This document shows, piece by piece, positions 1 through 64,000 of a DNA stretch of 64,000 bases. A program made the translations under genes and the position numbers. Numbering within the stretch: position 1 is the first letter of the stretch; each line of letters opens with the position of its first letter. The notes under the pieces are model-generated. The model was not told the DNA's origin and did no database searches. It saw only the letters and a program-made list of their open reading frames with translations. The DNA comes from Streptomyces sp. R41 (GTDB lineage Bacteria > Actinomycetota > Actinomycetes > Streptomycetales > Streptomycetaceae): contig NZ_CP163443.1 of the NCBI RefSeq assembly GCF_041053055.1, forward strand, positions 10,213,001 to 10,277,000, written 5' to 3'.

Positions 1-381
1 GAATACCGCGACACCCTGACCCGTCTGGTGACGGCCGTGGCCGGCGTACAGCGCGGCGACGGCTTCTGGAACGTCAACCTCGCCGACGCCGCGCACCTGC
101 CGGGCCCCGAGACCAGTGGCACGTCCTTCTTCCTGTACGGCACGTCGTACGCGATCGGCGCGGGCCTGGTCGACCGGGCCACCTACCTCCCGGTGGCGGC
201 CCGGGCCTGGAACGGCCTCGTCACCAGCGCCGTCCATCCCGACGGCTTCCTGGGATACGTCCAGAACGTCGGTGACCGCCCGGAGTCCAGCCAGCCCGTC
301 ACCTACGAGAGCACCGCGAACTTCGGCGTGGGTGCCTTCCTGCTCGGCGGCAGCGAACTCGCCCGCGTGGCTGGCTACTGA
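1..381 (+). CDS. GH105-like unsaturated glycuronyl/rhamnogalacturonyl hydrolase, C-terminal part
   Basis: Only the last 126 codons are inside the window; the frame is open from base 1 to a TGA at 379-381. The product resembles the C-terminal part of the (alpha/alpha)6-barrel hydrolases of family GH88/GH105, with a GDGFWNVNL stretch, a GTSFFLYG segment and a Gly-rich ending with FGVGAFLLGGSELA. Such enzymes remove unsaturated uronic acids from pectin-derived or related oligosaccharides. The neighbouring lectin-bearing secreted hydrolases support a role in polysaccharide use. The N-terminal half, and any signal peptide, cannot be judged. Confidence 0.75.
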   Translation, partial: EYRDTLTRLVTAVAGVQRGDGFWNVNLADAAHLPGPETSGTSFFLYGTSYAIGAGLVDRATYLPVAARAWNGLVTSAVHPDGFLGYVQNVGDRPESSQPVTYESTANFGVGAFLLGGSELARVAGY

Positions 382-393
382 CACGAGGACACA

Positions 394-430
394 CAGGGCC
401 CCCGTCGCTGGAATGCGGCGGGGGCTCCCT
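394..430. terminator. Bidirectional hairpin terminator
   Basis: A GC-rich inverted repeat (CCCCCGTCGC against GCGGCGGGGG, one G-U pair, plus a flanking AGGG/CCCT extension) lies in the 61-bp gap between two convergent stop codons. It probably ends both transcripts. Confidence 0.55.
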
Positions 431-442
431 TGCGCTGATCGG

Positions 443-1735
443 TCAGGGCTGTGCGGTGAGCGTGAAGCTCTGTGCCGCAGAGCCGTCGCAGGTGCGCTGG
501 GTGAGCTGCACGCTGTTCGTCGAGGCGCTCGCCGCGGTCAGACACTTGCCGCTGTGCCGGGCCGTGAAGTGGTAGCGCCCGGTGCTCTCCTTGACCGGGA
601 GCCACTGCTGGTTCTGCCCGCCCCCGTAACTCCACAGCTGGAGCGGCGCGTTGTCGGCAGTCGAGACACCGGTCACGTCGATCACCTGCTGCGGGTTGCC
701 GCGGATGCCGACCTGGCGGTAGCCGCTGTCGGTCGAGCGGAACTGGAACTGCTGTGCCTGAGTGCCGTTGCAGGCGTACTGCTGGATCGCGGTCCCGTTC
801 GCCGTGGCGGCCGAACGGGCGTCCACACAGGTGCCGTTGCCGGCATTCGTCAGCGAGTACCAGGCGGTCTCGGAGATCGAGTCCGCCGGCGGGGTGGTGG
901 TGTCGGCCCCGCCCAGCCACTTCAGCCCGTCCAGCAGGAACCGGTTCTGTGTCTCACTCGCGAAGGTCGACGACAGACGCGTGTTGGTCGAGTAGTCCAT
1001 GGCGTTGTGGCCGAAGTTCGCGTACAGCATCTTGTACTTCGTGTTGGTCCACAGAATCGGGTAGTAGCCGCTGTACCAGGTCTGGTTGGGATCGGTGCCG
1101 ACCGGGAAGCTGCTGGGGTCGATCGAGGCCAGGATCTTGATGTCCGGGTTCTGCCGCAGGTCGTTGGACCAGCTGTACCACTCGCTGACCGACGAGGTGA
1201 ACGCGGCCGGCAGATTCTTGGTGGACGGGTGTGTACGGTCCTCGACCTTCAGGACCGCCGTCGTCGGACCCCAGGTGTTGGTCCGGAAGTTGCCGCTGCC
1301 GAGGAACTGGTTGTGGTACCAGGGCCAGCCCGCAGCGTTGGTCGTGAAGGCCGCGACATGGAAGCCCATCCAGGCACCCCCATTGCGCATGTACGTCTCG
1401 AAGCCTGTCCGTTGGGCCGATGTCTGCGGCAAGTCGTCGAGAAACAGCACGACTTGGTACGCGTTGACGCCGCCGCTGCTGAGCAGGTCCCAGTTGTTGC
1501 TGGCCGTGTAGGTGAAGCCGTTCGCCGCGGCCTGCTTGGGGAACCAGTCGTTCGCCTCCTTGACGAAGTCGATGTGCGCCGCGTCCCAGGTGCCGTTGTA
1601 GAGCGCCAGCACCTTGAACGGGGTCGCCGCCGTGCCGGCCTGGGCGGCGGGTGGCGCCGCCAGGCCGAGCAGCGTCGCCAGGAGGAGGAGAACCCGCAGG
1701 GCCGAGCGCGCCGGACCGGATCTGATCGTGTGCAT
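443..1735 (-). CDS. Secreted ThuA-like protein with C-terminal ricin B lectin domain
   Basis: The 430-aa product has an N-terminal signal sequence (hydrophobic run followed by APPAAQA). A ThuA-like domain follows (about 38-270), starting with KVLALYNG and containing NGGAWMGFHVAAF and a late WYSGYYPILWTNTKYKMLY segment. The C-terminal third (about 295-428) is a ricin-type beta-trefoil with QxF/QxW motifs (AQQFQF, NQQWLPV, AQSFTL). ThuA-type domains belong to the class I glutamine-amidotransferase-like fold and in secreted actinobacterial proteins accompany sugar-active modules; the exact reaction is unknown. The ATG at 1735 is preferred because AGAAGGGA precedes it. A GTG at 1765 overlaps the upstream stop but lacks a ribosome site. 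It lies directly after the beta-helix gene, probably in one operon. Confidence 0.8.
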   Translation of the reverse strand: MHTIRSGPARSALRVLLLLATLLGLAAPPAAQAGTAATPFKVLALYNGTWDAAHIDFVKEANDWFPKQAAANGFTYTASNNWDLLSSGGVNAYQVVLFLDDLPQTSAQRTGFETYMRNGGAWMGFHVAAFTTNAAGWPWYHNQFLGSGNFRTNTWGPTTAVLKVEDRTHPSTKNLPAAFTSSVSEWYSWSNDLRQNPDIKILASIDPSSFPVGTDPNQTWYSGYYPILWTNTKYKMLYANFGHNAMDYSTNTRLSSTFASETQNRFLLDGLKWLGGADTTTPPADSISETAWYSLTNAGNGTCVDARSAATANGTAIQQYACNGTQAQQFQFRSTDSGYRQVGIRGNPQQVIDVTGVSTADNAPLQLWSYGGGQNQQWLPVKESTGRYHFTARHSGKCLTAASASTNSVQLTQRTCDGSAAQSFTLTAQP

Positions 1736-1761
1736 GGGTTGATCGATCCCTTCTGTGCGGG

Positions 1762-3978
1762 TCACGGGTAGCTGACGAGGTTGGCGACGTTGGTGGAGGA
1801 GTTGGACGGGCCGCCCTTGTCGTTGATGACGTGCCGGATCGTGCCGACGCCGCCCAGGGAGACCGTCACCATGTCCTTGAACTTCACGTTCGCGGTGTTG
1901 GGTGCCTCGATGGCGTGCTCGGCGGCCACGCTCGAGTTGGTGCTGAAGTAGCAGTAGCTGCCGAATCCGTACACCTGATGACTCGTCACCGAGTTCGCGA
2001 CCTTGTACGCGGCGTAGCCCTGGGTCGAACCGTTCATCCAGGACGACTGGTTGGGCGGGTCGTACGGCATCTCGTTCTGGTAGAAGTACGTGCGGCCGCC
2101 GTTGCCGTTCCAGATGGTCTGGTACTTCTGGTAGTGCTCGACGAACAGGCCGTACATGGTGACGTCGTCACCGTTCACGACGAGCCCGGTGTCGGCGGTG
2201 TTGCTGGTCCAGCCGACGCCACTGCCGTGGTCGGCGCGCCACAGCCACAGATGGTCGCCGATGACGTCGTCGCTGTTGATCGTCAGGCTCGTGGTGGCCT
2301 TGCCGACGCCGGCGCCGCCGATGCGGAAGAACACGTCGTGCAGGGAGCTGGGGTCGGCGCTGTGGTCGGCGGAGGAGCCGCTCGGCCCCATCTCCATGAG
2401 CTGCGACGAGTTGGTGGTGCCGGCGTCGATCAGCAGACCGGCGAGCTGGACACCGTTCACGTCGGCGACGGACATCGCGGTGATCCCGTTGTCGGGGATG
2501 AGCGTGGCGAGACCCAGGCCCAGGACGACGGTGTCCGCCCTGGTCACCTTGAGCGTCTGGTCGAGGTGGTAGACCCCCGGAGTCACCAGCAGGTTCTTGC
2601 CCTGCGCGAGCGCGTCGTTCGTCTGCGCGGCCGTCGCGCCCGGCTTGACGATGAAGAAGTCGGCGAGGGGCAGCGACGTGCCCGCCGGGGTGCCGGAACT
2701 CCACGTGGTGCCGCTGGTGTTGGTGCGCACGGAGGGCACGAACACCTTCCAGGCGCCGGCCGAGTCGACGTACAGGAAGGGCTTCTCACGGGTGACCGGC
2801 GCCTGGTCGACCGTGGTGTACGGCGGGCTCGGGAAGCTGTTCGCGGGAGCGTTCCTGGAGCCGACGAAGACCATGTTCCAGTTGGAGCCGGTCCAGCTGC
2901 CCCACTCGGTGTTCCGCGACAGCCACTGCTGCTGGGAGCCGGAGTTGACCTGCCCATCGACCTTCGTGTCGGCCATGTAGCCACCGCTGGACCAACCGCC
3001 GTCGTCCAGCGCGAGGTTGCCCTTGAGGTGCATGCGCCGGTAGGGCGCGGCCTGCGACACCGCCCAGCGGTCCGAGCCACCCGTGGGAGTCACCGACAGG
3101 TTCTCGGCCGACCGCCAGAAGTTCTGGGTGGCGTTGCCCTGGAACCAGTCGGCCTCGGCGTGCACCGAGCCCTTGATGTTCACGTCGTCGGGCGAGAGAC
3201 CGAGACCGGCGACCTGCGTGTAGAAGCCGACGTTGGCGTTGGCGCTGTACGTACCCGGCTTGAACAGGAAAGCCTTACGAGCCGTGCCGAACTGGTTGGT
3301 CTCCTGCTGCGAGAAGGCCGAGTCGAGGCTGCTCTGGATGGTGGTGGCCGGGGTCGACGGGTCGAAGACGGTGACGTTCGGGCCGAGGTCCGGGGTCCCG
3401 GGCGGCGGCGTCGCGTCGACGGGGTTGACGTAGAAGGACTGGGCTGCCGTTCCGTTGCACGTGTACTGCGTCAGCTGCACGCTGTCCGCGGTGGAGGCGC
3501 TCGGCACGTCGAGGCACTTGCCGCTGTTGCGGTTCACGAAGTGGTACGCGCCGCTGGACTCCGCCACGGCCTGCCACTGCTGGTTGTTGCCGCCGCCGTA
3601 CGTCCACAGCTGGACCGGCGCACTGTCCGCCGTCGAGACGTCGGTGACGTCCCACGCCTTGGTGGCGTCGGCGCGATTGTCGACCTGGGAGTATCCGCCG
3701 GACGTGGCCGCGAACTGCCACTGCTGGGCCTGGCTGCTGTTGCAGGCGTACTGCTGGACCGCGGTGCCGTTCGCCGTCCCGGCGGCGCGCGCGTCGACGC
3801 ACTTGCCGCTGCCGACGTTGACGACGGTGGCCCAGCCGGTGGGCAGCGCGGCGGCCTGCGCGGACGCCTTGTCCTGCGAGGCGATCGCCACGGCTGACAG
3901 CGTTGTCGCCACCAGTGCGCACACGGTCAGCACTTTCGGTATCCGGTGACGGCTGGACTGTCTCCTGAATCTGGACAC
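1762..3978 (-). CDS. Secreted ricin B lectin plus right-handed beta-helix (pectate-lyase-like) protein
   Basis: The 738-aa product has a basic N-terminus and hydrophobic signal (LTVCALVATTLSAVAIA), then a ricin B domain (about 45-185; CVDARAAGTANGT, QQWQ, TAAQSF). A proline linker leads to a long repetitive region (about 200-738) with FLFKPGTYSANANVGFYTQVAGLG and TADTVVLGLGLATLIP-type turns, typical of a twin beta-helix as in GH55-type glucanases and pectate-lyase-like enzymes. Relatives are often annotated adenylyl cyclase or coagulation-factor 5/8 protein, without support in this sequence. A carbohydrate-cleaving or -binding role outside the cell is inferred. The GTG start has AGGAGAG upstream. 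The lectin domain closely resembles the one in the next gene, but sits at the opposite end. Confidence 0.75.
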   Translation of the reverse strand: MSRFRRQSSRHRIPKVLTVCALVATTLSAVAIASQDKASAQAAALPTGWATVVNVGSGKCVDARAAGTANGTAVQQYACNSSQAQQWQFAATSGGYSQVDNRADATKAWDVTDVSTADSAPVQLWTYGGGNNQQWQAVAESSGAYHFVNRNSGKCLDVPSASTADSVQLTQYTCNGTAAQSFYVNPVDATPPPGTPDLGPNVTVFDPSTPATTIQSSLDSAFSQQETNQFGTARKAFLFKPGTYSANANVGFYTQVAGLGLSPDDVNIKGSVHAEADWFQGNATQNFWRSAENLSVTPTGGSDRWAVSQAAPYRRMHLKGNLALDDGGWSSGGYMADTKVDGQVNSGSQQQWLSRNTEWGSWTGSNWNMVFVGSRNAPANSFPSPPYTTVDQAPVTREKPFLYVDSAGAWKVFVPSVRTNTSGTTWSSGTPAGTSLPLADFFIVKPGATAAQTNDALAQGKNLLVTPGVYHLDQTLKVTRADTVVLGLGLATLIPDNGITAMSVADVNGVQLAGLLIDAGTTNSSQLMEMGPSGSSADHSADPSSLHDVFFRIGGAGVGKATTSLTINSDDVIGDHLWLWRADHGSGVGWTSNTADTGLVVNGDDVTMYGLFVEHYQKYQTIWNGNGGRTYFYQNEMPYDPPNQSSWMNGSTQGYAAYKVANSVTSHQVYGFGSYCYFSTNSSVAAEHAIEAPNTANVKFKDMVTVSLGGVGTIRHVINDKGGPSNSSTNVANLVSYP

Positions 3979-4012
3979 GGGGCTCTCCTGCGCTGGTGGG
4001 GGGTGGGGAAGG

Positions 4013-5392
4013 TCAGCCGGTGTACTTCGTGAAGACGCGCGTGTAGTCCCAGTCCTGCTGGCTCACTCCGGAGCAGCTGTCGGCGACACCGCTCGTGCAC
4101 GGCCGGTCGCGGTTGACGGACCAGAAGGTCAGCCGCGCCAGGTGGTGCTGCTGCGCGTAGCCGAGGATGGTCTGGAAGTCGGCGACGGTGACCGTCTCGT
4201 TCTGGTCGGTGATCCCGTTCATGGAGGAGATGCCCATGTCCCGGTACGCCTGGTCGTCGCTGTAGCCGTAGGCGTTCTTGAGCGCGGTCTTCAGGCCCTC
4301 CGCGGCCCGCTGGGTGAGCGTGCCCATGTTCTGCCCCGCACCACCGAAGTCGAACGGCATGATCGTCCAGCTGTCCACGGTGAGCCCGGACGCGGCTGCC
4401 CGGTTGATGAGGCCCGTGTCGGGGCCGCTCTGGCCCGTGCCGATGGTGACGTACACCTTGATGCCCGGGTTGTTGGCCTTGACGGTCTTGAGCGCGTCCA
4501 CCGTGCGCTGCTGGACCGTCGTGTTGCTGTAGGCGTCGGCCTCGATGTCGATGTCGATCGCCTTGAGCCCGTAGGCGTTGATGACCTTCTGGTACGCGGC
4601 CGCCAACTCCCCGGCGCTGGAGCAGGAACTCTCCAGCTTGTTGCCGCTGTAGCCGCCGAACGACGGGATGATGTCCCCGCCGTTCGCCCGCACGGTGTTG
4701 ACGGTCTGCTGGTCGACGCCGCCGGTCAGCGCACGGCTGCCGTCCCACTGCGGGTTGCAGTATCCGTTGCTGAGCACGAAGGCCAACGTGAACCACTTGA
4801 CGCCGGTGGCGTTCATGACCGTGGTGGGGTTCGGAGGGCTGCCCCAGCCGTTGTAGATGTAGGGGGCGACGGCCATCGGCGCGGAGGGGGTCGTACCCCC
4901 GTCGGCGGCGGGCGCGGTCCACTTCTGGTTGGCGCCGCCGGTGCAGCTCCAGATCTGTATCGGGGTGCCGTTCGCCGAGGTGTTGCCTGTGACGTCCGCG
5001 CACTTGTTGGCCTGCGGATTGACGATGTCGCGCGCCGAGGAGACCGTCCACTTCTGGTTCGCGCCGCCCGTACAGTCCCACAGCTGGAGCTTGGCCCCGT
5101 CCGCGGTCGAATTGCCGGTGACGTCAAGGCACTTGCCGAGAGCCCGTATCGTCCCGTCCGAGCCGACGGTCCACTGCTGGGCGGCCGTTCCGTTGCAGTC
5201 GTAGAGCTGTACGGCCGTGCCGTTCGCGGAGTTCGCGCCCGCCACGTCGAGGCACTTGCCCGCGAGGCCCGTGATCGTGCCGGTGGCGGCGGAGGCGGGA
5301 GCCACGCTCAACGCACTCGCGGAGAGAGCGAGCACGGCGGTGGTGAGGGTGCCGCGCAACGCGGCGGAGCGCGCAAGGGATTGTCTGGCCAT
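4013..5392 (-). CDS. Secreted GH18 chitinase-like protein with N-terminal ricin B lectin domain
   Basis: The product is 459 aa. A signal peptide ending near PASAA is followed by a three-lobe ricin trefoil (about 38-160; AAQQWTV, ANQKWTV, ANQKWTA). The catalytic domain (about 172-459) is a GH18 TIM barrel with the DxDxE signature as DIDIE at about 280-284, in the strand GLKAIDIDIEADAY. SFGGYSG and a late FWSVNRDRPC strand are also typical of GH18. The acidic catalytic residue is intact, so hydrolysis of chitin or a related beta-1,4-GlcNAc polymer is expected. The ATG at 5392 directly follows a TTG; I chose the ATG. A DasR-like site lies about 100 bp upstream. Confidence 0.88.
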   Translation of the reverse strand: MARQSLARSAALRGTLTTAVLALSASALSVAPASAATGTITGLAGKCLDVAGANSANGTAVQLYDCNGTAAQQWTVGSDGTIRALGKCLDVTGNSTADGAKLQLWDCTGGANQKWTVSSARDIVNPQANKCADVTGNTSANGTPIQIWSCTGGANQKWTAPAADGGTTPSAPMAVAPYIYNGWGSPPNPTTVMNATGVKWFTLAFVLSNGYCNPQWDGSRALTGGVDQQTVNTVRANGGDIIPSFGGYSGNKLESSCSSAGELAAAYQKVINAYGLKAIDIDIEADAYSNTTVQQRTVDALKTVKANNPGIKVYVTIGTGQSGPDTGLINRAAASGLTVDSWTIMPFDFGGAGQNMGTLTQRAAEGLKTALKNAYGYSDDQAYRDMGISSMNGITDQNETVTVADFQTILGYAQQHHLARLTFWSVNRDRPCTSGVADSCSGVSQQDWDYTRVFTKYTG

Positions 5393-5493
5393 CAAGGGGG
5401 ATCACAGCCCTTCACTGGAGGCTGATGGTGGGGGTGTGTTCACGTTCATGAACAACGAGCGCATTCATGGAGCCGTGGTGATCGGGAACCTAA

Positions 5494-5505
5494 AGGTCTG
5501 CACCA
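5494..5505 (-). promoter_or_regulatory. Candidate DasR/chitinase-promoter element
   Basis: Read on the minus strand the site is TGGTGCAGACCT. It differs at one base from the TGGTCCAGACCT element of Streptomyces chitinase promoters and resembles the DasR operator core TGGTCTAGACCA. It sits about 100 bp upstream of the GH18 gene, where GlcNAc-responsive control would be expected. A match this short needs genome-wide scoring. Confidence 0.45.
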
Positions 5506-5594
5506 AAGTCGTCAAGAGATGAAGCGAAGGAGCCCGTGAATTGGGCGGTATTCACAAGGAGTTGAACGCGCGGAAGCCCAGGGGTGACGACGAA

Positions 5595-5628
5595 GAGCCG
5601 AGGCTCTGCCTGTGCAGAGCCTCGGCTC
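5595..5628 (-). terminator. Strong hairpin terminator of the DUF2231 gene
   Basis: A perfect 15-bp inverted repeat (GAGCCGAGGCTCTGC and its complement) flanks a 4-base CTGT loop. It lies downstream of the minus-strand gene ending at 5758 and before the promoter region of the chitinase-like gene. Confidence 0.8.
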
Positions 5629-5630
5629 GG

Positions 5631-5690
5631 TGATGCGGTGATGCGGTGATGCGGTGATGCGGTGATGCGGTGATGCGGTGATGCGGTGAT
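5631..5690. repeat. Tandem octamer repeat (TGATGCGG)n
   Basis: Seven perfect head-to-tail copies of TGATGCGG plus a half copy (TGAT) fill 60 bp between the DUF2231 stop codon and its hairpin terminator, so they would be transcribed in the 3' untranslated region. Such an exact short repeat is expected to vary in copy number through replication slippage. Confidence 0.97.
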
Positions 5691-5757
5691 CGGGGAAGGC
5701 GGCCGTGCCCGTTGACCAGGTACGGCGGATCAAAGCCTCCGGCGGTGCCGCGGCCGG

Positions 5758-6276
5758 TCAGCGGCCCTGGCTCTGCGCGGTCTTCGAGAAACCGTCGTGC
5801 CAGGCGGCTTTGGCGCCCGAGTCGCCTATCCGGTACACGTCGACCACGGCACCTGTCGCCACGGCCAAGGACAGGACGACGGCGGCGACCCGGATCGGCG
5901 TGGAGGGCCGGTGTGCCGCCGTACGGCGGGTGCCCTGCTGGACGGTGGCCGCGCTCCGGGCCGTCCACCACACGGCCGCCGACAGCACGAAGAGTCCAAG
6001 CGCCCACGGCAGGAGACCGTCACCGAGTTCGGCGTGCCTGCGGACCAGGGAGGAACTGTCCACGTGCGCCTCAAGCCACTCGCCCGCATGCGTGGTGAGG
6101 GGCACGCTCGCCAGCGCCACCAGGGCCAGCACCGGCAGCAGGACGCCCAGCCGCCGTGCGACGCGTGGCCAGATGGCGCAGACGACGAGCGCCAGCGCGC
6201 TGAGCGGCACGAGCACGATGACGACGTGCACGAACAGGATGTGTGCGGGCAGACCGTTGACAACGGTGAAGCTCAT
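5758..6276 (-). CDS. DUF2231-family integral membrane protein
   Basis: The 172-aa product has four hydrophobic segments: HILFVHVVIVLVPLSALALVV, the LGVLLPVLALVALASVPL run, LLPWALGLFVLSAAVWW, and IRVAAVVLSLAVATGAVVDVY. The N-terminal MSFTVVNGLPAHILFVH with its His residues is typical of the DUF2231 family, whose function is unknown (possibly heme or cation related). I chose the ATG at 6276 because GGGAG precedes it and the family begins here; the frame extends further upstream without membrane-protein character. It appears monocistronic. Confidence 0.8.
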   Translation of the reverse strand: MSFTVVNGLPAHILFVHVVIVLVPLSALALVVCAIWPRVARRLGVLLPVLALVALASVPLTTHAGEWLEAHVDSSSLVRRHAELGDGLLPWALGLFVLSAAVWWTARSAATVQQGTRRTAAHRPSTPIRVAAVVLSLAVATGAVVDVYRIGDSGAKAAWHDGFSKTAQSQGR

Positions 6277-6424
6277 CAGACTCGTCTCCCGGAGACGCCG
6301 AGTTGTGGAGGGCGGATGCGGGGGCGGGTTCGTTGATCGTCCGCCGCCCGGCGGCTCGCAGCCTGACACAGGAACTTCTCAGCTTCTTCTGAGGTGGGAG
6401 TGCCGGGGGTTGTCCGTACGGTGA

Positions 6425-6456
6425 CCGCGCGGCGCCCCCCTGCGGACGCCGCGCGG
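6425..6456 (-). terminator. Hairpin terminator after the cholesterol-oxidase-like gene
   Basis: A perfect 10-bp inverted repeat, CCGCGCGGCG and its complement, with a 12-base loop begins two bases beyond the stop codon of the minus-strand flavoenzyme gene. Confidence 0.65.
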
Positions 6457-6458
6457 AG

Positions 6459-8186
6459 TCACGAGAACAGCTGCTTCAGGAGGGCGTTGTCGAACACTCG
6501 GTGCGGGTCGAGCCGGTCCAGTACGGCGGCCGCCGTGTCCCAGTGGGCTCCTTCAGCGTCGTCGAACGAGGCGGGCACGGCGCTGCCGAGCACTTCCGGA
6601 TCGGACCATGCCGCCCGGTCCGTGTAGGCCCAGCCCTTGGACCACTCCACGCGCGTGAGGGCGTACCCGCCGTCGAATGTCGTGAAAAGGAAGCGCTCCA
6701 ACTCCCGGTAGAACGCCTCGGCATCGGCAGTGCCCGGCAGGGTGAGGACATCCAGCCAGACGGCCGTGTCCCACTCGGGGTGGTCGGCTCGGGGACGCAG
6801 CGCGGACAACAGTGGGGCGCGGGCGCCGGACGACTCGACGTCGGACGGGTCGTCGAGGCCGGTCACGCGGATCTCGACCTGGCCGTTGACGGGGTAGCGC
6901 CCACGGGCGGCGTACGCGGCCAGCCGCTCCCGGTAGAAGGTGGTGAACTCCGAGACGACACGCTGCACTTCGGCCCGTGAGGTGAGCACGGCGTAGCCGT
7001 TGGCGGTCACCCGCAGTGTGGTGGGCTTGATGTAGAGCAGGGTGTTCTTGGACGGCCCCCAGATGTCCGCCGACAGCGTGGCCGTCAGGCCCAGGGTGGC
7101 CGCGGTGAGCTGTGCGGTGCCCAGGACCGGAGCGAGATACCAGGCCGCGTCGGACACCATCCGCCCCGCGAGATCGGCCACGACCGTGGGGATGTTGTCG
7201 GAGAAGGGATAGTTGTACGGCGATGTCACGCGGCGCGAGGTGAGCGGCCGGGTGGGGGCGACGCTCCACACCTTCAGCCAGGGAAACTCGGTGAACGCGA
7301 ACCAGATCGCCTCGGCCCGCCCGGATTCGTCGAGGAAGCTCGCGAAGGTACGCCCCTCACCGCCCGGCGCCGCGAAGAGCTCGGCGGCGGGTATGTCGAC
7401 GCGGCTGACGCAGCGCAGGTTGGTGTTCGCGCCCACGCGCAGTACGACTTCGGTGACCAGGGCACGGCCCAGATGTGTGAGGAGTGCCGCGCCGTCCGCG
7501 TCGGCACGGTCGTAGGTGCGCAGCACATACGCGTCGGTGTCGGGGTCCCAGACCACCGCCGTCAGCGACAGCACGAGATTGCTGAGCGAGCCGTACGTGT
7601 GCCCGGGCAGCCGGCTCTCGCCGTCGGCCGGTACGGCGGTGCCGTGCGCGTCGATGGCCAGCGCGCCGCCGAGCGTCAGATCGCCCGGCGCGGGCGTCGC
7701 GGTGAGACCGAGGCCGCGGTCCTCCAGGAAGGCGAGCAGCGTTTCCAGGGTGACGCCGGCGCCGGCTCGTACGGCGGCGGGCTCGGTCGACTCCAGCGAC
7801 AGACCGGTCAGCCGGGTGGCCGTGTCGACCAGCAGGACGTGGGCGTCCGCCCCCGTCCCCGCGGGGATCGTCAGCGGCGCCCAGCCGTGTGAGCAGCCAC
7901 GCGCGCGGACCGTCCAGCCCTGCTTCCTGGCCCAGTTGACCACCTGGACGACCTGGTCCGCGTCGCGTGGAGCGCAGGCCCACAGTCCGTCCGCGGTGAT
8001 CTCCCCGACCCAGTTGCGGTAGGCCGAACGGTAGACGTCGACGCCGGTGGGGAACCCGGGCAGATCGGCCGCCGCGGCACTGCCGTGCACCGCGAGCGGC
8101 GGTCCGGCGACGAGCGCGGCCGCACTCAGCAGGAAACCCCGGCGAGACCAGGCGGGTCGCCCTTCACTTCTTAAACGGTCGGTCAT
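6459..8186 (-). CDS. Tat-exported FAD-linked oxidase, class II cholesterol-oxidase type
   Basis: The 575-aa product starts with a twin-arginine signal (WSRRGFLLSAAALVAG). The FAD-binding (PCMH/VAO) fold spans about 60-240 and includes the segment RARGCSHGW, whose His100 is placed like the flavin-linking His of VAO-type oxidases. The C-terminal half (about 245-575) resembles the substrate-binding domain of the Brevibacterium-type covalent-FAD cholesterol oxidase (IWFAFTEFPWLKVW, LNVLTLPGT-like and FVDNALLKQLF-like stretches). The family oxidises 3-beta-hydroxysterols to 3-ketosteroids with H2O2 release; L-gulonolactone-type oxidases are the main alternative. The ATG at 8186 has no ribosome site but lies 7 bases after a promoter -10, suggesting a leaderless mRNA. 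No other steroid genes are adjacent. Confidence 0.78.
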   Translation of the reverse strand: MTDRLRSEGRPAWSRRGFLLSAAALVAGPPLAVHGSAAAADLPGFPTGVDVYRSAYRNWVGEITADGLWACAPRDADQVVQVVNWARKQGWTVRARGCSHGWAPLTIPAGTGADAHVLLVDTATRLTGLSLESTEPAAVRAGAGVTLETLLAFLEDRGLGLTATPAPGDLTLGGALAIDAHGTAVPADGESRLPGHTYGSLSNLVLSLTAVVWDPDTDAYVLRTYDRADADGAALLTHLGRALVTEVVLRVGANTNLRCVSRVDIPAAELFAAPGGEGRTFASFLDESGRAEAIWFAFTEFPWLKVWSVAPTRPLTSRRVTSPYNYPFSDNIPTVVADLAGRMVSDAAWYLAPVLGTAQLTAATLGLTATLSADIWGPSKNTLLYIKPTTLRVTANGYAVLTSRAEVQRVVSEFTTFYRERLAAYAARGRYPVNGQVEIRVTGLDDPSDVESSGARAPLLSALRPRADHPEWDTAVWLDVLTLPGTADAEAFYRELERFLFTTFDGGYALTRVEWSKGWAYTDRAAWSDPEVLGSAVPASFDDAEGAHWDTAAAVLDRLDPHRVFDNALLKQLFS

Positions 8187-8193
8187 GCGCTGC

Positions 8194-8221
8194 ACGCTAG
8201 GTGGCAGTTGACACGAATCAA
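8194..8221 (-). promoter_or_regulatory. Promoter of the cholesterol-oxidase-like gene (leaderless type)
   Basis: On the minus strand TTGATT (8221-8216) and TAGCGT (8199-8194) are separated by 16 bases and match a vegetative sigma-factor promoter. The start codon follows only 7 bases after the -10 box, and no Shine-Dalgarno sequence is present. Confidence 0.55.
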
Positions 8222-8230
8222 CCAATCGTC

Positions 8231-8254
8231 GAAGCGCTTCACTCGTACGAGTGA
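8231..8254. promoter_or_regulatory. Operator-like palindromes in a divergent promoter
   Basis: GAAGCGCTTC (8231-8240), a perfect 10-bp palindrome, abuts TCACTCGTACGAGTGA (8239-8254), a perfect 16-bp palindrome. They lie just upstream of the -35 of the oxidase promoter and within the leader region of the divergent reductase, so a dimeric repressor could control both. No regulator gene is adjacent. Confidence 0.6.
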
Positions 8255-8345
8255 CAAACCCGCACAGGAGGTTCCTTGCGGACGCACAGCCGCAACGGGG
8301 CGGGTGCAGTCCTGCGCCAGGGTGGAGAAGTGTCAGACTGACCGC

Positions 8346-9329
8346 ATGGACGAGCGCGTATTCGGCAGGTCGGGTCAGCATGCTTCGGTGATCGGTCTCG
8401 GCACATGGCAGTTGGGTGCCGACTGGGGTGATGTGAGTGATCGGGACGCCCTGGCCGTGCTGGAGACGGCGGCCGAGTCGGGGGTGACCTTCTTCGACAC
8501 GGCCGATGTGTACGGCGACGGGCGGAGCGAGGAGACCATCGCCACCTTCCTGCGCGGCAGGCCGGACCTGCATGTGCTGGTCGCGACCAAGATGGGCCGC
8601 CGCGCCGAGCAGATCCCGGAGAACTACGTCCTCGACAACTTCCGAGCCTGGAACGACCGGTCCCGGCGCAACCTCGGAGTCGACCGACTCGACCTGGTCC
8701 AGCTGCACTGCCCGCCGACGCCCGTCTACTCCTCGGACGAGGTGTACGACGCCCTCGACACCCTGGTCGAGGAAGAGCGGATCGCCGCGTACGGCGTGAG
8801 CGTCGAAACATGCGACGAAGCGCTGACGGCGATCGCCCGCCCGAACGTGGCGAGCGTCCAGATCATCCTCAACGCCTTCCGCATGAAGCCCCTGCGGCAG
8901 GTGCTCCCGGCGGCCCAGGAGGCGGGCGTCGGCATCATCGCCCGCGTACCGCTGGCCTCCGGCCTGCTCTCCGGCAAGTACACCAAGGAGACGGTCTTCG
9001 CCGCGAACGACCACCGGACGTACAACCGCCACGGTGAGTCCTTCGACCAGGGCGAGACCTTCTCCGGCGTCGACTTCGCCACGGGCGTGGAGGCGGCGGC
9101 CGAGTTCTCCGCCCTCGCCCCGGAGGGTTGTACCCCGGCCCAGCTGGCGCTGCGCTGGATCATCCAGCAGCCCGGTGTGACCACGGTGATCCCGGGAGCC
9201 CGCTCGCCCGAGCAGGCCCGTGCCAACGCGGCGGCCGCGAGGCTGCCGGAGCTGTCGCAGAAGACGCTGGACGCGATCGAGGATCTGTACGAGCGGCGGA
9301 TCAAGGAGCAGGTGGAGAGCCGCTGGTAG
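8346..9329 (+). CDS. Aldo/keto reductase
   Basis: The 327-aa product is a complete NADPH-dependent aldo/keto reductase. The catalytic tetrad is visible: Asp51 and Tyr56 in FFDTADVYGDG, Lys82 in VATKMG, and His121 in DLVQLHCP. The C-terminal part has GIIARVPLASGLLSGKYT and VIPGARSPEQARAN, typical of the cofactor-binding end. The YdbC/IolS-like subgroup reduces sugar or aromatic aldehydes; the substrate is not evident. The ATG at 8346 is preferred over upstream starts because conserved sequence begins here. It is divergent from the sterol-oxidase-like gene and may share its control region. Confidence 0.9.
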   Translation: MDERVFGRSGQHASVIGLGTWQLGADWGDVSDRDALAVLETAAESGVTFFDTADVYGDGRSEETIATFLRGRPDLHVLVATKMGRRAEQIPENYVLDNFRAWNDRSRRNLGVDRLDLVQLHCPPTPVYSSDEVYDALDTLVEEERIAAYGVSVETCDEALTAIARPNVASVQIILNAFRMKPLRQVLPAAQEAGVGIIARVPLASGLLSGKYTKETVFAANDHRTYNRHGESFDQGETFSGVDFATGVEAAAEFSALAPEGCTPAQLALRWIIQQPGVTTVIPGARSPEQARANAAAARLPELSQKTLDAIEDLYERRIKEQVESRW

Positions 9330-9351
9330 GGGCCGGCGACGTAACGTACGG

Positions 9352-9384
9352 CCGGGCGGTCGCACCGATGGTGCGGCCGCCCGG
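9352..9384. terminator. Bidirectional terminator between convergent genes
   Basis: A 15-bp inverted repeat (CCGGGCGGTCGCACC against GGTGCGGCCGCCCGG, one G-U pair) with a 3-base loop fills the 63-bp gap between the aldo/keto reductase and the DUF2238 gene and is followed by a T-containing run. Confidence 0.8.
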
Positions 9385-9392
9385 TCCGTTTG

Positions 9393-10070
9393 CTACCGCC
9401 GGTCCTCCGCCGTGACCGCGTCGAGCTGCCGGTCGTGCAGGCGGCTCAGCAGCAGTACCGAGACGGTGGCCCCGATGAGCGCGCAGAACATGTCCCACTG
9501 GGTGTCCCACACATCGCCCTGGGTGGCCAGGAAGTCATCGGCCGCGTGTCCGCCGATCACCGCGGCCGCCCACTCGAACAACTCGAAGAGCGCGCTGAAG
9601 GCGAGACAGGCACACACGGTCAGCGGCGCCAGCCAGCGACTGCCGCGCAGCGGCGAGGTCCTGCTGAGCAGCTCCCGCACCAGGACGGCGGGCACGAAGC
9701 CCTGCATGAGGTGCCCGAACCGGTCGTAGGGATTGCGGTCGAGTCCGAACCAGTCCCGCACCCAGTCGCCCAACGGCACCTGCGCATACGTGTAGTGGCC
9801 GCCCACCGCGAGCACCAGCGCGTGCGCCGCGAGCAGACAGCACAGCAGATTCGTGAGCGGGAACCGCCGTCGGGTCAGGACGGCCAACGGCAGCCCGACC
9901 AGCACCCACACGGTCTCCAGCAGCCACGTCGTCGGGTCGTGCGGGTGCCAGGCGGAGAGCGCCATGCCCGCGACGACGACCACGACGAGCACGGTCGGCA
10001 ACGTCCGCCGCGGTACGCGCTCCTCGGGCACCGACTGATGGGTGAGCGAGGCGAGGACGGGCTCGGGCAT
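9393..10070 (-). CDS. DUF2238 (YjdF-type) membrane protein
   Basis: The 225-aa product has about six hydrophobic helices. It carries the family core DRFGHLMQGFVPAVLVREL, followed by a CACLAFSALFELFEWAAA helix and GDVWDTQWDMFCALIGA, with conserved acidic and aromatic residues in the membrane. The family has no established function. The ATG at 10070 is chosen because AAGGAG lies 8 bases upstream. It is transcribed away from the TetR gene and its promoter region abuts the TetR operators, so it might respond to the same regulator; no operator overlaps its own start. Confidence 0.82.
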   Translation of the reverse strand: MPEPVLASLTHQSVPEERVPRRTLPTVLVVVVVAGMALSAWHPHDPTTWLLETVWVLVGLPLAVLTRRRFPLTNLLCCLLAAHALVLAVGGHYTYAQVPLGDWVRDWFGLDRNPYDRFGHLMQGFVPAVLVRELLSRTSPLRGSRWLAPLTVCACLAFSALFELFEWAAAVIGGHAADDFLATQGDVWDTQWDMFCALIGATVSVLLLSRLHDRQLDAVTAEDRR

Positions 10071-10165
10071 GAGTGGGCTCCTTGGTCCAGATGGCCCCAT
10101 CGTGCTGGAGCGCCGGGGGTCAGGGCATGAGTACGGCTACTCAGCCTGGCATCTGGGTGGATGTG

Positions 10166-10209
10166 ACGAACATGTTCGTGCCGTACTTGTTCGTGACGAA
10201 CATGTTCGT
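10166..10209. promoter_or_regulatory. Two identical TetR-type operators
   Basis: The perfect 14-bp palindrome ACGAACATGTTCGT occurs at 10166-10179 and again at 10196-10209, centre-to-centre 30 bp, with a half site (TTGTTCGT) between. The second copy fills the spacer of the tetR promoter, so binding should block its own transcription. Confidence 0.85.
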
Positions 10210-10215
10210 TACCTT
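10187..10215 (+). promoter_or_regulatory. Promoter of the tetR-tetX-like operon
   Basis: TTGTTC (10187-10192) and TACCTT (10210-10215) are spaced by 17 bases. The GTG start is 6 bases after the -10 box, so transcription probably begins at or next to the start codon. The spacer contains a complete operator. Confidence 0.6.
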
Positions 10216-10221
10216 GGAAGG

Positions 10222-10929
10222 GTGACAGCACATTCCACTCCCCGCCCCAGCCGTCGCGAACGTCCGGCGAAACCAGCCCTGACCAGGGACGGCATCATCG
10301 AGACAGCGGTCGCGCTCATGCGGGCCGAAGGCCTCCAGCGCGTCACCATGCGCCGCCTGGCGCAGGAGCTCGACACCGGTCCGGCCTCGCTCTACGTCTA
10401 CGTGCGCAACACCGCCGAGCTGCACGCGGCGGTGCTCGACGAACTGCTCGGCGCCGTCGATCTGAGCCCGGCCGCGGCGACCGGCGACTGGCGTGACCGG
10501 CTCGTGCGGTTGCTCACCTCCTACACGGACGTCCTGTTCGAGCACCCGGGCCTCGCCCGCTCGGCGCTGGTGGCGCGCCCGTCCGGCGAGCGCTACCTGG
10601 ACCTGGTCGAAGCGTTGCTGTCCCTGCTGAGCGAGGGCGGCATCCCGGACGCGCGGGCGGCATGGGCGATCGACCTGCTGCTGCAGTTCGGCACCGCGAC
10701 CGCGGCCGAGCACGCCGCGGGAGAGAAGGACCCCGCGGACGCCGAGGGCGAGTGGGCGGCGCTCGCGGCGGCGCTGCGTGACGCCTCCGAGGACCGGCAC
10801 CCACACATCGCCGCGCTCGGCACCGAACTGCTCTCCGGCCCGGGCGAGGCCCGCCTGGACTGGGGCTTCCATGTCCTGATCAACGGCGTCCTGCACACGC
10901 CCAGGCCGGACACGCCCGACACGCCGTGA
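10222..10929 (+). CDS. TetR-family transcriptional repressor
   Basis: The 235-aa product has an N-terminal helix-turn-helix (about 20-65: LTRDGIIETAVALM, then MRRLAQELDTGPASLYVYVRN) and a C-terminal ligand-binding region of the TetR_C type, containing DLLLQFGTATAAEHAAG. The frame stays open far upstream, but the GTG at 10222 is the sensible start: promoter and operators lie immediately before it. It precedes the Tet(X)-like monooxygenase by 79 bp in the same direction, so it very likely controls that gene as well as itself, with a small hydrophobic molecule as inducer. Confidence 0.9.
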   Translation: MTAHSTPRPSRRERPAKPALTRDGIIETAVALMRAEGLQRVTMRRLAQELDTGPASLYVYVRNTAELHAAVLDELLGAVDLSPAAATGDWRDRLVRLLTSYTDVLFEHPGLARSALVARPSGERYLDLVEALLSLLSEGGIPDARAAWAIDLLLQFGTATAAEHAAGEKDPADAEGEWAALAAALRDASEDRHPHIAALGTELLSGPGEARLDWGFHVLINGVLHTPRPDTPDTP

Positions 10930-11008
10930 CGGTCGTTCACGTCCCACCGTCATCAGCGCCCACGGTCGTCGACCGTCGACCGATATCAACTCGCCAGGAG
11001 AACCTGCC

Positions 11009-12163
11009 ATGTCGACCTCTCACCACCACCCGATAGCCGTGATCGGCGCCGGTCTCGGCGGCCTCACGCTCGCACGCGTACTGCACGTGAACGGCATCGC
11101 CGCCGCGGTCTTCGACCTCGACGCCTCACCGACCGCCCGCACGCAGGGCGGCATGCTGGACATGCACGAGGAATCAGGCCAGGCCGCACTGCGGGCCGCC
11201 GGACTCTACGAGGAGTTCCGCGCGATCATCCACGCCGGCGGCGAGGCCATGCGCATCCTCGACAAGGAAGCCACCGTACGGATGGAGGAAGACGGCGAGG
11301 CCGGCGATCGGCCCGAGGTCTCCAGGGGCGCCCTCCGCCACATCCTGCTCGGCTCCTTGCCCGAGGGCACCGTCCGCTGGGGTGCCAAGGTCACCGGCAC
11401 ACGGACGCTCGAGGACGGTCGCCACGAGGTGACGCTCGCCGACGGGGAGACGTTCACCGCCGAACTGCTGATAGGGGCCGACGGCGCCTGGTCGAAGGTG
11501 CGGCCCCTGGTCTCGGACGCCACCCCCCTCTACTCGGGAATCTCCTTCGTCGAGGTGCACCTCCTCGACGCCGACGCCCGGCACCCGGAAAGCGCCGCCG
11601 TCGTCGGCAGGGGCATGCTGTTCGCGCTCGCCGCGGAGAAGGGCTTCCTCGGCCACCGCGACCCAGACGGCTCGCTGCACATCTACGTCGCCCTGAGGAC
11701 GCCGGCCGACTGGGCCACCTCCGGTGCCATCGACTTCGCCGACACCGAAGCGGCCAAGGAGAGCCTCCTGGAGTACTTCGACGGCTGGGACGAGCGGCTG
11801 CGGTCCCTCATCGCCGACGCGGACGGCGCGCTCGTCCCCCGCCCGATCCACGCGCTGCCCGTCGGCCACCGCTGGGACCGCACCCCCGGCGTCACCCTGC
11901 TCGGCGACGCCGCCCACCTGATGTCCCCGTTCGCGGGCGAAGGCGCCAACCTCGCCATGCTCGACGGCGCTGAGCTCGCGACCGCGATCGCCGCCCACCC
12001 CGACGACATCGAAAAGGCCCTGACCGCGTACGAGGAGGCCCTCTTCCCACGCGCCGAGGCGGCGGCCACCGGGTCCGCGGTCAACCTCGACATCTGCTTC
12101 AGCCCGGACACCCCGCAGAGCCTGGTCGACCAGATGGCCGCCTACCGTGCCGAGACCGACTGA
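11009..12163 (+). CDS. Tet(X)-like FAD-dependent monooxygenase
   Basis: The 384-aa product is a class A flavoprotein monooxygenase. GAGLGG near residue 13 binds the ADP part of FAD, GGMLDMHEESGQAALRAAGL is the stretch that typifies Tet(X) and its relatives, and LLGDAAHLMSPFAGEGANLAMLDGAEL is the second FAD motif region. Its length matches Tet(X) (about 388 aa). Family members hydroxylate tetracyclines or other polyketides and aromatics using NADPH and O2. The adjacent TetR repressor with strong operators supports a drug- or metabolite-inducible detoxification unit, but activity on tetracyclines is only inferred. AGGAGA precedes the ATG. Confidence 0.85.
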   Translation: MSTSHHHPIAVIGAGLGGLTLARVLHVNGIAAAVFDLDASPTARTQGGMLDMHEESGQAALRAAGLYEEFRAIIHAGGEAMRILDKEATVRMEEDGEAGDRPEVSRGALRHILLGSLPEGTVRWGAKVTGTRTLEDGRHEVTLADGETFTAELLIGADGAWSKVRPLVSDATPLYSGISFVEVHLLDADARHPESAAVVGRGMLFALAAEKGFLGHRDPDGSLHIYVALRTPADWATSGAIDFADTEAAKESLLEYFDGWDERLRSLIADADGALVPRPIHALPVGHRWDRTPGVTLLGDAAHLMSPFAGEGANLAMLDGAELATAIAAHPDDIEKALTAYEEALFPRAEAAATGSAVNLDICFSPDTPQSLVDQMAAYRAETD

Positions 12164-12538
12164 CGCCAGCGGGTGCCCGCGTACGGGCGCCTGCCCCCGG
12201 CCGCCGCGGGGCGGCGGATGCCCCGCAACGCGCCGCCTCCGGCGCTCCGCGTTCGGCGCTCCGCGTTCCGCGATCAGCCATCAGCGACCAGCGATCAGTG
12301 ATCGGTCTCTGCATTCCGCGCGCCGCGTCGGGGTAGCCCCAACGCCTGGTCGGCAAAGGCGACTTGGACGATCCGCACGCTTCACCACCCCGTCACCCTC
12401 CGGACGCGTACGCCACTTCCCGCCCTCCTGACCGCCTTCTATCCTCGCGCCCGGGCCGGGGTCCGAGGCAGGTCGCCGGGCACAGCCCGGCCCGACTCGT
12501 CCTCGTACCCCTTCGTCCGTCGGAAGGTGACACCTCCC
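12164..12538. other. Non-coding gap with short direct repeats
   Basis: This 375-bp gap holds the hairpin above, a perfect 14-bp direct repeat (GGCGCTCCGCGTTC at 12241-12254 and 12255-12268), then a run of imperfect ATCAGC/GATCAG repeats to about 12303. GGAAGG at 12522-12527 is the ribosome site for the mannosidase gene. No convincing reading frame was seen on either strand. Confidence 0.6.
12172..12191 (+). terminator. Short hairpin terminator after the monooxygenase gene
   Basis: GGTGCCCG and CGGGCGCC (one G-U pair) form an 8-bp stem with loop CGTA, 9 bases beyond the stop codon. Confidence 0.5.
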
Positions 12539-14968
12539 ATGCGCCCCCAATGGCTGCGCACAGCAAGACGGTTCGGCGGCAGATCCGCCGCCGTGGTCGT
12601 GACCACGGCGCTCGCCGTGAGCGTCCCGTTCCCGGCCGGCTCGGCTCCCCGGGCCGCGGACCGGCCGGTCTCCCTCGTGGACCCGCTGATCGGATCGGCG
12701 AACGGCGGCAACACCTATCCCGGCGCCACCCTCCCGTACGGGATGATCGCCTGGTCCCCGACCAGCACCACCGGCGACCAGACCGGCACCGGGGCCGCCA
12801 ACGGCTACCAGTACGACACGACCCGCATCCGTGGGCTGAGCCTCACCCACGTCAACGGCGCCGGCTGCAACCCGGGCGCCGCCGGCGACGTGCCGATCAT
12901 GCCGTACGTCGGTGACATGACGTCCTCGCCCTCGGCGGACGCCAAGGACGCGGTCTACGCCGCCGACTTCACGCACGCCGAGGAGAAGGCCGTACCCGGG
13001 CGTTACACGCTCGGCCTCAAGTCCGGTGCCACGGCGGACCTGGCGGTGAGCAAGCGGGCGGGCGTCGCCGACTTCAGCTTCCCGAGCGACCGGCCTGCCA
13101 ACCTGCTCTTCCGCGTCTCCAACTCCCTCAACGGCAGCGAGAACGCGCACGTCGACATCGACACCGCACACCGCAAGGTGACCGGATGGGTGCTCACCGG
13201 CGCCTTCTGCGGCCGCCGCGCGAACGGCGGCACGAACAACCGCAAGAGCTACTACAAGCTGTACTTCAGCGCATCCTTCGACCGTGCCTTCTCCTCCGTG
13301 GGCACCTGGAAGGACGGCACGCTCTCCGCGGGCTCGACCTCCGCCTCGGGTGGGGAGGGGTACGCCACCGGTGCGGACCGCGCGGGCCGCGGCTCCGGAG
13401 GATACGTCGGCTTCGACCCGAGCGCTGACAACGATGTCCACATGCGGATCGGCATCTCGTACGTCAGTCTCGACGGAGCCGAGACGAACCTGCGCGGGGA
13501 GATCGCACCGCACGCGAGCGTCGCGGAGGTGGCCGACGCCGGTGAGCGCGCCTGGGACCGCGAACTGAGCACCGTCCACGTAGACGGCGGCAGCGCCGCC
13601 CAGCGCACCACCTTCTACACGGCGCTCTACCACTCCCTGATGCAGCCCAACCTGATCAGCGACAGGGACGGCCGCTACTACGGCATGGACGCCGCGGTGC
13701 ACCGTCTGGCCCGCGGGCAGCGGGCGCAGTACAGCAACTTCTCGGGCTGGGACCAGTACCGCGCCCAGATACAGCTCCTCGCCCTGCTGAAGCCGAGGAT
13801 CGCGGGCGACTTCGCCCAGTCCCTCTACAACTTCTCGCGGCAGAACGGCGGTGTCTGGGACCGCTGGGTGCACCTCAGTGGCGCCACCCACGTGATGACG
13901 GGCGACCCCTCGGCGGCGACGCTGGCCACCTTCTACGCCATGGGAGTCCGCAACTTCGACTACGAGGGTGCCTTCGACTCGCTCGTGCACCAGGCCACCG
14001 TCCCCCACCCCGACGAACTCTCGGACGCGGGCTGCCCCGGCCAGTGCGTGGGCCAACGGCCCAACCTCGCGCAGTACTTGACCTCGCACTACGCCGCCCA
14101 GGACGTCTGCCACTGCTGGGGCGGCGCCGCCGAGACCCTCGAGGACGCCGTCGCCGACTCCGCGCTGGCGAAATGGGCGAAGCTGCTCGGCAAAGACCAG
14201 GAAGCCGCCGTCTTCTCCGAGCGCGCCGCCTATTGGCGCAACGTCTTCAACCCCGACGCCACGGCCGATGCCGGCTACATCCAGGCCCGCAACCTCGACG
14301 GCTCCTGGGTGTACCCCTTCAGCCCGGGAAGCGACCGCGGCTTCGCGCAAGGCACCAGCGCCACGTACACCTGGATGGTTCCGCAGGACGTCCAGGGCCT
14401 GGCCGCCGCCATGGGCGGCCGAGACAAGGCTGCCGCCCGCCTCGACGGCTTCTTCCACACGGTGGACGGGTCCTGGTCGGTGCGTGGCGGTGACCCGCTC
14501 CGCTACGACCCGACCAACGAACCCGGCATCCACGCGCCCTGGCTCTACAACGCTCTCGGTCAGCCCTGGAAGACCCAGGCGACGGTGCGTCAGATCCTCG
14601 ACACCGTGTACGGCACCGGGCCTTCGGGCCTGCCGGGCAACGACGATCTCGGCACCATGTCCGCCTGGTACGTCTTCTCCGCGCTGGGCCTGTATCCCCA
14701 GACCCCGGGCAGCGCGTCCATGCTGCTGGGCGCCCCACTCTTCCCGAGTGCGGTCGTCGACCGTCCGGGCGGTACCGGGATCACGCTCGGCGCGCCCGAC
14801 GCGGACGCCACTCATCCGTACATCGACGCCGTACGAGTCAACGGCCGTCCCACACAACGCTCCTGGACGGACGGCGACCTGACCACGAAGGGCGGCACCC
14901 TCACCTTCGAGCTCGCCGAACAGCCCGACACTCAGTGGGCCACCGACCCGGCGGACCTGCCGCACTGA
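12539..14968 (+). CDS. Secreted GH92 alpha-1,2-mannosidase
   Basis: The 809-aa product has an export signal (RRFGGRSAAVVVTTALAVSVP) and then a complete GH92 enzyme beginning at VDPLIGSANGGNTYPGATLP. Family hallmarks are GWDQYRAQIQLLALL, NEPGIHAPWLYN and GNDDLGTMSAWYVFSALGLY, which carry acidic residues of the Ca2+-dependent active site. GH92 enzymes remove alpha-linked mannose from fungal mannan and N-glycans by inversion. The paired Cys residues around CPGQC and CHCWGG suit an exported protein. The ATG at 12539 is used because GGAAGG lies about 11 bases upstream; a GTG at 12527 overlaps that site. It is a single gene with its own terminator. Confidence 0.92.
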   Translation: MRPQWLRTARRFGGRSAAVVVTTALAVSVPFPAGSAPRAADRPVSLVDPLIGSANGGNTYPGATLPYGMIAWSPTSTTGDQTGTGAANGYQYDTTRIRGLSLTHVNGAGCNPGAAGDVPIMPYVGDMTSSPSADAKDAVYAADFTHAEEKAVPGRYTLGLKSGATADLAVSKRAGVADFSFPSDRPANLLFRVSNSLNGSENAHVDIDTAHRKVTGWVLTGAFCGRRANGGTNNRKSYYKLYFSASFDRAFSSVGTWKDGTLSAGSTSASGGEGYATGADRAGRGSGGYVGFDPSADNDVHMRIGISYVSLDGAETNLRGEIAPHASVAEVADAGERAWDRELSTVHVDGGSAAQRTTFYTALYHSLMQPNLISDRDGRYYGMDAAVHRLARGQRAQYSNFSGWDQYRAQIQLLALLKPRIAGDFAQSLYNFSRQNGGVWDRWVHLSGATHVMTGDPSAATLATFYAMGVRNFDYEGAFDSLVHQATVPHPDELSDAGCPGQCVGQRPNLAQYLTSHYAAQDVCHCWGGAAETLEDAVADSALAKWAKLLGKDQEAAVFSERAAYWRNVFNPDATADAGYIQARNLDGSWVYPFSPGSDRGFAQGTSATYTWMVPQDVQGLAAAMGGRDKAAARLDGFFHTVDGSWSVRGGDPLRYDPTNEPGIHAPWLYNALGQPWKTQATVRQILDTVYGTGPSGLPGNDDLGTMSAWYVFSALGLYPQTPGSASMLLGAPLFPSAVVDRPGGTGITLGAPDADATHPYIDAVRVNGRPTQRSWTDGDLTTKGGTLTFELAEQPDTQWATDPADLPH

Positions 14969-14976
14969 CGCCCGGA

Positions 14977-15009
14977 GGCCTCGCGAGAACGGTGGGTTCT
15001 CGCGAGGCC
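14977..15009 (+). terminator. Strong hairpin terminator after the GH92 gene
   Basis: A perfect 14-bp stem (GGCCTCGCGAGAAC and its complement) with a 5-base loop lies 9 bases after the stop codon. Confidence 0.85.
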
Positions 15010-15174
15010 GCAGGGGCCGCTCACTGCGACGTCGAAGCCGCCAAGGGCTCCCACGGGTCGCCCACCGCGGCCAGGAACTGTCCGGCCGATCACGGTGGAG
15101 GCAGTGGTGCCCTCGCCGGTGTCGCGTCTGCGGCGTGATCGGAAAAGCGACGCCGGTTGCGCGGGCGTCGAGGG

Positions 15175-16098
15175 TCAGGCCGGTGTGTCGGCGTCGAGGG
15201 CCGCGGCACGGAGGGCGGCTGCCACGCGGGTGACCGGTTCTGTCGGTGGGTGGGGGAGACGGGCCAGAAGCAGGCGCCGCTGCTCTTGAGGCCCGCCGCG
15301 GACCGGCAGGATGCGTACGCCCGTTGGGGCCGCGGGGGCGAGCGTGGCGGGCACGGTGGTCAATCCGCAGCCGGTGGCCACGAGATGGAGCTTGGCCAGC
15401 CAGTCACGGGCGGTGTGGGCGATCTCTGGCCGCTCGTCCAGGCCCGGCCACACCCCCATCAGCCCGTCTTCTCCGGTGGAGGAACCGGCGATCCAGCGCT
15501 GCCCACGCAGGTCGGCCACGTCGATGAAGTCGCCACGGGCGAGCGGATGGGTGGAGGGCACCGCAAGGCACAGCGCACGTTCGGTGAGCGTCTGCATCGC
15601 CAGCGGGGGCGATTCGGTGTCCGGTGGGCGGAACGGCGGTGCCGACGCCAGCAGGGCCAGGTCCAGACTGCCGGCCCGCAGTGCGCGTACCAGCGCCGGG
15701 GTGGTGCCTTCCCGGCTGACGACGTGGAGGGCAGGGTCCGTGCGGCGCAGCGCGGCCAGGGCCCTGGGCAGCAGGACGGCTCCGGCGCTGGGGAACCAGC
15801 CCAGGCGGACGGTTCCGGCCTGCCCGGGCAGGCCGGACAGCTCGCGCGCGGTGGCGTCGATCTCGTCGAGCACGACCTTCGCGCGGCGCAGCACGACACG
15901 GCCGGCCGTGGTCAGCCGCACGCCGTCGCGCCGCCGCTCCAGCAGCTCCGCGGCCGCCGCCCGCTCGATCGAGGCGATCTGCCGGGACACCGCCGACTGG
16001 GTGTAGCCCAGCGCGGTCGCGGCCGCCGTGAAGGTTCCCTGCTCGGCCACCGCGCGGAAGACGCGCAGCGCGGTGAGCGACACATCCGTGAAGTCCAT
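15175..16098 (-). CDS. LysR-family transcriptional regulator
   Basis: The 307-aa product has an N-terminal winged helix-turn-helix (LRVFRAVAEQGTFTAAATAL, then YTQSAVSRQIASIERAAAAE) and a LysR effector domain from about residue 95 (VRLGWFPSAGAVLLPRALA). Length and layout are standard for the family. It is divergently transcribed from the SDR gene with 71 bp between starts, the usual arrangement for a LysR regulator and its target. The inducer is unknown. Confidence 0.92.
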   Translation of the reverse strand: MDFTDVSLTALRVFRAVAEQGTFTAAATALGYTQSAVSRQIASIERAAAAELLERRRDGVRLTTAGRVVLRRAKVVLDEIDATARELSGLPGQAGTVRLGWFPSAGAVLLPRALAALRRTDPALHVVSREGTTPALVRALRAGSLDLALLASAPPFRPPDTESPPLAMQTLTERALCLAVPSTHPLARGDFIDVADLRGQRWIAGSSTGEDGLMGVWPGLDERPEIAHTARDWLAKLHLVATGCGLTTVPATLAPAAPTGVRILPVRGGPQEQRRLLLARLPHPPTEPVTRVAAALRAAALDADTPA

Positions 16099-16169
16099 GA
16101 CGATTACGCATACTAGCCGTGCCTCAATGTCGTTGGACTCATGGCGCCGGCGTTTCTAGCGTGGCAGGC
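16099..16169. promoter_or_regulatory. Divergent LysR/SDR control region
   Basis: The 71-bp gap between the divergent starts must hold both promoters. LysR regulators normally bind such gaps at T-N11-A sites, but I could not single out one with confidence. Confidence 0.4.
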
Positions 16170-17057
16170 ATGAACGCTTCTCGTATCGCCCTCGTCACGG
16201 GCGCCAACCAGGGGCTCGGCCGCGCTCTCGTCGAAGGGCTGGCGGCCCGCATGGGCCCGGAGGACCTGGTACTGCTCACCGGCCGCAGCCACCAGCGGGT
16301 CGCGGACGCCGCCCGCGAGGTGGCGCAGGCGCCCGGCACACGCAGTCAGGTTCAGGGCCGGGTCCTGGACGTCACCGACACCGACGCCATCGCCCGACTC
16401 GCCGACGAACTCCGGGCACGGCACGGCGGGGTGGACGTGGTGATCTCCAACGCCGTCGCCCGCGTGCTGCCCGGGGAATCGCAGGCCGAGCGGGCCGACG
16501 AATTCATCGACGTCTCCAATACCGCCACCCACGCGATCCTGCGCTCGTTCGGCCCCATCCTGCGCCCGGGCGGCCGCCTGATCGTCGTGGCCAGCAGCCT
16601 GGGCACGCTCGGCCACCTCGACCCGAAGCTGCACCACCTGTTCGACGGCGCGAGCCTCGACCAGGTCGACTACGCCGTCGAGTCCTGGCGCAGCGCCGTC
16701 CACAACAAGACCGCGGAAGAGGCGGGCTGGCCTCGCTGGCTGAACGTGCCCTCGAAGGTCGCCCAGGTCGCCGCCGTCCGCGCGGTCGCCGTCGAACGCC
16801 GCGAGCGCGACCTCGCGGCCAATACCCTGATCGCCTCCGTGTGCCCCGGCATGGTCGACACTGCCACCTCCCGGCCCTGGTTCAGCGACTACAGCCAGGC
16901 CCAGTCACCCTCCCAGGCCGCCCTCGCCGTCCTCGACCTGGTGTTCGCCGAGCACGTCGATGCCGCCCTCTACGGCGAGTTGGTCCGTTTCGGCAAGGCC
17001 CTGCCCTGGCACGGCGGCACACCCCCGATGGAGCAGGACCAGATGCTCAGGCCCTGA
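16170..17057 (+). CDS. Short-chain dehydrogenase/reductase
   Basis: The 295-aa product is an SDR. The Rossmann motif TGANQGLG lies at the N-terminus, ISNAVAR replaces the usual NNAG, and the catalytic region has VVASSLGTLGH followed by LDQVDYAVESWRSA. The usual YxxxK is not clear, since the Tyr is followed by AVE rather than xxxK, so activity may be altered or a nearby K (HNKTAEE) may serve. CPGMVDTATSRPWFSD follows, as in carbonyl reductases. The ATG at 16170 begins the conserved sequence. It is the likely target of the divergent LysR regulator. Confidence 0.85.
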   Translation: MNASRIALVTGANQGLGRALVEGLAARMGPEDLVLLTGRSHQRVADAAREVAQAPGTRSQVQGRVLDVTDTDAIARLADELRARHGGVDVVISNAVARVLPGESQAERADEFIDVSNTATHAILRSFGPILRPGGRLIVVASSLGTLGHLDPKLHHLFDGASLDQVDYAVESWRSAVHNKTAEEAGWPRWLNVPSKVAQVAAVRAVAVERRERDLAANTLIASVCPGMVDTATSRPWFSDYSQAQSPSQAALAVLDLVFAEHVDAALYGELVRFGKALPWHGGTPPMEQDQMLRP

Positions 17058-17068
17058 CCGCAGGACGG

Positions 17069-17149
17069 CGGCCCCCCTACGCCGTCGACCCGGACGACGC
17101 GCGACGGCTGTGGACGCTGTCGGAGGTCTTGCTCGCCAACGCCCGCTGA
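17069..17149 (+). pseudogene. C-terminal scrap of a second SDR gene
   Basis: Just after the SDR stop codon, a different frame encodes PPYAVDPDDARRLWTLSEVL and ends in a natural stop. This looks like the C-terminus of another SDR (the D-x-x-x-ARRLWxLSE ending is common in retinol-dehydrogenase-like SDRs). No start or Rossmann part belongs to it, so it is probably a leftover of a deleted or recombined gene. Confidence 0.4.
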
Positions 17150-17253
17150 ACCGCCTGGCTGCCATTCCACGAGGTTGGACCGATCGGGTGGCGGCAGGTG
17201 GCTCTTCACGCGGTGTTCTCGTCGTTCGAAATGCCAGGCTTTCGGCGTCGGGT

Positions 17254-17259
17254 TAGCAT
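17254..17259 (+). promoter_or_regulatory. -10 box of a probable leaderless promoter
   Basis: TAGCAT ends 6 bases before the GTG start at 17266, and no ribosome site is present. A clear -35 was not recognised. Confidence 0.35.
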
Positions 17260-17265
17260 CGCGGC

Positions 17266-17733
17266 GTGATTACGGCCTGGTCGCCTTTCCGTACGCCACG
17301 GAGTCGCTCATCAGCGACTCCGTGGCGTGTGCTCGGACTGGGCCTGTTCCTCTTCGGTCTGCTGTACGCGCACGCCGTCAGCCCTGAGGCCACGGTGAGT
17401 CACCTTGCTGTGGGCGAGGGCGTGTCGGTATCCGGCGTTCATTTTGAGCTCGCCGCTCAGAACGAGAGCGTTGCGAGTGGCACGCCGGCTCGGCCGGCGG
17501 AAGAGAAGTCGGCGGGTCACCGGGACGGCCACGGACACCAGCATGCTGTCGAGGACTGCGCGCTCGGGCAGCCTCCGCAGAGCCCCGACGCAGCGGTGCC
17601 CTGTCTGTCTCCGCTGCACATGGCGAGCGGCGGCAACGAGATGCTTCGGCCGGTGCGGGCTGATCACGCCGCAGCGCGGGACGTCGTGGCCCCGATAACG
17701 CATGCGGCGGACTCCGCGGTTCTACGTATCTAG
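17266..17733 (+). CDS. Small membrane-anchored His-rich protein, possibly DUF6153-like
   Basis: The 155-aa product has one N-terminal hydrophobic helix ([18 protein letters not shown]), then a hydrophilic tail rich in His ([14 protein letters not shown]) with a second Cys (VPCLSPLH). This layout, with an [13 protein letters not shown] segment after the helix, fits small actinobacterial DUF6153-type proteins of unknown function; metal binding is a guess from the His/Cys content. The GTG start follows a -10-like TAGCAT. It stands alone ahead of the PLP-enzyme operon. Confidence 0.6.
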
Positions 17734-18080
17734 GTCAGCGCTTCTCGAACCGGTCGACGCTTCCTCGGATGCACCGGCTCGGCTCAAGGCCGAGTTCGCG
17801 CCTGCCTCCGGGCGGCCGGTTCATGGCGTCTGACCTCCTGCGCATCGCGCTCTCCGGCACGGCGCGGGGATGGTCACGAGTCGTTCCCCCACTGATCCCC
17901 GTCCCGACCGCGAGTGTTCCGGCAGGGGCAGCCGCCGGGCGGAGGATCTGTGCCGCTCACCCCTGCCAGCCTTCGGACCCGTGCCTCCGGTCGGCTCCGG
18001 CCGACCCGCCGTGTGCCGCTTCCGCGGCGGCACACGAGACGGGCATCCGCACGCGTCCACACCGATCGAGAGCGAAACGC
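17734..18080 (+). other. Leader region of the PLP-enzyme/MFS operon
   Basis: This 347-bp gap stays open in the frame of the next gene but reads as low-complexity Pro/Arg/Ala sequence, so I treat it as untranslated. A 9-bp hairpin (GTGTGCCGC, loop of 7, GCGGCACAC) sits at 18011-18035, 46 bases before the ATG; it might act as an attenuator or terminator. No known riboswitch was recognised. Confidence 0.4.
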
Positions 18081-19190
18081 ATGCACTCCCTGACCACGAG
18101 TGATTTCACCCCCGTCGGCTCCAGCCTCCTGGGCCTCGTCGGCAACACCCCTGTCCTGCACGTGTCCCAGCCCTTCACCCCGTCCGACCGCGGCTTCTGG
18201 GCGAAGCTGGAGGGCTTCAACCCCGGTGGCATCAAGGACCGCCCCGGACTCCACATGGTCGAACGGGCCCGTACCCGCGGCGAGTTGCGGCCGGGCCGCC
18301 CGATCGTCGAGTCGACCAGCGGCACACTGGGCCTCGGTCTGGCCCTGGCCGCAATGGTGTACGGGCACCCCGTCACGCTCGTCACCGACCCGGGCCTCGA
18401 ACCCTCGATGACCAGGCTCCTCGTCGCCCACGGCGCCACCGTCGACGTGGTGTCGCAGCCGCACCCCACGGGCGGCTGGCAGCAGGCTCGCCGTGACCGG
18501 GTCGCCGAGCTGCTGACGGAGCATCGGGGAGCGTGGTCCCCGGATCAGTACAACAACCCCGACAACGTCGCCGCGTACACCCCGCTTGCTCTCGAACTCG
18601 CCTCGCAGATGGGCCACATCGACGTACTCGTCTGCAGTGTCGGTACCGGGGGCCACTCCGCGGGCATCTCCCGCGTGCTGCGCCAGCTCTGTCCGGGAAT
18701 GCGTCTGGTGGGCGTCGACACCATCGGCTCGACCATCTTCGGCCAGCCCGACCGGCCCCGACTCATGCGGGGACTCGGATCGAGTATCTATCCGCGCAAT
18801 GTCGCCTACGAGAACTTCTCCGAGGTGCATTGGGTGGCCCCGGCCGAATCGGTCTGGGCGTGCAGACAGCTGGCCGCCTCGCACTACGCCACGGGCGGCT
18901 GGAGCGTCGGTGCGGTCGCGCTGGTGGCCGGCTGGCTCGCCCGTACGACTCCTCCCAGCACCCGCGTCGTGGCGATCTTCCCGGACGGGCCCCAGCGCTA
19001 TCTGGAGACCGTCTACGACGACCAGTTCTGCGCCGAACACGGGCTGTTGCACGGGCCTCCGGCGCCCGAACCCGAGGTCGTGGGCCACCCGGACGAGAAG
19101 GAAGTCACCCGCTGGACGCGCTGCACCTCGGTCCTCGACCCACTCGCCGCGACGGCGGCGACGGTCGGCGTGGAAGGCGACGCGAAGTGA
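18081..19190 (+). CDS. PLP-dependent cysteine-synthase-family enzyme
   Basis: The 369-aa product is a fold-type II PLP enzyme. [10 protein letters not shown] opens the catalytic domain and [15 protein letters not shown] carries the PLP Lys52. [15 protein letters not shown] is the substrate-carboxylate loop and [14 protein letters not shown] the phosphate-binding loop. Relatives include O-acetylserine or O-phosphoserine sulfhydrylases and 2,3-diaminopropionate synthases (SbnA-like). The C-terminal tail (about 330-369) is longer than in CysK. The ATG at 18081 was chosen because conserved sequence starts here. Its last codon overlaps the start of the MFS gene (GTGA), so the two are translationally coupled. 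Its closeness to the graspetide genes suggests precursor supply, tailoring or immunity, none shown. Confidence 0.82.
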
Positions 19191-20557
19191 GGACGACGCT
19201 CGCGCAGGTCCGCTCGTACGACCGCAGCGTCCAGCTGCTCCTGGTGAACCAGTTCACCATCAATCTCGGTTTCTACATGCTGATGCCGTATCTCGCCCAG
19301 CATCTGTCCGGCACTCTCGGCCTGGCCGGCTGGCTGGTCGGACTCGTCCTGGGCGTACGGAACTTCAGCCAGCAGGGCATGTTCCTCGTCGGCGGTACGC
19401 TCGCCGACCGTTTCGGCTACAAACCCCTGATCGTCGCCGGATGCGTGCTGCGTACGGTGGGCTTCGCCGCGCTCGGGCTGGTCGACTCGGTCCCGGCGCT
19501 GGTCGCGGCCTCGGCAGCGGCCGGCTTCGCGGGCGCTCTGTTCAACCCGGCTGTACGCGCCTACCTCGCCGCCGACGCGGGCGAGCGCCGCGTCGAGGCC
19601 TTCGCCCTCTTCAACGTCTTCTATCAGGCGGGCATTCTGCTCGGACCGCTGGTCGGGATGGTACTGACCGGCTTCGACTTCCGTTTCACCTGCCTCGTCT
19701 CGGCAGCGATCTTCGCGTTGCTGAGCGCGGTGCAGATCCGCGCCCTCCCCGCCCGCAAGGCGGACCACGCCGTGGACGCGGACGCCGGTGACCGCAAGAG
19801 CGTGCCGGCGCAGTGGCGAGGCATCGTGCGCAACCGCGCGTTCCTCCTTTTCGCCATGGCCATGATCGGCTCGTACGTCCTGTCCTTCCAGGTCTATCTG
19901 GCGCTGCCGCTGGAGGTACGACGCCTGGGCGGCGAAGGGGAGTTCGGGACGGCGGCCGTCGCGCTGCTCTTCGCGGCCTCGGGACTGCTCACGATCTTCG
20001 GACAGACTCGCGTGACCGCGTGGTGCAAAGCACGGCTGGAGCCCGGTCAGGCCCTGGCCTGGGGGCTGTTGGGCATGGGTTTGGCCTTCGTGCCGCTGCT
20101 CGCGGCCACGGTCGTGCCCGTGCCTGACGAACAGGTCGGGCGCCGGCTGCTCGCCGCCCTGCCGCCGACACTGGCGGCGCTGCTCCTCGCAATGGGCACG
20201 ATGATCGCGTACCCCTTCGAGATGGACACGATCGTCCGCCTCTCCGGGGACCGCCTCGTCGCCACTCACTACGGGCTCTACAACACCATCTGCGGGATCG
20301 GCATCACGCTGGGCAACCTGCTCACCGGAGCGGCCCTCGACGCCGCCCGGGCGGCCGGCATGTCCGCACTGCCATGGCTCGTGCTGTTCGTCCTGGGCGT
20401 GGTGTGTGCCGCGTTCCTCCATGGCCTGTATCGGGCCGGTCTTATGGCAACCATGGCCGCTGAGCCCGCGTCCGTCACTGCGGAGGGAACCTCCCTGCTT
20501 CAGCGAGGAGAGCAAGTCGAAGTCGCCGGGAACTCTCCTGGGATGGTGGGGCGTTGA
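19187..20557 (+). CDS. MFS transporter
   Basis: The 456-aa product has 11-12 hydrophobic helices in two halves joined by a charged loop ([16 protein letters not shown]). The MFS signature between helices 2 and 3 is [16 protein letters not shown] (G-x-x-x-DRFGxK/R). It resembles drug or amino-acid efflux permeases. The GTG start overlaps the stop of the PLP-enzyme gene by 4 bp and has GGAAGG nearby. It is the only transporter in the graspetide neighbourhood and could export the peptide or a product of the PLP enzyme. Confidence 0.85.
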
Positions 20558-20752
20558 GGTCACTGAGGATGAAGCATTGGCCGAAGCTTTTGGCCGGGAC
20601 CAAGCAGACACACGAGCAATACGGCAATAGGCAAGCTTGAAACGACGCGATGTGATGACCTTCACCCCGATGTGGCGGAAAGTGATGAATTCCTTACGGC
20701 CATGACACGTACGGGTGGACGTAGAGCATCGTGAAACCGGGGAGGATTTTTC

Positions 20753-20944
20753 ATGCGACCGTTCACCCTCAACTACGCCATGCCCACGGGGCAGTCGGCC
20801 GCAGTAACCCCGTACCACTTCGATGTGGCGCTGCAGTTGAACGTCCTGCCCGACGGCCGCCCGGCCGTCAGCGACCGTGCGCTCCTGATGGCCACCGGTA
20901 CCACGACGTCCACGGCCGGCTCCCAGACGCACTTCGACGACTGA
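20753..20944 (+). CDS. Graspetide (ATP-grasp-modified RiPP) precursor peptide
   Basis: This 63-aa peptide matches the actinobacterial ATP-grasp target family. It has an N-terminal PFTLNYA motif (residues 3-9), a middle LQLNVLPDGRPAVSD segment (28-41) probably recognised by the maturase, and a Thr/Ser-rich C-terminus ending THFDD (59-63). In the presumed core (about 47-63) the only acidic residues are Asp62 and Asp63; hydroxyl donors are Thr48, 50, 51, 52, 54 and 59, and Ser53 and 57. At most two side-chain ester links are therefore possible within the core. A strong GGGGAGGA site precedes the ATG, fitting high expression. The maturase gene starts 15 bp downstream. Confidence 0.88.
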   Translation: MRPFTLNYAMPTGQSAAVTPYHFDVALQLNVLPDGRPAVSDRALLMATGTTTSTAGSQTHFDD

Positions 20945-20959
20945 CGGCCGCCCGCGCGC

Positions 20960-21913
20960 ATGACCGTACTCATTCTCACGGCCGAGCAGGACGTCACCGC
21001 CGACATGGTGGTGGCCCAACTGCACGAGCGGGGCGTGCCCATGGTGCGCCTCGACCCCGCCGACCTGCCGGGCAAAGCGGTGCTGTCCGCCGACTACGCC
21101 CACGGTGACTTCGACGGCTATCTGTCGGTCAACGGCCACGTGCTCAGCATGGGCGGTCTGCGATCCGTGTGGGTGCGCCGGCCGGGGGAGCCGGCCGCCC
21201 ACGCCGCCGAGCCCTCGCCCTGGCTCACCGCCGAGACCCGACAGGCCCTGTTCGGCATGCTCTACTCCGCATCGACCCGCTGGATGAACCATCCGCGCCG
21301 CGCCGAGCAGGCCCGGCACAAACCCTGGCAGCTGCGGGTCGCCCACAGCAGCGGCTTCGCGGTGCCGCCCACCATCATCACGACCGCCCCGCGCGTGGCC
21401 CAGGAGTTCGTCGAGGAGTACCGGGAAGTGGTGGTGAAGTCGGCTTCGGGGCCTCCGCCCGGCGAGCCGCCGGTGGCCCTGCCGACCACGCTCATCGGAC
21501 CCGACGCGGACTTCTCCGGCGTCGCGGCCGGCCCCGCGCTGCTGCAGCAGTACATACCCAAGCGTGCCGACATCCGGCTGACCAGCATCGGCCCCCGCAT
21601 GTTCGCCGCCAGGAAGGCCGCCGTGCCCGGACAGGTCGACGGGCGGTTCGGCGACACCGGACACGCCTGGGAGGCCATCGCCGTGCCCGGCCGCATCGCC
21701 CGCTCGGTCCACGAGTACCTCGCCTTCACCGGACTCGCCTACGCCGCCTTCGACTTCGCCGAGGACGAGGACGGCGTCTGGTGGTTCCTGGAGGGCAACC
21801 AGGGAGGCCAGTTCGGCTTCATCGAGCTGGAGACGGGACAGCCCATAGCCGACGCGGTCGCCGAGTGGCTGTCGCAGCGAAGACCCGCGCACCGTATCCC
21901 GGAGGGGCACTGA
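20960..21913 (+). CDS. tgmB: ATP-grasp ribosomal peptide maturase (SAV_5884 type)
   Basis: The 317-aa product is an ATP-grasp ligase of the MvdD/TgmB kind. The N-terminal pre-ATP-grasp domain contains RLDPADLPGKA. The central part has EFVEEYREVVVKS, whose Lys would bind ATP, and QQYIPKRADIRLT. The C-terminal metal- and phosphate-binding strand is WWFLEGNQGGQFGFIE, followed by TGQPIADAVAEWL. Such enzymes phosphorylate Asp/Glu side chains and join them to Ser/Thr (ester) or Lys (amide) side chains of the precursor. With a Thr/Ser-rich, Lys-free core here, esters are expected. No methyltransferase gene, common beside this family, lies next to it. Confidence 0.88.
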   Translation: MTVLILTAEQDVTADMVVAQLHERGVPMVRLDPADLPGKAVLSADYAHGDFDGYLSVNGHVLSMGGLRSVWVRRPGEPAAHAAEPSPWLTAETRQALFGMLYSASTRWMNHPRRAEQARHKPWQLRVAHSSGFAVPPTIITTAPRVAQEFVEEYREVVVKSASGPPPGEPPVALPTTLIGPDADFSGVAAGPALLQQYIPKRADIRLTSIGPRMFAARKAAVPGQVDGRFGDTGHAWEAIAVPGRIARSVHEYLAFTGLAYAAFDFAEDEDGVWWFLEGNQGGQFGFIELETGQPIADAVAEWLSQRRPAHRIPEGH

Positions 21914-22014
21914 CACTCCTTCACCACAGTTCCGGGACCGGCAGGCGGCCTTGCCCGTTTGGCGCGAATGGCACTGTTGCTCACGGGCTTTGAGATGCGT
22001 AAGCGTGCTCTGTC

Positions 22015-25000
22015 ATGGAACGTGACCGGAGCAGCACCGCTCTTCCCCTCTCCCGCCGTCAACTGCTCGCCGCAGCAGGCGTCGCCGGGGCCGCCACCGC
22101 CCTCGGCACGGCCCCGGCGAAGGCCCGGACCAGCGCCGGTCTCTCGCTCTCCTTCACTCGGGCCACCAACGGTTCGGCGACACTCTCACCCGCGGGCGAC
22201 CGGTTGATCGCCGAGCTGCAGAACGTCCTGTGGTCGCTCCCGCGCACCGGCGGCCGTGCCGTACCCCTGACCCCGGCCGACCTGGAACCGAACAGGCCCA
22301 CGCACTCCCCGGACGGCAAGCTCATCGCGTTCTGCGCGTACCGGGGCGGCGGCTTCCACGTGTGGACGATGCGCCCCGACGGATCGGACCTGCGCCGTCG
22401 CACCGACGGGCCCTGGGACGACCGGGGCCCGGCCTGGTCACCCGACGGCACCCGTATCGCCTTCGCCTCCGAGCGCTGCGGCGACCCGGTGCAGGGCAGC
22501 CCGTACCGCATCCACGTCCTGGACCTCAACAGCGGCGAACTCACCCGCGTCACCGGGCTCTTTGGGCAGGACGGGCCCCTGCAGGACGGTCCCTGGGAGG
22601 ACTTCGACCCCACCTGGTCGCCGGACGGGAAGCGCATCCTGTTCGTGCGGGCCAAGGCAGTGACCACACCTTTCGGACTGGGCGTGGACGCCCGCACCGT
22701 GGCCGCAGTACCGGCCGACGGTGCGGGCCCGGTCGCCCTCGAGCACACCGAGACCGAGGCCGCGCAGGTCATGACCCCGGCCCTCGCCCGGGACGGCCGC
22801 CGTCTGGCCTATCTGCGGACCACGGCATCACCCAACGGCTCCTGCACCCTCGTCGTCGACGGCAAGCCGGTCGCCGTGGCCGGAGACATCGCTCCCGTAC
22901 CTCCTCGCTGGACCGCGGCGGGGGAGCTCCTTCTGACAGTGGACGGCCACTTCACGCTCCTACGCCCCGAGAAGCCGGGGGAGGCGGAGCCGATCGCCTT
23001 CGAGGGCGTGCTGCCCGTCGAGCGGCCGCGGTACCAAGTCAAGGAGTACGACCTCGGCGACGCGCGTGTGCGCCCGGTGCGGGGCATCCACCTGCCCGCG
23101 CTGTCCCCCGACGGCCGGCGCGTCGCCTTCGCCGCCCTCAACTCGCTGTGGCTGGCGGACACTTCGGGCGGCCGTGCGCCCGAGCGGCTCCGGCAGTCAC
23201 CGGCCACCCGCTACCTCCTCGCACCGGTCTGGGCGCGTGACGGACGGTCGCTCGTGTACGCCGACGACCGCGACGGACTGCTCGGGGTGTACCGGCGGGA
23301 TCTCGATACCGGTGAGGAGACCGCGCTCGCGACGGGCGGGCGGGTGCATCCGGTGCTGTCGCCGGACGGCGAGCGGCTTGCCTGCCTCGACATGACGGGG
23401 CGGCTCGTCGTGCGCGAGCTGAGCGCGGGCACGGAACGCGTGCTGGTGACGCCGCTCGGCGGGGGCGGGCTGCCCGGCCGTCCGAGCTGGTCGCCCGACG
23501 GCCGGTACATCGCGTTGTGCGACCGCAATCGCCTCAACCTGCGCTTCCGCGAGGGCTACAACGTCATCCGGATCGTCGACACGACGACCGGTGCCGACCG
23601 CCTGCACGCCGTCGCGCCTCATGTCTCCCTCGCCGACCGCTACGACTCCGGGCCGGTCTGGTCACCCGACGGGCGCTGGATGGCCGTAGTCGTCGAATCC
23701 GCGCTGTGCCTGCTGCCCGTCGCCGCCGACGGCACACCGCAGGGCGAACCGCGCACCCTCACCACCGAACCGGCCGACCACCCCTCGTGGTCCGCGGACT
23801 CCAAGACGCTGCTGTATCTGTCGGGCGGCCGCCTGAGACTGATCGGCGTCGACGGACGGGACGCCCGCACCGTGCGTGTCCCGGTCGACCGGCGGGGCTC
23901 CGTCCCCGTCGACACCGTGGTGCACGCCGGACGGCTGTGGGACGGCACCGGCGATGTGGTGCGCGAGGACGTCGACATCGTCGTACGAGGTGGCCGCATC
24001 GACTCCGTCGAACCGCACCGGGCCGCCCGCCGCGACGCACGGCGGCGGGTCGACGCCTCGAACCGCACCGTCGTCCCCGGGCTGTGGGACACCCACACCC
24101 ACCCGTGGCAGAGCACCTACGGCGGACGCCAGACCGTCGGCCAGCTGACGTACGGGATCACCACCGCCGTGTCCCTCGGCGGCTTCGCGTACGAACAGGC
24201 CCGCATTCGCGAGGCGGTGGCAAGCGGCGAGCTCGCCGGACCCCGGCTGCTGACGACCGGCGAACTGCTCGACGGATCCCGCGTCGCGTACAGCATGGGG
24301 CGGGCCCACCGCACCAGGGACGGGCTGCGACGCTCGCTGGAACGGGGTGCAGCGCTGGACTGGGACTTCGTCAAGACCTATGTGCGGGCGCCGGGTTGGG
24401 TGATGGAGGAGGCCGCGCGGTTCGCTCACGAGCGCCTCGGGGTCCGCTCGGGAAGCCACCTCCTGTCTCTGGGCGTCCAGCTGGGGCAGGATCTGACGAC
24501 CCATCTGCAAGCCACGCAGCGCGCCGAGTTCGGGCACGCGATCACCGCGACCGGGCGCGCCTACGACGATGTGGTGGAGATATACAGCGCCCGGGGCGTC
24601 AACTTCGCCCTGATCGCCACGCCGTTCACCTCCGCCCCGCTGCTCGGCGCCGATCCCGCTCTCGGCGACGACCCCCGTGTCACCGTCGTGATGCCGCCCT
24701 GGGACTCCGCCGCGGTACGGCAGTCGGCGGGCGTGCCGCCCACGGCGGCCCAACTGGCCACGCTGCGCACGGAGACCGACATCTACCGGCGTGTGCTGGC
24801 CGCGGGCGGTCTCGTCGCCCTCGGCACGGACCAGCCGCTCGTCCCCGTCGGGCTCTCCCTGCACCTGGGCCTGCGCGCCCTGCACCGCGGCGGACTGTCC
24901 CCGGCGGGGGCCCTGCGCACCGTGACCGTGCTGCCGGCCCGCCTGTTCGGAGTCGACCGTGACCTGGGCACTGTGGAGCCGGGGAAGCTGGCCGACCTGA

Positions 25001-25203
25001 CCGTGGTGGACGGCGACCCGTTCACCGACTTCGACACACTCCTGCGCACGGTGTCGGTGCTCAGGGGAGGGACACCCTACGAGACGGCTGACCTGGTGGC
25101 CGCGTTCGAGCCGTCGTCGCGGCCCGCGGCGACACGCGACGACTGGCTCGAAGTCGGGCGGCTCATGCGGAGGGACGGCTGCTGCGGCTCGGAATCACTC
25201 TGA
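22015..25203 (+). CDS. Secreted beta-propeller (TolB/PD40-like) amidohydrolase
   Basis: The 1062-aa product starts with a twin-arginine signal (SRRQLLAAAGVAGAATALG). Repeated PD40/TolB blades cover about 45-640 (for example WSPDGTRIAFAS, WSPDGKRILFV, WSPDGRYIALC, WSPDGRWMAVV). An amidohydrolase domain fills about 650-1040, with VVPGLWDTHTHPW carrying the metal-binding His694 and His696, and SGSHLLSLG and ALGTDQPLVPVG later. This fusion occurs in actinobacteria and proteobacteria, where the enzyme part is imidazolonepropionase- or dipeptidase-like; the substrate is unknown. The final CCGSE tail has paired Cys. It appears to be a single gene. Confidence 0.87.
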   Translation: MERDRSSTALPLSRRQLLAAAGVAGAATALGTAPAKARTSAGLSLSFTRATNGSATLSPAGDRLIAELQNVLWSLPRTGGRAVPLTPADLEPNRPTHSPDGKLIAFCAYRGGGFHVWTMRPDGSDLRRRTDGPWDDRGPAWSPDGTRIAFASERCGDPVQGSPYRIHVLDLNSGELTRVTGLFGQDGPLQDGPWEDFDPTWSPDGKRILFVRAKAVTTPFGLGVDARTVAAVPADGAGPVALEHTETEAAQVMTPALARDGRRLAYLRTTASPNGSCTLVVDGKPVAVAGDIAPVPPRWTAAGELLLTVDGHFTLLRPEKPGEAEPIAFEGVLPVERPRYQVKEYDLGDARVRPVRGIHLPALSPDGRRVAFAALNSLWLADTSGGRAPERLRQSPATRYLLAPVWARDGRSLVYADDRDGLLGVYRRDLDTGEETALATGGRVHPVLSPDGERLACLDMTGRLVVRELSAGTERVLVTPLGGGGLPGRPSWSPDGRYIALCDRNRLNLRFREGYNVIRIVDTTTGADRLHAVAPHVSLADRYDSGPVWSPDGRWMAVVVESALCLLPVAADGTPQGEPRTLTTEPADHPSWSADSKTLLYLSGGRLRLIGVDGRDARTVRVPVDRRGSVPVDTVVHAGRLWDGTGDVVREDVDIVVRGGRIDSVEPHRAARRDARRRVDASNRTVVPGLWDTHTHPWQSTYGGRQTVGQLTYGITTAVSLGGFAYEQARIREAVASGELAGPRLLTTGELLDGSRVAYSMGRAHRTRDGLRRSLERGAALDWDFVKTYVRAPGWVMEEAARFAHERLGVRSGSHLLSLGVQLGQDLTTHLQATQRAEFGHAITATGRAYDDVVEIYSARGVNFALIATPFTSAPLLGADPALGDDPRVTVVMPPWDSAAVRQSAGVPPTAAQLATLRTETDIYRRVLAAGGLVALGTDQPLVPVGLSLHLGLRALHRGGLSPAGALRTVTVLPARLFGVDRDLGTVEPGKLADLTVVDGDPFTDFDTLLRTVSVLRGGTPYETADLVAAFEPSSRPAATRDDWLEVGRLMRRDGCCGSESL

Positions 25204-25264
25204 GGCCGGCCGAAGGGCGTGGATCGGGGTTCACTCTCGAGCCGCCCAACTGGAGCGTATTCGC

Positions 25265-25302
25265 GATCACTTCGGATCCGTTGTCGCTTCGGATCCGTGA
25301 TC
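25265..25302. terminator. Bidirectional terminator between convergent genes
   Basis: GATCAC pairs with GTGATC and GGATCCG with CGGATCC, separated by a 3-base bulge and a 9-base loop, in the gap between the convergent amidohydrolase and pseudokinase genes. Confidence 0.55.
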
Positions 25303-26902
25303 ACTTCGAACTCGGCCGAAAGGACTGGAGGAAGACGTCCAGCGCCTTCCGGTTGGCGGAGGTGTTCCAGTCGTCCGCCGGGGTCGTCCAGCGCAGCGAG
25401 AAGCCCCGGTGGTCGCCGATGAGGAAACCCCGTCCGAACGTGTGCTCGCGGAGTCCGCCGTCGGTCACGGAGTACCACTCCATGTCGGCACCCTCGCGGC
25501 CGCGATAGTCCACGGCACGGATGTCGCCCACCCGCTCGTAGCCGGTGGAAGCGGCCCGCAGGGACGGCTCCAGCGCGCTCCAGACCGCGACGGGATCCGG
25601 GCCCAGCCGCGTGCTGTAGGTGACGGCCAGCGTGCGTGGGTCACCACTCGCGCCGAAGGTGACCCGGTAGGACAGGTCGGCGGAGCTTGTGGTCCGCAGG
25701 CGTTCCCAGCCCTTGGGGAGGTCGATGGAGAAGCCCTCGGGTGCCTGATAGCGGGAGAAGCCGGACGGCACCTTCTCTCCGACGGTGAAGGAGGGGGAAG
25801 GCGTGGGGGACGCCGACGGTGTCCGCTCGGGGAGCGTGGCGGGATCGGTGGGGTCGGCGGAGGGGACCGAGGACGTCCGTGAGGGAGCCGCGCCGGATGC
25901 GGACGTGTCCCCGTCGGGCAGGCCGCCCGCCGCGGTGAGCACGGCGAAGCAGACGACGGTGACGGCCAGCGCTCCGCCCAGCAGGACCGGCCGGCTGACC
26001 GGCAGTCCGCCCCGGGTGCGTCCCGTGCGCCGGGCGACGGTGCCCGGATCCCGGTAGAGCGGCAGGGGCGCCGCGGCCGTCGCATCGTCGAGGTCCTCCT
26101 TGAGGATGCGCGCCAGGGCCTCGCGTACGACCGGCTCGGGCACCCGCTCCAAGTGATCCCTGCGCAGGAGACCCTGAATCGCCGGTGCGAGCGGTCCTGC
26201 GCTCAGCGGCGCCCGGATGGGCAGCCGTTCCACGGCACGCAGCGTGGCGTCGAGCCGTCCGCGGTCGCGGATGGGCGGCCAGCCCTCCACCATCGCGTAC
26301 ATCATCGCGCCCAGCGCCCACAGGTCCGCCGCCGGTCCGGTGCCTTCGCCCCGGGCCTGCTCCGGGGAGGCGTACGACGGTGCGGTGACGCGTGGCGAGA
26401 CGGTGGCCCCCATGAGGCCGAAACCGTTCACCGTGACCGCGTCCCGCTCGTGCACGCGCACCTGACCGGGGCTGAGATCGCCGTGCGTCACCCCCGCGTT
26501 GTGGGCGGCGGCGAGGACGTCGAGGAGGCCGAGCCCGATGCGGGCCGCGCGGATGTAGTTCATCGGGCCGCGCCCGAGGAGTTCGGTCAGCGGGATGCCC
26601 GGGGACCGCTCCGTGACCGTCCACACGAAGTCGTGCTCCTCGATCACGTCGACGACCGCGGCCACCCGGCCGGGACAGACGAGCCCCAGGCGCTCGGACT
26701 CGCGCAGGATCCGCGCCGCGGTACGGTGCTCCGTCTCCTCGTGCCGATGTTCCGGGAGCCGCGACCGGGTCAGGGTGACGGGCCGCTCGAAGTCGACGTC
26801 CTGTCCGTGCCAGCCGACGCGGCCCTCTTCCCGGTGGGCGACCTCGAGCAGTCGGTATCTACCGGCGACCAACTCGCCCGTGGAGTCTTGCACCTTGACC
26901 AT
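25301..26902 (-). CDS. Membrane-anchored serine/threonine pseudokinase
   Basis: The 533-aa product has a Hanks-type kinase fold (about 15-270), one membrane helix (about 307-330, LLGGALAVTVVCFAVLTAA) and an extracellular part after a Ser/Thr/Pro linker. Key catalytic positions are changed: there is no Gly-rich loop, the VAIK lysine is replaced (VTLTR, 42-46), HRDLKPxN reads HGDLSPGQ (140-147), and DFG reads GFG (160-162). Only Asp142 of the catalytic core remains. APSYASPEQARG and DLWALGAMMYAM, from the C-lobe, are intact. A scaffold or allosteric role is more likely than phosphotransfer. The ATG at 26902 is preferred over 26908, because GAGGG is 6 bases upstream of it. Confidence 0.85.
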   Translation of the reverse strand: MVKVQDSTGELVAGRYRLLEVAHREEGRVGWHGQDVDFERPVTLTRSRLPEHRHEETEHRTAARILRESERLGLVCPGRVAAVVDVIEEHDFVWTVTERSPGIPLTELLGRGPMNYIRAARIGLGLLDVLAAAHNAGVTHGDLSPGQVRVHERDAVTVNGFGLMGATVSPRVTAPSYASPEQARGEGTGPAADLWALGAMMYAMVEGWPPIRDRGRLDATLRAVERLPIRAPLSAGPLAPAIQGLLRRDHLERVPEPVVREALARILKEDLDDATAAAPLPLYRDPGTVARRTGRTRGGLPVSRPVLLGGALAVTVVCFAVLTAAGGLPDGDTSASGAAPSRTSSVPSADPTDPATLPERTPSASPTPSPSFTVGEKVPSGFSRYQAPEGFSIDLPKGWERLRTTSSADLSYRVTFGASGDPRTLAVTYSTRLGPDPVAVWSALEPSLRAASTGYERVGDIRAVDYRGREGADMEWYSVTDGGLREHTFGRGFLIGDHRGFSLRWTTPADDWNTSANRKALDVFLQSFRPSSK

Positions 26903-27062
26903 GGTCATCCCTCGCTGTGCACCGGGCTCTCACCTTTCCCGGAAGTACGGAGGGTGTGACGTTGAGTGTTCAACGGGGAGCGGTTCTCGAGGCCTGTTTT
27001 TTCTCAACTCTCCGACGGTCGCCCACTCGTGCGAAAGGTTCAGGCCGGCGGCGCGTGACGGT

Positions 27063-28274
27063 TCAGCGCACGGGCACCTTGCCGATGTAGGAGTCCGCGA
27101 ACGTGGCCGCCGCGGCGGGCGAGCCCAGCAGTCGCCGCAGCCGCGCACCCGCGGACCCCGCCCGGAAGGGATCGCCCGACGACGGCCCGTGCAGCAACTC
27201 CGCGAACCACTGAGAGAATTCCTGGTACTCCCAGACGCGCCGCAGACAGGCCGCCGAGTAGTCGCGCAGCCCGCTGCCGTCGCCCGTCCCGAAGTAGGAG
27301 ACGAGCGCGTCCGCCAGGAGCAGCGCGTCGTACAGCGCCAGGTTCATGCCCTTCGCCGCGATCGGCGCCACGAGATGGGCGGAGTCACCGGCCAGGAACA
27401 GCCGTCCGTACGTCATCGGCTCCACGACATAGCTGTGCATGTCGAGCACCCGCTTCTCGATCAGCCGTCCCTCGGTGAGCGGTGGGGAACCCGTCACCGA
27501 CAGCCGGGCGCGGAGTTCGGACCACACCCTGTCGTGCGGCCAGTTCTCCGGGTCGTCGCCGGGCGTCACCTCCAGGTAGTAGCGGGTGACCTGGGGGCTG
27601 CGGGCCATGTGGGCGGCGAATCCACGTGAGTTGACGCCGAAGACGACACAGTCGGACGACGGGGGTGCCTCGGCGAGCAGCGCCAGCCAGCCCACTCCGT
27701 AGTCGTAGCGGGCCAGGGAACCGCGCTCCGGCGGCACGTGGGTGCGGGTCACTCCGCGCGCGCCGTCGCAGCCCGCGATGATCTCGCACTCGATGCGCCG
27801 GCGCTCGCCCGTGGCCGGGTCCGTGTACAGCACCGAGGGCCGGTCGCCGTCGATGGCGTGCAGAGCGACATCCTGTACGCCGAACCGGATGTCGCCGCCG
27901 CGCACATCGGCGTACTCGCGCACCAGGTCGGTCACCAACAGCGGCTGCGGATAGACGAAATGGCGGTCCCCGGTCAGCTCGGCGTACCGGAACCGGTGAC
28001 GTTCGCCGTCGATCCGGAACTCGCACTCGCTGTGCGGCTGGGCCCGCTCCACGAGCCGGTCGGCCAGCCCCCGTTGCCGCAGGGCGCGTACCGCCCATTC
28101 CTCGATGAAGCCCGCCCGGGGCCGCTGTTCGATGAACTCCCGACTCTCGTTCTCCAGGACCACGCAGTCGACGGACGCGGCGCGCAGGATGTTGCCGAGG
28201 GTGAGACCGGCCGGTCCCGCGCCGACGATGACGACGGGGACGCGCTGTACGGATGTGGGGGAGGGGGAAATCAC
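27063..28274 (-). CDS. pobA: 4-hydroxybenzoate 3-monooxygenase-like flavoprotein
   Basis: The 403-aa product matches PobA in length (394 aa) and motifs: VVIVGAGPAGLTLGNIL near the start, EQRPRAGFIEEW where PobA has its RAG(L/F) segment, a DGxRGVTR-type loop (CDGARGVTR), and YGRLFLAGDSAHLVAPIAAK followed by GMNLALYDA. PobA converts 4-hydroxybenzoate to protocatechuate using FAD, NAD(P)H and O2. The GTG at 28274 is the likely start; no good ribosome site is visible. No pca genes are adjacent, so the protocatechuate route must be elsewhere. Confidence 0.85.
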   Translation of the reverse strand: MISPSPTSVQRVPVVIVGAGPAGLTLGNILRAASVDCVVLENESREFIEQRPRAGFIEEWAVRALRQRGLADRLVERAQPHSECEFRIDGERHRFRYAELTGDRHFVYPQPLLVTDLVREYADVRGGDIRFGVQDVALHAIDGDRPSVLYTDPATGERRRIECEIIAGCDGARGVTRTHVPPERGSLARYDYGVGWLALLAEAPPSSDCVVFGVNSRGFAAHMARSPQVTRYYLEVTPGDDPENWPHDRVWSELRARLSVTGSPPLTEGRLIEKRVLDMHSYVVEPMTYGRLFLAGDSAHLVAPIAAKGMNLALYDALLLADALVSYFGTGDGSGLRDYSAACLRRVWEYQEFSQWFAELLHGPSSGDPFRAGSAGARLRRLLGSPAAAATFADSYIGKVPVR

Positions 28275-28367
28275 TCGATCATTATGACGGTGACCCTTCA
28301 ACGCCGGATATCCGCTCGTGTGTTGATGCCGCAACGGGATCCGAGGCCCGCCCGGGCGGCCTGCGCC

Positions 28368-29339
28368 TCACGCGAAGGCAGCCCGCAGCTCGGGCAGCAG
28401 CGTCTTCGCCGACCAGTCCAGGAAGTCGGCCTGGGCGTCGCCGCCGATCTGCACGAGCGCGATCTCGGTGAAGCCCGCCTCCGCGAAGGGCCGTACGGCC
28501 TCGACGAAGGTGTCCGGATCGTCGCCGCACGGAATCGACCCGGCGACGTCGTCCGGCGTGACGAACTGTGTGGCACCGGCGAAGGAGTCGGGGTGCGGCA
28601 GCTCCGCGTTGACCTTCCAGCCCCCGCCGAACCAGCGGAACTGCTCGTGCGCCCGGTGCACGGCGGTGTCCCGGTCGGGGTCATAGCTGACCGGCAGCTG
28701 CCCCACCCGGGGCTTGCCCTGTCCGCCGTGCCGGTCGAAGGAGGCGAGCAGTTCCGGATCGGGTTCCGTGGCGATGACGAGGTCGGCGAGGTGACCCGCC
28801 AGCGCGCAGGACTGTTCGCCGGAGACGGCGACGCCGATCGGCGGCGGCTGGTCCGGCAGATCCCACAGCTTGGCCGACTCCACGTCGAAGTGGGTCCCAC
28901 GATGGTTGACGTGGCCCCCGTCGAACAGTGCGCGGATGATGCCGATCGCCTCTTCGAGCATCTCGTGCCGCACATCGACCGAGGGCCAACCGCCGCCCAC
29001 CACATGCTCGTTGAGGTTCTCTCCCGAGCCGAGCCCGAGCCGGAACCTGCCCTGAGACAGCAATTGCAGGGTTGCCGCCTTCTGGGCCACCACCGCGGGG
29101 TGATAGCGGAAGGTCGGGCACGTCACGTACGTCATCAGGGGAATGCGCGAGGTGGCCTGGGCGGCCGCGCCGAGCACACTCCACGCGTACGGGGAGTGCC
29201 CCTGTGCGCGCAGCCACGGAAAGTAGTGGTCCGACGTCACCGAGAAATCGAAGCCGACCTCCTCGGCCCGCACGACATCGTCGACGAGGTCACGCGGGCC
29301 GGTCTGTTCCGTCATCATCGTGTATCCGATTTGCACCAT
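28368..29339 (-). CDS. LLM-class F420-dependent oxidoreductase, G6PDH-like subfamily
   Basis: The 323-aa product is a luciferase-like TIM-barrel enzyme. It begins IGYTMMTEQ, has DFSVTSDHYFPW, then CPTFRYHPAVVAQKAATLQL and GRFRLGLGSGENLNEHVVG, all typical of the F420-dependent glucose-6-phosphate dehydrogenase-related subfamily. A later GHLADLVIATEPDPELL segment also fits. Hydride transfer with F420 is expected, but the substrate is unknown. It lies 93 bp upstream of the hydroxylase in the same direction, perhaps co-transcribed. The ATG lacks a Shine-Dalgarno sequence. Confidence 0.88.
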   Translation of the reverse strand: MVQIGYTMMTEQTGPRDLVDDVVRAEEVGFDFSVTSDHYFPWLRAQGHSPYAWSVLGAAAQATSRIPLMTYVTCPTFRYHPAVVAQKAATLQLLSQGRFRLGLGSGENLNEHVVGGGWPSVDVRHEMLEEAIGIIRALFDGGHVNHRGTHFDVESAKLWDLPDQPPPIGVAVSGEQSCALAGHLADLVIATEPDPELLASFDRHGGQGKPRVGQLPVSYDPDRDTAVHRAHEQFRWFGGGWKVNAELPHPDSFAGATQFVTPDDVAGSIPCGDDPDTFVEAVRPFAEAGFTEIALVQIGGDAQADFLDWSAKTLLPELRAAFA

Positions 29340-29502
29340 AAAGTGCGAGTAACCCGCTCGCGTGCCACGTACACCACCACTCCAAGCCCGACATCACTCA
29401 TGGACACGCGGGCGCCCGCACGGGAAAGATGGCGTACGCATGTACACGGTGTCCGTCTGCCGCGCCACAGCCACTGTCCCGAGCCGTCCGGAGGTCACTC
29501 GT

Positions 29503-30942
29503 ATGAGTGCTCGTCCCCTGCCTGTCAGCACGCCCGGCGAGCAGGGTGTCGACGCGTCGGGCATTCACGCGTTCCTCGATGCCGTCGAGGTCGCCCCGGA
29601 CATCGAACCGCACAGCCTGATGATCCTGCGCCACGGTCACGTCGTCGCCTCCGGCTGGTGGGCGCCGTACACACCCGAGCGGCGTCAACTGCTCTACTCG
29701 CTGAGCAAGAGCTTCACGTCCACGGCCGCGGGATTCGCCGGCGCAGAAGGGCTGTTGCGCCTCGACGACCCCGTGATCTCGTACTTCCCCGAATTCGATG
29801 CCGACATCACCGACCCACGCAGCCGCGCCATGCTCGTACGGCATGTGGCGTCGATGGCGAGCGGTCACCTCGCCGAGACCTACGCCGAGGCGTTCCGGCT
29901 CGACCGCAAGGAGACCGTACGCGGCTTCCTGCTGATACCGCCTGAGCGAGACCCCGGCACCGTGTTCGCGTACAACCAGTCCGCCACCTACACGCTCGCC
30001 GCGATCGTCCAGCGCGTGACCGGCCAGTCGCTGACGGCGTATCTGCGGCCCCGGCTGTTCGACCCCCTGGGCATCGGCGAAGCCGCCTGGCGGCAGGGCC
30101 CGGCCGGCCGCGACCTCGGCTTCAGCGGCCTGCACGCCACGACCGACGCGATCGCGCGGCTCGGCCAGCTGTACCTGCAGGACGGCGTCTGGGAGAGGCG
30201 GCGGCTCCTGCCGTCCTCGTGGATCGCGGAGGCCACCCGTGCGCACATCTCCACCGCGGACGGTACGGCCGAGGGGGCGCTGTCGGACTGGCAGCAGGGG
30301 TACGGATTCCAGTTCTGGAGGTCGCGGCACGGGTACCGCGGCGATGGGGCGTACGGGCAGTTCTGCCTCGTGCTGCCCGAGTACGACGCGGTGATCGCGA
30401 CGACCGCGGCGACCGAGCAGATGCAGGACCTGCTGAATCTGGTGTGGCGCCACCTGCTGCCCGCCTTCGGCACCGCTCCGCTCCCGGGCGAGGGGGACGA
30501 CACACTGCGGAGCCGTCTCGCGCGGCTCGCCCTGCCGCCGGTCGAGGCGCATCTCGAGCCTCCCGCCCGGGGCGAAGCCTGGGCGGGCGCCGAGTTCCTT
30601 CCGAAGGGCGGTGCCTGCGCGGAGCAGCGGACTCTGGCGGGAGTCGCGGTAGCGGCGGGGGACAAGGGCTGGCGCCTGTCGCTGGACGAGGGCGACCGGC
30701 GAATCGACCTGATGCTGGGTATCTCCGACTGGACCGTCGACCCGGGCACCATCCCCACGGCCGTGACCGGCGGATGGACCGACCCGGAGACCCTGCGCGT
30801 CGACGTGCTGTTCCTGGAGACCCCGCACCGTTTGACGGTGACCTGCTCGCTCCCTGAGCACACGTTCACGGCACGGTGGCACACGGTCCCGCTGCACGGC
30901 GGCCCACTGCACAAACTCCACGCACCGTCGCACCTGCCGTAA
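29503..30942 (+). CDS. Beta-lactamase-fold serine hydrolase
   Basis: The 479-aa product belongs to the class C beta-lactamase/esterase superfamily. The nucleophile motif SxxK is SLSK in LLYSLSKSFTSTA, and the second motif is around FAYNQSATYTLA. VQRVTGQSLTAYLRPRLFDPLGI is the usual helix region, and a GYGFQFWRS and RGDGAYGQ pair completes the site. A C-terminal beta-rich domain follows (about 350-479). No signal peptide is evident, so a cytoplasmic esterase or amidase is likely rather than a true beta-lactamase. CGGAGG precedes the ATG at 29503. Confidence 0.87.
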   Translation: MSARPLPVSTPGEQGVDASGIHAFLDAVEVAPDIEPHSLMILRHGHVVASGWWAPYTPERRQLLYSLSKSFTSTAAGFAGAEGLLRLDDPVISYFPEFDADITDPRSRAMLVRHVASMASGHLAETYAEAFRLDRKETVRGFLLIPPERDPGTVFAYNQSATYTLAAIVQRVTGQSLTAYLRPRLFDPLGIGEAAWRQGPAGRDLGFSGLHATTDAIARLGQLYLQDGVWERRRLLPSSWIAEATRAHISTADGTAEGALSDWQQGYGFQFWRSRHGYRGDGAYGQFCLVLPEYDAVIATTAATEQMQDLLNLVWRHLLPAFGTAPLPGEGDDTLRSRLARLALPPVEAHLEPPARGEAWAGAEFLPKGGACAEQRTLAGVAVAAGDKGWRLSLDEGDRRIDLMLGISDWTVDPGTIPTAVTGGWTDPETLRVDVLFLETPHRLTVTCSLPEHTFTARWHTVPLHGGPLHKLHAPSHLP

Positions 30943-31099
30943 CCGGCCGACGGAAACGCCACACCGCGCCACCCCTTCCGCCACGTAGAAATATCTACCA
31001 ACATGCATATGCCTAGGGGCTGATGGGCAGTCGCAGGCCCCGCTGGCTGCGTCTTTCTCCGCGCGTGCCGAGCGGAGCGGAATATCCCCGGAGTGGGCC

Positions 31100-31567
31100 A
31101 TGACGAACGCGATGTGGATGCAAAGTGTGGAGTGGCTCGCCGCGGCAGCCACCGACCCCCGGGCGTGCAAACGGGAGTGGGATCAGGGCAGCGGCGGCGT
31201 GCTCCTGGAAGCCGGGCGCTTCTGGGACGTGCTGAGCGTTCCCGAACAACTGGGGCTGCTCGCCCTGGACATACTGTGGTCCGACCCGCTTCAGGTGCCG
31301 GGTCCCACGCTGGTGGACGCCGCGGCCCACCGCGTCGGCTTCTTCCTGCCGCCCGATCCCGCCAGCCGCTGGGTGGGGTCGGGGCTCCGCCACCTCGGCA
31401 AGGGCTCCTGGGTCGCCGTACCGCCGCCGTACCGGTCCGCGGGATTCCTGGAGTGGATCATCCCTCCGGACGGGACCGGAGCCCTGCATCCGGCCCTCCC
31501 CCTGGAGCTGGCGCTGCGTCAGGCCAACGGAACGCTCGCCGTTCTGGCGCCCCTCAGCGAGGACTGA
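31100..31567 (+). CDS. Conserved hypothetical protein
   Basis: The 155-aa soluble product starts MTNAMWMQSVEWLAAAATDP and contains VLLEAGRFWDVLSVPEQLG, RVGFFLPPDPASRW and RSAGFLEWIIPPDGTG. Trp, Pro and the order of elements resemble the N-terminal region of bifunctional primase/polymerase-like proteins of actinobacteria, but no catalytic triad is visible, so function is unknown. GGAGTGG precedes the ATG. Its 3' end overlaps the convergent next gene by 14 bp. Confidence 0.7.
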   Translation: MTNAMWMQSVEWLAAAATDPRACKREWDQGSGGVLLEAGRFWDVLSVPEQLGLLALDILWSDPLQVPGPTLVDAAAHRVGFFLPPDPASRWVGSGLRHLGKGSWVAVPPPYRSAGFLEWIIPPDGTGALHPALPLELALRQANGTLAVLAPLSED

Positions 31568-31838
31568 CCCTCACCCAGCCGGGGAGCCCGCGGGGCACGG
31601 GAACCGCGGGCACGGTTTCGGCTTCGTCCGCCTCCGGAGCCGGTGCGGCGAAGGACGCCCACAGCACTTCGCGCACATCGCGACGCTCCGGAACCACGCG
31701 GCCCTTGGCCCGCCACTCCGAGACGAGCTGAGCGTAGATCGGCGGATTGCTCCGGTAGTCGTTGGTCAGTTCGGCATACGGGCCGCCAACGCGCGCGCGG
31801 GTCGGAACGCGGCGCAGTGCTGTCTGAGTGCTGTCCAT
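31554..31838 (-). CDS. Small conserved hypothetical protein
   Basis: The 94-aa product reads MDSTQTALRRVPTRARVGGP, then YAELTNDYRSNPPIYAQLVS and WRAKGRVVPERRD, with an acidic/Pro tail ending GWVRVSPR. It is the only frame here with codon usage like its neighbours. No domain is recognised; the charged N-terminus and tyrosine-rich middle suggest a small soluble partner protein. The ATG at 31838 has only a weak ribosome site. Confidence 0.55.
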   Translation of the reverse strand: MDSTQTALRRVPTRARVGGPYAELTNDYRSNPPIYAQLVSEWRAKGRVVPERRDVREVLWASFAAPAPEADEAETVPAVPVPRGLPGWVRVSPR

Positions 31839-32035
31839 GTCGGAGCAACGTCTTCGTGCACGCCGGTGGTACGCGCCCCGGCCGCCGCCCACCGGGTTGG
31901 GTGAGCGCGCCCCCCGTTCGGAGCAACGGGGGGACCGAACCGTCGTCGCATGGCACCACCCTGAGCGGAGGCACGGTTTGCCGCCACCGGGCTCAACGGC
32001 AACCGCAGCCCGGTGTTCGGGGCGTCGTCCGCCTA

Positions 32036-32251
32036 CTATGCGGCCCCGTAGAAGTGCGCCTGGCCTCCACGCCACTTCACCCACGCGGGATCGTCCAGGA
32101 GGTCTTCCGCGTCGGGCAGACCCGCTCGGCCGAGGAATTCGATCAGGTCCTCGTCGGAGAACGCCACGCCGAGGTTCTCGCCCCGCGCGGTCACCTGGCG
32201 ACCGCCGGTGCCCAAAGTGGGATGCACGACCAATGGAGCCCGTCCGGACAT
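32036..32251 (-). CDS. Small conserved hypothetical protein
   Basis: The 71-aa product contains PLVVHPTLGTGGRQVTARG, DLIEFLGRAGLPDAEDLLDD and a WVKWRGGQAHFYGAA ending. This looks like a compact alpha/beta protein seen widely in streptomycetes, with no known function. The frame is open further upstream, but that part is Arg-rich repeat sequence, so the ATG at 32251 is preferred. Confidence 0.55.
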   Translation of the reverse strand: MSGRAPLVVHPTLGTGGRQVTARGENLGVAFSDEDLIEFLGRAGLPDAEDLLDDPAWVKWRGGQAHFYGAA

Positions 32252-32274
32252 GTATCCAGGATCGTCCTGAGCGC

Positions 32275-32311
32275 CGCAACCCGCATCCGGACGGACGCAA
32301 CCCGCATCCGG
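32275..32311. repeat. 16-bp direct repeat
   Basis: CGCAACCCGCATCCGG occurs at 32275-32290 and again at 32296-32311, followed by further imperfect GGCGACGAG repeats to about 32355. It lies in the 234-bp gap before the DUF308 pseudogene. Confidence 0.8.
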
Positions 32312-32485
32312 GCGAGACCGGCGACGAGCTCGCGTGCGGACCCGGCGACGAGGCCACGTGCCGGCGGTGTCCTCACCTCTCGTCGCGGGCATGGGCGGGC
32401 GCCACGTTGGGCTGCGGCAGGACGGCCCACCCCCCCTTCACCGGATCAGTGCACGCGGCGTGTTCCCTCGGGGAGGCGGAAGCCC

Positions 32486-33138
32486 ATGGGTTCCTCCCAC
32501 GCACCGCATCCGCCTTCGTATCCGCATCCGCGTCCCGTACCGGCGGGTGCGCAGGACCTCGATCAAGATGTGTATCCCGGAGTGCTGGGTCTCCTGGCCC
32601 GTTTCGCCTGGCAGCGGCAGGTGGCCATGGGGGTGGTCACGCTCGTCCTGGGTGTACTCGCCCTGGCCTGGCCCGGTGCCACTGTGCTGGTGGTCGGCGT
32701 CCTGTTCGGGATCTATCTGCCGGCGTACGGCGTCGTCCAGCTGACGGTGGCCCTCCAGCCGGCGAGCGTACGCGGCCGGCATACCCGGGCACCTACGTGC
32801 GGTGAGCTTCTTCAGCGGTGCGCTCAGCGTGCTGCCTCGGCCTGATCTGCTTCCGCGGCGCGGCCCAGTCGATCCTGCTGCCGCAATTGTGGATCGGCTT
32901 CGGCCGGCTGACCCACGGATTCATGATCTCTGCGGCGGCGATCTCCGCGGAGGACCTGCCGACCCGCGGCCGGCAGGCCGTGCTCGGCATCCTCACCTCC
33001 CTCGGCGGCATCGTGCTGATCGTGTCGCCCTTCCGCTCCGTCGCCGCGCTGACGCTGGTCGCCGGACTCTGGCTCACCGCGCTCGGCGTCATCGAGATCG
33101 CGGACGGCATCCGAGTACGGGCGCTCCTCGGCAACTGA
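32486..33138 (+). pseudogene. DUF308 (HdeD-like) membrane protein with two frameshifts
   Basis: A good GGGAGG site and ATG (32486) open a frame encoding a Tyr/Pro-rich N-terminus and the first helices (AMGVVTLVLGVLALAWPGAT, VLVVGVLFGIYLPAYGVVQL). Near 32790 the homologous sequence moves to a second frame (VSFFSGALSVL), and near 32835 to a third (LGLICFRGAAQSI through GIVLIVSPFRSVAALTL), ending at 33138. Both shifts are in the same sense, one extra base each. The three pieces together make a normal five- to six-helix DUF308 protein. It is either a recent pseudogene or affected by sequencing errors. Confidence 0.75.
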
Positions 33139-33166
33139 CCTGGACTGGGATCGGGGGAGGTCTAGA

Positions 33167-33721
33167 GTGGCTGCAAAGTGGTTGAATTCAGCACCAAGAG
33201 CGGCTACTTCCCTACCTGACGAGCTCTCGATGGATGCGGTGGACCTGGCAGCGATCGAGGCGGAGCGTCAGCGGATCCGGGACGCGTATCTGACCGAGGA
33301 GAGGCCGGCGAGCTCGGCCCGCGGAGTGCACCATGTCGCGCTGCTCTCCTCGGACGTGGAGCGGACCGTGCGGTTCTACCAGGACGTCCTGGGTTTCCCC
33401 CTCACGGAGATGATCGAGAACCGCGACTACAAGGGCTCGACCCACTTCTTCTTCGACCTCGGCAACGGCAACCTCCTGGCCTTCTTCGACTTCCCCGGCC
33501 TCGACCTCGGCCCGTACGCGGAGGTGCTCGGCGGACTGCACCACCTGGCCATCTCGGTCGACCCCACCACCTGGCAGCGGCTGCGCGAGCGGCTCGACGC
33601 CGCCGGAGTCGAGTACGTGCAGGAGGGCGGCTCGTCGATGTACTTCCGCGATCCCGACGGCGCCCGCGTCGAACTGCTCGCCGAGCCGCTCGGCGAGATG
33701 TATGGCAGGTCGGTGCGCTGA
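33167..33721 (+). CDS. VOC-family (glyoxalase/dioxygenase-like) protein
   Basis: The 184-aa product has one vicinal-oxygen-chelate domain. GVHHVALLSSDVERTVRFYQ supplies the first metal His, GGLHHLAISV the second, and SSMYFRDPDGARVELLAEP the Glu ligand. Such proteins act as dioxygenases, lyases or resistance proteins. The GTG at 33167 is used because GGGGGAGG lies 6 bases upstream, although an ATG at 33230 would also give an intact domain. Confidence 0.85.
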   Translation: MAAKWLNSAPRAATSLPDELSMDAVDLAAIEAERQRIRDAYLTEERPASSARGVHHVALLSSDVERTVRFYQDVLGFPLTEMIENRDYKGSTHFFFDLGNGNLLAFFDFPGLDLGPYAEVLGGLHHLAISVDPTTWQRLRERLDAAGVEYVQEGGSSMYFRDPDGARVELLAEPLGEMYGRSVR

Positions 33722-33821
33722 GAGCCCACCTCATGGTCCGCACTGGCTGAAACCCAGAGCACGCGTCGGAACGCACAGAGCAGACCGAAAATCTCAGCGC
33801 AGATCGAGCAGATCGAAACGT

Positions 33822-34790
33822 TCAGCGCAGATCGAAACGCTCCGCCCAGGACATGACGTCCCCGGTGGTCGCGTTGCCCCCGCACAGCACCAGCCCCAGC
33901 CGGGCCTCGTCCCCGACGCGCTCCAGCACCCGCCGGGCCGCGGGCAGCAGACAGCCCGCGGCCGGCTCGGCCCACACCTTGGCGTGGTCGGCGAGATCGA
34001 GGGTGCCCCGTACCGCCTCCCGGTCCGGGACCACGAGCACCTCGTCGACCAGGGCGGACACATGGTCGTACGTCAGTTGCGAGACGGCCGGCGCGCTGAG
34101 CGTGGTCACGATCGAGGACAGCGGCACCGGCACCGGGCCGCCCGTGGCCAGCGCCTCGGACATGGCCTGCGCGCCTTCCGTCTCCACACCCCAGATCCGC
34201 ACCCCCGGCCGCAGCGCCCGCAGTGCCGCGGCGACACCGGAGATCAGCCCGCCGCCGCCGATACTGACGAGCACATCGGTCAGTTCTCCGGCGTCCTCGG
34301 CGAACTCCAGGCCGACGGTGCCCTGCCCGGCGATCACGAGCGGATCGTCGAACGGGTGGACAAGCGTCAGTCCCTCGGCCCGCAGCCGCGTCATGAGCGC
34401 GAACGCACCGGCCATGTCATCGGTCAGCCGCAGTGAGGCGCCGGACGATTCCACGATCTCGGCTGCACGCGTCGACGCCGACCGTGGCATCACCACGGTC
34501 GCCTTCACATCGAGCGCGGCGGCCATCACCGCGAGCGCGATCCCGTGGTTGCCGCCGCTCACCGCCACCACACCCGCCGCGCGCTCGGCCTCGCTCAGCG
34601 CGAGCAGCCGGGCCGTCGCCCCACGCGCCTTGAACGACCCGGTGCGCTGCAGCAGTTCCAGCTTCACCGTGACCGGCGCATTCAGCAGCGACGACAGTCC
34701 CGGGCTCGGCACCGTGGGCGTCCGCACGACATGTCGGGCAATCCGTTCGGCCACGGCACGGATCTCCCGGACACCGATCAAGACAGCCAA
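33822..34790 (-). CDS. Threonine/serine dehydratase-like PLP enzyme
   Basis: The 322-aa product is a fold-type II PLP enzyme resembling catabolic threonine dehydratase or serine racemase. KLELLQRTGSFKARGA contains the PLP Lys54, SGGNHG is the substrate loop and SIGGGGLISGVA binds the PLP phosphate. It lacks the C-terminal ACT regulatory domain of IlvA. The likely start is TTG at 34790 just after a GGGGGGAAGG run; TTG at 34781 is the alternative with better spacing. It is transcribed convergently with the VOC gene. Confidence 0.87.
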   Translation of the reverse strand: MAVLIGVREIRAVAERIARHVVRTPTVPSPGLSSLLNAPVTVKLELLQRTGSFKARGATARLLALSEAERAAGVVAVSGGNHGIALAVMAAALDVKATVVMPRSASTRAAEIVESSGASLRLTDDMAGAFALMTRLRAEGLTLVHPFDDPLVIAGQGTVGLEFAEDAGELTDVLVSIGGGGLISGVAAALRALRPGVRIWGVETEGAQAMSEALATGGPVPVPLSSIVTTLSAPAVSQLTYDHVSALVDEVLVVPDREAVRGTLDLADHAKVWAEPAAGCLLPAARRVLERVGDEARLGLVLCGGNATTGDVMSWAERFDLR

Positions 34791-34856
34791 CCTTCCCCCC
34801 TCGGACGCGGCTCAGTAAGGCGCTGTCCCCGGCACCGCTCGGACGCGTTGTTCCCG

Positions 34857-35207
34857 TCAGCGCAGTGTCTCGGCCCAGTTCGCGGGCACCCGTCCGGCGG
34901 GGCCGGGCGTGGGCTGGTCGGCCGGGTGGCTCAGCGGGGGAGCGAGGTCGGGCCCGGACTCGTACAGCTCGGAGGTCTCGTAGTTCCAGAACCAGTTCTC
35001 GCCGGGTTCGAAGCTTTGGATGATGGGATGCCCGGTGCTCTGCGCGTGTGCGGTGGCGTGCTTCGCGGGAGAGTCGTCGCAACAGCCGATGTGACCGCAC
35101 TGGGCACAGCGCCGCAGATGGAACCACCATCCGCCGACGGCGTCGCACTCGGTGCAGCCGGTACCGCTCGGAGGAACGGCGGGGTCGATTCCGGTGGGCG
35201 TGGTCAT
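34857..35207 (-). CDS. UBP-type zinc-finger protein
   Basis: The 116-aa product is a stand-alone ZnF-UBP domain. Likely zinc ligands are Cys18/Cys21, Cys34/Cys37, Cys42 or Cys43, and His50, His54 and His60, in GCTECDAVGG, RCAQCGHIGCCDDSPAKHA and STGHPIIQSFEPGENWFWNY. In eukaryotes this fold binds the ubiquitin C-terminus; in bacteria its ligand is unknown. Its ATG overlaps the stop of the sensor-kinase gene (ATGA), and GAGGAG lies upstream. It is the last gene of a tightly coupled three-gene operon and may be an adaptor for the kinase or the flavoprotein. Confidence 0.88.
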   Translation of the reverse strand: MTTPTGIDPAVPPSGTGCTECDAVGGWWFHLRRCAQCGHIGCCDDSPAKHATAHAQSTGHPIIQSFEPGENWFWNYETSELYESGPDLAPPLSHPADQPTPGPAGRVPANWAETLR

Positions 35208-36646
35208 GACGGCTCCTCGGAGGTGTCCGTGGCGGTCAGGGGAAGGCGTACCTGGAAACGGGTGTCGCCGGGCGCGGACTCCACGTGGATGCTTCCGTGG
35301 TGCTTGTTGGCGACGATCCGCCAGGAGATGTCCAGGCCCAGCCCGGTGCCCTCACCCACTGGCTTGGTGGTGAAGAACGGGTCGAAGATGCGGTCGCGGA
35401 TCTCCGCGGGCACCCCGGGTCCCGTGTCACGGAATTCGACGAGCAATTGGTCCCTGTCGAGCGCGGTGCGCACCGTCAGTGTCCCCTCGCCGTCCATCGC
35501 CGAGACGGCGTTGTCGATGAGGTTGGTCCATACCTGGTTCAACTCGCTCGGATAGGCGGGAATCGGGGGCAGCGTACGGTCGTACTCCTTGACGACCTTG
35601 ATGCCGGAGCCCATCTTCCCAGAGAGCATCATCAGTGTGCTGTCCAGCAGTTCGTGCACGTCGGCGACCTGGTAGGGCGCGCGGTCGATCTGTGAGTACT
35701 GCTTGGCCGCGTCCACGAGGTGCGAGATTCGGGATGTGGAGTCCTCGATCTCGTTCATGAGGAGCTCGGTCTCCACGGTGTAGTTCAGCCAGTGGACCGC
35801 GCCTTGGAGCGTCTCCTCGTCCACGGCCGCGGCGACCTGGTCCAGCCAGTCCGTGTCGAGGCCCGCCTGCACGAACGTCGGTGCCAACTGCCAGCCGCCC
35901 GCGATGTCGTGGTCGTCGAGCCAGTCGGCGAGGGCGTCCTCCCGGTCGGAGGCTTCGAGCGGGGTGAGCGGAGTCGCCTTGGCGACCTGCTCGGCGGTGC
36001 GCTCCTGGATCTCGACGAGCGTTTCGAGCGTGTCGCGTTTGTACGGGCCCGCGGCGATCGCCCCGAGCTTCTGCCGCATCTTGGCGACCCGCTCCCGCAG
36101 CGCGGACGTGGCCCGAACCGCCGCCGCGGCGGGGTTGTTGAGCTCGTGCGTCAGCCCGGCCGACAGTGAGCCGAGCGCCAGCAGCCGCTCGCGCTGGCCG
36201 ATCGCCCGCTGGGTGTTCTGGCTGCCGAAGAACAGCCCTTCCAGCAGATGGACGGCCATGGGATACCAATCCCGCAGGATCGCGGAGAACGTCTCGGCGG
36301 GCAGGACGAAGAACCGCGAGGGCTCGGTGACCCGTGCGGAGCCCTTGTAGCGGGCGTGGTCCGGTGTGGCCAGATAGGCCTGCATGGCTCCCGCGTACAC
36401 CCCGCGCTGGGAGGTGCGGCTGATCTCCACGTCGTCGCCGCCGACCCGGCGCGACATCACGATCGTGCCTTCGAGAAGCACGAAGAAGCAGGTGGCCGGC
36501 TCGCCCTCCTGGTACACATAGCCGGGCTCGAACAGTTCCACCCGGCCTTCCCGGCAGAGGCGGCCGAGCTGGTCGGCGTCGAGCTTCTCGAAGAGGAACA
36601 GTGTGCTGAGCTCCGCCGGGCTGCACGGCATCGGCTGCCCGCTCAT
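35204..36646 (-). CDS. Sensor histidine kinase with N-terminal cNMP-binding domain
   Basis: The 480-aa product begins with a cyclic-nucleotide-binding-like domain (about 12-130: LFLFEKLDADQLGRLCREG, FFVLLEGTIVMSRR). The H-box is LSAGLTHELNNPAAAAVRAT with His167 as phosphoacceptor. The ATPase domain has NLIDNAVSAM (N box), DTGPGVP (G1) and GTGLGL (G2). There is no membrane helix, so it senses a cytoplasmic signal. Its ATG overlaps the stop codon of the REC-flavoprotein gene by 4 bp, which makes that protein its likely phosphorylation partner. The zinc-finger gene follows with another 4-bp overlap. Confidence 0.9.
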   Translation of the reverse strand: MSGQPMPCSPAELSTLFLFEKLDADQLGRLCREGRVELFEPGYVYQEGEPATCFFVLLEGTIVMSRRVGGDDVEISRTSQRGVYAGAMQAYLATPDHARYKGSARVTEPSRFFVLPAETFSAILRDWYPMAVHLLEGLFFGSQNTQRAIGQRERLLALGSLSAGLTHELNNPAAAAVRATSALRERVAKMRQKLGAIAAGPYKRDTLETLVEIQERTAEQVAKATPLTPLEASDREDALADWLDDHDIAGGWQLAPTFVQAGLDTDWLDQVAAAVDEETLQGAVHWLNYTVETELLMNEIEDSTSRISHLVDAAKQYSQIDRAPYQVADVHELLDSTLMMLSGKMGSGIKVVKEYDRTLPPIPAYPSELNQVWTNLIDNAVSAMDGEGTLTVRTALDRDQLLVEFRDTGPGVPAEIRDRIFDPFFTTKPVGEGTGLGLDISWRIVANKHHGSIHVESAPGDTRFQVRLPLTATDTSEEPS

Positions 36647-38319
36647 GACTGCTCCAGATAACGGTGGACGAGCATGACGGCCATGGCTCCCTCTCCGACC
36701 GCGGACGCGACCCGCTTCGCGGACTCGGCGCGCGCGTCGCCGGCCACGAACACACCGGGCACATTGGTCTCCAGGTGGTACGGCGGCCGGTCCAGCTCCC
36801 AGCTCGCGGGCGGCTGCCCGTCGGGCGTCATGTCCGGGCCGGCCATGATGAATCCGCGCGCGTCCCTGAGCACGGTCCCCTCCAGCCAGTCGGTGAGCGG
36901 CGCCGCGCCGATGAACACGAACATCCACTGCGCGTCGACGAGTTCGGTGTGCCCGCTCGCCACATCGCGCAGCGTGAGCTGTTCCAGATGGTCCGAGCCG
37001 TGCGCGGCCTCGACGACCGTGCCGGTGCGCACCGTGATGTTGGGCGCTTGGTCGATCTGCCGGATCAGGTAGTGCGACATCGACGCGGACAGCGAGGAGC
37101 CGCGGACGAGGATGGTGACGGACTTCGCGCCCCGCGCCAGGTACATGGCGGCCTGCCCGGCCGAGTTCGCCCCGCCCACGATGTACACGTCGTGGCCCTG
37201 GCAGGCGGCCGCCTCGGTCAGCGCCGAACCGTAGAAGACCCCGCACCCGGTCAGGTCCGCGAGCCCCGGAGCCTCCAGCTGCCGGTAGGACACACCGGTC
37301 GCCAGGATCACCGAGTGCGCGGCGATCGCGGAGCCGTCGGAGAAGCGGATGGTCCGCGACGGCCCGGTGACCTCGAGCCCGGTCACCTCGCGCGCGGTGA
37401 GGATCTCGGCGCCGAACTTCGACGCCTGCCGTCGCGCGCGGTCGGTGAGCTGAGCCCCGGACACGCCGTCGGGGAAGCCGAGGTAGTTCTCGATCCGCGA
37501 GCTCTGCCCCGCCTGTCCTCCGGTCGCGGACCGCTCCACGAGCACGGTCCGCAGCCCCTCGGACGCGCCGTACACCGCCGCCCCGAGCCCCGCCGGACCG
37601 CCGCCGATGACGACGAGGTCGTAGAACTCCTCCGTCGGCGTCGTGGCCAGCCCCACATGGGTCGCCAGATCCGGATCCTCCGGCTCCACCAGCGGCGTAC
37701 CGTCCGGTGTGATCACCAGCGGCAGCCGCTCCCCGTCCTGCCCGGCGGCCGACAGCAGCCGCTGCCCCTCCGGGGTGTCGGACGAGTACCAGCGGTAGGG
37801 CACCTGGTTGCGGGCCAGGAACTCCCGTACGCCCGACGAACGTGCCGACCACCGGTGCCCGACCACCTTGCAGGTCGGCACGGGCCGGTAGTCGCTGGCC
37901 CGCCACGCGTCCAGCAGATCGTCCACGACCGGATAGAGCTTCTCCTCCGGCGGATCCCACGGCTTGAGCAGGTAGTGATCCAGGTCGATGACGTTGATCG
38001 CGTCGATCGCCGCGTTCGTGTCCGCGTACGCGGTCAGCAGCACCCGTCGCGCGCCCGGATACACGTCGAGCGCCTGCTCCAGGAACTCGATGCCGTTCAT
38101 CTGCGGCATCCGGTAATCGGCGAGGATCACCGCCACCTGGTCCCCGCGCAGCTTCAGCTCCCGCAGCGCGTCCATCGCGGCATCCCCGGACTCGGCGCGC
38201 ACGATCCGGTGCGCCTCGCCGTAGCGGCGCCGCAGGTCGCGGGCGACGGCGCGCGACACCCCGGGATCGTCATCGACGGTCAGAATGACGGTCCGCGCCT
38301 GACTGGCGGCCTGTGCCAT
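36643..38319 (-). CDS. Response-regulator receiver fused to thioredoxin-reductase-like flavoprotein
   Basis: The 558-aa product has an N-terminal REC domain (about 8-130; acidic DDD at 16-18, phosphoacceptor Asp68 in ILADYRMPQM, and Lys119 in LLKP). A short thioredoxin-like linker region follows (VPYRWYSSDTPEGQRLL), then a TrxR-type FAD/NADPH domain (about 230-558) with DLVVIGGGPAGLGAAVYGAS, GGQAGQSSRIENYLG and GVFVAGDAR. The redox CxxC of thioredoxin reductase is absent: the position reads TGCGVFYGSAL. It therefore cannot reduce thioredoxin by the usual disulfide relay, and a phosphorylation-gated flavin or NADPH sensor is plausible. First gene of the operon; GGGAG precedes the ATG. Confidence 0.9.
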   Translation of the reverse strand: MAQAASQARTVILTVDDDPGVSRAVARDLRRRYGEAHRIVRAESGDAAMDALRELKLRGDQVAVILADYRMPQMNGIEFLEQALDVYPGARRVLLTAYADTNAAIDAINVIDLDHYLLKPWDPPEEKLYPVVDDLLDAWRASDYRPVPTCKVVGHRWSARSSGVREFLARNQVPYRWYSSDTPEGQRLLSAAGQDGERLPLVITPDGTPLVEPEDPDLATHVGLATTPTEEFYDLVVIGGGPAGLGAAVYGASEGLRTVLVERSATGGQAGQSSRIENYLGFPDGVSGAQLTDRARRQASKFGAEILTAREVTGLEVTGPSRTIRFSDGSAIAAHSVILATGVSYRQLEAPGLADLTGCGVFYGSALTEAAACQGHDVYIVGGANSAGQAAMYLARGAKSVTILVRGSSLSASMSHYLIRQIDQAPNITVRTGTVVEAAHGSDHLEQLTLRDVASGHTELVDAQWMFVFIGAAPLTDWLEGTVLRDARGFIMAGPDMTPDGQPPASWELDRPPYHLETNVPGVFVAGDARAESAKRVASAVGEGAMAVMLVHRYLEQS

Positions 38320-38441
38320 ACGTCTCCCACCCCGAGCAGGTCAGTTTCGTCACGGCCGCGCGGACGCCGCGGCGAGCCGTTCGGCCGGTACAGGCTTCAA
38401 TCGTATGTACGATCGGTCACCTTTGCTCAGGAACCGGGTTC

Positions 38442-39692
38442 TCACGCGGGTGACGCGGGGGCGTCGGCCCGTGGCGGCAGGGCGTCGCGGACCTTGGGGA
38501 GGATGTGCGTGACGTAGTCCTCGACGGCCGTGTCCAGGCCGATGTCGTGCTGGGCGCGCTCGGACAGGAACCAGCGGTGTTCGAGGAGCTCGTGGTACAG
38601 CTCGGCCGGGTCCACGGAGCCGCGTAGGTCGGGCGGCACGGCCCGGACGGTCGGCCGGAACACGTCCCGCACCCACCGGTGGGCCAGTACCTCCGGGCGG
38701 GCGGCGAGGGGGTCTCCGGGTGCGTAGTCGTCCTGGGTGGCCATCCAGCTCTCCAGGTCGTTCAGGAGCCGGCGCGCCTGGTTCTCCTCGGTGTCGAGCC
38801 CCGTGAGCCGCAGCAGCTGGCGCTGATGGTGGCCCGCGTCGACGACCTTGGGCACGAAGGTGACGGTGTCGCCGCCCGCGGAGTGCGCTATCTGCATCTC
38901 GGCGACGTCGAAACCGAGGTCGTTGAGGCGGCGTATGCGGCGGTCGATGTAGTGGTACTTGCCCGCCGGGTACACGGAGGTGCGGGTCAGCTCCTCCCAC
39001 AGGCCCCGGTAGCGCGCGCAGATCTCCATGCCGAACTCGATCGGGTCCACCGAGGGGTGCAGGGCGCCGGACGCCTCCAGGTCCAGCAGCTCGCCGCTGA
39101 TGTTGACCCGGGCGAGATCGAGGTCGTACTCGCGCTGTCCGTTGCTGAGTTGAGGGTGGAGATCCCCGGTCTCGGCGTCCACCAGATACGCCGCGTACGC
39201 CCCGGCGTCACGCCGGAACAGCGTGTTCGACAGTGAGCAGTCGCCCCACGCGAACCCTGCCAGATGCAGCCGCACCAGGAGCACGGCCAGCGCGTCCATC
39301 AGCCGGTGCATGGTGGCCGGCCGCATCGTTGTCTCGAACATCGACCGGTACGGCATGGAGCCGCCCAGGTGCCGGGTGATCAGTACGGGCTCCAGCGGCG
39401 CGCCCTCGGCGTCGGTGCGCCCCGTCACCACGGCGAGCGGATCGACCGCGGGGATGCCGAGCCGGTCCAGGCTGCGCAGCAGCTCGTACTCGCGCACGGC
39501 GGGCCGCTCGGCGAGTTCCTTGACGGCCACCACCTCGTCCCCGGCGCGCGCGTAGCGCACCACGTGCCGCGAGATGCCGCGCGGCAGCGGCACCAGATGG
39601 TGCTCGGGCCATTCCTCCAGGGGCAGCTGCCAGGGCAGTGCGAGCAGGAGCGCGGGATGCTCGGGGTTGGTGGCGCTGATCTGCAAAGCCAT
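38442..39692 (-). CDS. DUF4032/kinase-like protein
   Basis: The 416-aa soluble product resembles the actinobacterial DUF4032 family with a lipopolysaccharide-kinase-like N-lobe. EVVAVKEL has the nucleotide-binding Lys, AGFAWGDCSLSNTLF resembles the catalytic loop with Asp and Asn, and YLVDAETGDLHPQ the metal-binding DxE-type loop. The C-terminal DUF4032 part follows (RYRGLWEELTRTSVYP, RRIRRLNDLGFDVAEM). The substrate is unknown. It is upstream of, and in the same direction as, the redox operon, but separated by about 120 bp. Confidence 0.82.
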   Translation of the reverse strand: MALQISATNPEHPALLLALPWQLPLEEWPEHHLVPLPRGISRHVVRYARAGDEVVAVKELAERPAVREYELLRSLDRLGIPAVDPLAVVTGRTDAEGAPLEPVLITRHLGGSMPYRSMFETTMRPATMHRLMDALAVLLVRLHLAGFAWGDCSLSNTLFRRDAGAYAAYLVDAETGDLHPQLSNGQREYDLDLARVNISGELLDLEASGALHPSVDPIEFGMEICARYRGLWEELTRTSVYPAGKYHYIDRRIRRLNDLGFDVAEMQIAHSAGGDTVTFVPKVVDAGHHQRQLLRLTGLDTEENQARRLLNDLESWMATQDDYAPGDPLAARPEVLAHRWVRDVFRPTVRAVPPDLRGSVDPAELYHELLEHRWFLSERAQHDIGLDTAVEDYVTHILPKVRDALPPRADAPASPA

Positions 39693-39764
39693 TACTGGGC
39701 TGCCTCACCTCAGGGTCGAAACGCGGTCCGGACCTCGGGGTCGCACGATGTCCGGCTCCAGCAT

Positions 39765-40589
39765 CTACGACTGGTCCGGGAGGTGGAAGACGCGGCGGGC
39801 ATTGCCCGACAGGAACAGCTCGGTGGTCTCGTCGTCCAGGCGCAGGTCGGGGAGGTGTTCCAGTGCCCGAGCCGGCGTGATCATGGGGTAGTTGGTGCCG
39901 AAGAGAACCTTCCGCCGTCCCCTGCCGCGCAGATACTCCACCAGTTCGGGCGGGTAGCGGCGCGCGGTGTAGGCGCTGGTGTCGATGAAGACGTTCGCGT
40001 GCTTGTCGGCCACGGCGATCATCTCGATGGTCCATGGGTAGCCGATGTGCCCGCAGACGATGGTCAGTTCGGGGAAGTCGAGCGCGACCTGGTCGATGTA
40101 CGGGATGGGCCGGCCTGTCTCGGAGGGGCGCAGCGGTCCGGTGTGCCCGACCTGGGTGCAGAAGGGGACGCCGAGTTCGACGCAGGCGGCGTACAGCGGG
40201 TAGTAGAGCCGGTCGGTGGGCGGCAGCTGCCACAGCCACGGCACGATCCTCAGCGCCACGAAGCCCAGCTCCTCGACGGCCCGCCGCAGCTCCCGCACGG
40301 CCGCCACCGGCTTGGTCAGATCGACGCCCGCCACGCCGCGCAGCCGCCCGTCGGACCGGTCGACGAACTCGGCGACCTCGTCGTTGCTGATGAGCGGTCC
40401 CTGCGGGCCGTACCAGGCCGCGGAAAGGCCGATCTCCACGTCGGCGGCAGCCAGCGCGGCCACCGTGGCCTTGACCGGCAGCGGTTCCTTGAGTAGCTCC
40501 ATGCCCGTCCAGCGGCGCAGCGACTCGAACATCTCGTGGTTGGAGTGGCGGAGTGTGGGGTGCTGCATCCACGCGTCGACGACCGGCAT
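39765..40589 (-). CDS. Amidohydrolase-family TIM-barrel hydrolase
   Basis: The 274-aa product is an amidohydrolase_2-type enzyme. MPVVDAWMQHPTLRH is the first strand (the usual HxH is not intact; only the Asp and a later His remain). CTQVGHTGPLRPSE gives a His, IVCGHIGYPWTIEM another, and LFGTNYPM carries the position of the usual metal-binding Asp as Asn. Altered metal ligands suggest a decarboxylase-like or changed activity. GGGAGGG precedes the ATG. Confidence 0.8.
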   Translation of the reverse strand: MPVVDAWMQHPTLRHSNHEMFESLRRWTGMELLKEPLPVKATVAALAAADVEIGLSAAWYGPQGPLISNDEVAEFVDRSDGRLRGVAGVDLTKPVAAVRELRRAVEELGFVALRIVPWLWQLPPTDRLYYPLYAACVELGVPFCTQVGHTGPLRPSETGRPIPYIDQVALDFPELTIVCGHIGYPWTIEMIAVADKHANVFIDTSAYTARRYPPELVEYLRGRGRRKVLFGTNYPMITPARALEHLPDLRLDDETTELFLSGNARRVFHLPDQS

Positions 40590-40662
40590 GATCCCGTGCC
40601 CTCCCTGAGGCCAAGACTAAGCGTTTGCTTACCCGGATCGTAGGGGTGCTCGCGTCGGCCGG

Positions 40663-41469
40663 CTAGCAGTGCACGGAATCGACCAGAGCCGTCAGCGCCG
40701 AGACGAGGCGCGAGAAACCCGGACCCGGCGGGCCTCCCGGTTCGGTCATGTAGGTGTCCCGACGGATCTCCACCATCAGGGCGGTCACCCGCGGCTCCCT
40801 CTCGTAGTACCGCAGCGGTACGTACGCCCCGGAGAACGGGCTGTCGATCCCCACACCCCCCACGCCCGCGAACGCCTTCTCCGCGAAGGTCACCAGCTCG
40901 GGCGGCGTGTGAAAGGAGTCGGTTCCCACACAGATCGGCGGCCGCGGTCCGTCGCCGTGCAGCTCGTACGGCAACCGAGCCGTCGGATACGAGTGGACGT
41001 CGATGATCACGGCCTGCCCGGTCGCGGCCAGCCTGTCGGCCACCGCCGCCGTCATCGCCCGTGCGTACGGGTGGAAGTAACGGTCGATCAGCGGACGCGG
41101 GTCGTCGTCCTTGGGCCGCAGCGGCGCCCGGTGCGTGGTCCGCGTGTAGACCGCGCCCATCCCCACGGCCAGCATCTCCTCCCGTTCGTCGGGGAACCGC
41201 TCGGGGTCGACCACCAGCCGGGACAGCCGGTTGACGAACCGCCACGGCGTGACCCCGGCCTCCTCGGCCACGGCCGCGGCGAGCTCCGCGGTGTGCGCGT
41301 CCGTGATGTGGTCCAACTCGCTCTCCAGCGCCGCGTCGTCGAGAGCGATACCCTCGCGCACCGGAGCGGGCATCCGCCGCGAGGAGTGCGGGACATGCAG
41401 GATCACGGGCGAGTGGGCCGCGCCGGGGAGGAGTTCGAAGGAGTCCAGGGCATCCAGGGTGTCGTCCAT
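40663..41469 (-). CDS. N-formylglutamate amidohydrolase-family protein
   Basis: The 268-aa product shows the family layout: PVILHVPHSSRRMP near the start, ELDHITDAHTAELA, INRLSRLVVDPERFPDE-like (FVNRLSRLVVDPERFPD), VIIDVHSYPTARL and LMVEIRRDTYM. These carry the His, Asp and Glu ligands of the zinc site. In histidine degradation HutG hydrolyses N-formylglutamate, but hut genes are absent here, so the substrate may be another N-acyl amino acid. AGGAA precedes the ATG. Confidence 0.87.
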   Translation of the reverse strand: MDDTLDALDSFELLPGAAHSPVILHVPHSSRRMPAPVREGIALDDAALESELDHITDAHTAELAAAVAEEAGVTPWRFVNRLSRLVVDPERFPDEREEMLAVGMGAVYTRTTHRAPLRPKDDDPRPLIDRYFHPYARAMTAAVADRLAATGQAVIIDVHSYPTARLPYELHGDGPRPPICVGTDSFHTPPELVTFAEKAFAGVGGVGIDSPFSGAYVPLRYYEREPRVTALMVEIRRDTYMTEPGGPPGPGFSRLVSALTALVDSVHC

Positions 41470-41536
41470 ACGAGATTCCTATCCCAGCCGGGCTTGCGCG
41501 CGGGCTTGCCCGGGGGACGTGCCGGGGTGCCTGCCC

Positions 41537-41989
41537 TCATCCGTTACCGCCGTGGCGTGCGTAGTGCTCGATCAGCGCCGCTCGTGTCGTTTCCAGCCGG
41601 TGGGCCAGGATGGCGCCGACCGTCCGGGTCAGGGACAGCTCCAGCGTCGGATCCGCGTCGAAGAGTGTCCGCACCTGAGCGGCGTCGAACTCGTAGGCGC
41701 GTACGGGGCTGAAGGCCTCGGCGCCGAAGTCCCACGTGTGGGGCCGGAACAACCACGACCAGCCGAGCAGGTCACCGGGCCCCAGCGTCGCGACGGAGAT
41801 CCGTCTGTTCGCGATCACCTGCTGGAACAGTGAGACCGTGCCGGAGCGGATCACCCAGAAACGGTCCGCGACCCCTCCTGCCTCGAAGATCCTTCCGTCC
41901 GCGGGGAACGAGACCTCGCGGGCCACGCTCATCAGCCGTTCGCGATGGTCGGGGGAGAGGGCGGGCAGGAGCCGGAGAGCAGTGGGCAT
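41537..41989 (-). CDS. Stand-alone cyclic-nucleotide-binding-domain protein
   Basis: The 150-aa product is a single Crp/Fnr-type sensor domain (RIFEAGGVADRFWVIRSGTVSL, then ATLGPGDLLGWSWLFRP) with a C-terminal helix and no DNA-binding domain. The cNMP phosphate-binding motif is poorly kept; WSWLFRPHTW replaces the usual FGExALL RxxxRxAxA pattern, so it may not bind cAMP. GGAGG precedes the ATG. The kinase in the redox operon carries the same fold. Confidence 0.83.
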   Translation of the reverse strand: MPTALRLLPALSPDHRERLMSVAREVSFPADGRIFEAGGVADRFWVIRSGTVSLFQQVIANRRISVATLGPGDLLGWSWLFRPHTWDFGAEAFSPVRAYEFDAAQVRTLFDADPTLELSLTRTVGAILAHRLETTRAALIEHYARHGGNG

Positions 41990-42065
41990 CGCGGACCTCC
42001 ATCGCGCCGCCGCGGGAACGCGGGGTTCGGCGGCACCTGTCGTACCGGTTGTATCCCGTCACCCT

Positions 42066-42565
42066 CTATTGGAGCCCGATCCGCGGCTTCCGTCGCGTCG
42101 TGGGCGAGGCGACTTCGTCCGGAGGCGTGTGCACGGGCCACGTCAGTACCCCGAGGGTCCGCAGCCCGCCGAACAGAAAGGTGCCGCGCTCCCCGACGGC
42201 GGACAGCAGCGCGCCCCCGGTCAGCGCGCCCGCCGCGACGCCCGCGTTGAAAGCCGCCGAATTCGCCGCGAGCGCCACCACCGTCCGCCGGCGCGACAGG
42301 GAGCACCTGACTATGCGTGGCCATGAAAACCGGGCCCACCGACGCGCCCGAGCAGCATCAGCATGGCGACGGCCCCCCGCGAAGGCCCCGGTCACGGACA
42401 GCGCGGTGGTGGCCGGCAGGACGGCGAACCGGCGGACGTCGGGAGCGGACCCGTACGCCGCATGCCTCTCCTGCGGACGCGAGGCCGGCAGCAGGACGGC
42501 GATCGCCACGAGCGCTACGAGACCGAGCACGCCCAGCGCCAGAATGCCGGCGGCCGGGGTCTGAG
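42066..42565 (-). pseudogene. Remnant of an MFS transporter
   Basis: The frame carries pieces of the second half of an AraJ-like MFS permease: one helix (GILALGVLGLVALVAIAVLL), a linker VRRFAVLPATTALSVTGAFAG, then after a disordered stretch NSAAFNAGVAAGALTGGALL and RGTFLFGGLRTLGVLT. Part of the missing sequence appears in another frame (MGPVFMATHSQ), showing internal frameshifts. The N-terminal half is gone; the frame runs straight into the stop of the VOC gene. No function is expected. Confidence 0.65.
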
Positions 42566-43369
42566 CTACTCGCCGATCTTGGAGGTCACGGTGAAGTGCG
42601 CCCCGTCGGGGTCGCTGAGGACCGCCTCCGTCGAGCCGACTCCCTGTTGGTGGGCCGTGCCGCCGTGCGCCCGCGCGGCACGGGCGCAAGCCTCCACGTC
42701 CGGGACCGCGAAGTGGATCTGCCAGTGCGGCCTGATGGTGGGATCGGGCGCCGCCCCCACCGCACCCGAGTGGATCCGGGCCACGACGTCCCCCTGGCTG
42801 CGCAGCACGACCTCGTTCTCCTCGTAGTCGACTTCGCAGCATCCGGGCTCCGAGGTCGCCCAGCCCAGGACCTGCCCGTAGAACATGGCGGCGTCGAAGG
42901 CGTCGCGGGTGTGCAGCCGAATGAAGGCCGGTGCCGCGCGCCGCCATGTCTCCCAGCCGGCCACCAGCTCGCCCTCCCAGATACCGAACACCGCTCCGTC
43001 CCGGTCGGCCAGCAGAGCCGCCCGCCCCGGCGGGAACGAGATCGGCCCCACGGCGGTCGTACCGCCGCGTTCCTGGCTGCGGGCCACCGTCTCGTCCGCG
43101 CTGGCCACGGCGAAGTAGGGGGTCCAAGCGACAGCCGTCTTCGCGACGAAGTCGACCTGAGCGACTCCCGCGACGGGGACTCCGTTCACGCGCGCGATCC
43201 GGTACTGGTCGCCCATCTTGCGGCCCGAGTGCCAGCTCCAGCCCAGCACCGCATGGTAGAAGGCCTCCGCGGCCTTCAGATCACGCGTGGACAGACTGAC
43301 CCAGCACGGTGCGCCGAACACCGAGTGACTGGTGAGGACCTCACTGCGAAGCGTTCCGTCGCTCTTCAT
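42566..43369 (-). CDS. Two-domain VOC-family protein
   Basis: The 267-aa product has two tandem glyoxalase-like domains: APCWVSLSTRDLKAAEAFYH with VLGWSW, and IRLHTRDAFDAAMFYGQVLG, then a C-terminal DPDGAHFTVTSKIGE end. This arrangement matches the actinobacterial Cfp30B-like or hydroxylase-annotated family, whose substrate is unknown. AGGACGG lies before the ATG. It abuts the MFS remnant. Confidence 0.85.
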   Translation of the reverse strand: MKSDGTLRSEVLTSHSVFGAPCWVSLSTRDLKAAEAFYHAVLGWSWHSGRKMGDQYRIARVNGVPVAGVAQVDFVAKTAVAWTPYFAVASADETVARSQERGGTTAVGPISFPPGRAALLADRDGAVFGIWEGELVAGWETWRRAAPAFIRLHTRDAFDAAMFYGQVLGWATSEPGCCEVDYEENEVVLRSQGDVVARIHSGAVGAAPDPTIRPHWQIHFAVPDVEACARAARAHGGTAHQQGVGSTEAVLSDPDGAHFTVTSKIGE

Positions 43370-43565
43370 TGCCGTACCGTCCTGACATCACTGGCCGGCA
43401 GCGGTCGGGAGCGGGTGCCAGGCCTTCGCCAGGTCTCCGGGACCAACCCAGCCGTGAGAGGCCTCCCGGGCCGGAAGGCCTCCGACGGCATCAGTAGCAC
43501 CTGCGGATCCGCTGTCCCATCAGCTACAGCATCCCTCGCCTCGGCACACCGCGCACCACAGTGGG

Positions 43566-43781
43566 CTACCGGCGCGGTCGCTCCAGGGTCAGCAGCAGCC
43601 CCTCGACCGCGCCGGGACCTATGCGGCCCTTGACGTCGGCGGAGGTGATCGCCTTCAGCGCCCACCCGTCCTCGGCGTGCTTGTTCAGGACCTTCTCCAG
43701 CTTGCCGCTGTCCAGCGCGTCGCCGATCAGCGACTCCCGGAAGGTGACGACCTTGTACTCGTACGTGTAGGGGCTGCTCAT
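43566..43781 (-). CDS. DUF4177-family small protein
   Basis: The 71-aa product (TYEYKVVTFRESLIGDALDS, then LEKVLNKHAEDGWALKAITS) is a typical DUF4177 domain: an exposed beta-alpha fold with an AEDGWALK signature and no known function. The open frame continues upstream, but family similarity begins at the ATG at 43781, which follows AGGAGAG. Confidence 0.82.
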   Translation of the reverse strand: MSSPYTYEYKVVTFRESLIGDALDSGKLEKVLNKHAEDGWALKAITSADVKGRIGPGAVEGLLLTLERPRR

Positions 43782-44003
43782 GGCTGTGACGCTCTCCTGC
43801 GGTTCGATTGGCGTGGCCGGGCCCACCCAATCACTCATCGACGCCGCGGCACAGGGGAGGGGCCCGCCTGAGACAGGGCTTTGTTGAGGCTTCAGCGATT
43901 GTTGGGAAGTCCTGTCGCATGGACCGCGCCGGCGGATGATGAGGGCCGGTCGGCAGCCGGTCCGTCGGGCAGGGGACGGGACCGGCCGGGCGGAGGGGGA
44001 ACG

Positions 44004-45626
44004 ATGGGAAAGGCACGGACCACGGGCCACATAGGCGGCGCCGGAGACACCTCCGGCGCGGTCGGGAAGGGCGGCTTCGCCGAGTTGCGGGCTCGAGAGT
44101 TCGGCTACCTCGACGAGGGCGGGCACACCTACCTCGACCACACGGGCGCCGGACTCCCTCCGCGCTCGCTCGTCACGGGGAGCGCCGAGCGGATCACCGG
44201 CGGATTATTCGGCAACCCGCACTCCGAGAGTCCGGCTTCCCGCGCCTCAGGGCAACTGCTTGCCGAGGCCCGCCGAGCGGTCCTGCGGCACTTCAACGCC
44301 GACCCCGCCGAGTACGCCGTCATCTTCACCCCCAATGCGACCGGAGCCCTGCGCCTGGTCGGCGAGGCGTATCCGTTCGCGCGCGGCAGCAGACTGGTGA
44401 TGTCGCTGGACAACCACAACTCGGTGAACGGGCTGCGCGAGTACGCGCGGGCGCGGGGAGCCGCGACGGCCTATGTGCCGGTGGGCGGGCCCGGCCTGCG
44501 GATCGACGAGCGGCGACTGCGAGCCGCACTGTCGGCGCGCGACAGGGGGCTCGGCCTGCTGCGGGGGCGCGACGGTGCACGCTTGCGTGGACCGATACCA
44601 GGGCGTGCGGGTGGCGCTCGCTCGCGCGGGCCGGGGGAAGCTGGCGGTGCCCGCTCGCTCGGACTGCCGCGATGGAGTGTGGGCGGCACACGCTCGCGTG
44701 GACAAGGGCATGGCGGCGCTCGCTCGCGCGGTCTGCTGGCGTACCCGGCGCAGAGCAACTTCACCGGTGTCCAGCACCCGCTGGAGTGGATCGCCGAGGC
44801 CCAGGAACGCGGCTACGACGTACTGCTGGATGCCGCCGCCTTCGTACCGACCAACACCCTGGACCTGGCCCGGTTCCACCCGGACTTCACCGTGGTCAGC
44901 TGGTACAAGGTCTTCGGCCATCCCACCGGCGTCGGCAGCCTGATCGCCCGCCGGGAGGCACTCGCCAAGCTGCGTCGCCCCTGGTTCTCGGGCGGCACGA
45001 TCTACGCGGTCAGCGCCCAGGCGCAGTGGCACGTCCTCGCCGAGGACGAGGCGGCCTTCGAGGACGGCACGGTGAACTTCCTGTCCATACCGGACGTGAC
45101 CGCCGGGCTGGAGTGGATCGACGGCATCGGCATGGAACGCGTGCACGCCCATGTCACCGCGCTGACCGGCCAACTGCTCGCGGGCCTGCGGACATTGCGG
45201 CACAGCGACGGCTCCCCGATGGTCCGGGTGTACGGCCCCGAGGGCGGCGGCGGGGCGGCCCGCGGCGGCACGGTCGCGCTGAACCTGCTCGGAGCGGACG
45301 GCCGGATCGTCGACGAGCGGATCGTCACGCGCGACAGCGCCGCGCGCGGCATCTCCCTGCGCAGCGGCTGCTTCTGCAACCCGGGCGCCGGAGAAGCGGC
45401 GTTCGCCCTGCCGCTGAGCCGGCTGCGCTCGGCCGCACGCAGGCAACTCGGCTCCCTGGAGGACTACTTGGAGCTGCTCCGGCTGCCGTCGGCGGGCGCC
45501 GTGCGCGTCTCGCTGGGTCTGTCGTCGCAGCCCAGCGACATCGAGACGTTCCTGGCCTTCGTGGCGGAGACCTACCGGGACCGGGTGCCGGGGGCGGCGG
45601 GGCTGGCGGCGCGGGTGGGCTGCTGA
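44004..45626 (+). CDS. Aminotransferase class V-fold protein (MoCo-sulfurase/desulfurase-like) with in-frame minisatellite
   Basis: The 540-aa product is a fold-type I PLP enzyme. FTPNATGALRLVGEAYP is the cofactor-loop region, DVLLDAAAFVPTNTLDL precedes the PLP aspartate position, and VVSWYKVFGHPTGVGSLIAR carries the Schiff-base Lys. SGCFCNPGAGEAA with its Cys pair resembles the catalytic Cys loop of molybdenum-cofactor sulfurases. Between ALSARDRG (about 180) and LLAYPAQSNFTG (about 246) lies a Gly/Arg/Ser repeat region (GGARSRG units) that looks inserted. GGAGG precedes the ATG. Confidence 0.8.
   Translation: MGKARTTGHIGGAGDTSGAVGKGGFAELRAREFGYLDEGGHTYLDHTGAGLPPRSLVTGSAERITGGLFGNPHSESPASRASGQLLAEARRAVLRHFNADPAEYAVIFTPNATGALRLVGEAYPFARGSRLVMSLDNHNSVNGLREYARARGAATAYVPVGGPGLRIDERRLRAALSARDRGLGLLRGRDGARLRGPIPGRAGGARSRGPGEAGGARSLGLPRWSVGGTRSRGQGHGGARSRGLLAYPAQSNFTGVQHPLEWIAEAQERGYDVLLDAAAFVPTNTLDLARFHPDFTVVSWYKVFGHPTGVGSLIARREALAKLRRPWFSGGTIYAVSAQAQWHVLAEDEAAFEDGTVNFLSIPDVTAGLEWIDGIGMERVHAHVTALTGQLLAGLRTLRHSDGSPMVRVYGPEGGGGAARGGTVALNLLGADGRIVDERIVTRDSAARGISLRSGCFCNPGAGEAAFALPLSRLRSAARRQLGSLEDYLELLRLPSAGAVRVSLGLSSQPSDIETFLAFVAETYRDRVPGAAGLAARVGC
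44577..44738 (+). repeat. Degenerate minisatellite inside the aminotransferase gene
   Basis: About five imperfect units of 30-37 bp share GGCG(G/C)..CGCTCGCG. GCGCTCGCTCGCGCGG recurs exactly at 44614-44629 and 44716-44731. The repeats keep the reading frame and code for GGARSRG-like peptides. Confidence 0.75.
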
Positions 45627-45640
45627 GGCGGGAACCAAAA

Positions 45641-45728
45641 GGGGACTTCGCAGACCCGTCGTTGGGGACTTAGCACACCCGTCGGCGGGGACTTTCACGG
45701 CCCTTCGGCGGGACTTCAAGGACGTGGC
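45641..45728. repeat. 23-bp tandem repeat (about 3.5 copies)
   Basis: Units at 45641, 45664 and 45687 each start GGGGACTT and end near CCCGTCGGC (23 bp spacing); a partial fourth (GGGACTTCAAGG) begins at 45710. They occupy most of the 125-bp gap between the aminotransferase gene and the ABC pseudogene. Confidence 0.9.
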
Positions 45729-45751
45729 AGCCGCGGCTGCCGGGCGAGCAC

Positions 45752-47460
45752 TCAGCGCCCCTCCCGGCTCCGCACCGTCCCCTCCCGGCACTTGCGCACC
45801 AGGACCACCCACGTCACCGCCATGAAGACCAGCGCGAAGGCCGTCAGGATCACCCAACCGCGGCTCGCCGGATGACCGAACGAGTCCCCGTACGAATCCA
45901 GCAGCGGCGGACCCAGCGGCGAGCCGCCGCCACGCCACAACGACTCCAGGCCCACCCCGCTGCCCAGCGCCTCGAACGCCCAGCGGTTGGTCATCGCCCA
46001 GCTGATCGCCGCTCCCGCGCCCGTCATCCGGGGCACCGGCACGAAGGCGCCCGAGAACAGCACCTGCGGGAAGCAGAGCAGCGGAAGCATGAGCGTCGCC
46101 TGCCCGGGCTCGGACACCGCTGCCGACGCCAGCAGCCCCAGCGCCAGGGCGGCCGCCGAGGCCAGCACGCTCGACACGAACAGCGAGCCGTAGGTGCCCC
46201 ACCCCGCCGAGGGCAGCCGGTCCAGAGCCCGCAGCACGACCAGCAGCAGGGCGTCCGCGACCGCGAGCACCGGGAGCATGGTGGTCAGCTTCGAGGCGAC
46301 GTACGGCCCGATCCGCAGCCCCGCCAGCCATTCGCGACGCAGCACGGGCAGCTCGGTACAGATCTGGAGCAGCCCGTACGTCAGCCCGAAGAAGAACGCG
46401 CCGAACGCGATCCAGAACATGATCATCGCGGTCGATCCGGGGTCCGGCGCCGCACGGTCGAACGCGCCCGCCCGGAACAGCACCGCGAACATCGCCACGA
46501 TCATCACCGGCGAACCGGCCAGGACCGCGACCGAGAGCCGGTTGTGCACCAGCAGGGCCGCACCCGCCGGGTCAACAGCGCCCACTGGCGTACGGCACCA
46601 ACGCGGAGCCTCGGCAGGGGAGTTGACGAGGGTTCCGGTCGGCATACCTCCTGAGGAGGGGCCTGCGGGACGCGTACGCCCTCGGCCACAGCCTCATACA
46701 CCTCCTCGACCGTGCCGACCCCGAACGCCCCGCACAGGGCGTCCGGTTCACCGGCGAACGCGACCTCGCCGCCGGGAGAGAGGAACACCACCTGGTCGCA
46801 GCGGAGCAGGTCGGCGAGGACATGGGTGGTGAGCACGACGGTGGTGCCGTCCTCGGCCAGCGCACGCAGGGTCCGCAGCAGGGCCGCCCCGGTGACCGGG
46901 TCGAGCCCGGAGGTCGGCTCGTCGAGGAAGAGCACACGCGGCCGCGTGAGCAACTCGACCGCTATGGAGGCCCGTTTGCGCTCTCCGCCGCTCAGCGCGC
47001 GCACGGGCGTCGCGCCCCGATGGGACAGGCCGAGGGTCTGCAGGACCCGGTCCACACTCGCCGCGACACTCTCGGCGGGAGGTCCCGGAGGCATGCGCAG
47101 GCCCGCCGCGTACACCAGCGTCCGGTGCAGCGGAAGCTCACGGTGGATGATGTCCTCCTGCGGCACGAACCCGAACTCCGGCCCGGGCGGCCCGGGTTGA
47201 GCTCCGTCGTGCAGTACCTCACCCTCGGCCGGCCTGCGCAGCCCCGCCAGCGTCTGCAACAGAATCGTCTTGCCCGCCCCGCTGCTCCCCGCGATCACGG
47301 TGAGCCGCCCGGGATCGACATCCAACGACACCTCTTGCAGCACCCGCCCCGCCCCACGCACCTGCCGGCTCACCCGACGCGCCTGTACGCGCAGGCCGTT
47401 GACCGGGGTGACGTGGCCATGTGCTGCAGCGGACGGGCTCGGGCGCATGGGAGTCGGCAT
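45752..47460 (-). pseudogene. ABC-G-type transporter (ATPase plus permease), frameshifted
   Basis: An ATPase frame (47460 to 46504) contains LTVIAGSSGAGKTILLQTLAG (Walker A), VPQEDIIHRELP (Q loop), LSGGERKRASIAVELLTRP (signature) and VLFLDEPTSGLDPVTG (Walker B). It runs into RQWALLTRR and then out of frame near 46565. The second frame (46645 to 45752) continues AALLVHNRLSVAVLAGSPVM and the six-helix ABC-2 permease. In relatives these are one ABCG half-transporter. One missing base at about 46562-46568 explains the break. Either the gene is dead, the two parts are now separate proteins, or there is a sequencing error. Confidence 0.8.
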
Positions 47461-47625
47461 GGGGGCAGCATGCCAGGGGGATGGTTTGCGTGACCCGTTG
47501 CGCGTGAGGAAAGCCATGAACGACGTAAGGGAGGCTTTCGTGTCCACGACGGGCATCGCTTCCCGGCGCCGTAGCGTTGTGCACCGTAAGGCGGGATCTC
47601 GTGACGGCGGACCCATGGTGACGCG

Positions 47626-48255
47626 ATGTGTTGGAGTGCGACGGCCGATCTGGCAGCCGGTGCCGGTATCGCCGCTGTCGGAGTGGCCTGTGTGACGCAG
47701 GTGCGCAGGACGGGAGATCTCCCGGCCGCGCTGCCGTTGCTGCTCGGCGCCCACCAGATCATCGAGTCCGTGGTCTGGGACTCCGGCGGAGGCAGTGGTC
47801 CCGCGACGGTCGCCTGGGCCGTGATCGCCCTTCCGCTGCTCGCGGTGTGGGTACCGGTGGGTGTCGTGTGCGCGGCGCCGCGGCACGCCCGGCGCCGGCT
47901 GGCGTTCCCTCTCGTGTCCGGCCTCGCGACCGCGGCGGCACTCGCGTACGCCCTCGCCGCACGTCCCGTCACGGCCGAGATCCGCGGCCACACCGTGGGC
48001 TACGTCGTCGACCTGTCCCACGCGGAGTGGCTCATCGCGGGCTACCTCCTCGCCACCGTCGGCGCGTTGTTGCTCTGCGGCGATCGCGGACTGCTGCTGC
48101 TCGGCGTCCTGGTCGCCGTGGGGGCGCTGATCTGCTGGGCGCTGTGGGAGCTGGAGTTCGTCTCCACGTGGTGTGCGTTCGCGGCGGTGTGCTCGGTGGC
48201 TCTTTGGGGGTGGGTGGGCGGACGCCGGCGGCCAGGGGAGGGCACACTGCGGTAA
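47626..48255 (+). CDS. DUF6629-like integral membrane protein
   Basis: The 209-aa product has about seven hydrophobic helices, starting MCWSATADLAAGAGIAAVGV and ending near TWCAFAAVCSVALWGW, with Trp, His and Glu residues inside the helices (GAHQIIESVVW, LWELEFVSTWC). This matches the DUF6629 family of unknown function. It is divergent from the ABC pseudogene. Confidence 0.75.
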   Translation: MCWSATADLAAGAGIAAVGVACVTQVRRTGDLPAALPLLLGAHQIIESVVWDSGGGSGPATVAWAVIALPLLAVWVPVGVVCAAPRHARRRLAFPLVSGLATAAALAYALAARPVTAEIRGHTVGYVVDLSHAEWLIAGYLLATVGALLLCGDRGLLLLGVLVAVGALICWALWELEFVSTWCAFAAVCSVALWGWVGGRRRPGEGTLR

Positions 48256-48270
48256 TGGCCCGGGCACGGG

Positions 48271-48290
48271 CGGGCACACGGTAGTGCCCG
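48271..48290 (+). terminator. Short hairpin terminator
   Basis: CGGGCAC (48271-48277) and GTGCCCG (48284-48290) form a 7-bp stem with a 6-base loop, 16 bases beyond the DUF6629 stop. Confidence 0.4.
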
Positions 48291-48404
48291 CGGGCACGGG
48301 CCGGCGCACAGCGGTCATGACCGCGAGCGTCGCAGGCGGATGTGAGGAAGGTGTCAGGGTGTGGCAAGCCCCTCTCACCCGCACCCTTCCCGGCCCTGGG
48401 CGCT

Positions 48405-48410
48405 TAGCAT
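48405..48410 (+). promoter_or_regulatory. -10 box of a probable leaderless promoter
   Basis: TAGCAT ends 7 bases before the GTG start of the response regulator, and there is no Shine-Dalgarno sequence. The -35 is unclear. Confidence 0.35.
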
Positions 48411-48417
48411 CGGCCGC

Positions 48418-49116
48418 GTGTGCGCATATGTGCTGGTCGCGGAGGACGACGAGAAGCAGGCGGAGCTGATACGTCGCTCATTGCTGAAGGAGGGCCACAC
48501 CGCCACCGTGGTCCACGACGGCGGGGCCGCGCTCGACGAGGCACGCCGCCACCGGCCGGACCTCGTCGTCCTGGACCTGATGCTCCCGGTGGTCGACGGC
48601 TTCGGGGTGTGCCGGGTACTGCGGCAGAGCGACGACATACCCGTCCTCATGCTGACCGCCCGCTCCACCGAGGACGACATACTGCTCGGCCTGGAGCTCG
48701 GCGCGGACGACTACATGACCAAGCCGTACAGCCCGCGTGAGCTGATGGCCCGCATCCGCACGGTACTGCGGCGCAGCGGACGCCCCGCCTCCGAACAGCG
48801 CGACGATCCGGTCGTACGGGCCGCCGGAATCGCGGTGGACCCGGCCCGGCACGAGGTGACATGCGACGGCTCGCCCGTGGACTGCACACCGGCGGAGTAC
48901 GAGATCCTGCTGGCCATGGTCGCGGAACCCGAGCGGGTGTTCTCCCGCCGGCAGTTGCTGCACCACACCCGGGGGATCGACCGGGCGTCGACCGAGCGGG
49001 CCATCGACGTGCACATCATGAACCTGCGCAAGAAGATCGAGGCGGACCCTCGCAGACCGGTCCGCCTGCTGACGGTCTTCGGCGTGGGCTACAAGCTCAA
49101 GGGTGACCGGACGTGA
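48418..49116 (+). CDS. OmpR-family response regulator
   Basis: The 232-aa product has a REC domain (VLVAEDDEKQ acidic pair, phosphoacceptor Asp in LVVLDLMLPVVDG, MTKPYSPREL with the conserved Lys) and a C-terminal winged helix (CTPAEYEILLAMVAEPERVF, ASTERAIDVHIMNLRKKIE). The GTG at 48418 suits the family start. It overlaps the kinase gene by 4 bp and is its cognate partner. Confidence 0.92.
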   Translation: MCAYVLVAEDDEKQAELIRRSLLKEGHTATVVHDGGAALDEARRHRPDLVVLDLMLPVVDGFGVCRVLRQSDDIPVLMLTARSTEDDILLGLELGADDYMTKPYSPRELMARIRTVLRRSGRPASEQRDDPVVRAAGIAVDPARHEVTCDGSPVDCTPAEYEILLAMVAEPERVFSRRQLLHHTRGIDRASTERAIDVHIMNLRKKIEADPRRPVRLLTVFGVGYKLKGDRT

Positions 49117-50957
49117 GCCGCGGCATCCCCCTGCGCAAGAGCCTTCTGGTACGGCTGCTGATCACCTCCGTGCTCATCGCCCTGTGTTCCGTGGCCGCGA
49201 CCGCCTGGCTCGCCGTGCAGACCACGACTCGGGCCATCCAGGAGGAGCAGGGCCAGGTGCTCGCCGACGACATGGACGTCCTCCGGCAGCTCAGCGGATA
49301 CGCGGCCACTCATCCCGACTGGTCCGGCGTCGAGAAGACCGTACGCACGCTGTCGGACAGGACCGGCCGTCGTATCGCGCTGACGACCCCCGACCGCACG
49401 ACGATCGCGGACTCCGCGGCGAGGAAGTCCGCCCTGCCGCCGCGTGCCGCAGCCACGGTGGACCCGCTGCACACCGACACTTTCACGGAGCCCGGAGCGC
49501 AGCTCAGCGGCATCGATCCGCGTGCGGTGGGCCCCTACCGGCTGACGGCCAACGAGCGCCTCCGGGTGGCCAAGCTGGCCGTGGTCCGCCAGAAGTGCTT
49601 CGCGCGCAACGGAATCGACATGGGCATCACGCGGACGCCCAGCGGCCGTTCCGTCCTCACGAACGCGGACGGGAGCACCGAGTCCGGCTATGTGCCGCAG
49701 GAGTGCGCGGACGGGCAGCTCTATTCCGCCACCCCGACGGAGGAGAAGGCCCTGGCGGCACTGACCGGGCGCGCCGACGCGTGCCTGAACCGCCATGACA
49801 TACACCTCGCCTCGCCCACGGGCATCACGGTCGACTACATGGCCATGACCATGAAGCCCCGGTTCATGCTGGGAAAGACGCCGAGCGATGAGCGGGGCGC
49901 CGCGACCACGACGACGAACGCGTGCGTCGACAGCGCACGCCGGGAACAGCTCGCTGCGTATGTCGCCCCTGCCGCCGAGCTGTTCCTGGGCACGGGGGAC
50001 AGCGCCGTCCCGCGCTTCGACATGTCGACGGCCAACAAGGCCAAGGTCGTGGGGGTCGCCGGTCTCGTCCTCGCCCTCACCGTGGCCGTGACCGCGCTGG
50101 TCGCCACCCGGCTCGTACGCCCTCTGCGCGCGCTGACACAGGCCGCCCAGCAACCGCCGGAGCAGCACGTACGGGTTCCCGTCACCACCCAGGACGAGAC
50201 CGGCATCCTGGCCGTGGCCTTCAACGACCTGACCGAGCGACGCGAACGCATGGAGGCCCAGCGCAAGGCGATGGTCAGCGACATCGCCCATGAACTGCGC
50301 ACCCCGCTCACCAACATCCGTGGCTGGCTGGAAGTGACCCGCGACGGCATCGTCGACCCCGACCCGGACCTGCTCGCCTCGCTGCACGAGGAGGCGGTTG
50401 TCCTCCAGCGCGTCATCGACGACCTCCAGGACCTCTCAGCGGCCGACGCGGGCGCCCTCCGGCTGCACCGCGAGGAGGTCAGCGCCGACGAACTGCTCGA
50501 ACAGGTCGCCGCGGCACACCGCGTGGGGGCGGATGCGGCGGGCATCCGGCTGCTCACCTCGGCGGACGGCACACCGTGGCTCGACGCGGACCCGGTACGG
50601 ATGCGACAGGCGCTCGGCAATCTTGTGTCCAACGCGATACGCCACACGCCGGCCGGCGGCATGATCACCCTCGCCGTTCGCGGCCACGCCGGTCAGGTCG
50701 TCTTCGAGGTGGCCGACACCGGTACCGGTATCGCCCCGGAGGACCTGCCCAGCGTCTTCGACCGGTTCTGGCGGGCCGAGAAGTCCCGCAGCCGGCGCAC
50801 CGGCGGCAGCGGCCTGGGCCTTGCCATCGTCCGCCAACTGGTCGCCGCCCACGGCGGAACCGTCACGGTGACCAGCGAACCCGGTGCCGGCTCGGTCTTC
50901 ATCCTGCGGCTACCCTGCACGATGGCGCCCCTCACTCCTGCCGCCGAGGCCGACTGA
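49113..50957 (+). CDS. Membrane sensor histidine kinase with Cys-containing extracytoplasmic domain
   Basis: The 614-aa product has two membrane helices (about 10-33 and 310-330). The large external region between them has four isolated Cys (in RQKCFARN, PQECADGQ, ADACLNRH and TNACVDSA). A HAMP-like linker (ATRLVRPLRALTQAA) and the H-box SDIAHELRTPLTNIRGWL follow, then the ATPase domain (NLVSNAIRHT, DTGTGIAPEDL, GGSGLGLAIVRQL). The external Cys could form disulfides that sense redox or folding stress. It is translationally coupled to the response regulator. Confidence 0.9.
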   Translation: MSRGIPLRKSLLVRLLITSVLIALCSVAATAWLAVQTTTRAIQEEQGQVLADDMDVLRQLSGYAATHPDWSGVEKTVRTLSDRTGRRIALTTPDRTTIADSAARKSALPPRAAATVDPLHTDTFTEPGAQLSGIDPRAVGPYRLTANERLRVAKLAVVRQKCFARNGIDMGITRTPSGRSVLTNADGSTESGYVPQECADGQLYSATPTEEKALAALTGRADACLNRHDIHLASPTGITVDYMAMTMKPRFMLGKTPSDERGAATTTTNACVDSARREQLAAYVAPAAELFLGTGDSAVPRFDMSTANKAKVVGVAGLVLALTVAVTALVATRLVRPLRALTQAAQQPPEQHVRVPVTTQDETGILAVAFNDLTERRERMEAQRKAMVSDIAHELRTPLTNIRGWLEVTRDGIVDPDPDLLASLHEEAVVLQRVIDDLQDLSAADAGALRLHREEVSADELLEQVAAAHRVGADAAGIRLLTSADGTPWLDADPVRMRQALGNLVSNAIRHTPAGGMITLAVRGHAGQVVFEVADTGTGIAPEDLPSVFDRFWRAEKSRSRRTGGSGLGLAIVRQLVAAHGGTVTVTSEPGAGSVFILRLPCTMAPLTPAAEAD

Positions 50958-51171
50958 CCCGAGACCGGCGTATTCCCGCCGACCCTGGTGGCGCCGGTAC
51001 CAGGACCAGCGGTCCTGCTCACGGGAGGGATCTGGTTGCCCCGACTCCCTCGGCGCAAGGTGTACGCATGAACACCACCACCAAGCACCCGGAAGCCAGG
51101 AGCCGCGTCACCCCTCTGAGGTCCCTCCTGGGAGGCACGTACATTCCGCGCCGAGGCGGCACGCGACCGGT

Positions 51172-53073
51172 TCACCGGAATACGTTGTCCGAGTCCTCCC
51201 ACATCGAGGGCTCACTGGTCGAGTACTCCCGCGGGACCCGCGAAGACGTCTGATACATCGCCTCGATCTCGGCGGCGAACCGCCGAACGATGGCGTCCCG
51301 ACGCAACTTCATCGAGGGCGTCAGCAGTCCATTGGCCAGATCGAAGGGCTCCGGGAGAACCCGGAACACCCGAATGGATTCCGAGCGGGACACGCTGCTG
51401 TTGGCCGCGGCGACCGCGCGTCTGACTTCCTCCCGCAATTCGTTCTCCTCGCGCGCGTCCCGGACCGGTGTTTCACCCTTGGCCCGGGACGCGCGCCAGT
51501 GCGCGACGAATTCGGGATCCAGAGTGATGAGGGCCCCTACACACGGTCGGTTGTCACCCACCACCACGGCCTGGTGGATGAGGGGGTGGACACGCAGCCG
51601 CTCCTCGAGAGCCGCGGGGGCCACACTCTTTCCGCCGCTCGTGATGATGATGTCCTTCTTGCGGCCGGTGATGGTCAGATATCCCTCGGAGTCCAGACGC
51701 CCGATGTCGCCCGTGGCCAGCCAACCGTCCAGGAACGAGGCCTGGGTGGCCTGTGCGTCGTTGATGTATCCCTGGAACACCGAGGGCCCCGACACGAAGA
51801 TCTCCCCGTCGTCGGCCACATGAATGTCCGTTCCCGGCAGCGCGCGTCCGACCGTTCCGAACTTCTCACGCCCCACAGGCTGTGCGGTAATTCCTCCGCT
51901 GGTCTCCGTCAGACCGTATCCGTCGTGGACGAGGATCCCGATTCCCGCGTAGAAGAGGGTGAGTTCACGATTCAGCGGCGAGCCACCCGACACCGCGCCG
52001 CACACCCTTCCGCCCAGCGCGCCGCGCAGCTTCTTGTACACCGTCTTCTCGTAGAGGGAGTGCTGCAGCCGCAGATCGAAGCCGGGTCCCGGGCCCCTGC
52101 CCAGCCGACGACGTTCTTCGGCCAGGGCGAAATCCTGCGCGGTGCGGACGGCACGCTCGAACAGCGCGCCACGGCCCGTCTGCTGGGCCGTCCGCAGGAA
52201 GTTCTTGTAGATCTTCTCGAAGACGAACGGAACGGCGTACAGGAAGGTCGGCCGGAAGGACAACAGGGCCGCCGAGAGCGCTTCCTCGCGCAGATCGGGT
52301 TCGTGCCCCATCAGGATGCCGCCCCGCAGACAGAGTCCCTGGATCATCAGGCCGTACACGTGGGAGAAGGGGAGAAACGCGAGGATGGCCGGCTGTTCGC
52401 CCGGTGGAGCCGCCGTGTGTCTCCAGCCTTCGAGATACGTGTCGCAGGGGCTCGCCAGGCTGCGATGCGTCAGGGCGCAGCCCCTGGGCGGTCCCGTCGT
52501 GCCGGATGTGTAGGCGATGACCGCGGTCGAGTCGGGCAGCACGATCCGGCGGAGCGAGTCGACCGTCGTCGCCGGAATCGCCCGGCCCCGCTCGACCAGA
52601 TGCGCGAGCGCCCCGGTGTCCAACTGCCAGACGTGGCGCAGGAACGGGAGCGCGGCACACGCCGAGCCGACCGTCATGACGCCCTGCTCGTCCTCGACCA
52701 CCACGGCGACGCAGTGCGCGTCCTTCAGGATCCACGCGACCTGCTCGTGCGAGGAGGTCGGATAGATCGGAACGATCTCGGCGCCCACCGCCCACAGCGC
52801 ATAGCAGAGCACGGTCCACTCGTAGCGCGTACGCGCCATGATGGCCACGCGGTCACCGGGGCGGATGCCGGACGTGACCAGCCCGCGCGCCAGATCGACC
52901 GCCTCGCCCCACAGCTCGGCGGCGGTCACCGGCGTCCAAGCCGTGGTGGATGCGTCGGGGCGGCGCGCGATCTGCGGAAGGCCGGGCGTGTGGCGGGCCG
53001 CGTCGAAGAGACTGTCGGCGAGTCCCCCCTGCATCAGTGCGGTAGCCGGTGGAGAAGGTTCGGACTGGTGCAT
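51172..53073 (-). CDS. Long-chain acyl-CoA synthetase (AMP-binding)
   Basis: The 633-aa product is an ANL-superfamily ligase of the long-chain FadD15-like group. VIAYTSGTTGPPRGCALTHR is the ATP-binding P loop, GYGLTETSGGI the A5 motif, GWLATGDIGRLDSEGYL the A7 motif and ITGRKKDIIITSGGKSVAPA the A8 hinge and catalytic Lys region. It adenylates fatty acids and forms the CoA thioester. The ATG at 53073 is preferred, since CCGGAG precedes it and no earlier codon is conserved. Confidence 0.92.
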   Translation of the reverse strand: MHQSEPSPPATALMQGGLADSLFDAARHTPGLPQIARRPDASTTAWTPVTAAELWGEAVDLARGLVTSGIRPGDRVAIMARTRYEWTVLCYALWAVGAEIVPIYPTSSHEQVAWILKDAHCVAVVVEDEQGVMTVGSACAALPFLRHVWQLDTGALAHLVERGRAIPATTVDSLRRIVLPDSTAVIAYTSGTTGPPRGCALTHRSLASPCDTYLEGWRHTAAPPGEQPAILAFLPFSHVYGLMIQGLCLRGGILMGHEPDLREEALSAALLSFRPTFLYAVPFVFEKIYKNFLRTAQQTGRGALFERAVRTAQDFALAEERRRLGRGPGPGFDLRLQHSLYEKTVYKKLRGALGGRVCGAVSGGSPLNRELTLFYAGIGILVHDGYGLTETSGGITAQPVGREKFGTVGRALPGTDIHVADDGEIFVSGPSVFQGYINDAQATQASFLDGWLATGDIGRLDSEGYLTITGRKKDIIITSGGKSVAPAALEERLRVHPLIHQAVVVGDNRPCVGALITLDPEFVAHWRASRAKGETPVRDAREENELREEVRRAVAAANSSVSRSESIRVFRVLPEPFDLANGLLTPSMKLRRDAIVRRFAAEIEAMYQTSSRVPREYSTSEPSMWEDSDNVFR

Positions 53074-53355
53074 TCGCCGCTCCGGAATTCTCCTCAACGT
53101 GGCTTCACCCAGAGCCGCCGGTGTCGAGGATTCCCGAATGTAGCCCACACCGGCGACAGCCGTACACGATTCCCCGAGCAGCTCGCCGGCCGCCCGGATT
53201 CCGTTTCACGGACCGTCGCTTTCGGCGGGCGATCCGGCCGGATGAGCGAGGGTTCACGGCGTCGCCGGAGCGTCGGCCAGTTCGGTCCGTTTGCCGCTCA
53301 TCCGCGAGAGACGCTTCCTGTCCCGCAGCCGAGTCCCGTGACCGTCGCCCAGGCA

Positions 53356-53805
53356 TCACTCGGATCGACGGCGAATCGCTGAGAGCAGGCGCCGCATGCC
53401 CACCGCATGCCCGCCGGTCCCGATCACGAGCCGTCGATAGAAGCCGCCCGCCAGGCCGGGAAAGGCGGCTCGGGTCTCGGCCCGCAGCCGCGATCGGTCC
53501 GCGGCGACCTGTTCGAGGCGGAAGATCAGGGCGTAGGACGAGAAACGATGACTCCCCTTGAGGACCAGCTCTCGTCCCGGCACCGCGGTCACCACCCGGA
53601 AACCGGGAATCGTCGAGCCCTCGGCAAGGGGCCGCGGCCCGGACGCCGTGCGGTCGGTGGAGCCCACCAGCCTCGCGTAGCCGACGGCACCAGGGCGCAA
53701 GAAGGATCGGTCCAAGGTCTCGCCCAGGCTGCGCCAGACGTCGTCGGTCCCCGCCGCGATGACCGTCGCGTGCTCATCGACGTACGGCAACGAAGCGATC
53801 TGCAT
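53356..53805 (-). CDS. SRPBCC-family protein
   Basis: The 149-aa product fits the START/Bet v1-like fold: HATVIAAGTDDVWRSLGETL opens it, PGFRVVTAVPGRELVLKGSHRF is the central sheet, and FYRRLVIGTGGHAVGMRRLL the long C-terminal helix. Such proteins bind hydrophobic ligands. Double ATG codons occur at 53805 and 53808; the first has GGAGG at better spacing. Confidence 0.8.
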   Translation of the reverse strand: MQIASLPYVDEHATVIAAGTDDVWRSLGETLDRSFLRPGAVGYARLVGSTDRTASGPRPLAEGSTIPGFRVVTAVPGRELVLKGSHRFSSYALIFRLEQVAADRSRLRAETRAAFPGLAGGFYRRLVIGTGGHAVGMRRLLSAIRRRSE

Positions 53806-54083
53806 CATGGCCTCCGGGAGGTCGGATGGCGGTCGGCGAGCGGGCCGTTGGGTGGCGTCGGGTGCGGCGTCGATCGGGACGACCGTGTTCGATACACCGC
53901 TTCAACCGATGATGCCACTGGCACCCCGTACGCCAGGCGACCGGGTCAGGCACCGCAGGTCGATGGGTTCCGCTCAACGAGCCCCCTGGGGTGACGCCTT
54001 GGACCGGAGTCGTTTTCACGCATCGTGAAAGATCCCCGGTTCACCCTTTCGAGGGAAGGCCTCGGGCTGACAGACTCCGGAGG

Positions 54084-55487
54084 GTGCCCGACTTCGACAT
54101 GCTCGTCATCGGATCCGGCCCGGGCGGCCAGAAGGCCGCCATCGCCGCGGCCAAGCTCGGCCGTCGGGTCGCTGTCATCGACCGCCCCGACATGGTCGGC
54201 GGGGTCTCCATCCACACAGGGACCATCCCTTCCAAGACCCTGCGTGAGGCGGTCCTGTATCTCACGGGTCTCACCCAACGGGATCTGTACGGCCAGAGTT
54301 ACCGCCTCAAGGAGGACATCACCGTCGCCGATCTGACCGCGCGCACCGAGCACGTGGTCGGCCGCGAGGTCGATGTCATCCGCAGCCAGCTGTCACGCAA
54401 TCACGTCTCCCTCTTCGCGGGCACCGGCCGCTTCGTGGACGATCACACGATCGCCCTGCGCGAAGTGAACGGCGACGAAAGGCAGTTGAGTGCCGAGCAC
54501 ATCGTCATCGCCACCGGCACCCGGCCGGCCAGGCCCGCGACCGTCGAGTTCGACGAGCGGACGATCATGGACTCGGACAACGTACTGAACCTGGAGCAGG
54601 TGCCACGCTCCATGGTCATCGTCGGGGCCGGCGTGATCGGCATGGAGTACGCCTCCATGTTCGCCGCCCTCGGCAGCAAGATCACGGTGGTCGAGAAGCG
54701 GCCCGGGATGCTCGACTTCTGCGATGTCGAGGTGATCGAGTCGCTGAAGTACCACCTGCGGGACCTGGCCGTCACCTTCCGGTTCGGCGAGACCGTCGCC
54801 GCGGTCGAACGGCATCCCCGAGGCACGCTCACCGTCCTGGAGAGCGGTAAGAAGATCCCCGCGGACGCCGTGATGTACTCGGCGGGCCGGCAGGGTCTCA
54901 CCGACGAACTCGACCTGGACAAGGCGGGCTTGTCCGCCGACCGGCGTGGCCGCATCACGGTCGACGAGCACTACCGCACCGAGGTGCCGCACATCTATGC
55001 CGTCGGCGACGTCATCGGCTTCCCCGCGCTGGCGGCGACGTCGATGGAGCAGGGCCGCACGGCGGCTTATCATGCCTGCGGCGAGCCGGTGAACCGGATG
55101 CACGACCTGCAGCCGATCGGCATCTACACCATCCCGGAGATCAGCTTCATCGGGCGGACCGAGGATCAACTCACCGAAGAATGCGTGCCGTTCGAGGTCG
55201 GCATCTCCCGCTATCGCGAACTGGCCCGGGGCCAGATCATCGGCGACTCGCACGGCATGCTCAAGCTGCTGGTCTCGCCGGAGGACCGCAAACTGCTCGG
55301 CGTCCACTGCTTCGGTACCGGCGCCACCGAACTCATCCACATCGGCCAGTCCGTCATGGGCTGCGGTGGCACGGTCGACTACCTGGTCGATGCGGTGTTC
55401 AACTACCCCACGCTCGCGGAGTCCTACAAAGTCGCCGCCCTCGACGCGACCAACAAAATCCGCCAAATCGATCGCCTCAGGGACTGA
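54084..55487 (+). CDS. sthA: Soluble NAD(P)+ transhydrogenase (Si-specific)
   Basis: The 467-aa product matches SthA (466 aa in E. coli). [20 protein letters not shown] is the FAD-binding motif and [20 protein letters not shown] the NAD-binding motif. The disulfide Cys pair of lipoamide dehydrogenases is replaced in [19 protein letters not shown], as in true SthA enzymes. [20 protein letters not shown] and a [15 protein letters not shown]-terminus complete the family pattern. It interconverts NADPH and NADH. The GTG at 54084 fits the usual [10 protein letters not shown] start; a GGAGG run is directly before it. Confidence 0.93.
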
Positions 55488-55497
55488 ACCCCGCCAT

Positions 55498-55531
55498 GTC
55501 GCCTCCCACGGGAGGGAGCGGGGGAGGCGAC
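55498..55531 (+). terminator. Hairpin terminator after sthA
   Basis: A perfect 10-bp stem (GTCGCCTCCC and GGGAGGCGAC) with a 14-base loop starts 10 bases beyond the stop codon. Confidence 0.65.
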
Positions 55532-55541
55532 GGTCGGCGGC

Positions 55542-55661
55542 AGGACCGCGTGCGCCGGTTTGCAGCTGCTCGAGGCCCTGACCCCCGAGGAACGCCGGGC
55601 CATCGGCGCCGCCCTGCCCGCGCTGGCACGGATGGCCGCGCTCATGAACACCGAGCCCTGA
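55542..55661 (+). pseudogene. C-terminal scrap of a MarR-like regulator
   Basis: One frame encodes LQLLEALTPEERRAIGAALP, then ALARMAALMNTEP and a stop. This resembles the final helices of a MarR-family regulator (LxALTPEER..., with a last helix). No DNA-binding part is present upstream, where the sthA terminator stands. It lies 40 bp before the epoxide hydrolase gene and may be what remains of its regulator. Confidence 0.4.
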
Positions 55662-55701
55662 TCGCCGGCGCGGCCACTTCTCCCGACTCGGAAGGAACCT
55701 C

Positions 55702-56964
55702 ATGGCAGCCACAGCGCGCTTCCCACTGGAACCGGCTCCCCTCCACGTCCCCGACGCCGTCCTCCACGACCTCAAGGTGCGGCTACGGCTTACGAGATGG
55801 CCCGACGACGCGGGCAACGAAGACGGGTACTACGGCGTCAGCCGCAGCTACCTCCAGGAGCTCGCCGACCACTGGCTCCATCACTACGACTGGCGCAAGG
55901 CCGAAGCCGCGATCAACGCCTACGAGCACTACAAGGTGAACGTCCAGGGCGTTCCGGTCCACTTCATGCGCAGGCCGGGCGTCGGCCCCGACCCCATGCC
56001 GCTCATCCTCACGCACGGCTGGCCCTGGACGTTCTGGCACTGGTCGAAAGTCGTCGACCCCCTCGCCGACCCCGCGGCTTTCGGCGGCGACCCGGCCGAC
56101 GCCTTCGACGTCATCGTCCCCTCCCTGCCCGGCTTCGGCTTCTCCACCCCGCTTCCGGACCACCCCGACATGAACTTCTGGAAGGTCGCCGACCTCTGGC
56201 ACACCCTGATGACCGGCACGCTCGGCCACGAGAAGTACGCCGCCGGCGGCTGCGACGTCGGGGCCCTCGTCACCGGCCAGCTCGGGCACAAGTACGCCGA
56301 CGAACTGCACGGCATCCACATCGGCTCCGGCCTGAAGCTCACCTTCTTCAACGGCGACCGGGCCTGGGACCTCAGCGGCGGGCAACCGATCCCCGAGGGC
56401 CTGCCCGAGTCCGTGCGCCGGCAACTGGTCGCCTTCGAGCGGCGTTTCGCCGTCCATCTGGCGGCCCACGTCCTCGCCCCGAGCACCCTTGCCCACGGGC
56501 TCTCCGACTCACCGGTCGGGCTGCTCGCCTGGATCCTGGAGCGCTGGGCGAAGTGGAGCGACAATCACGGCGACGTGGAGAACGTCTTCTCCAAGGACGA
56601 CCTCCTCACCCACGCCACGATCTTCTGGGTCAACAACGCCATCGGAACGTCGATGCGCTACTACGCCAATGCCAACCGCTACCCCTGGACCCCCTCCCAC
56701 GACCGCCACCCGGTCATCGAGGCACCCACCGGCATCACCTTCGTCGGCTACGAGAACCCACCCGGCGTCACCACCACCGAACAGCGCCTGCAGAACTGGC
56801 TCTCCAGCGACCGCGCCGACTGGTACAACCACGTCAACCTCACCGCCCACGACAGCGGCGGCCACTTCATCCCATGGGAATCCCCGGACGCCTGGGTCGA
56901 CGACCTGCGCCGCACGTTCCGCAACCGACGCCACACGACGGCGTCGGAAGGAGGAGGCGGCTGA
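55702..56964 (+). CDS. Epoxide hydrolase (EHN-type alpha/beta hydrolase)
   Basis: The 420-aa product has the EHN N-terminal domain (FPLEPAPLHVPDAVLHDLKV to about 100), then an alpha/beta fold: LILTHGWPWTFWHW is the oxyanion-hole motif, GGCDVGALVTGQ carries the nucleophile Asp185, and AHDSGGHFIPWESPDAW supplies the catalytic His near 393. Juvenile-hormone/microsomal-type epoxide hydrolases share this plan and open epoxides to diols. GGAAGGA precedes the ATG. Confidence 0.9.
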   Translation: MAATARFPLEPAPLHVPDAVLHDLKVRLRLTRWPDDAGNEDGYYGVSRSYLQELADHWLHHYDWRKAEAAINAYEHYKVNVQGVPVHFMRRPGVGPDPMPLILTHGWPWTFWHWSKVVDPLADPAAFGGDPADAFDVIVPSLPGFGFSTPLPDHPDMNFWKVADLWHTLMTGTLGHEKYAAGGCDVGALVTGQLGHKYADELHGIHIGSGLKLTFFNGDRAWDLSGGQPIPEGLPESVRRQLVAFERRFAVHLAAHVLAPSTLAHGLSDSPVGLLAWILERWAKWSDNHGDVENVFSKDDLLTHATIFWVNNAIGTSMRYYANANRYPWTPSHDRHPVIEAPTGITFVGYENPPGVTTTEQRLQNWLSSDRADWYNHVNLTAHDSGGHFIPWESPDAWVDDLRRTFRNRRHTTASEGGGG

Positions 56965-56988
56965 GCCGGCTGTCCTGACACCCGGCGC

Positions 56989-58020
56989 TCATGCCACCGG
57001 GCGCCAGCCCAGTGCCGGGCCGAGCCGGGTGGCGATGTCGGTGAGGATCTGGACGTAGTCGGCGTGGTCGAAGGTGAAGGGGAGTGCGAACGCGACCTCG
57101 TCGATTTCCCGGAACGCCACGTGGGAGTAGAGCTGTTCTGCGATCTGGTCCGAGGTGCCGACGAGATCGGGCGCGAACATCATGCGCGCCGGCCCCTGCG
57201 GCGTGGCGGTACGCGGCATCCGTTTGCGGGCGAACTCCTCGTACTTCGCGCGCTGCTCGGGCGAGGCACTGTCCGTGGGGATCACGACGAGTCCCTGGGA
57301 GACGCGGGCGCGATCACCGTCGGGATGGTGAGCGCGAAAGGTCCGTACGTGAGAGAGCTGGACCTCCGCGAAGTCCTCGGACTCCTCCGCCTTCACGACG
57401 CTGCTGGTCAAGAAGTTCATCCCGTGCTCCCCGGCCCACTGTGCCGACCGCAGGCTTCCGCCGCCGTACCACATGCGGCGGCCCAGGCCGGGGGAGTGCG
57501 GCTGGACGCGGTCGGAGAACACCTCGAAGCCCTCGGTCCCGCTGAAGTCGGTGGCCGCTTTGCCGCGTACGAAGTCCAACAGCCGTTCCACGCGCTCATA
57601 GCCGAAGTTCTCGGCGTCGGCGGTGTCGGGATAGAGCGCGTGTCTGACCTGCTCGTAGTGCATCGGTGGGCCGACGCTGACACCCGGATTGAGGCGGCCC
57701 GAGGACAGGACGTCGACGGTTGCCAGGTCTTCGGCGAGCCGCAGCGGGTTCTCCCATCCGACCGGGATGACCGCGGTGCCCAGTTCGATAAGGCTGGTGC
57801 GCTGTGAGGCCGCCGCCAGGATGGCCACGGGGGACGAGATGCCGTACTGGAGATGACGGTGGCGCACCCACGCGCTGTCGAATCCCAGCCGTTCACCCAA
57901 CTCGATGATCTCGAGTGTCGATTCGTGGCCGCGGCCGGGGTTCTCCTGGTCGAACAGCCCGATGGTCAGGAATCCCAGCTTCCGCAGGGGGTCCGAGGGC
58001 AGTGGCACAGGCTCCTCCAT
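56989..58020 (-). CDS. LLM-class flavin-dependent oxidoreductase
   Basis: The 343-aa product is a luciferase-like barrel: LGFLTIGLFDQENPG, LGERLGFDSAWVRHRHLQYG, SLIELGTAVIPVGWENPLRL and SSGRLNPGVSVGPPMHYEQV. It resembles FMN-type LLM monooxygenases that act on small organic compounds more than the F420-dependent G6PDH group. The substrate is unknown. The frame is open upstream to 58500, but conserved sequence starts close to the ATG at 58020. Confidence 0.85.
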   Translation of the reverse strand: MEEPVPLPSDPLRKLGFLTIGLFDQENPGRGHESTLEIIELGERLGFDSAWVRHRHLQYGISSPVAILAAASQRTSLIELGTAVIPVGWENPLRLAEDLATVDVLSSGRLNPGVSVGPPMHYEQVRHALYPDTADAENFGYERVERLLDFVRGKAATDFSGTEGFEVFSDRVQPHSPGLGRRMWYGGGSLRSAQWAGEHGMNFLTSSVVKAEESEDFAEVQLSHVRTFRAHHPDGDRARVSQGLVVIPTDSASPEQRAKYEEFARKRMPRTATPQGPARMMFAPDLVGTSDQIAEQLYSHVAFREIDEVAFALPFTFDHADYVQILTDIATRLGPALGWRPVA

Positions 58021-58295
58021 CGTCCGCGGCACGTTCTGCCGAACACCAGCGCTGGTTGAATTGTCGCAGGCGATCACCGGGCGCCGAATGGGGACGGCCT
58101 TCCGGGTGCCGGGCGGCGACCTTACGGTGCGGCGACACGGTCGCCGGTCGGTGCCGCACACGCAGGTGTACGCGCAGTGCGACCGTCTGCCGGAGGTGGG
58201 ACTGCTGTCGCTGCTGTGCGACGGGCTTCCTGCTGACGGCGCCCCTGCTGCGGCTGGATCGGGGGACCCGCGAGTCGGCTCGTGCTCACCGATCC

Positions 58296-58664
58296 TCAGA
58301 TCTCGTCCTCTATTCGGTTCACGGACTTGAGGTCCTCGTATGCTTTCCCGGGAGCGCTTTCGTGTGCTTCGAGCAGGGCGGCGGCGAGGGCGTCGAGTTT
58401 GCGTTGGATCGCTCGCTCGGCCCGTAGTTCCGAGTTCTTCAACAGTGCGAGAAGCAGCAGCGTCACCGCCGTCATGGCATCGCCGGCGAACAGTAGCCAC
58501 GGCAATCCGAGTCCGGCGAGATGGACGGCCACGGTGAGTGCGACCAGCCCGAGGCAGAACATGAAGAAGGCCGGTGAGCTGGTCAGCTTCGATACGGACT
58601 CCGCAAGCCGCTCGAACCTGCCGCGTCTGCCTCCGCCGCGATCGGCCGGATGTTGAAGAGTCAT
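58296..58664 (-). CDS. Low-affinity iron permease-family small membrane protein
   Basis: The 122-aa product has the signature FERLAESVSKLTSSPAFFMF, two membrane helices (FFMFCLGLVALTVAVHLAG and LPWLLFAGDAMTAVTLLLLA) and a cytoplasmic tail (KNSELRAERAIQRKLDALAA) as in the PF04120 family. In fungi related proteins take part in iron uptake; the bacterial role is unproved. GGGGA precedes the ATG. Confidence 0.85.
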   Translation of the reverse strand: MTLQHPADRGGGRRGRFERLAESVSKLTSSPAFFMFCLGLVALTVAVHLAGLGLPWLLFAGDAMTAVTLLLLALLKNSELRAERAIQRKLDALAAALLEAHESAPGKAYEDLKSVNRIEDEI

Positions 58665-58893
58665 GTTCCCCGCATTCTTGTTGCTGGGTGCCCGTTGCGG
58701 CCCTGCGGAGAGTGGCCGCGGCCTGACCCGGCGGAGCTGCTCGCGCGCAAGCCGGAGGACGCGCCCACCGCGTCGCGAATTTTCCGCGGCGGGGTGGGCG
58801 CCTACGCCACCGAGGTCAAGGCTTTGGTGCTGGGCGCGGAGCGTCGGGTGCCCGGCCTTCAGGAGGTGCGCCGCGCCGCCCGCACGCCCGCGG

Positions 58894-59070
58894 TCAGTGC
58901 CCGGTCCGCTTGCGGAGCTGGGCGGCGGCCTTGTCGGTCATCTTGTGTGCCTTGGCGCGCAGCTGGTCTCCACGGCCGGCCCGCTGCATGGACGTGTCGC
59001 CCATGGCCTTGCCGAGGGTCTCCTTCATCTTGCCCCTGATCTGCTGCACCTTCGGATTGACCTTGGCCAT
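58894..59070 (-). CDS. CsbD-like small stress protein
   Basis: The 58-aa hydrophilic helical product reads MAKVNPKVQQIRGKMKETLG then KAMGDTSMQRAGRGDQLRAK and ends RKRTGH, matching the CsbD-like pattern (KGKxKExxGKxxGD). Such proteins accompany general stress responses; their action is unknown. The GTG at 59082 would add four residues but directly follows the GAGAGG ribosome site. Confidence 0.75.
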   Translation of the reverse strand: MAKVNPKVQQIRGKMKETLGKAMGDTSMQRAGRGDQLRAKAHKMTDKAAAQLRKRTGH

Positions 59071-59305
59071 CAGAATCGCCACCCTCTCGACGACGCCGGG
59101 GAACGCGGCCCGTCCAGGACGGACTCGTCTTTATTTCACCGTGCGCCCGTCCGCGGGACGCGGCAATCGGCACGGCCATCTGGAGCACCTCGGCGTCGGC
59201 AGTGTCGACCTCGACCATGCGTGGCGCGGGCACCTCGGCCCGGGGAAGCGCGTCGACCAGCCGCAGGAACGTGCTCCGGCTGAAAGTGGACCATCCGGAA
59301 CAGAC

Positions 59306-59339
59306 GCCGACCGGGCCCTTCACTCGGGGCCCGGTCGGC
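59306..59339 (-). terminator. Strong hairpin terminator of the large secreted hydrolase gene
   Basis: A perfect 13-bp stem (GCCGACCGGGCCC and its complement) with an 8-base loop lies 17 bases beyond the stop codon. Confidence 0.8.
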
Positions 59340-59355
59340 GCGGGGTGGGGCGGAC

Positions 59356-62142
59356 CTACGAAGCGTCGCGCACCTTTCCGGTGAACACGGGCCCGTCGTG
59401 CGGCTCACCGGAGTCGTCGTAGACGGTCTCCTGGAGACGCACCGCCTCCTCCGGCTCGGTCAGGGTGTCCGCGACGGTGGGGATGGCCACCTCGGCGCTC
59501 GACTGTCCGGCGGGGACGGTGGCGTAGAGGGAGAGTCCTTGCACCGCCGACAGCGGCCGCGACGGCTGCGGCGACTCGCCGGAGTTCTCCAGCAGCCACT
59601 GGGGGTCGACATCCGTGGTGGACAGTTCGGTACCGCCGGTGACCGGCAGGACGCCGAAGTAGCCCTGGATGTCCGTGTCGGCCACCGCGGACAGGGACAT
59701 CCGCCAGGTCAGGCTCTGGCCTTCGGTGACCTGGTCGGCGACCGGCGTCACCTTGATGGTGGGCATCGGGTCGTCGTTTTGAACGGTGACGCCGCCACGA
59801 TGCGCGCCGACCACCGCACCGTGGACCGCCTTCACGAAGACGTCGTGCGACACGTCGTATCCGAAACGGGTGTTGCCCCGCACCTGGACCGGTACGTCGA
59901 TGCCCTGGCTCCCGGGCCGCACCGTCACCTCGCGGGCCGTGGCCTGGTCCGACGCCGGATCGGCGACGAAGAGGCGGACGGTGCCGCTGCCGTGCCCGGA
60001 GACCCGCACCGGGACGTGGTAGGTACGGACTCCTGAGTCGCCCTCCTTGACGGTCAGCCGGCCGATGTCGACACGGGGCAGTACGGCGGGCCGGACCGTC
60101 GCCATGCCGGGGCCCCAGCCCCAGGCGTCCATCAGCCAGGCCTGTCCGGACCGGCTGCGCGGGATCAGCTCCAGGGCCGTCACTCGGTGCAGGTCGAGTC
60201 CGGCGCGGGCGGCGGCGGTCAGCGGTACGCGGACCTCCTGCCCCCAGAAGGAGGCGGTGCGCTCGGTTCCGGGCAGACCGTCGAGGTGGACGCGCCCCAG
60301 GGTGGCCCGGCGGCCGGAGGCGTCGGCGAGGATCACGTCGAGCCGGGTGTCCTTGGTGTTCGGCGGCACGATCACGCGCAATGCCAGGGCCTCGGCTCCG
60401 TCGACGGAGACGGCCCGCGTCGGCCGGACGCGCACCGCGGAGCCGGGAGCCGTCCAGCGCAGCGCGACGGCGCGTCGGCCCGGCTCCTTCGAGGTCTCCC
60501 ACTGGGCGAAGTGCGGCGAGACGCCTCCCGCGTCGGGGCTCAGGCAGGCGGCGGCCGTGTCGGTGTCCACCTCCGCGCACAGTCGGCCGCCGTCCACGGC
60601 GACCGAGCCGTCCGGCAGGAACGCCGGCGTACGGCGTGCGCCCACCGCGTGTGTGAGCACCCGCGCGGGGTCGGCCGAGGGCGCGCGCCGGTTCGAGCCG
60701 TCCAGCAGCGGACGCGCCCGGTCGTCGTCCGCGACGAACACCCGCGCCGCGGCGGCGATGTACGTCGCACCGGCGGCCTGCTGCTGACGGGCCGTCAGCC
60801 TGGTCGCGGTGCCCGGCGAGCACACCTGGTCCGGCTGGTCCCCGGCCCAGAAGTCGTCCTCCGCCGGTGCCTGGGCCTGTCCCGGTGTCCACTCGCTGTT
60901 GAAGAAGTTGTGGTTGGCGCCGACCATGTAGACGCCGCTGTGCAGGGCGGCGCCGCGGCTGACACCGCGCGTGCCGTCCACGTACATCTCGCCCTGCAGA
61001 TCGGACACATCGCCGTCGCAGCCGGGCAGGATCGTCATCGACGGTACGTCGGGGGTCGGGTTCTGCCCGAAGATGGTCGGGCCGATGAGGACGGTGCCGC
61101 GGATGTGCCAGCGCACCGGACCCCGGTAGCCGTCCTGGTCGGCCGGCGGGGCGTACAGGCTGTCCATGGCGGCCCGGTTCACGCCCTCGCCGCCTCGGGA
61201 GTGGCCGACGAGCAGGACGCGCGACAGATCGGCAGGAGCCGAGGCCCGTACGATCCGGGGTGCCGAGGCCGGGTGCGCGGTCCAGTCCGCCCAGCGGGCC
61301 AGGTGCTGTCGCACCAACGACGATCGGGCCTGTGCACCGCCGTCCTCCGCGGCGTAGTCCTGGCCGTTGATGCCGTTGGCGGAGATGGACACCGTCACGT
61401 ATCCCTGCGAGGCCAGCAGTTTCTGGTCGCGCAGATAGCCCCGGTAACTGGGGATCGGCTTCGAACCGGTGGGGCAGGGCCACTCACCGGTCACGTCGTC
61501 GCCGTGGCCCGTGAAGCAGGTGGCGTGACGGCCGTGCAGGAACAGTGCCAGCGGGCGGTGCCCTGGGGCGTCGGCGGGCGCGACCACGACCGCGCGCATC
61601 TCCACGGGTGCGGAGAACCCGGGCAGCCGGACCGAGTTGAGCGCGTACTCGCCGGTGACCGTCCGATACGAACCGGGCTTTCCGGGGTCAACCGCGTTGG
61701 CCGGAAGCCGGGTTGGCGGCTTGGCCGCGACCCTCGGTCGTCGGCTCGGCCGGTCCTCGTCGGCTCCCGCAGCGTCCAGACGGCGTTGACCGGTCCGGGC
61801 CTGCAGGTCGGACAACTTCCCGAGCCGTGCACCGTGCAGCGCGAGTCGGAACGTACGACCGTCGTGCGCGCCGATCGGTCGGCCGAGGAACCGGTCTCCG
61901 GCGTAGAACTTGACGCCGGAGTCACTCACGGGCACGGGATCGTCCGAGCGCCAGACCAGTTGTCTCGCCGCCCCCTCGCCGGTGATCTGCCAGCCCGCCG
62001 GAAGCTCTCCGCCGGAATCCGCGACCGGCGCGGACGGCGCCGAGCCGACAGCCACCGGCTGAGCATGGGCCAACCCTGGCGATCCTGCGACCACCGCGAG
62101 CAACGCAGCGGCGGCGATCCCTATTCGTGGGACTCGGATCAA
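59356..62142 (-). CDS. Large secreted alpha/beta hydrolase with C-terminal Calx-beta-like domain
   Basis: The 928-aa product has a signal peptide (IGIAAAALLAVVAGSPGLAHA). An N-terminal beta region leads to an alpha/beta hydrolase core: PLALFLHGRHATCF is the oxyanion strand and VLLVGHSRGGEGVN the nucleophile elbow with Ser. ANHNFFNSEWTPG supplies a late His. The C-terminal 300 residues contain beta-sandwich repeats of the Calx-beta kind (VKEGDSGVRTYHVPVRVSG, TVQNDDPMPTIKVTP). A secreted esterase, lipase or peptidase is likely; the substrate is unknown. The TTG at 62142 is chosen because GAAGGAGAAG lies just upstream; the frame stays open further up but without signal-peptide character. Confidence 0.82.
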   Translation of the reverse strand: MIRVPRIGIAAAALLAVVAGSPGLAHAQPVAVGSAPSAPVADSGGELPAGWQITGEGAARQLVWRSDDPVPVSDSGVKFYAGDRFLGRPIGAHDGRTFRLALHGARLGKLSDLQARTGQRRLDAAGADEDRPSRRPRVAAKPPTRLPANAVDPGKPGSYRTVTGEYALNSVRLPGFSAPVEMRAVVVAPADAPGHRPLALFLHGRHATCFTGHGDDVTGEWPCPTGSKPIPSYRGYLRDQKLLASQGYVTVSISANGINGQDYAAEDGGAQARSSLVRQHLARWADWTAHPASAPRIVRASAPADLSRVLLVGHSRGGEGVNRAAMDSLYAPPADQDGYRGPVRWHIRGTVLIGPTIFGQNPTPDVPSMTILPGCDGDVSDLQGEMYVDGTRGVSRGAALHSGVYMVGANHNFFNSEWTPGQAQAPAEDDFWAGDQPDQVCSPGTATRLTARQQQAAGATYIAAAARVFVADDDRARPLLDGSNRRAPSADPARVLTHAVGARRTPAFLPDGSVAVDGGRLCAEVDTDTAAACLSPDAGGVSPHFAQWETSKEPGRRAVALRWTAPGSAVRVRPTRAVSVDGAEALALRVIVPPNTKDTRLDVILADASGRRATLGRVHLDGLPGTERTASFWGQEVRVPLTAAARAGLDLHRVTALELIPRSRSGQAWLMDAWGWGPGMATVRPAVLPRVDIGRLTVKEGDSGVRTYHVPVRVSGHGSGTVRLFVADPASDQATAREVTVRPGSQGIDVPVQVRGNTRFGYDVSHDVFVKAVHGAVVGAHRGGVTVQNDDPMPTIKVTPVADQVTEGQSLTWRMSLSAVADTDIQGYFGVLPVTGGTELSTTDVDPQWLLENSGESPQPSRPLSAVQGLSLYATVPAGQSSAEVAIPTVADTLTEPEEAVRLQETVYDDSGEPHDGPVFTGKVRDAS

Positions 62143-62709
62143 GGTTCTTCTCCTTCGGTCGGCGTGCTCCCCGTGCGCCCCGGAGACATCCCGGAGCACT
62201 CCCCGTCCCACGAGGACGGCAGCCGAGCCCGAGGGGTTGCCTGACGTCACACACGTATCGCCGCCTCAACAGCCGCAGGATCACTGCTTGCTGGAGCGCG
62301 CCTCCGTGGGAAAGGACGTACGACCTCGCAGCCGGGCCCCGGGATGAAAATGCGATGCCCCACCCGGGCGGGAGTCCCTACACTCGCCACGAACCGCGCG
62401 CCGCAACGACACAGCGGCGCGCGCCGTGACGAGTGAGGGGAGCCGGGCCGTGCGTTACCGCACCGCTGTCGTCGTTCCCCCGTCGCGCTACGAGGTGATC
62501 CTCGTGTCTACGTTTGCCCGGTGCCGGCTGCGCGGCCGGAACCGGATGCCCGTGACGAACTCCTGACCTCTGCCTGCTCGGGATCGAGTCGGCCGCACGT
62601 GCCATGTCTCGATCCGGTGCGCTGCCCCAGAGGTCTCACCGCTGCCTGACCACAGGCCTTTCGTCCGGGAATTGCGCCGCCCGTTCCGGATCACCGAAAG
62701 GCCATGGGC
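62143..62709. other. Divergent non-coding region with hairpin
   Basis: This 567-bp gap separates the divergent secreted-hydrolase and EF-G-like genes. It has the ribosome site of the minus-strand gene, a 9-bp hairpin (GCGCGCCGC at 62396-62404 with GCGGCGCGC at 62414-62422), the small frame described next, and GAAAGG before the EF-G start. No other gene or repeat was recognised. Confidence 0.5.
62450..62566 (+). CDS. Possible 38-aa upstream peptide
   Basis: A GTG preceded by a good GGGGAG site opens a frame of 38 codons (MRYRTAVVVPPSRYEVILVS, then TFARCRLRGRNRMPVTNS). It starts 28 bases after a 9-bp hairpin and ends 143 bp before the EF-G-like gene. No similarity is recognised; it could be a real small protein, a leader peptide or chance. 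Confidence 0.25.
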   Translation: MRYRTAVVVPPSRYEVILVSTFARCRLRGRNRMPVTNS

Positions 62710-64000
62710 CGTGCGTACCGACCTGCACCGTCATCTCACCAGTCCGCTGACCGCCGTCCGCAACCTGGGCATCCTCGCCCACGTCGACGCCGGCAAGACC
62801 ACTGTCACCGAGCGGATCCTGTACCTCACCGGGACCACCCACAAGCGTGGTGAGGTCCACGACGGCACCACCGTCACCGACTTCGACTCCCAGGAGCGCG
62901 ATCGTGGAATCACCATCTTCGCCGCGGCCGTGAGCTGCGCCTGGGACGGCCACCGGATCAACCTGATCGACACGCCCGGCCATGTCGACTTCTCCGACGA
63001 GGTGGAGCGCTCGCTGCGGGTCCTCGACGGTGCGATCGCGGTGTTCGACGCCGTGGCGGGCGTCGAGCCGCAGAGCGAGTCGGTGTGGCGGCGGGCCGAC
63101 CGGCACGGCGTGCCGAGGATCGCCTTCGTCAACAAGCTGGACCGCGCCGGTGCCGACCTCGACGTCGCGGTCGAGTCGATTCGGGAGCGGCTCCATCCGG
63201 CCCCGCTGGTCGTCCAGTTGCCGATCGGCACCGAGGACGGCTTCACCGGGGTGGTGGATCTGCTGCGGATGCGGTCGTTGGTCTGGGCCGATGGCAGCGA
63301 CACGGTCGAGGAGGGGCCGGTGCCGGAAGCCCTGCGGGACGAAGCGCACCGTCGGCGCGGGCTACTGCAGGAAGCCGTGGCGGAGCTCCATCCGGTCGCA
63401 CTCGAGGAGTTCTGTGCCCGGTCCACGGTCTCCGCGGCGACACTGACCTCCGCGCTGCGCGACCTGACCCGTACCGGTGAGGGCGTCGTGGTGCTGTGCG
63501 GCTCGGCCTACCGCAACCGCGGGATCGAGCCGCTGCTGGAGGCGGTCGTGGCCTATCTGCCCTCGCCGCTCGACGTGCCGGCCGTACGCGGCACCGGCAG
63601 CGGCGCGGCGCAGGAACGGCTCGCCGACACCGAGGCGCCGTTCGCGGGCCTGGTGTTCAAAGTGAACGCGACCGCCACCGGGCGGCTGACGTATGTGCGG
63701 GTGTACTCGGGAACGATCGACAAGGGAGAGGCGGTGTTGGACGTGGGCGCTCGGCGCACGGAGCGCGTCAGCCGGATTCTGCGGGTCCAGGCCGACCGGT
63801 ACGCGGAGCTGGACCGGGCGGTGGCCGGTGACATCGTCGCGCTGATCGGCCCGAAGTCCGCTCGCGTTGGGGCGACCCTGTGCGCACCCACGGCTCCCTT
63901 GCTGCTCGAACCGCCGGTCGTCGCGGATCCGGTCGTCTCCGTGGCCGTCGAGGCCCGCAGGAGCATCGATACCGACCGCCTGGTGTCGGCGTTGGCACGT
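62710..64000 (+). CDS. fusB: EF-G-like translation elongation factor, N-terminal part
   Basis: The first 430 residues are inside the window. AHVDAGKTTVTERILY is the P loop, DRGITIFAAAVSC the switch region, LIDTPGHVDFSDEVERSL is G3 and AFVNKLDRAGADLD is G4. Domain II follows (APFAGLVFKVNATATGRLTY and RVYSGTIDKGEAVLDVG). Compared with the usual FusA it begins later (the GTG start has HLTSPLTAVRNLGILAHVDA) and is more divergent, so it is probably the second EF-G (FusB-type) of streptomycetes. Tetracycline ribosomal-protection proteins (OtrA/TetM) lack the THKRGEVHDG stretch. The gene continues past the window end. Confidence 0.85.

What the first reader, a model, noticed from the sequence alone, without database searches (positions are those of the whole stretch)
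18081..21913. Compact graspetide cluster with a cysteine-synthase-like partner and no methyltransferase
A 63-aa precursor with PFTLNYA leader and THFDD end sits 15 bp before its ATP-grasp maturase, a combination known for omega-ester peptides. Unusually, the conspicuous upstream partners are a PLP enzyme and an MFS exporter that overlap by 4 bp, and no methyltransferase is adjacent. The PLP enzyme might tailor the peptide, supply a building block or protect the cell; this is inference from position only. The presumed core has only Asp62 and Asp63 as acid partners, limiting it to at most two ester links.
Basis: partly seen in the sequence, partly recalled or inferred. Interest (0 to 1): 0.78.

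Follow-up and report, generated by a model that had tools for sequence, protein, structure and literature searches.

The report
Common Streptomyces graspetide gene pair
This is a two-gene recipe for a small, probably ring-closed peptide that many Streptomyces carry in nearly identical form; the neighbouring enzyme and exporter that looked like unusual partners most likely just landed next to it.

Summary
The genes are as described. The precursor (20753-20944) matches PF14404 "Strep_pep" (119.9 bits, cut-off 25) and TIGR04186; the ATP-grasp gene (20960-21913) matches TIGR04187 (361 bits, cut-off 350). The claimed cluster is not a conserved unit. The PLP enzyme and MFS exporter are their own pair: the exporter lies next to the PLP gene in 20 of 20 sampled PLP loci, the precursor in 1 of 20. 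The precursor-maturase pair stands without them in 40 of 40 sampled genus loci and in 64 of 65 loci found through the maturase; both exceptions are one genome, S. albiflavescens. Four relatives show the site without the block: alpha-mannosidase gene, a divergent 343-aa gene, precursor. In the window a 5.5-kb block with the PLP-MFS pair stands where they have the 343-aa gene. The pair keeps its own conserved upstream block. The family is already catalogued. What stands out instead is the core T[T/A]S[T/K]AGSxTHFDD: 237 of 240 distinct database homologues fit, 239 end in THFDD, and it is more conserved than the leader. That suggests one product under strong purifying selection; its function is unknown.

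The parts
20753..20944 (+). graspetide precursor, 63 aa; leader PFTLNYA (res. 3-9), middle block QLNVLPDGRPAV, core GTTTSTAGSQTHFDD (res. 49-63)
   Evidence: PF14404 119.9 bits, TIGR04186 47 bits; 188 database homologues
20960..21913 (+). ATP-grasp graspetide synthetase, 317 aa
   Evidence: TIGR04187 361.2 bits over cut-off 350; PDB 9bou_A E 2.6e-116; D265, E278 and N280 invariant in 12 aligned sequences, window included
20649..20752 (+). conserved block upstream of the precursor (promoter/operator by inference) with GTGATGACCTTCA at 20652 and GTGATGAATTCCT at 20682
   Evidence: homology with 18 relatives begins at 20647-20651; the second motif stands 70-76 bp before the start codon in 23 upstream regions
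20522..20648 (.). older flank shared with L124-L130, starting about where their divergent 343-aa gene begins; the last codons of the MFS gene lie on it
   Evidence: blastn homology of L124-L130 begins at 20521-20527; the 343-aa gene lies just before it in L124-L130 and has no match in the window
15028..20521 (.). block standing where relatives have the 343-aa gene: LysR gene, SDR gene, 155-aa ORF, PLP gene, MFS gene; not part of the graspetide cassette
   Evidence: missing between the homology blocks ending at 15024-15027 and beginning at 20522-20527 in L124, L125, L126, L128; LysR by Pfam
18081..19190 (+). SbnA/cysteine-synthase-like PLP enzyme, 369 aa (neighbour, not partner)
   Evidence: PALP PF00291 174 bits; TIGR03945 245.5 bits, under cut-off 349.95; best solved relatives SbnA 5d87/5d84/5d86
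19187..20557 (+). MFS exporter, 456 aa (pairs with the PLP gene)
   Evidence: PF07690 124 bits; next to the PLP gene in 20 of 20 fetched loci
17266..17733 (+). 155-aa ORF without Pfam/NCBIfam match, travels with PLP-MFS
   Evidence: tblastn match upstream of the PLP gene in 18 of 20 PLP loci, weak (34-38%) in five of the 18
22015..25203 (+). PD40 propeller-amidohydrolase, downstream neighbour
   Evidence: next to the pair also in L131 (82%), not in L123
25301..26908 (-). Ser/Thr kinase-like gene, frequent neighbour of the pair in the close clade
   Evidence: PF00069 55.6 bits; downstream of the pair at 55% or more identity in 14 of 70 maturase-led loci

Best explanation
A stand-alone two-gene graspetide cassette of the Streptomyces Strep_pep family. 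The PFTLNYA leader docks the precursor on the ATP-grasp enzyme (inferred from established graspetide biochemistry). The enzyme phosphorylates the side-chain carboxylates of the last residues D62 and D63 and joins them as omega-esters to invariant hydroxyl residues of the core (candidates T51, S53, S57, T59), giving a mono- or bicyclic peptide; which hydroxyls are used is not shown. Cleavage and export are left to unlinked host functions. The PLP-MFS pair upstream is an independent conserved unit brought next to the cassette, in a block also carrying a LysR and an SDR gene, in the ancestry of this strain and S. albiflavescens. Shown: gene content, family membership, core conservation, different upstream gene in relatives. 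Inferred: chemistry, linkage pattern, leader role, promoter role of the upstream block, direction of the replacement.
For: Profile matches over curated cut-offs. PF14404 in 218 of 392 genomes of the genus; in 19 of 296 class genomes, the 19 all of this genus. Fetched PLP loci: MFS next in 20 of 20, precursor in 1 of 20; fetched precursor loci: maturase in 40 of 40, PLP or MFS in 0 of 40. Maturase-led set: of 65 loci with the precursor, 1 has PLP+MFS. In 36 hand-picked genomes with a listed place for both genes, 22 have them on one contig, at least 32.7 kb apart, and 14 on different contigs. Site without the block in L124, L125, L126, L128; divergent 343-aa gene next to the precursor in 7 of 7 closest relatives L124-L130. 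Homology with PLP-MFS loci L065/L066 ends at 20380/20476; cassette homology begins at 20521-20527. Conserved upstream block. No third conserved gene in 104 loci. Near relative in PDB, 9bou. Core conservation.
Against: No product was measured. The order PLP-MFS-precursor-maturase is shared with S. albiflavescens, so a recent functional coupling in this lineage is not excluded. MFS and precursor are on one strand 195 bp apart, so read-through transcription is possible. The PLP loci were the 20 best-matching ones and the 40 precursor loci my picks from listed rows. L148 and L167 are cut 0.3 and 0.9 kb upstream of the precursor, so the absence of PLP-MFS there is not informative.
Confidence: 0.9

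Rival explanations
1. The PLP enzyme and exporter were recruited to the graspetide cluster in this lineage: the PLP enzyme supplies or installs a beta-substituted alanine on the peptide and the MFS protein exports it.
For: Same strand, 195 bp spacing, order kept in S. albiflavescens (L063/L123) with about 90% protein identity of PLP and MFS.
Against: Adjacency in one further genome only; the cassette keeps its own upstream block; PLP-MFS is a unit of its own elsewhere; the window's core keeps the family sequence, so no new target residue appeared.
Confidence: 0.06
2. The cassette does not make esters: the maturase forms a lactam or another ligation on the precursor.
For: Some graspetide synthetases form both esters and amides (PMC13097080, introduction); K58 occurs in 53 of 87 unique precursors.
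Against: In this precursor position 58 is Q and the core has no Lys; K58 is replaced by Q or A in other members while T51, S53, S57 and T59 are invariant in 87 unique precursors.
Confidence: 0.07
3. The almost invariant core reflects a genus-specific signal, cofactor-like or housekeeping product and not a weapon.
For: Core positions 49-63 have mean entropy 0.22 bit against 0.63 for residues 1-9 and 1.74 for residues 10-26 in 87 unique precursors; 237 of 240 distinct homologues fit the core pattern, as do 65 of 65 precursors found through the maturase; T51, S53, A55, G56, S57 and T59 show synonymous codon changes; found in 1 of 114 sampled genera; two maturase groups (the second 55-62% alike to the window's) with different upstream motifs keep the same core.
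Against: Not found in 174 of 392 genomes of the genus, so it is not essential; a frozen core also fits an antibiotic or protease inhibitor with one conserved target. The family profile and the word search favour conserved members, and I measured no other graspetide family as a control. One homologue is named from a Nonomuraea metagenome bin (P0080), against a strict genus limit.
Confidence: 0.3

Closest known systems
Strep_pep family (Pfam PF14404; NCBIfam TIGR04186 with maturase TIGR04187, 'putative ATP-grasp-modified RiPP')
   Same: Full-length match over cut-off, same genus, same gene pair, same core. A passage of PMC8939145 lists Strep_pep among the families that go back to an earlier survey of ATP-grasp loci.
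   Different: Nothing in the pair itself; only the upstream neighbourhood differs.
Prunipeptin of Streptomyces prunicolor (MIBiG BGC0002725)
   Same: A bicyclic peptide of Streptomyces by the title seen in a reference list, called a graspetide in PMC11888242; its cluster family there has 3,572 Streptomyces members of 3,589 (one passage), which would fit the spread of this pair.
   Different: I could not read the prunipeptin paper or compare its sequence, so identity with this family is a guess.
Graspimiditides (fuscimiditide, amycolimiditide; group 13)
   Same: ATP-grasp esters between Thr and Asp in an actinobacterial RiPP (passages).
   Different: Those clusters carry an isoaspartyl methyltransferase; none was found here, and this core has only two acids, at its very end.
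SbnA, O-ureidoserine synthase and CmnB (for the neighbouring PLP enzyme)
   Same: PLP enzymes of the cysteine-synthase kind; best PDB matches SbnA, E about 1e-44.
   Different: Below the SbnA family cut-off (245.5 against 349.95 bits); none of the adjoining window genes that I scanned is an SbnB-like dehydrogenase.

Membership tests
Strep_pep / TIGR04186 graspetide precursor | profile match over the curated cut-off | tested here: met
   PF14404 119.9 bits (25); TIGR04186 47 bits (25)
Strep_pep / TIGR04186 graspetide precursor | adjacent ATP-grasp maturase of TIGR04187 | tested here: met
   361.2 bits against 350, 15 bp downstream; a relative of it lies next to the precursor in 40 of 40 fetched loci
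Graspetide (omega-ester/amide peptide) | side-chain ester or amide rings in the product | not testable with these tools
   no mass spectrometry
Graspetide (omega-ester/amide peptide) | conserved hydroxyl/Lys donors and Asp/Glu acceptors in the core | tested here: met
   T51, S53, S57, T59, D62, D63 invariant in 87 unique precursors
Graspimiditide (group 13) | adjacent isoaspartyl methyltransferase | tested here: not met
   none among the scanned neighbours; the genome's best TIGR04188 match is 6.3 Mb away and under the cut-off
   besides the window only in S. albiflavescens; in 36 genomes with both genes, never closer than 32.7 kb on the 22 shared contigs, on different contigs in 14
SbnA (2,3-diaminopropionate synthesis) | TIGR03945 match over its cut-off | tested here: not met
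   245.5 bits against 349.95
SbnA (2,3-diaminopropionate synthesis) | SbnB-like partner gene (recalled) | tested here: inconclusive
   not among the scanned window neighbours; not searched for in the genome or in the 20 PLP loci

The most novel reading that the evidence does not exclude
More than half of Streptomyces species make one and the same frozen 15-residue graspetide from a two-gene cassette under its own conserved promoter; it acts as a genus-specific signal or housekeeping factor and not as a diversifying weapon.
Probability: 0.28. Interest if true: 0.68.

Novelty: new member of a known kind. Interest (0 to 1): 0.28.

Why it matters
It removes a false lead: the apparent PLP tailoring partner is most likely a chance neighbour, as relatives that lack the block show. 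It also points to a testable question that the adjacency hid: why a peptide product would stay almost unchanged across a genus while its leader and maturase diverge.

Tried and rejected
Considered and rejected: PLP-MFS as tailoring partners. A recent swap of the cassette alone between the two nearest genomes: four-fold site divergence of the maturase (0.157) lies within that of five flanking genes (0.123-0.195), while its protein identity is higher (0.978 against 0.881-0.935), so purifying selection is the simpler reading; the precursor (2 of 40 four-fold sites differ) has too few sites to judge. Ser/Thr kinase or PD40-amidohydrolase as partner: kinase at 55% or more in 14 of 70 loci; PD40 next to the pair in L131 besides the window, with one weak 28% partial match in L153. 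An ECF-type promoter for the sister group: suggested by the alignment, but my first pattern hit only 28 of 104 regions at varying positions; no sigma factor is claimed. Rfam: no match in the window at gathering scores. Papers: the searches gave, in the listings and passages that I saw, no paper describing this PLP-MFS neighbourhood or the frozen core; one search returned unrelated papers in its 30 listed of 217. What I saw of papers: PMC8939145 outline, abstract, passages and section 5; PMC13097080 outline, abstract, passages and sections 5 and 7; passages only of PMC12291112, PMC11888242, PMC10787088, PMC13001092, PMC9576775, PMC7794033 and PMC13127372. Lee 2020 was not looked up and was seen as a citation only; Ramesh 2021 and Unno and Kodani 2021 are not held. 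No structure was predicted.

Limits: the 20 PLP loci are the best-matching ones after the window (of 212 genomes with a match); the 40 precursor loci are my picks from the listed places (of 218 genomes with a match), and both place lists were cut. The 36 genomes were picked out by hand from those lists, one place per gene, although some genomes have second copies. The 65 precursors found through the maturase are the less biased set; the other 5 of 70 loci are four Massilia loci without this precursor and L182, where only part of the maturase matched. Two of these 65 (L148, L167) are cut too close upstream to show a PLP-MFS pair. Some genomes are in both the set of 40 and the set of 70. The clustering used ORFs of 90 aa or more and strong matches only, so small or divergent partner genes could be missed. 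Two of 89 unique precursors (64 aa) were left out of the column statistics. L186 and L188 were dropped from the maturase alignment after an error on L188. Of 188 and 228 proteins found, the 120 listed in each (240, all distinct) were analysed. LysR was first named by eye and then confirmed by Pfam.
Full report
What is there. The window lies at 10.21-10.28 Mb of a 10.46-Mb single-contig genome; the close relatives of the maturase locus are Streptomyces. The described genes are present at the stated coordinates. The precursor matches PF14404 with 119.9 bits and TIGR04186 with 47 bits; the maturase matches TIGR04187 with 361.2 bits against a cut-off of 350. The best solved relative of the maturase is 9bou_A (E 2.6e-116; about 60% alike by my reading of the printed alignment). 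The upstream genes are an SbnA/cysteine-synthase-like PLP enzyme (PF00291 174 bits; TIGR03945 245.5 bits, under its cut-off of 349.95) and an MFS exporter.

Is the cluster a unit? PF14404 has a match in 218 of 392 genomes of the genus; a relative of the PLP enzyme at E 1e-80 or better occurs in 212 of 392. I fetched the 20 best-matching PLP loci after the window and 40 precursor loci, with about 7 kb on each side (one stretch, L078, was cut by its contig end). All 20 PLP loci have the MFS gene next to the PLP gene; one of them, L063, also has the precursor and maturase. All 40 precursor loci have the maturase; none has the PLP or MFS gene. A separate search by the maturase gave 70 loci, 66 of them not Massilia; 65 of these have the precursor, and one, L123, has PLP and MFS. 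In two others (L132, L148) a 24-28% partial PLP-like match lies several kilobases away; L148 and L167 are cut too close upstream to judge. In 36 genomes that I picked out because both genes have a listed place (PLP enzyme 76% or more identical), 22 have them on one contig, the closest 32.7 kb apart, and 14 on different contigs (coordinates).

How they came together. blastn of the window against the relatives shows the junction. In L124, L125, L126 and L128 homology runs up to window base 15024-15027, just after the GH92 gene (12527-14968), and resumes at 20522-20527. Between these blocks the relatives carry not the PLP-MFS block but a 343-aa gene on the opposite strand, without Pfam match. That gene lies next to the precursor in all seven closest relatives after S. 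albiflavescens, L124-L130, and tblastn found it neither in the window nor in L063/L123. Seen from the other side, homology with PLP-MFS loci elsewhere (L065, L066) ends at 20380 and 20476. So a block with LysR, SDR, a 155-aa ORF, PLP and MFS genes stands in the place of the 343-aa gene, and the last codons of the MFS gene lie on the flank shared with the relatives. That the block came in, and did not leave the relatives, is inferred from its rarity. Downstream, a Ser/Thr kinase-like gene is the more frequent neighbour (14 of 70 loci); the PD40-amidohydrolase between maturase and kinase is shared with L131 but missing from L123.

The cassette's own border. In 18 relatives homology with the window begins at 20647-20651, about 104 bp before the start codon. 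This block holds GTGATGACCTTCA (20652) and GTGATGAATTCCT (20682). One or both motifs occur in 26 of 104 distinct upstream regions, the second at 70-76 bp from the start codon in 23; a different motif, TTCGATTCGTATA-like, occurs in 51 of 104 (46 of them 102-113 bp upstream, 5 at 43 bp), no region has both kinds, and 27 have neither. I read these as promoter or operator elements of two groups of cassettes; that is inference. ORF clustering in 104 non-redundant loci found no third gene conserved with the pair: apart from the maturase, its antisense shadow frames and extended frames of the precursor itself, the widest cluster reaches 20 of 104 and is scattered on both sides and strands (ORFs of 90 aa or more only).

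The core. In 87 unique 63-aa precursors T51, S53, A55, G56, S57, T59, H60, F61, D62 and D63 never vary. Mean column entropy is 0.22 bit in 49-63, 0.63 in 1-9, 1.74 in 10-26, 0.46 in 27-38 and 1.52 in 39-48. Of 240 distinct database homologues (the 120 listed from each) 237 fit the core pattern T[T/A]S[T/K]AGSxTHFDD and 239 end in THFDD; so do 65 of 65 precursors found through the maturase. Synonymous codon changes at T51, S53, A55, G56, S57, T59 and H60 show that the DNA is not simply young; F61, D62 and D63 show one such change among 101 genes. K58 of many homologues alternates with Q and A, so a lactam from that position is unlikely to be the conserved link. The acids D24 (invariant), D34 and D41 (85 and 86 of 87) lie in the middle block and were not tested as partners. 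Searches by a profile or by words of the precursor favour conserved members, and no other graspetide family was measured as a control.

Mechanism. By established graspetide chemistry (PMC13097080, introduction) the synthetase phosphorylates an acidic side chain and a Ser/Thr/Lys side chain attacks it. Here the acceptors in the core are D62 and D63, and the invariant donors are T51, S53, S57 and T59. Two links are the maximum for side chains of the core; a third through the C-terminal carboxylate is conceivable because a passage of PMC10787088 suggests such a link elsewhere.

Known or new. A passage of PMC8939145 lists Strep_pep (PF14404) among the families from an earlier survey of ATP-grasp loci. 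A large Streptomyces cluster family is filed under prunipeptin (PMC11888242, passage); whether it is this family I could not check. The family was found in 19 of 296 class genomes and in 1 of 114 genera; against a strict genus limit, one database homologue is named from a Nonomuraea metagenome bin (P0080) and one locus from an 'Actinobacteria bacterium' (L148). The figure legend in section 5 of PMC8939145 describes its cluster 2, of actinobacterial type by that text, as having cores so diverse that only aspartates are conserved; that contrast with the frozen core here is worth testing, and I did not measure it.

Verdict. Observation right, partnership not supported, family known, frozen core worth a separate look.

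Noticed in passing
window 17266-17733: 155-aa ORF with a His-rich stretch and no Pfam or NCBIfam match lies upstream of the PLP gene in 18 of 20 fetched PLP-MFS loci (34-73% identity): perhaps a third member of the PLP-MFS unit.
   Followed up: partly
L124-L130, e.g. L126 4509-5540 (-): 343-aa gene without Pfam match, divergent from the precursor in seven close relatives and missing from the window.
   Followed up: partly
window 25301-26908: Ser/Thr kinase-like gene is a frequent convergent neighbour of the pair in the close clade (14 of 70 loci at 55% or more).
   Followed up: partly
L132 and L166 (one contig); L138 and L164; L171 and L189: Some species carry two cassettes, with maturases about 80% and 60% alike to the window's, and nearly the same core.
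   Followed up: partly
G000 C1:3882863-3883795: TIGR04188 match (256.6 bits, under cut-off 380) with one TAA inside, far from the window.
   Followed up: no
L186, L188, L190, L191: Massilia genomes encode maturase relatives of 28-30% identity; tblastn with the window's precursor found nothing in these loci.
   Followed up: no
window 22015-25203: 1062-aa PD40 propeller plus amidohydrolase with a weak partial match to the lasso peptide isopeptidase model (81.9 bits, cut-off 400); a close relative lies next to the pair in L131.
   Followed up: partly
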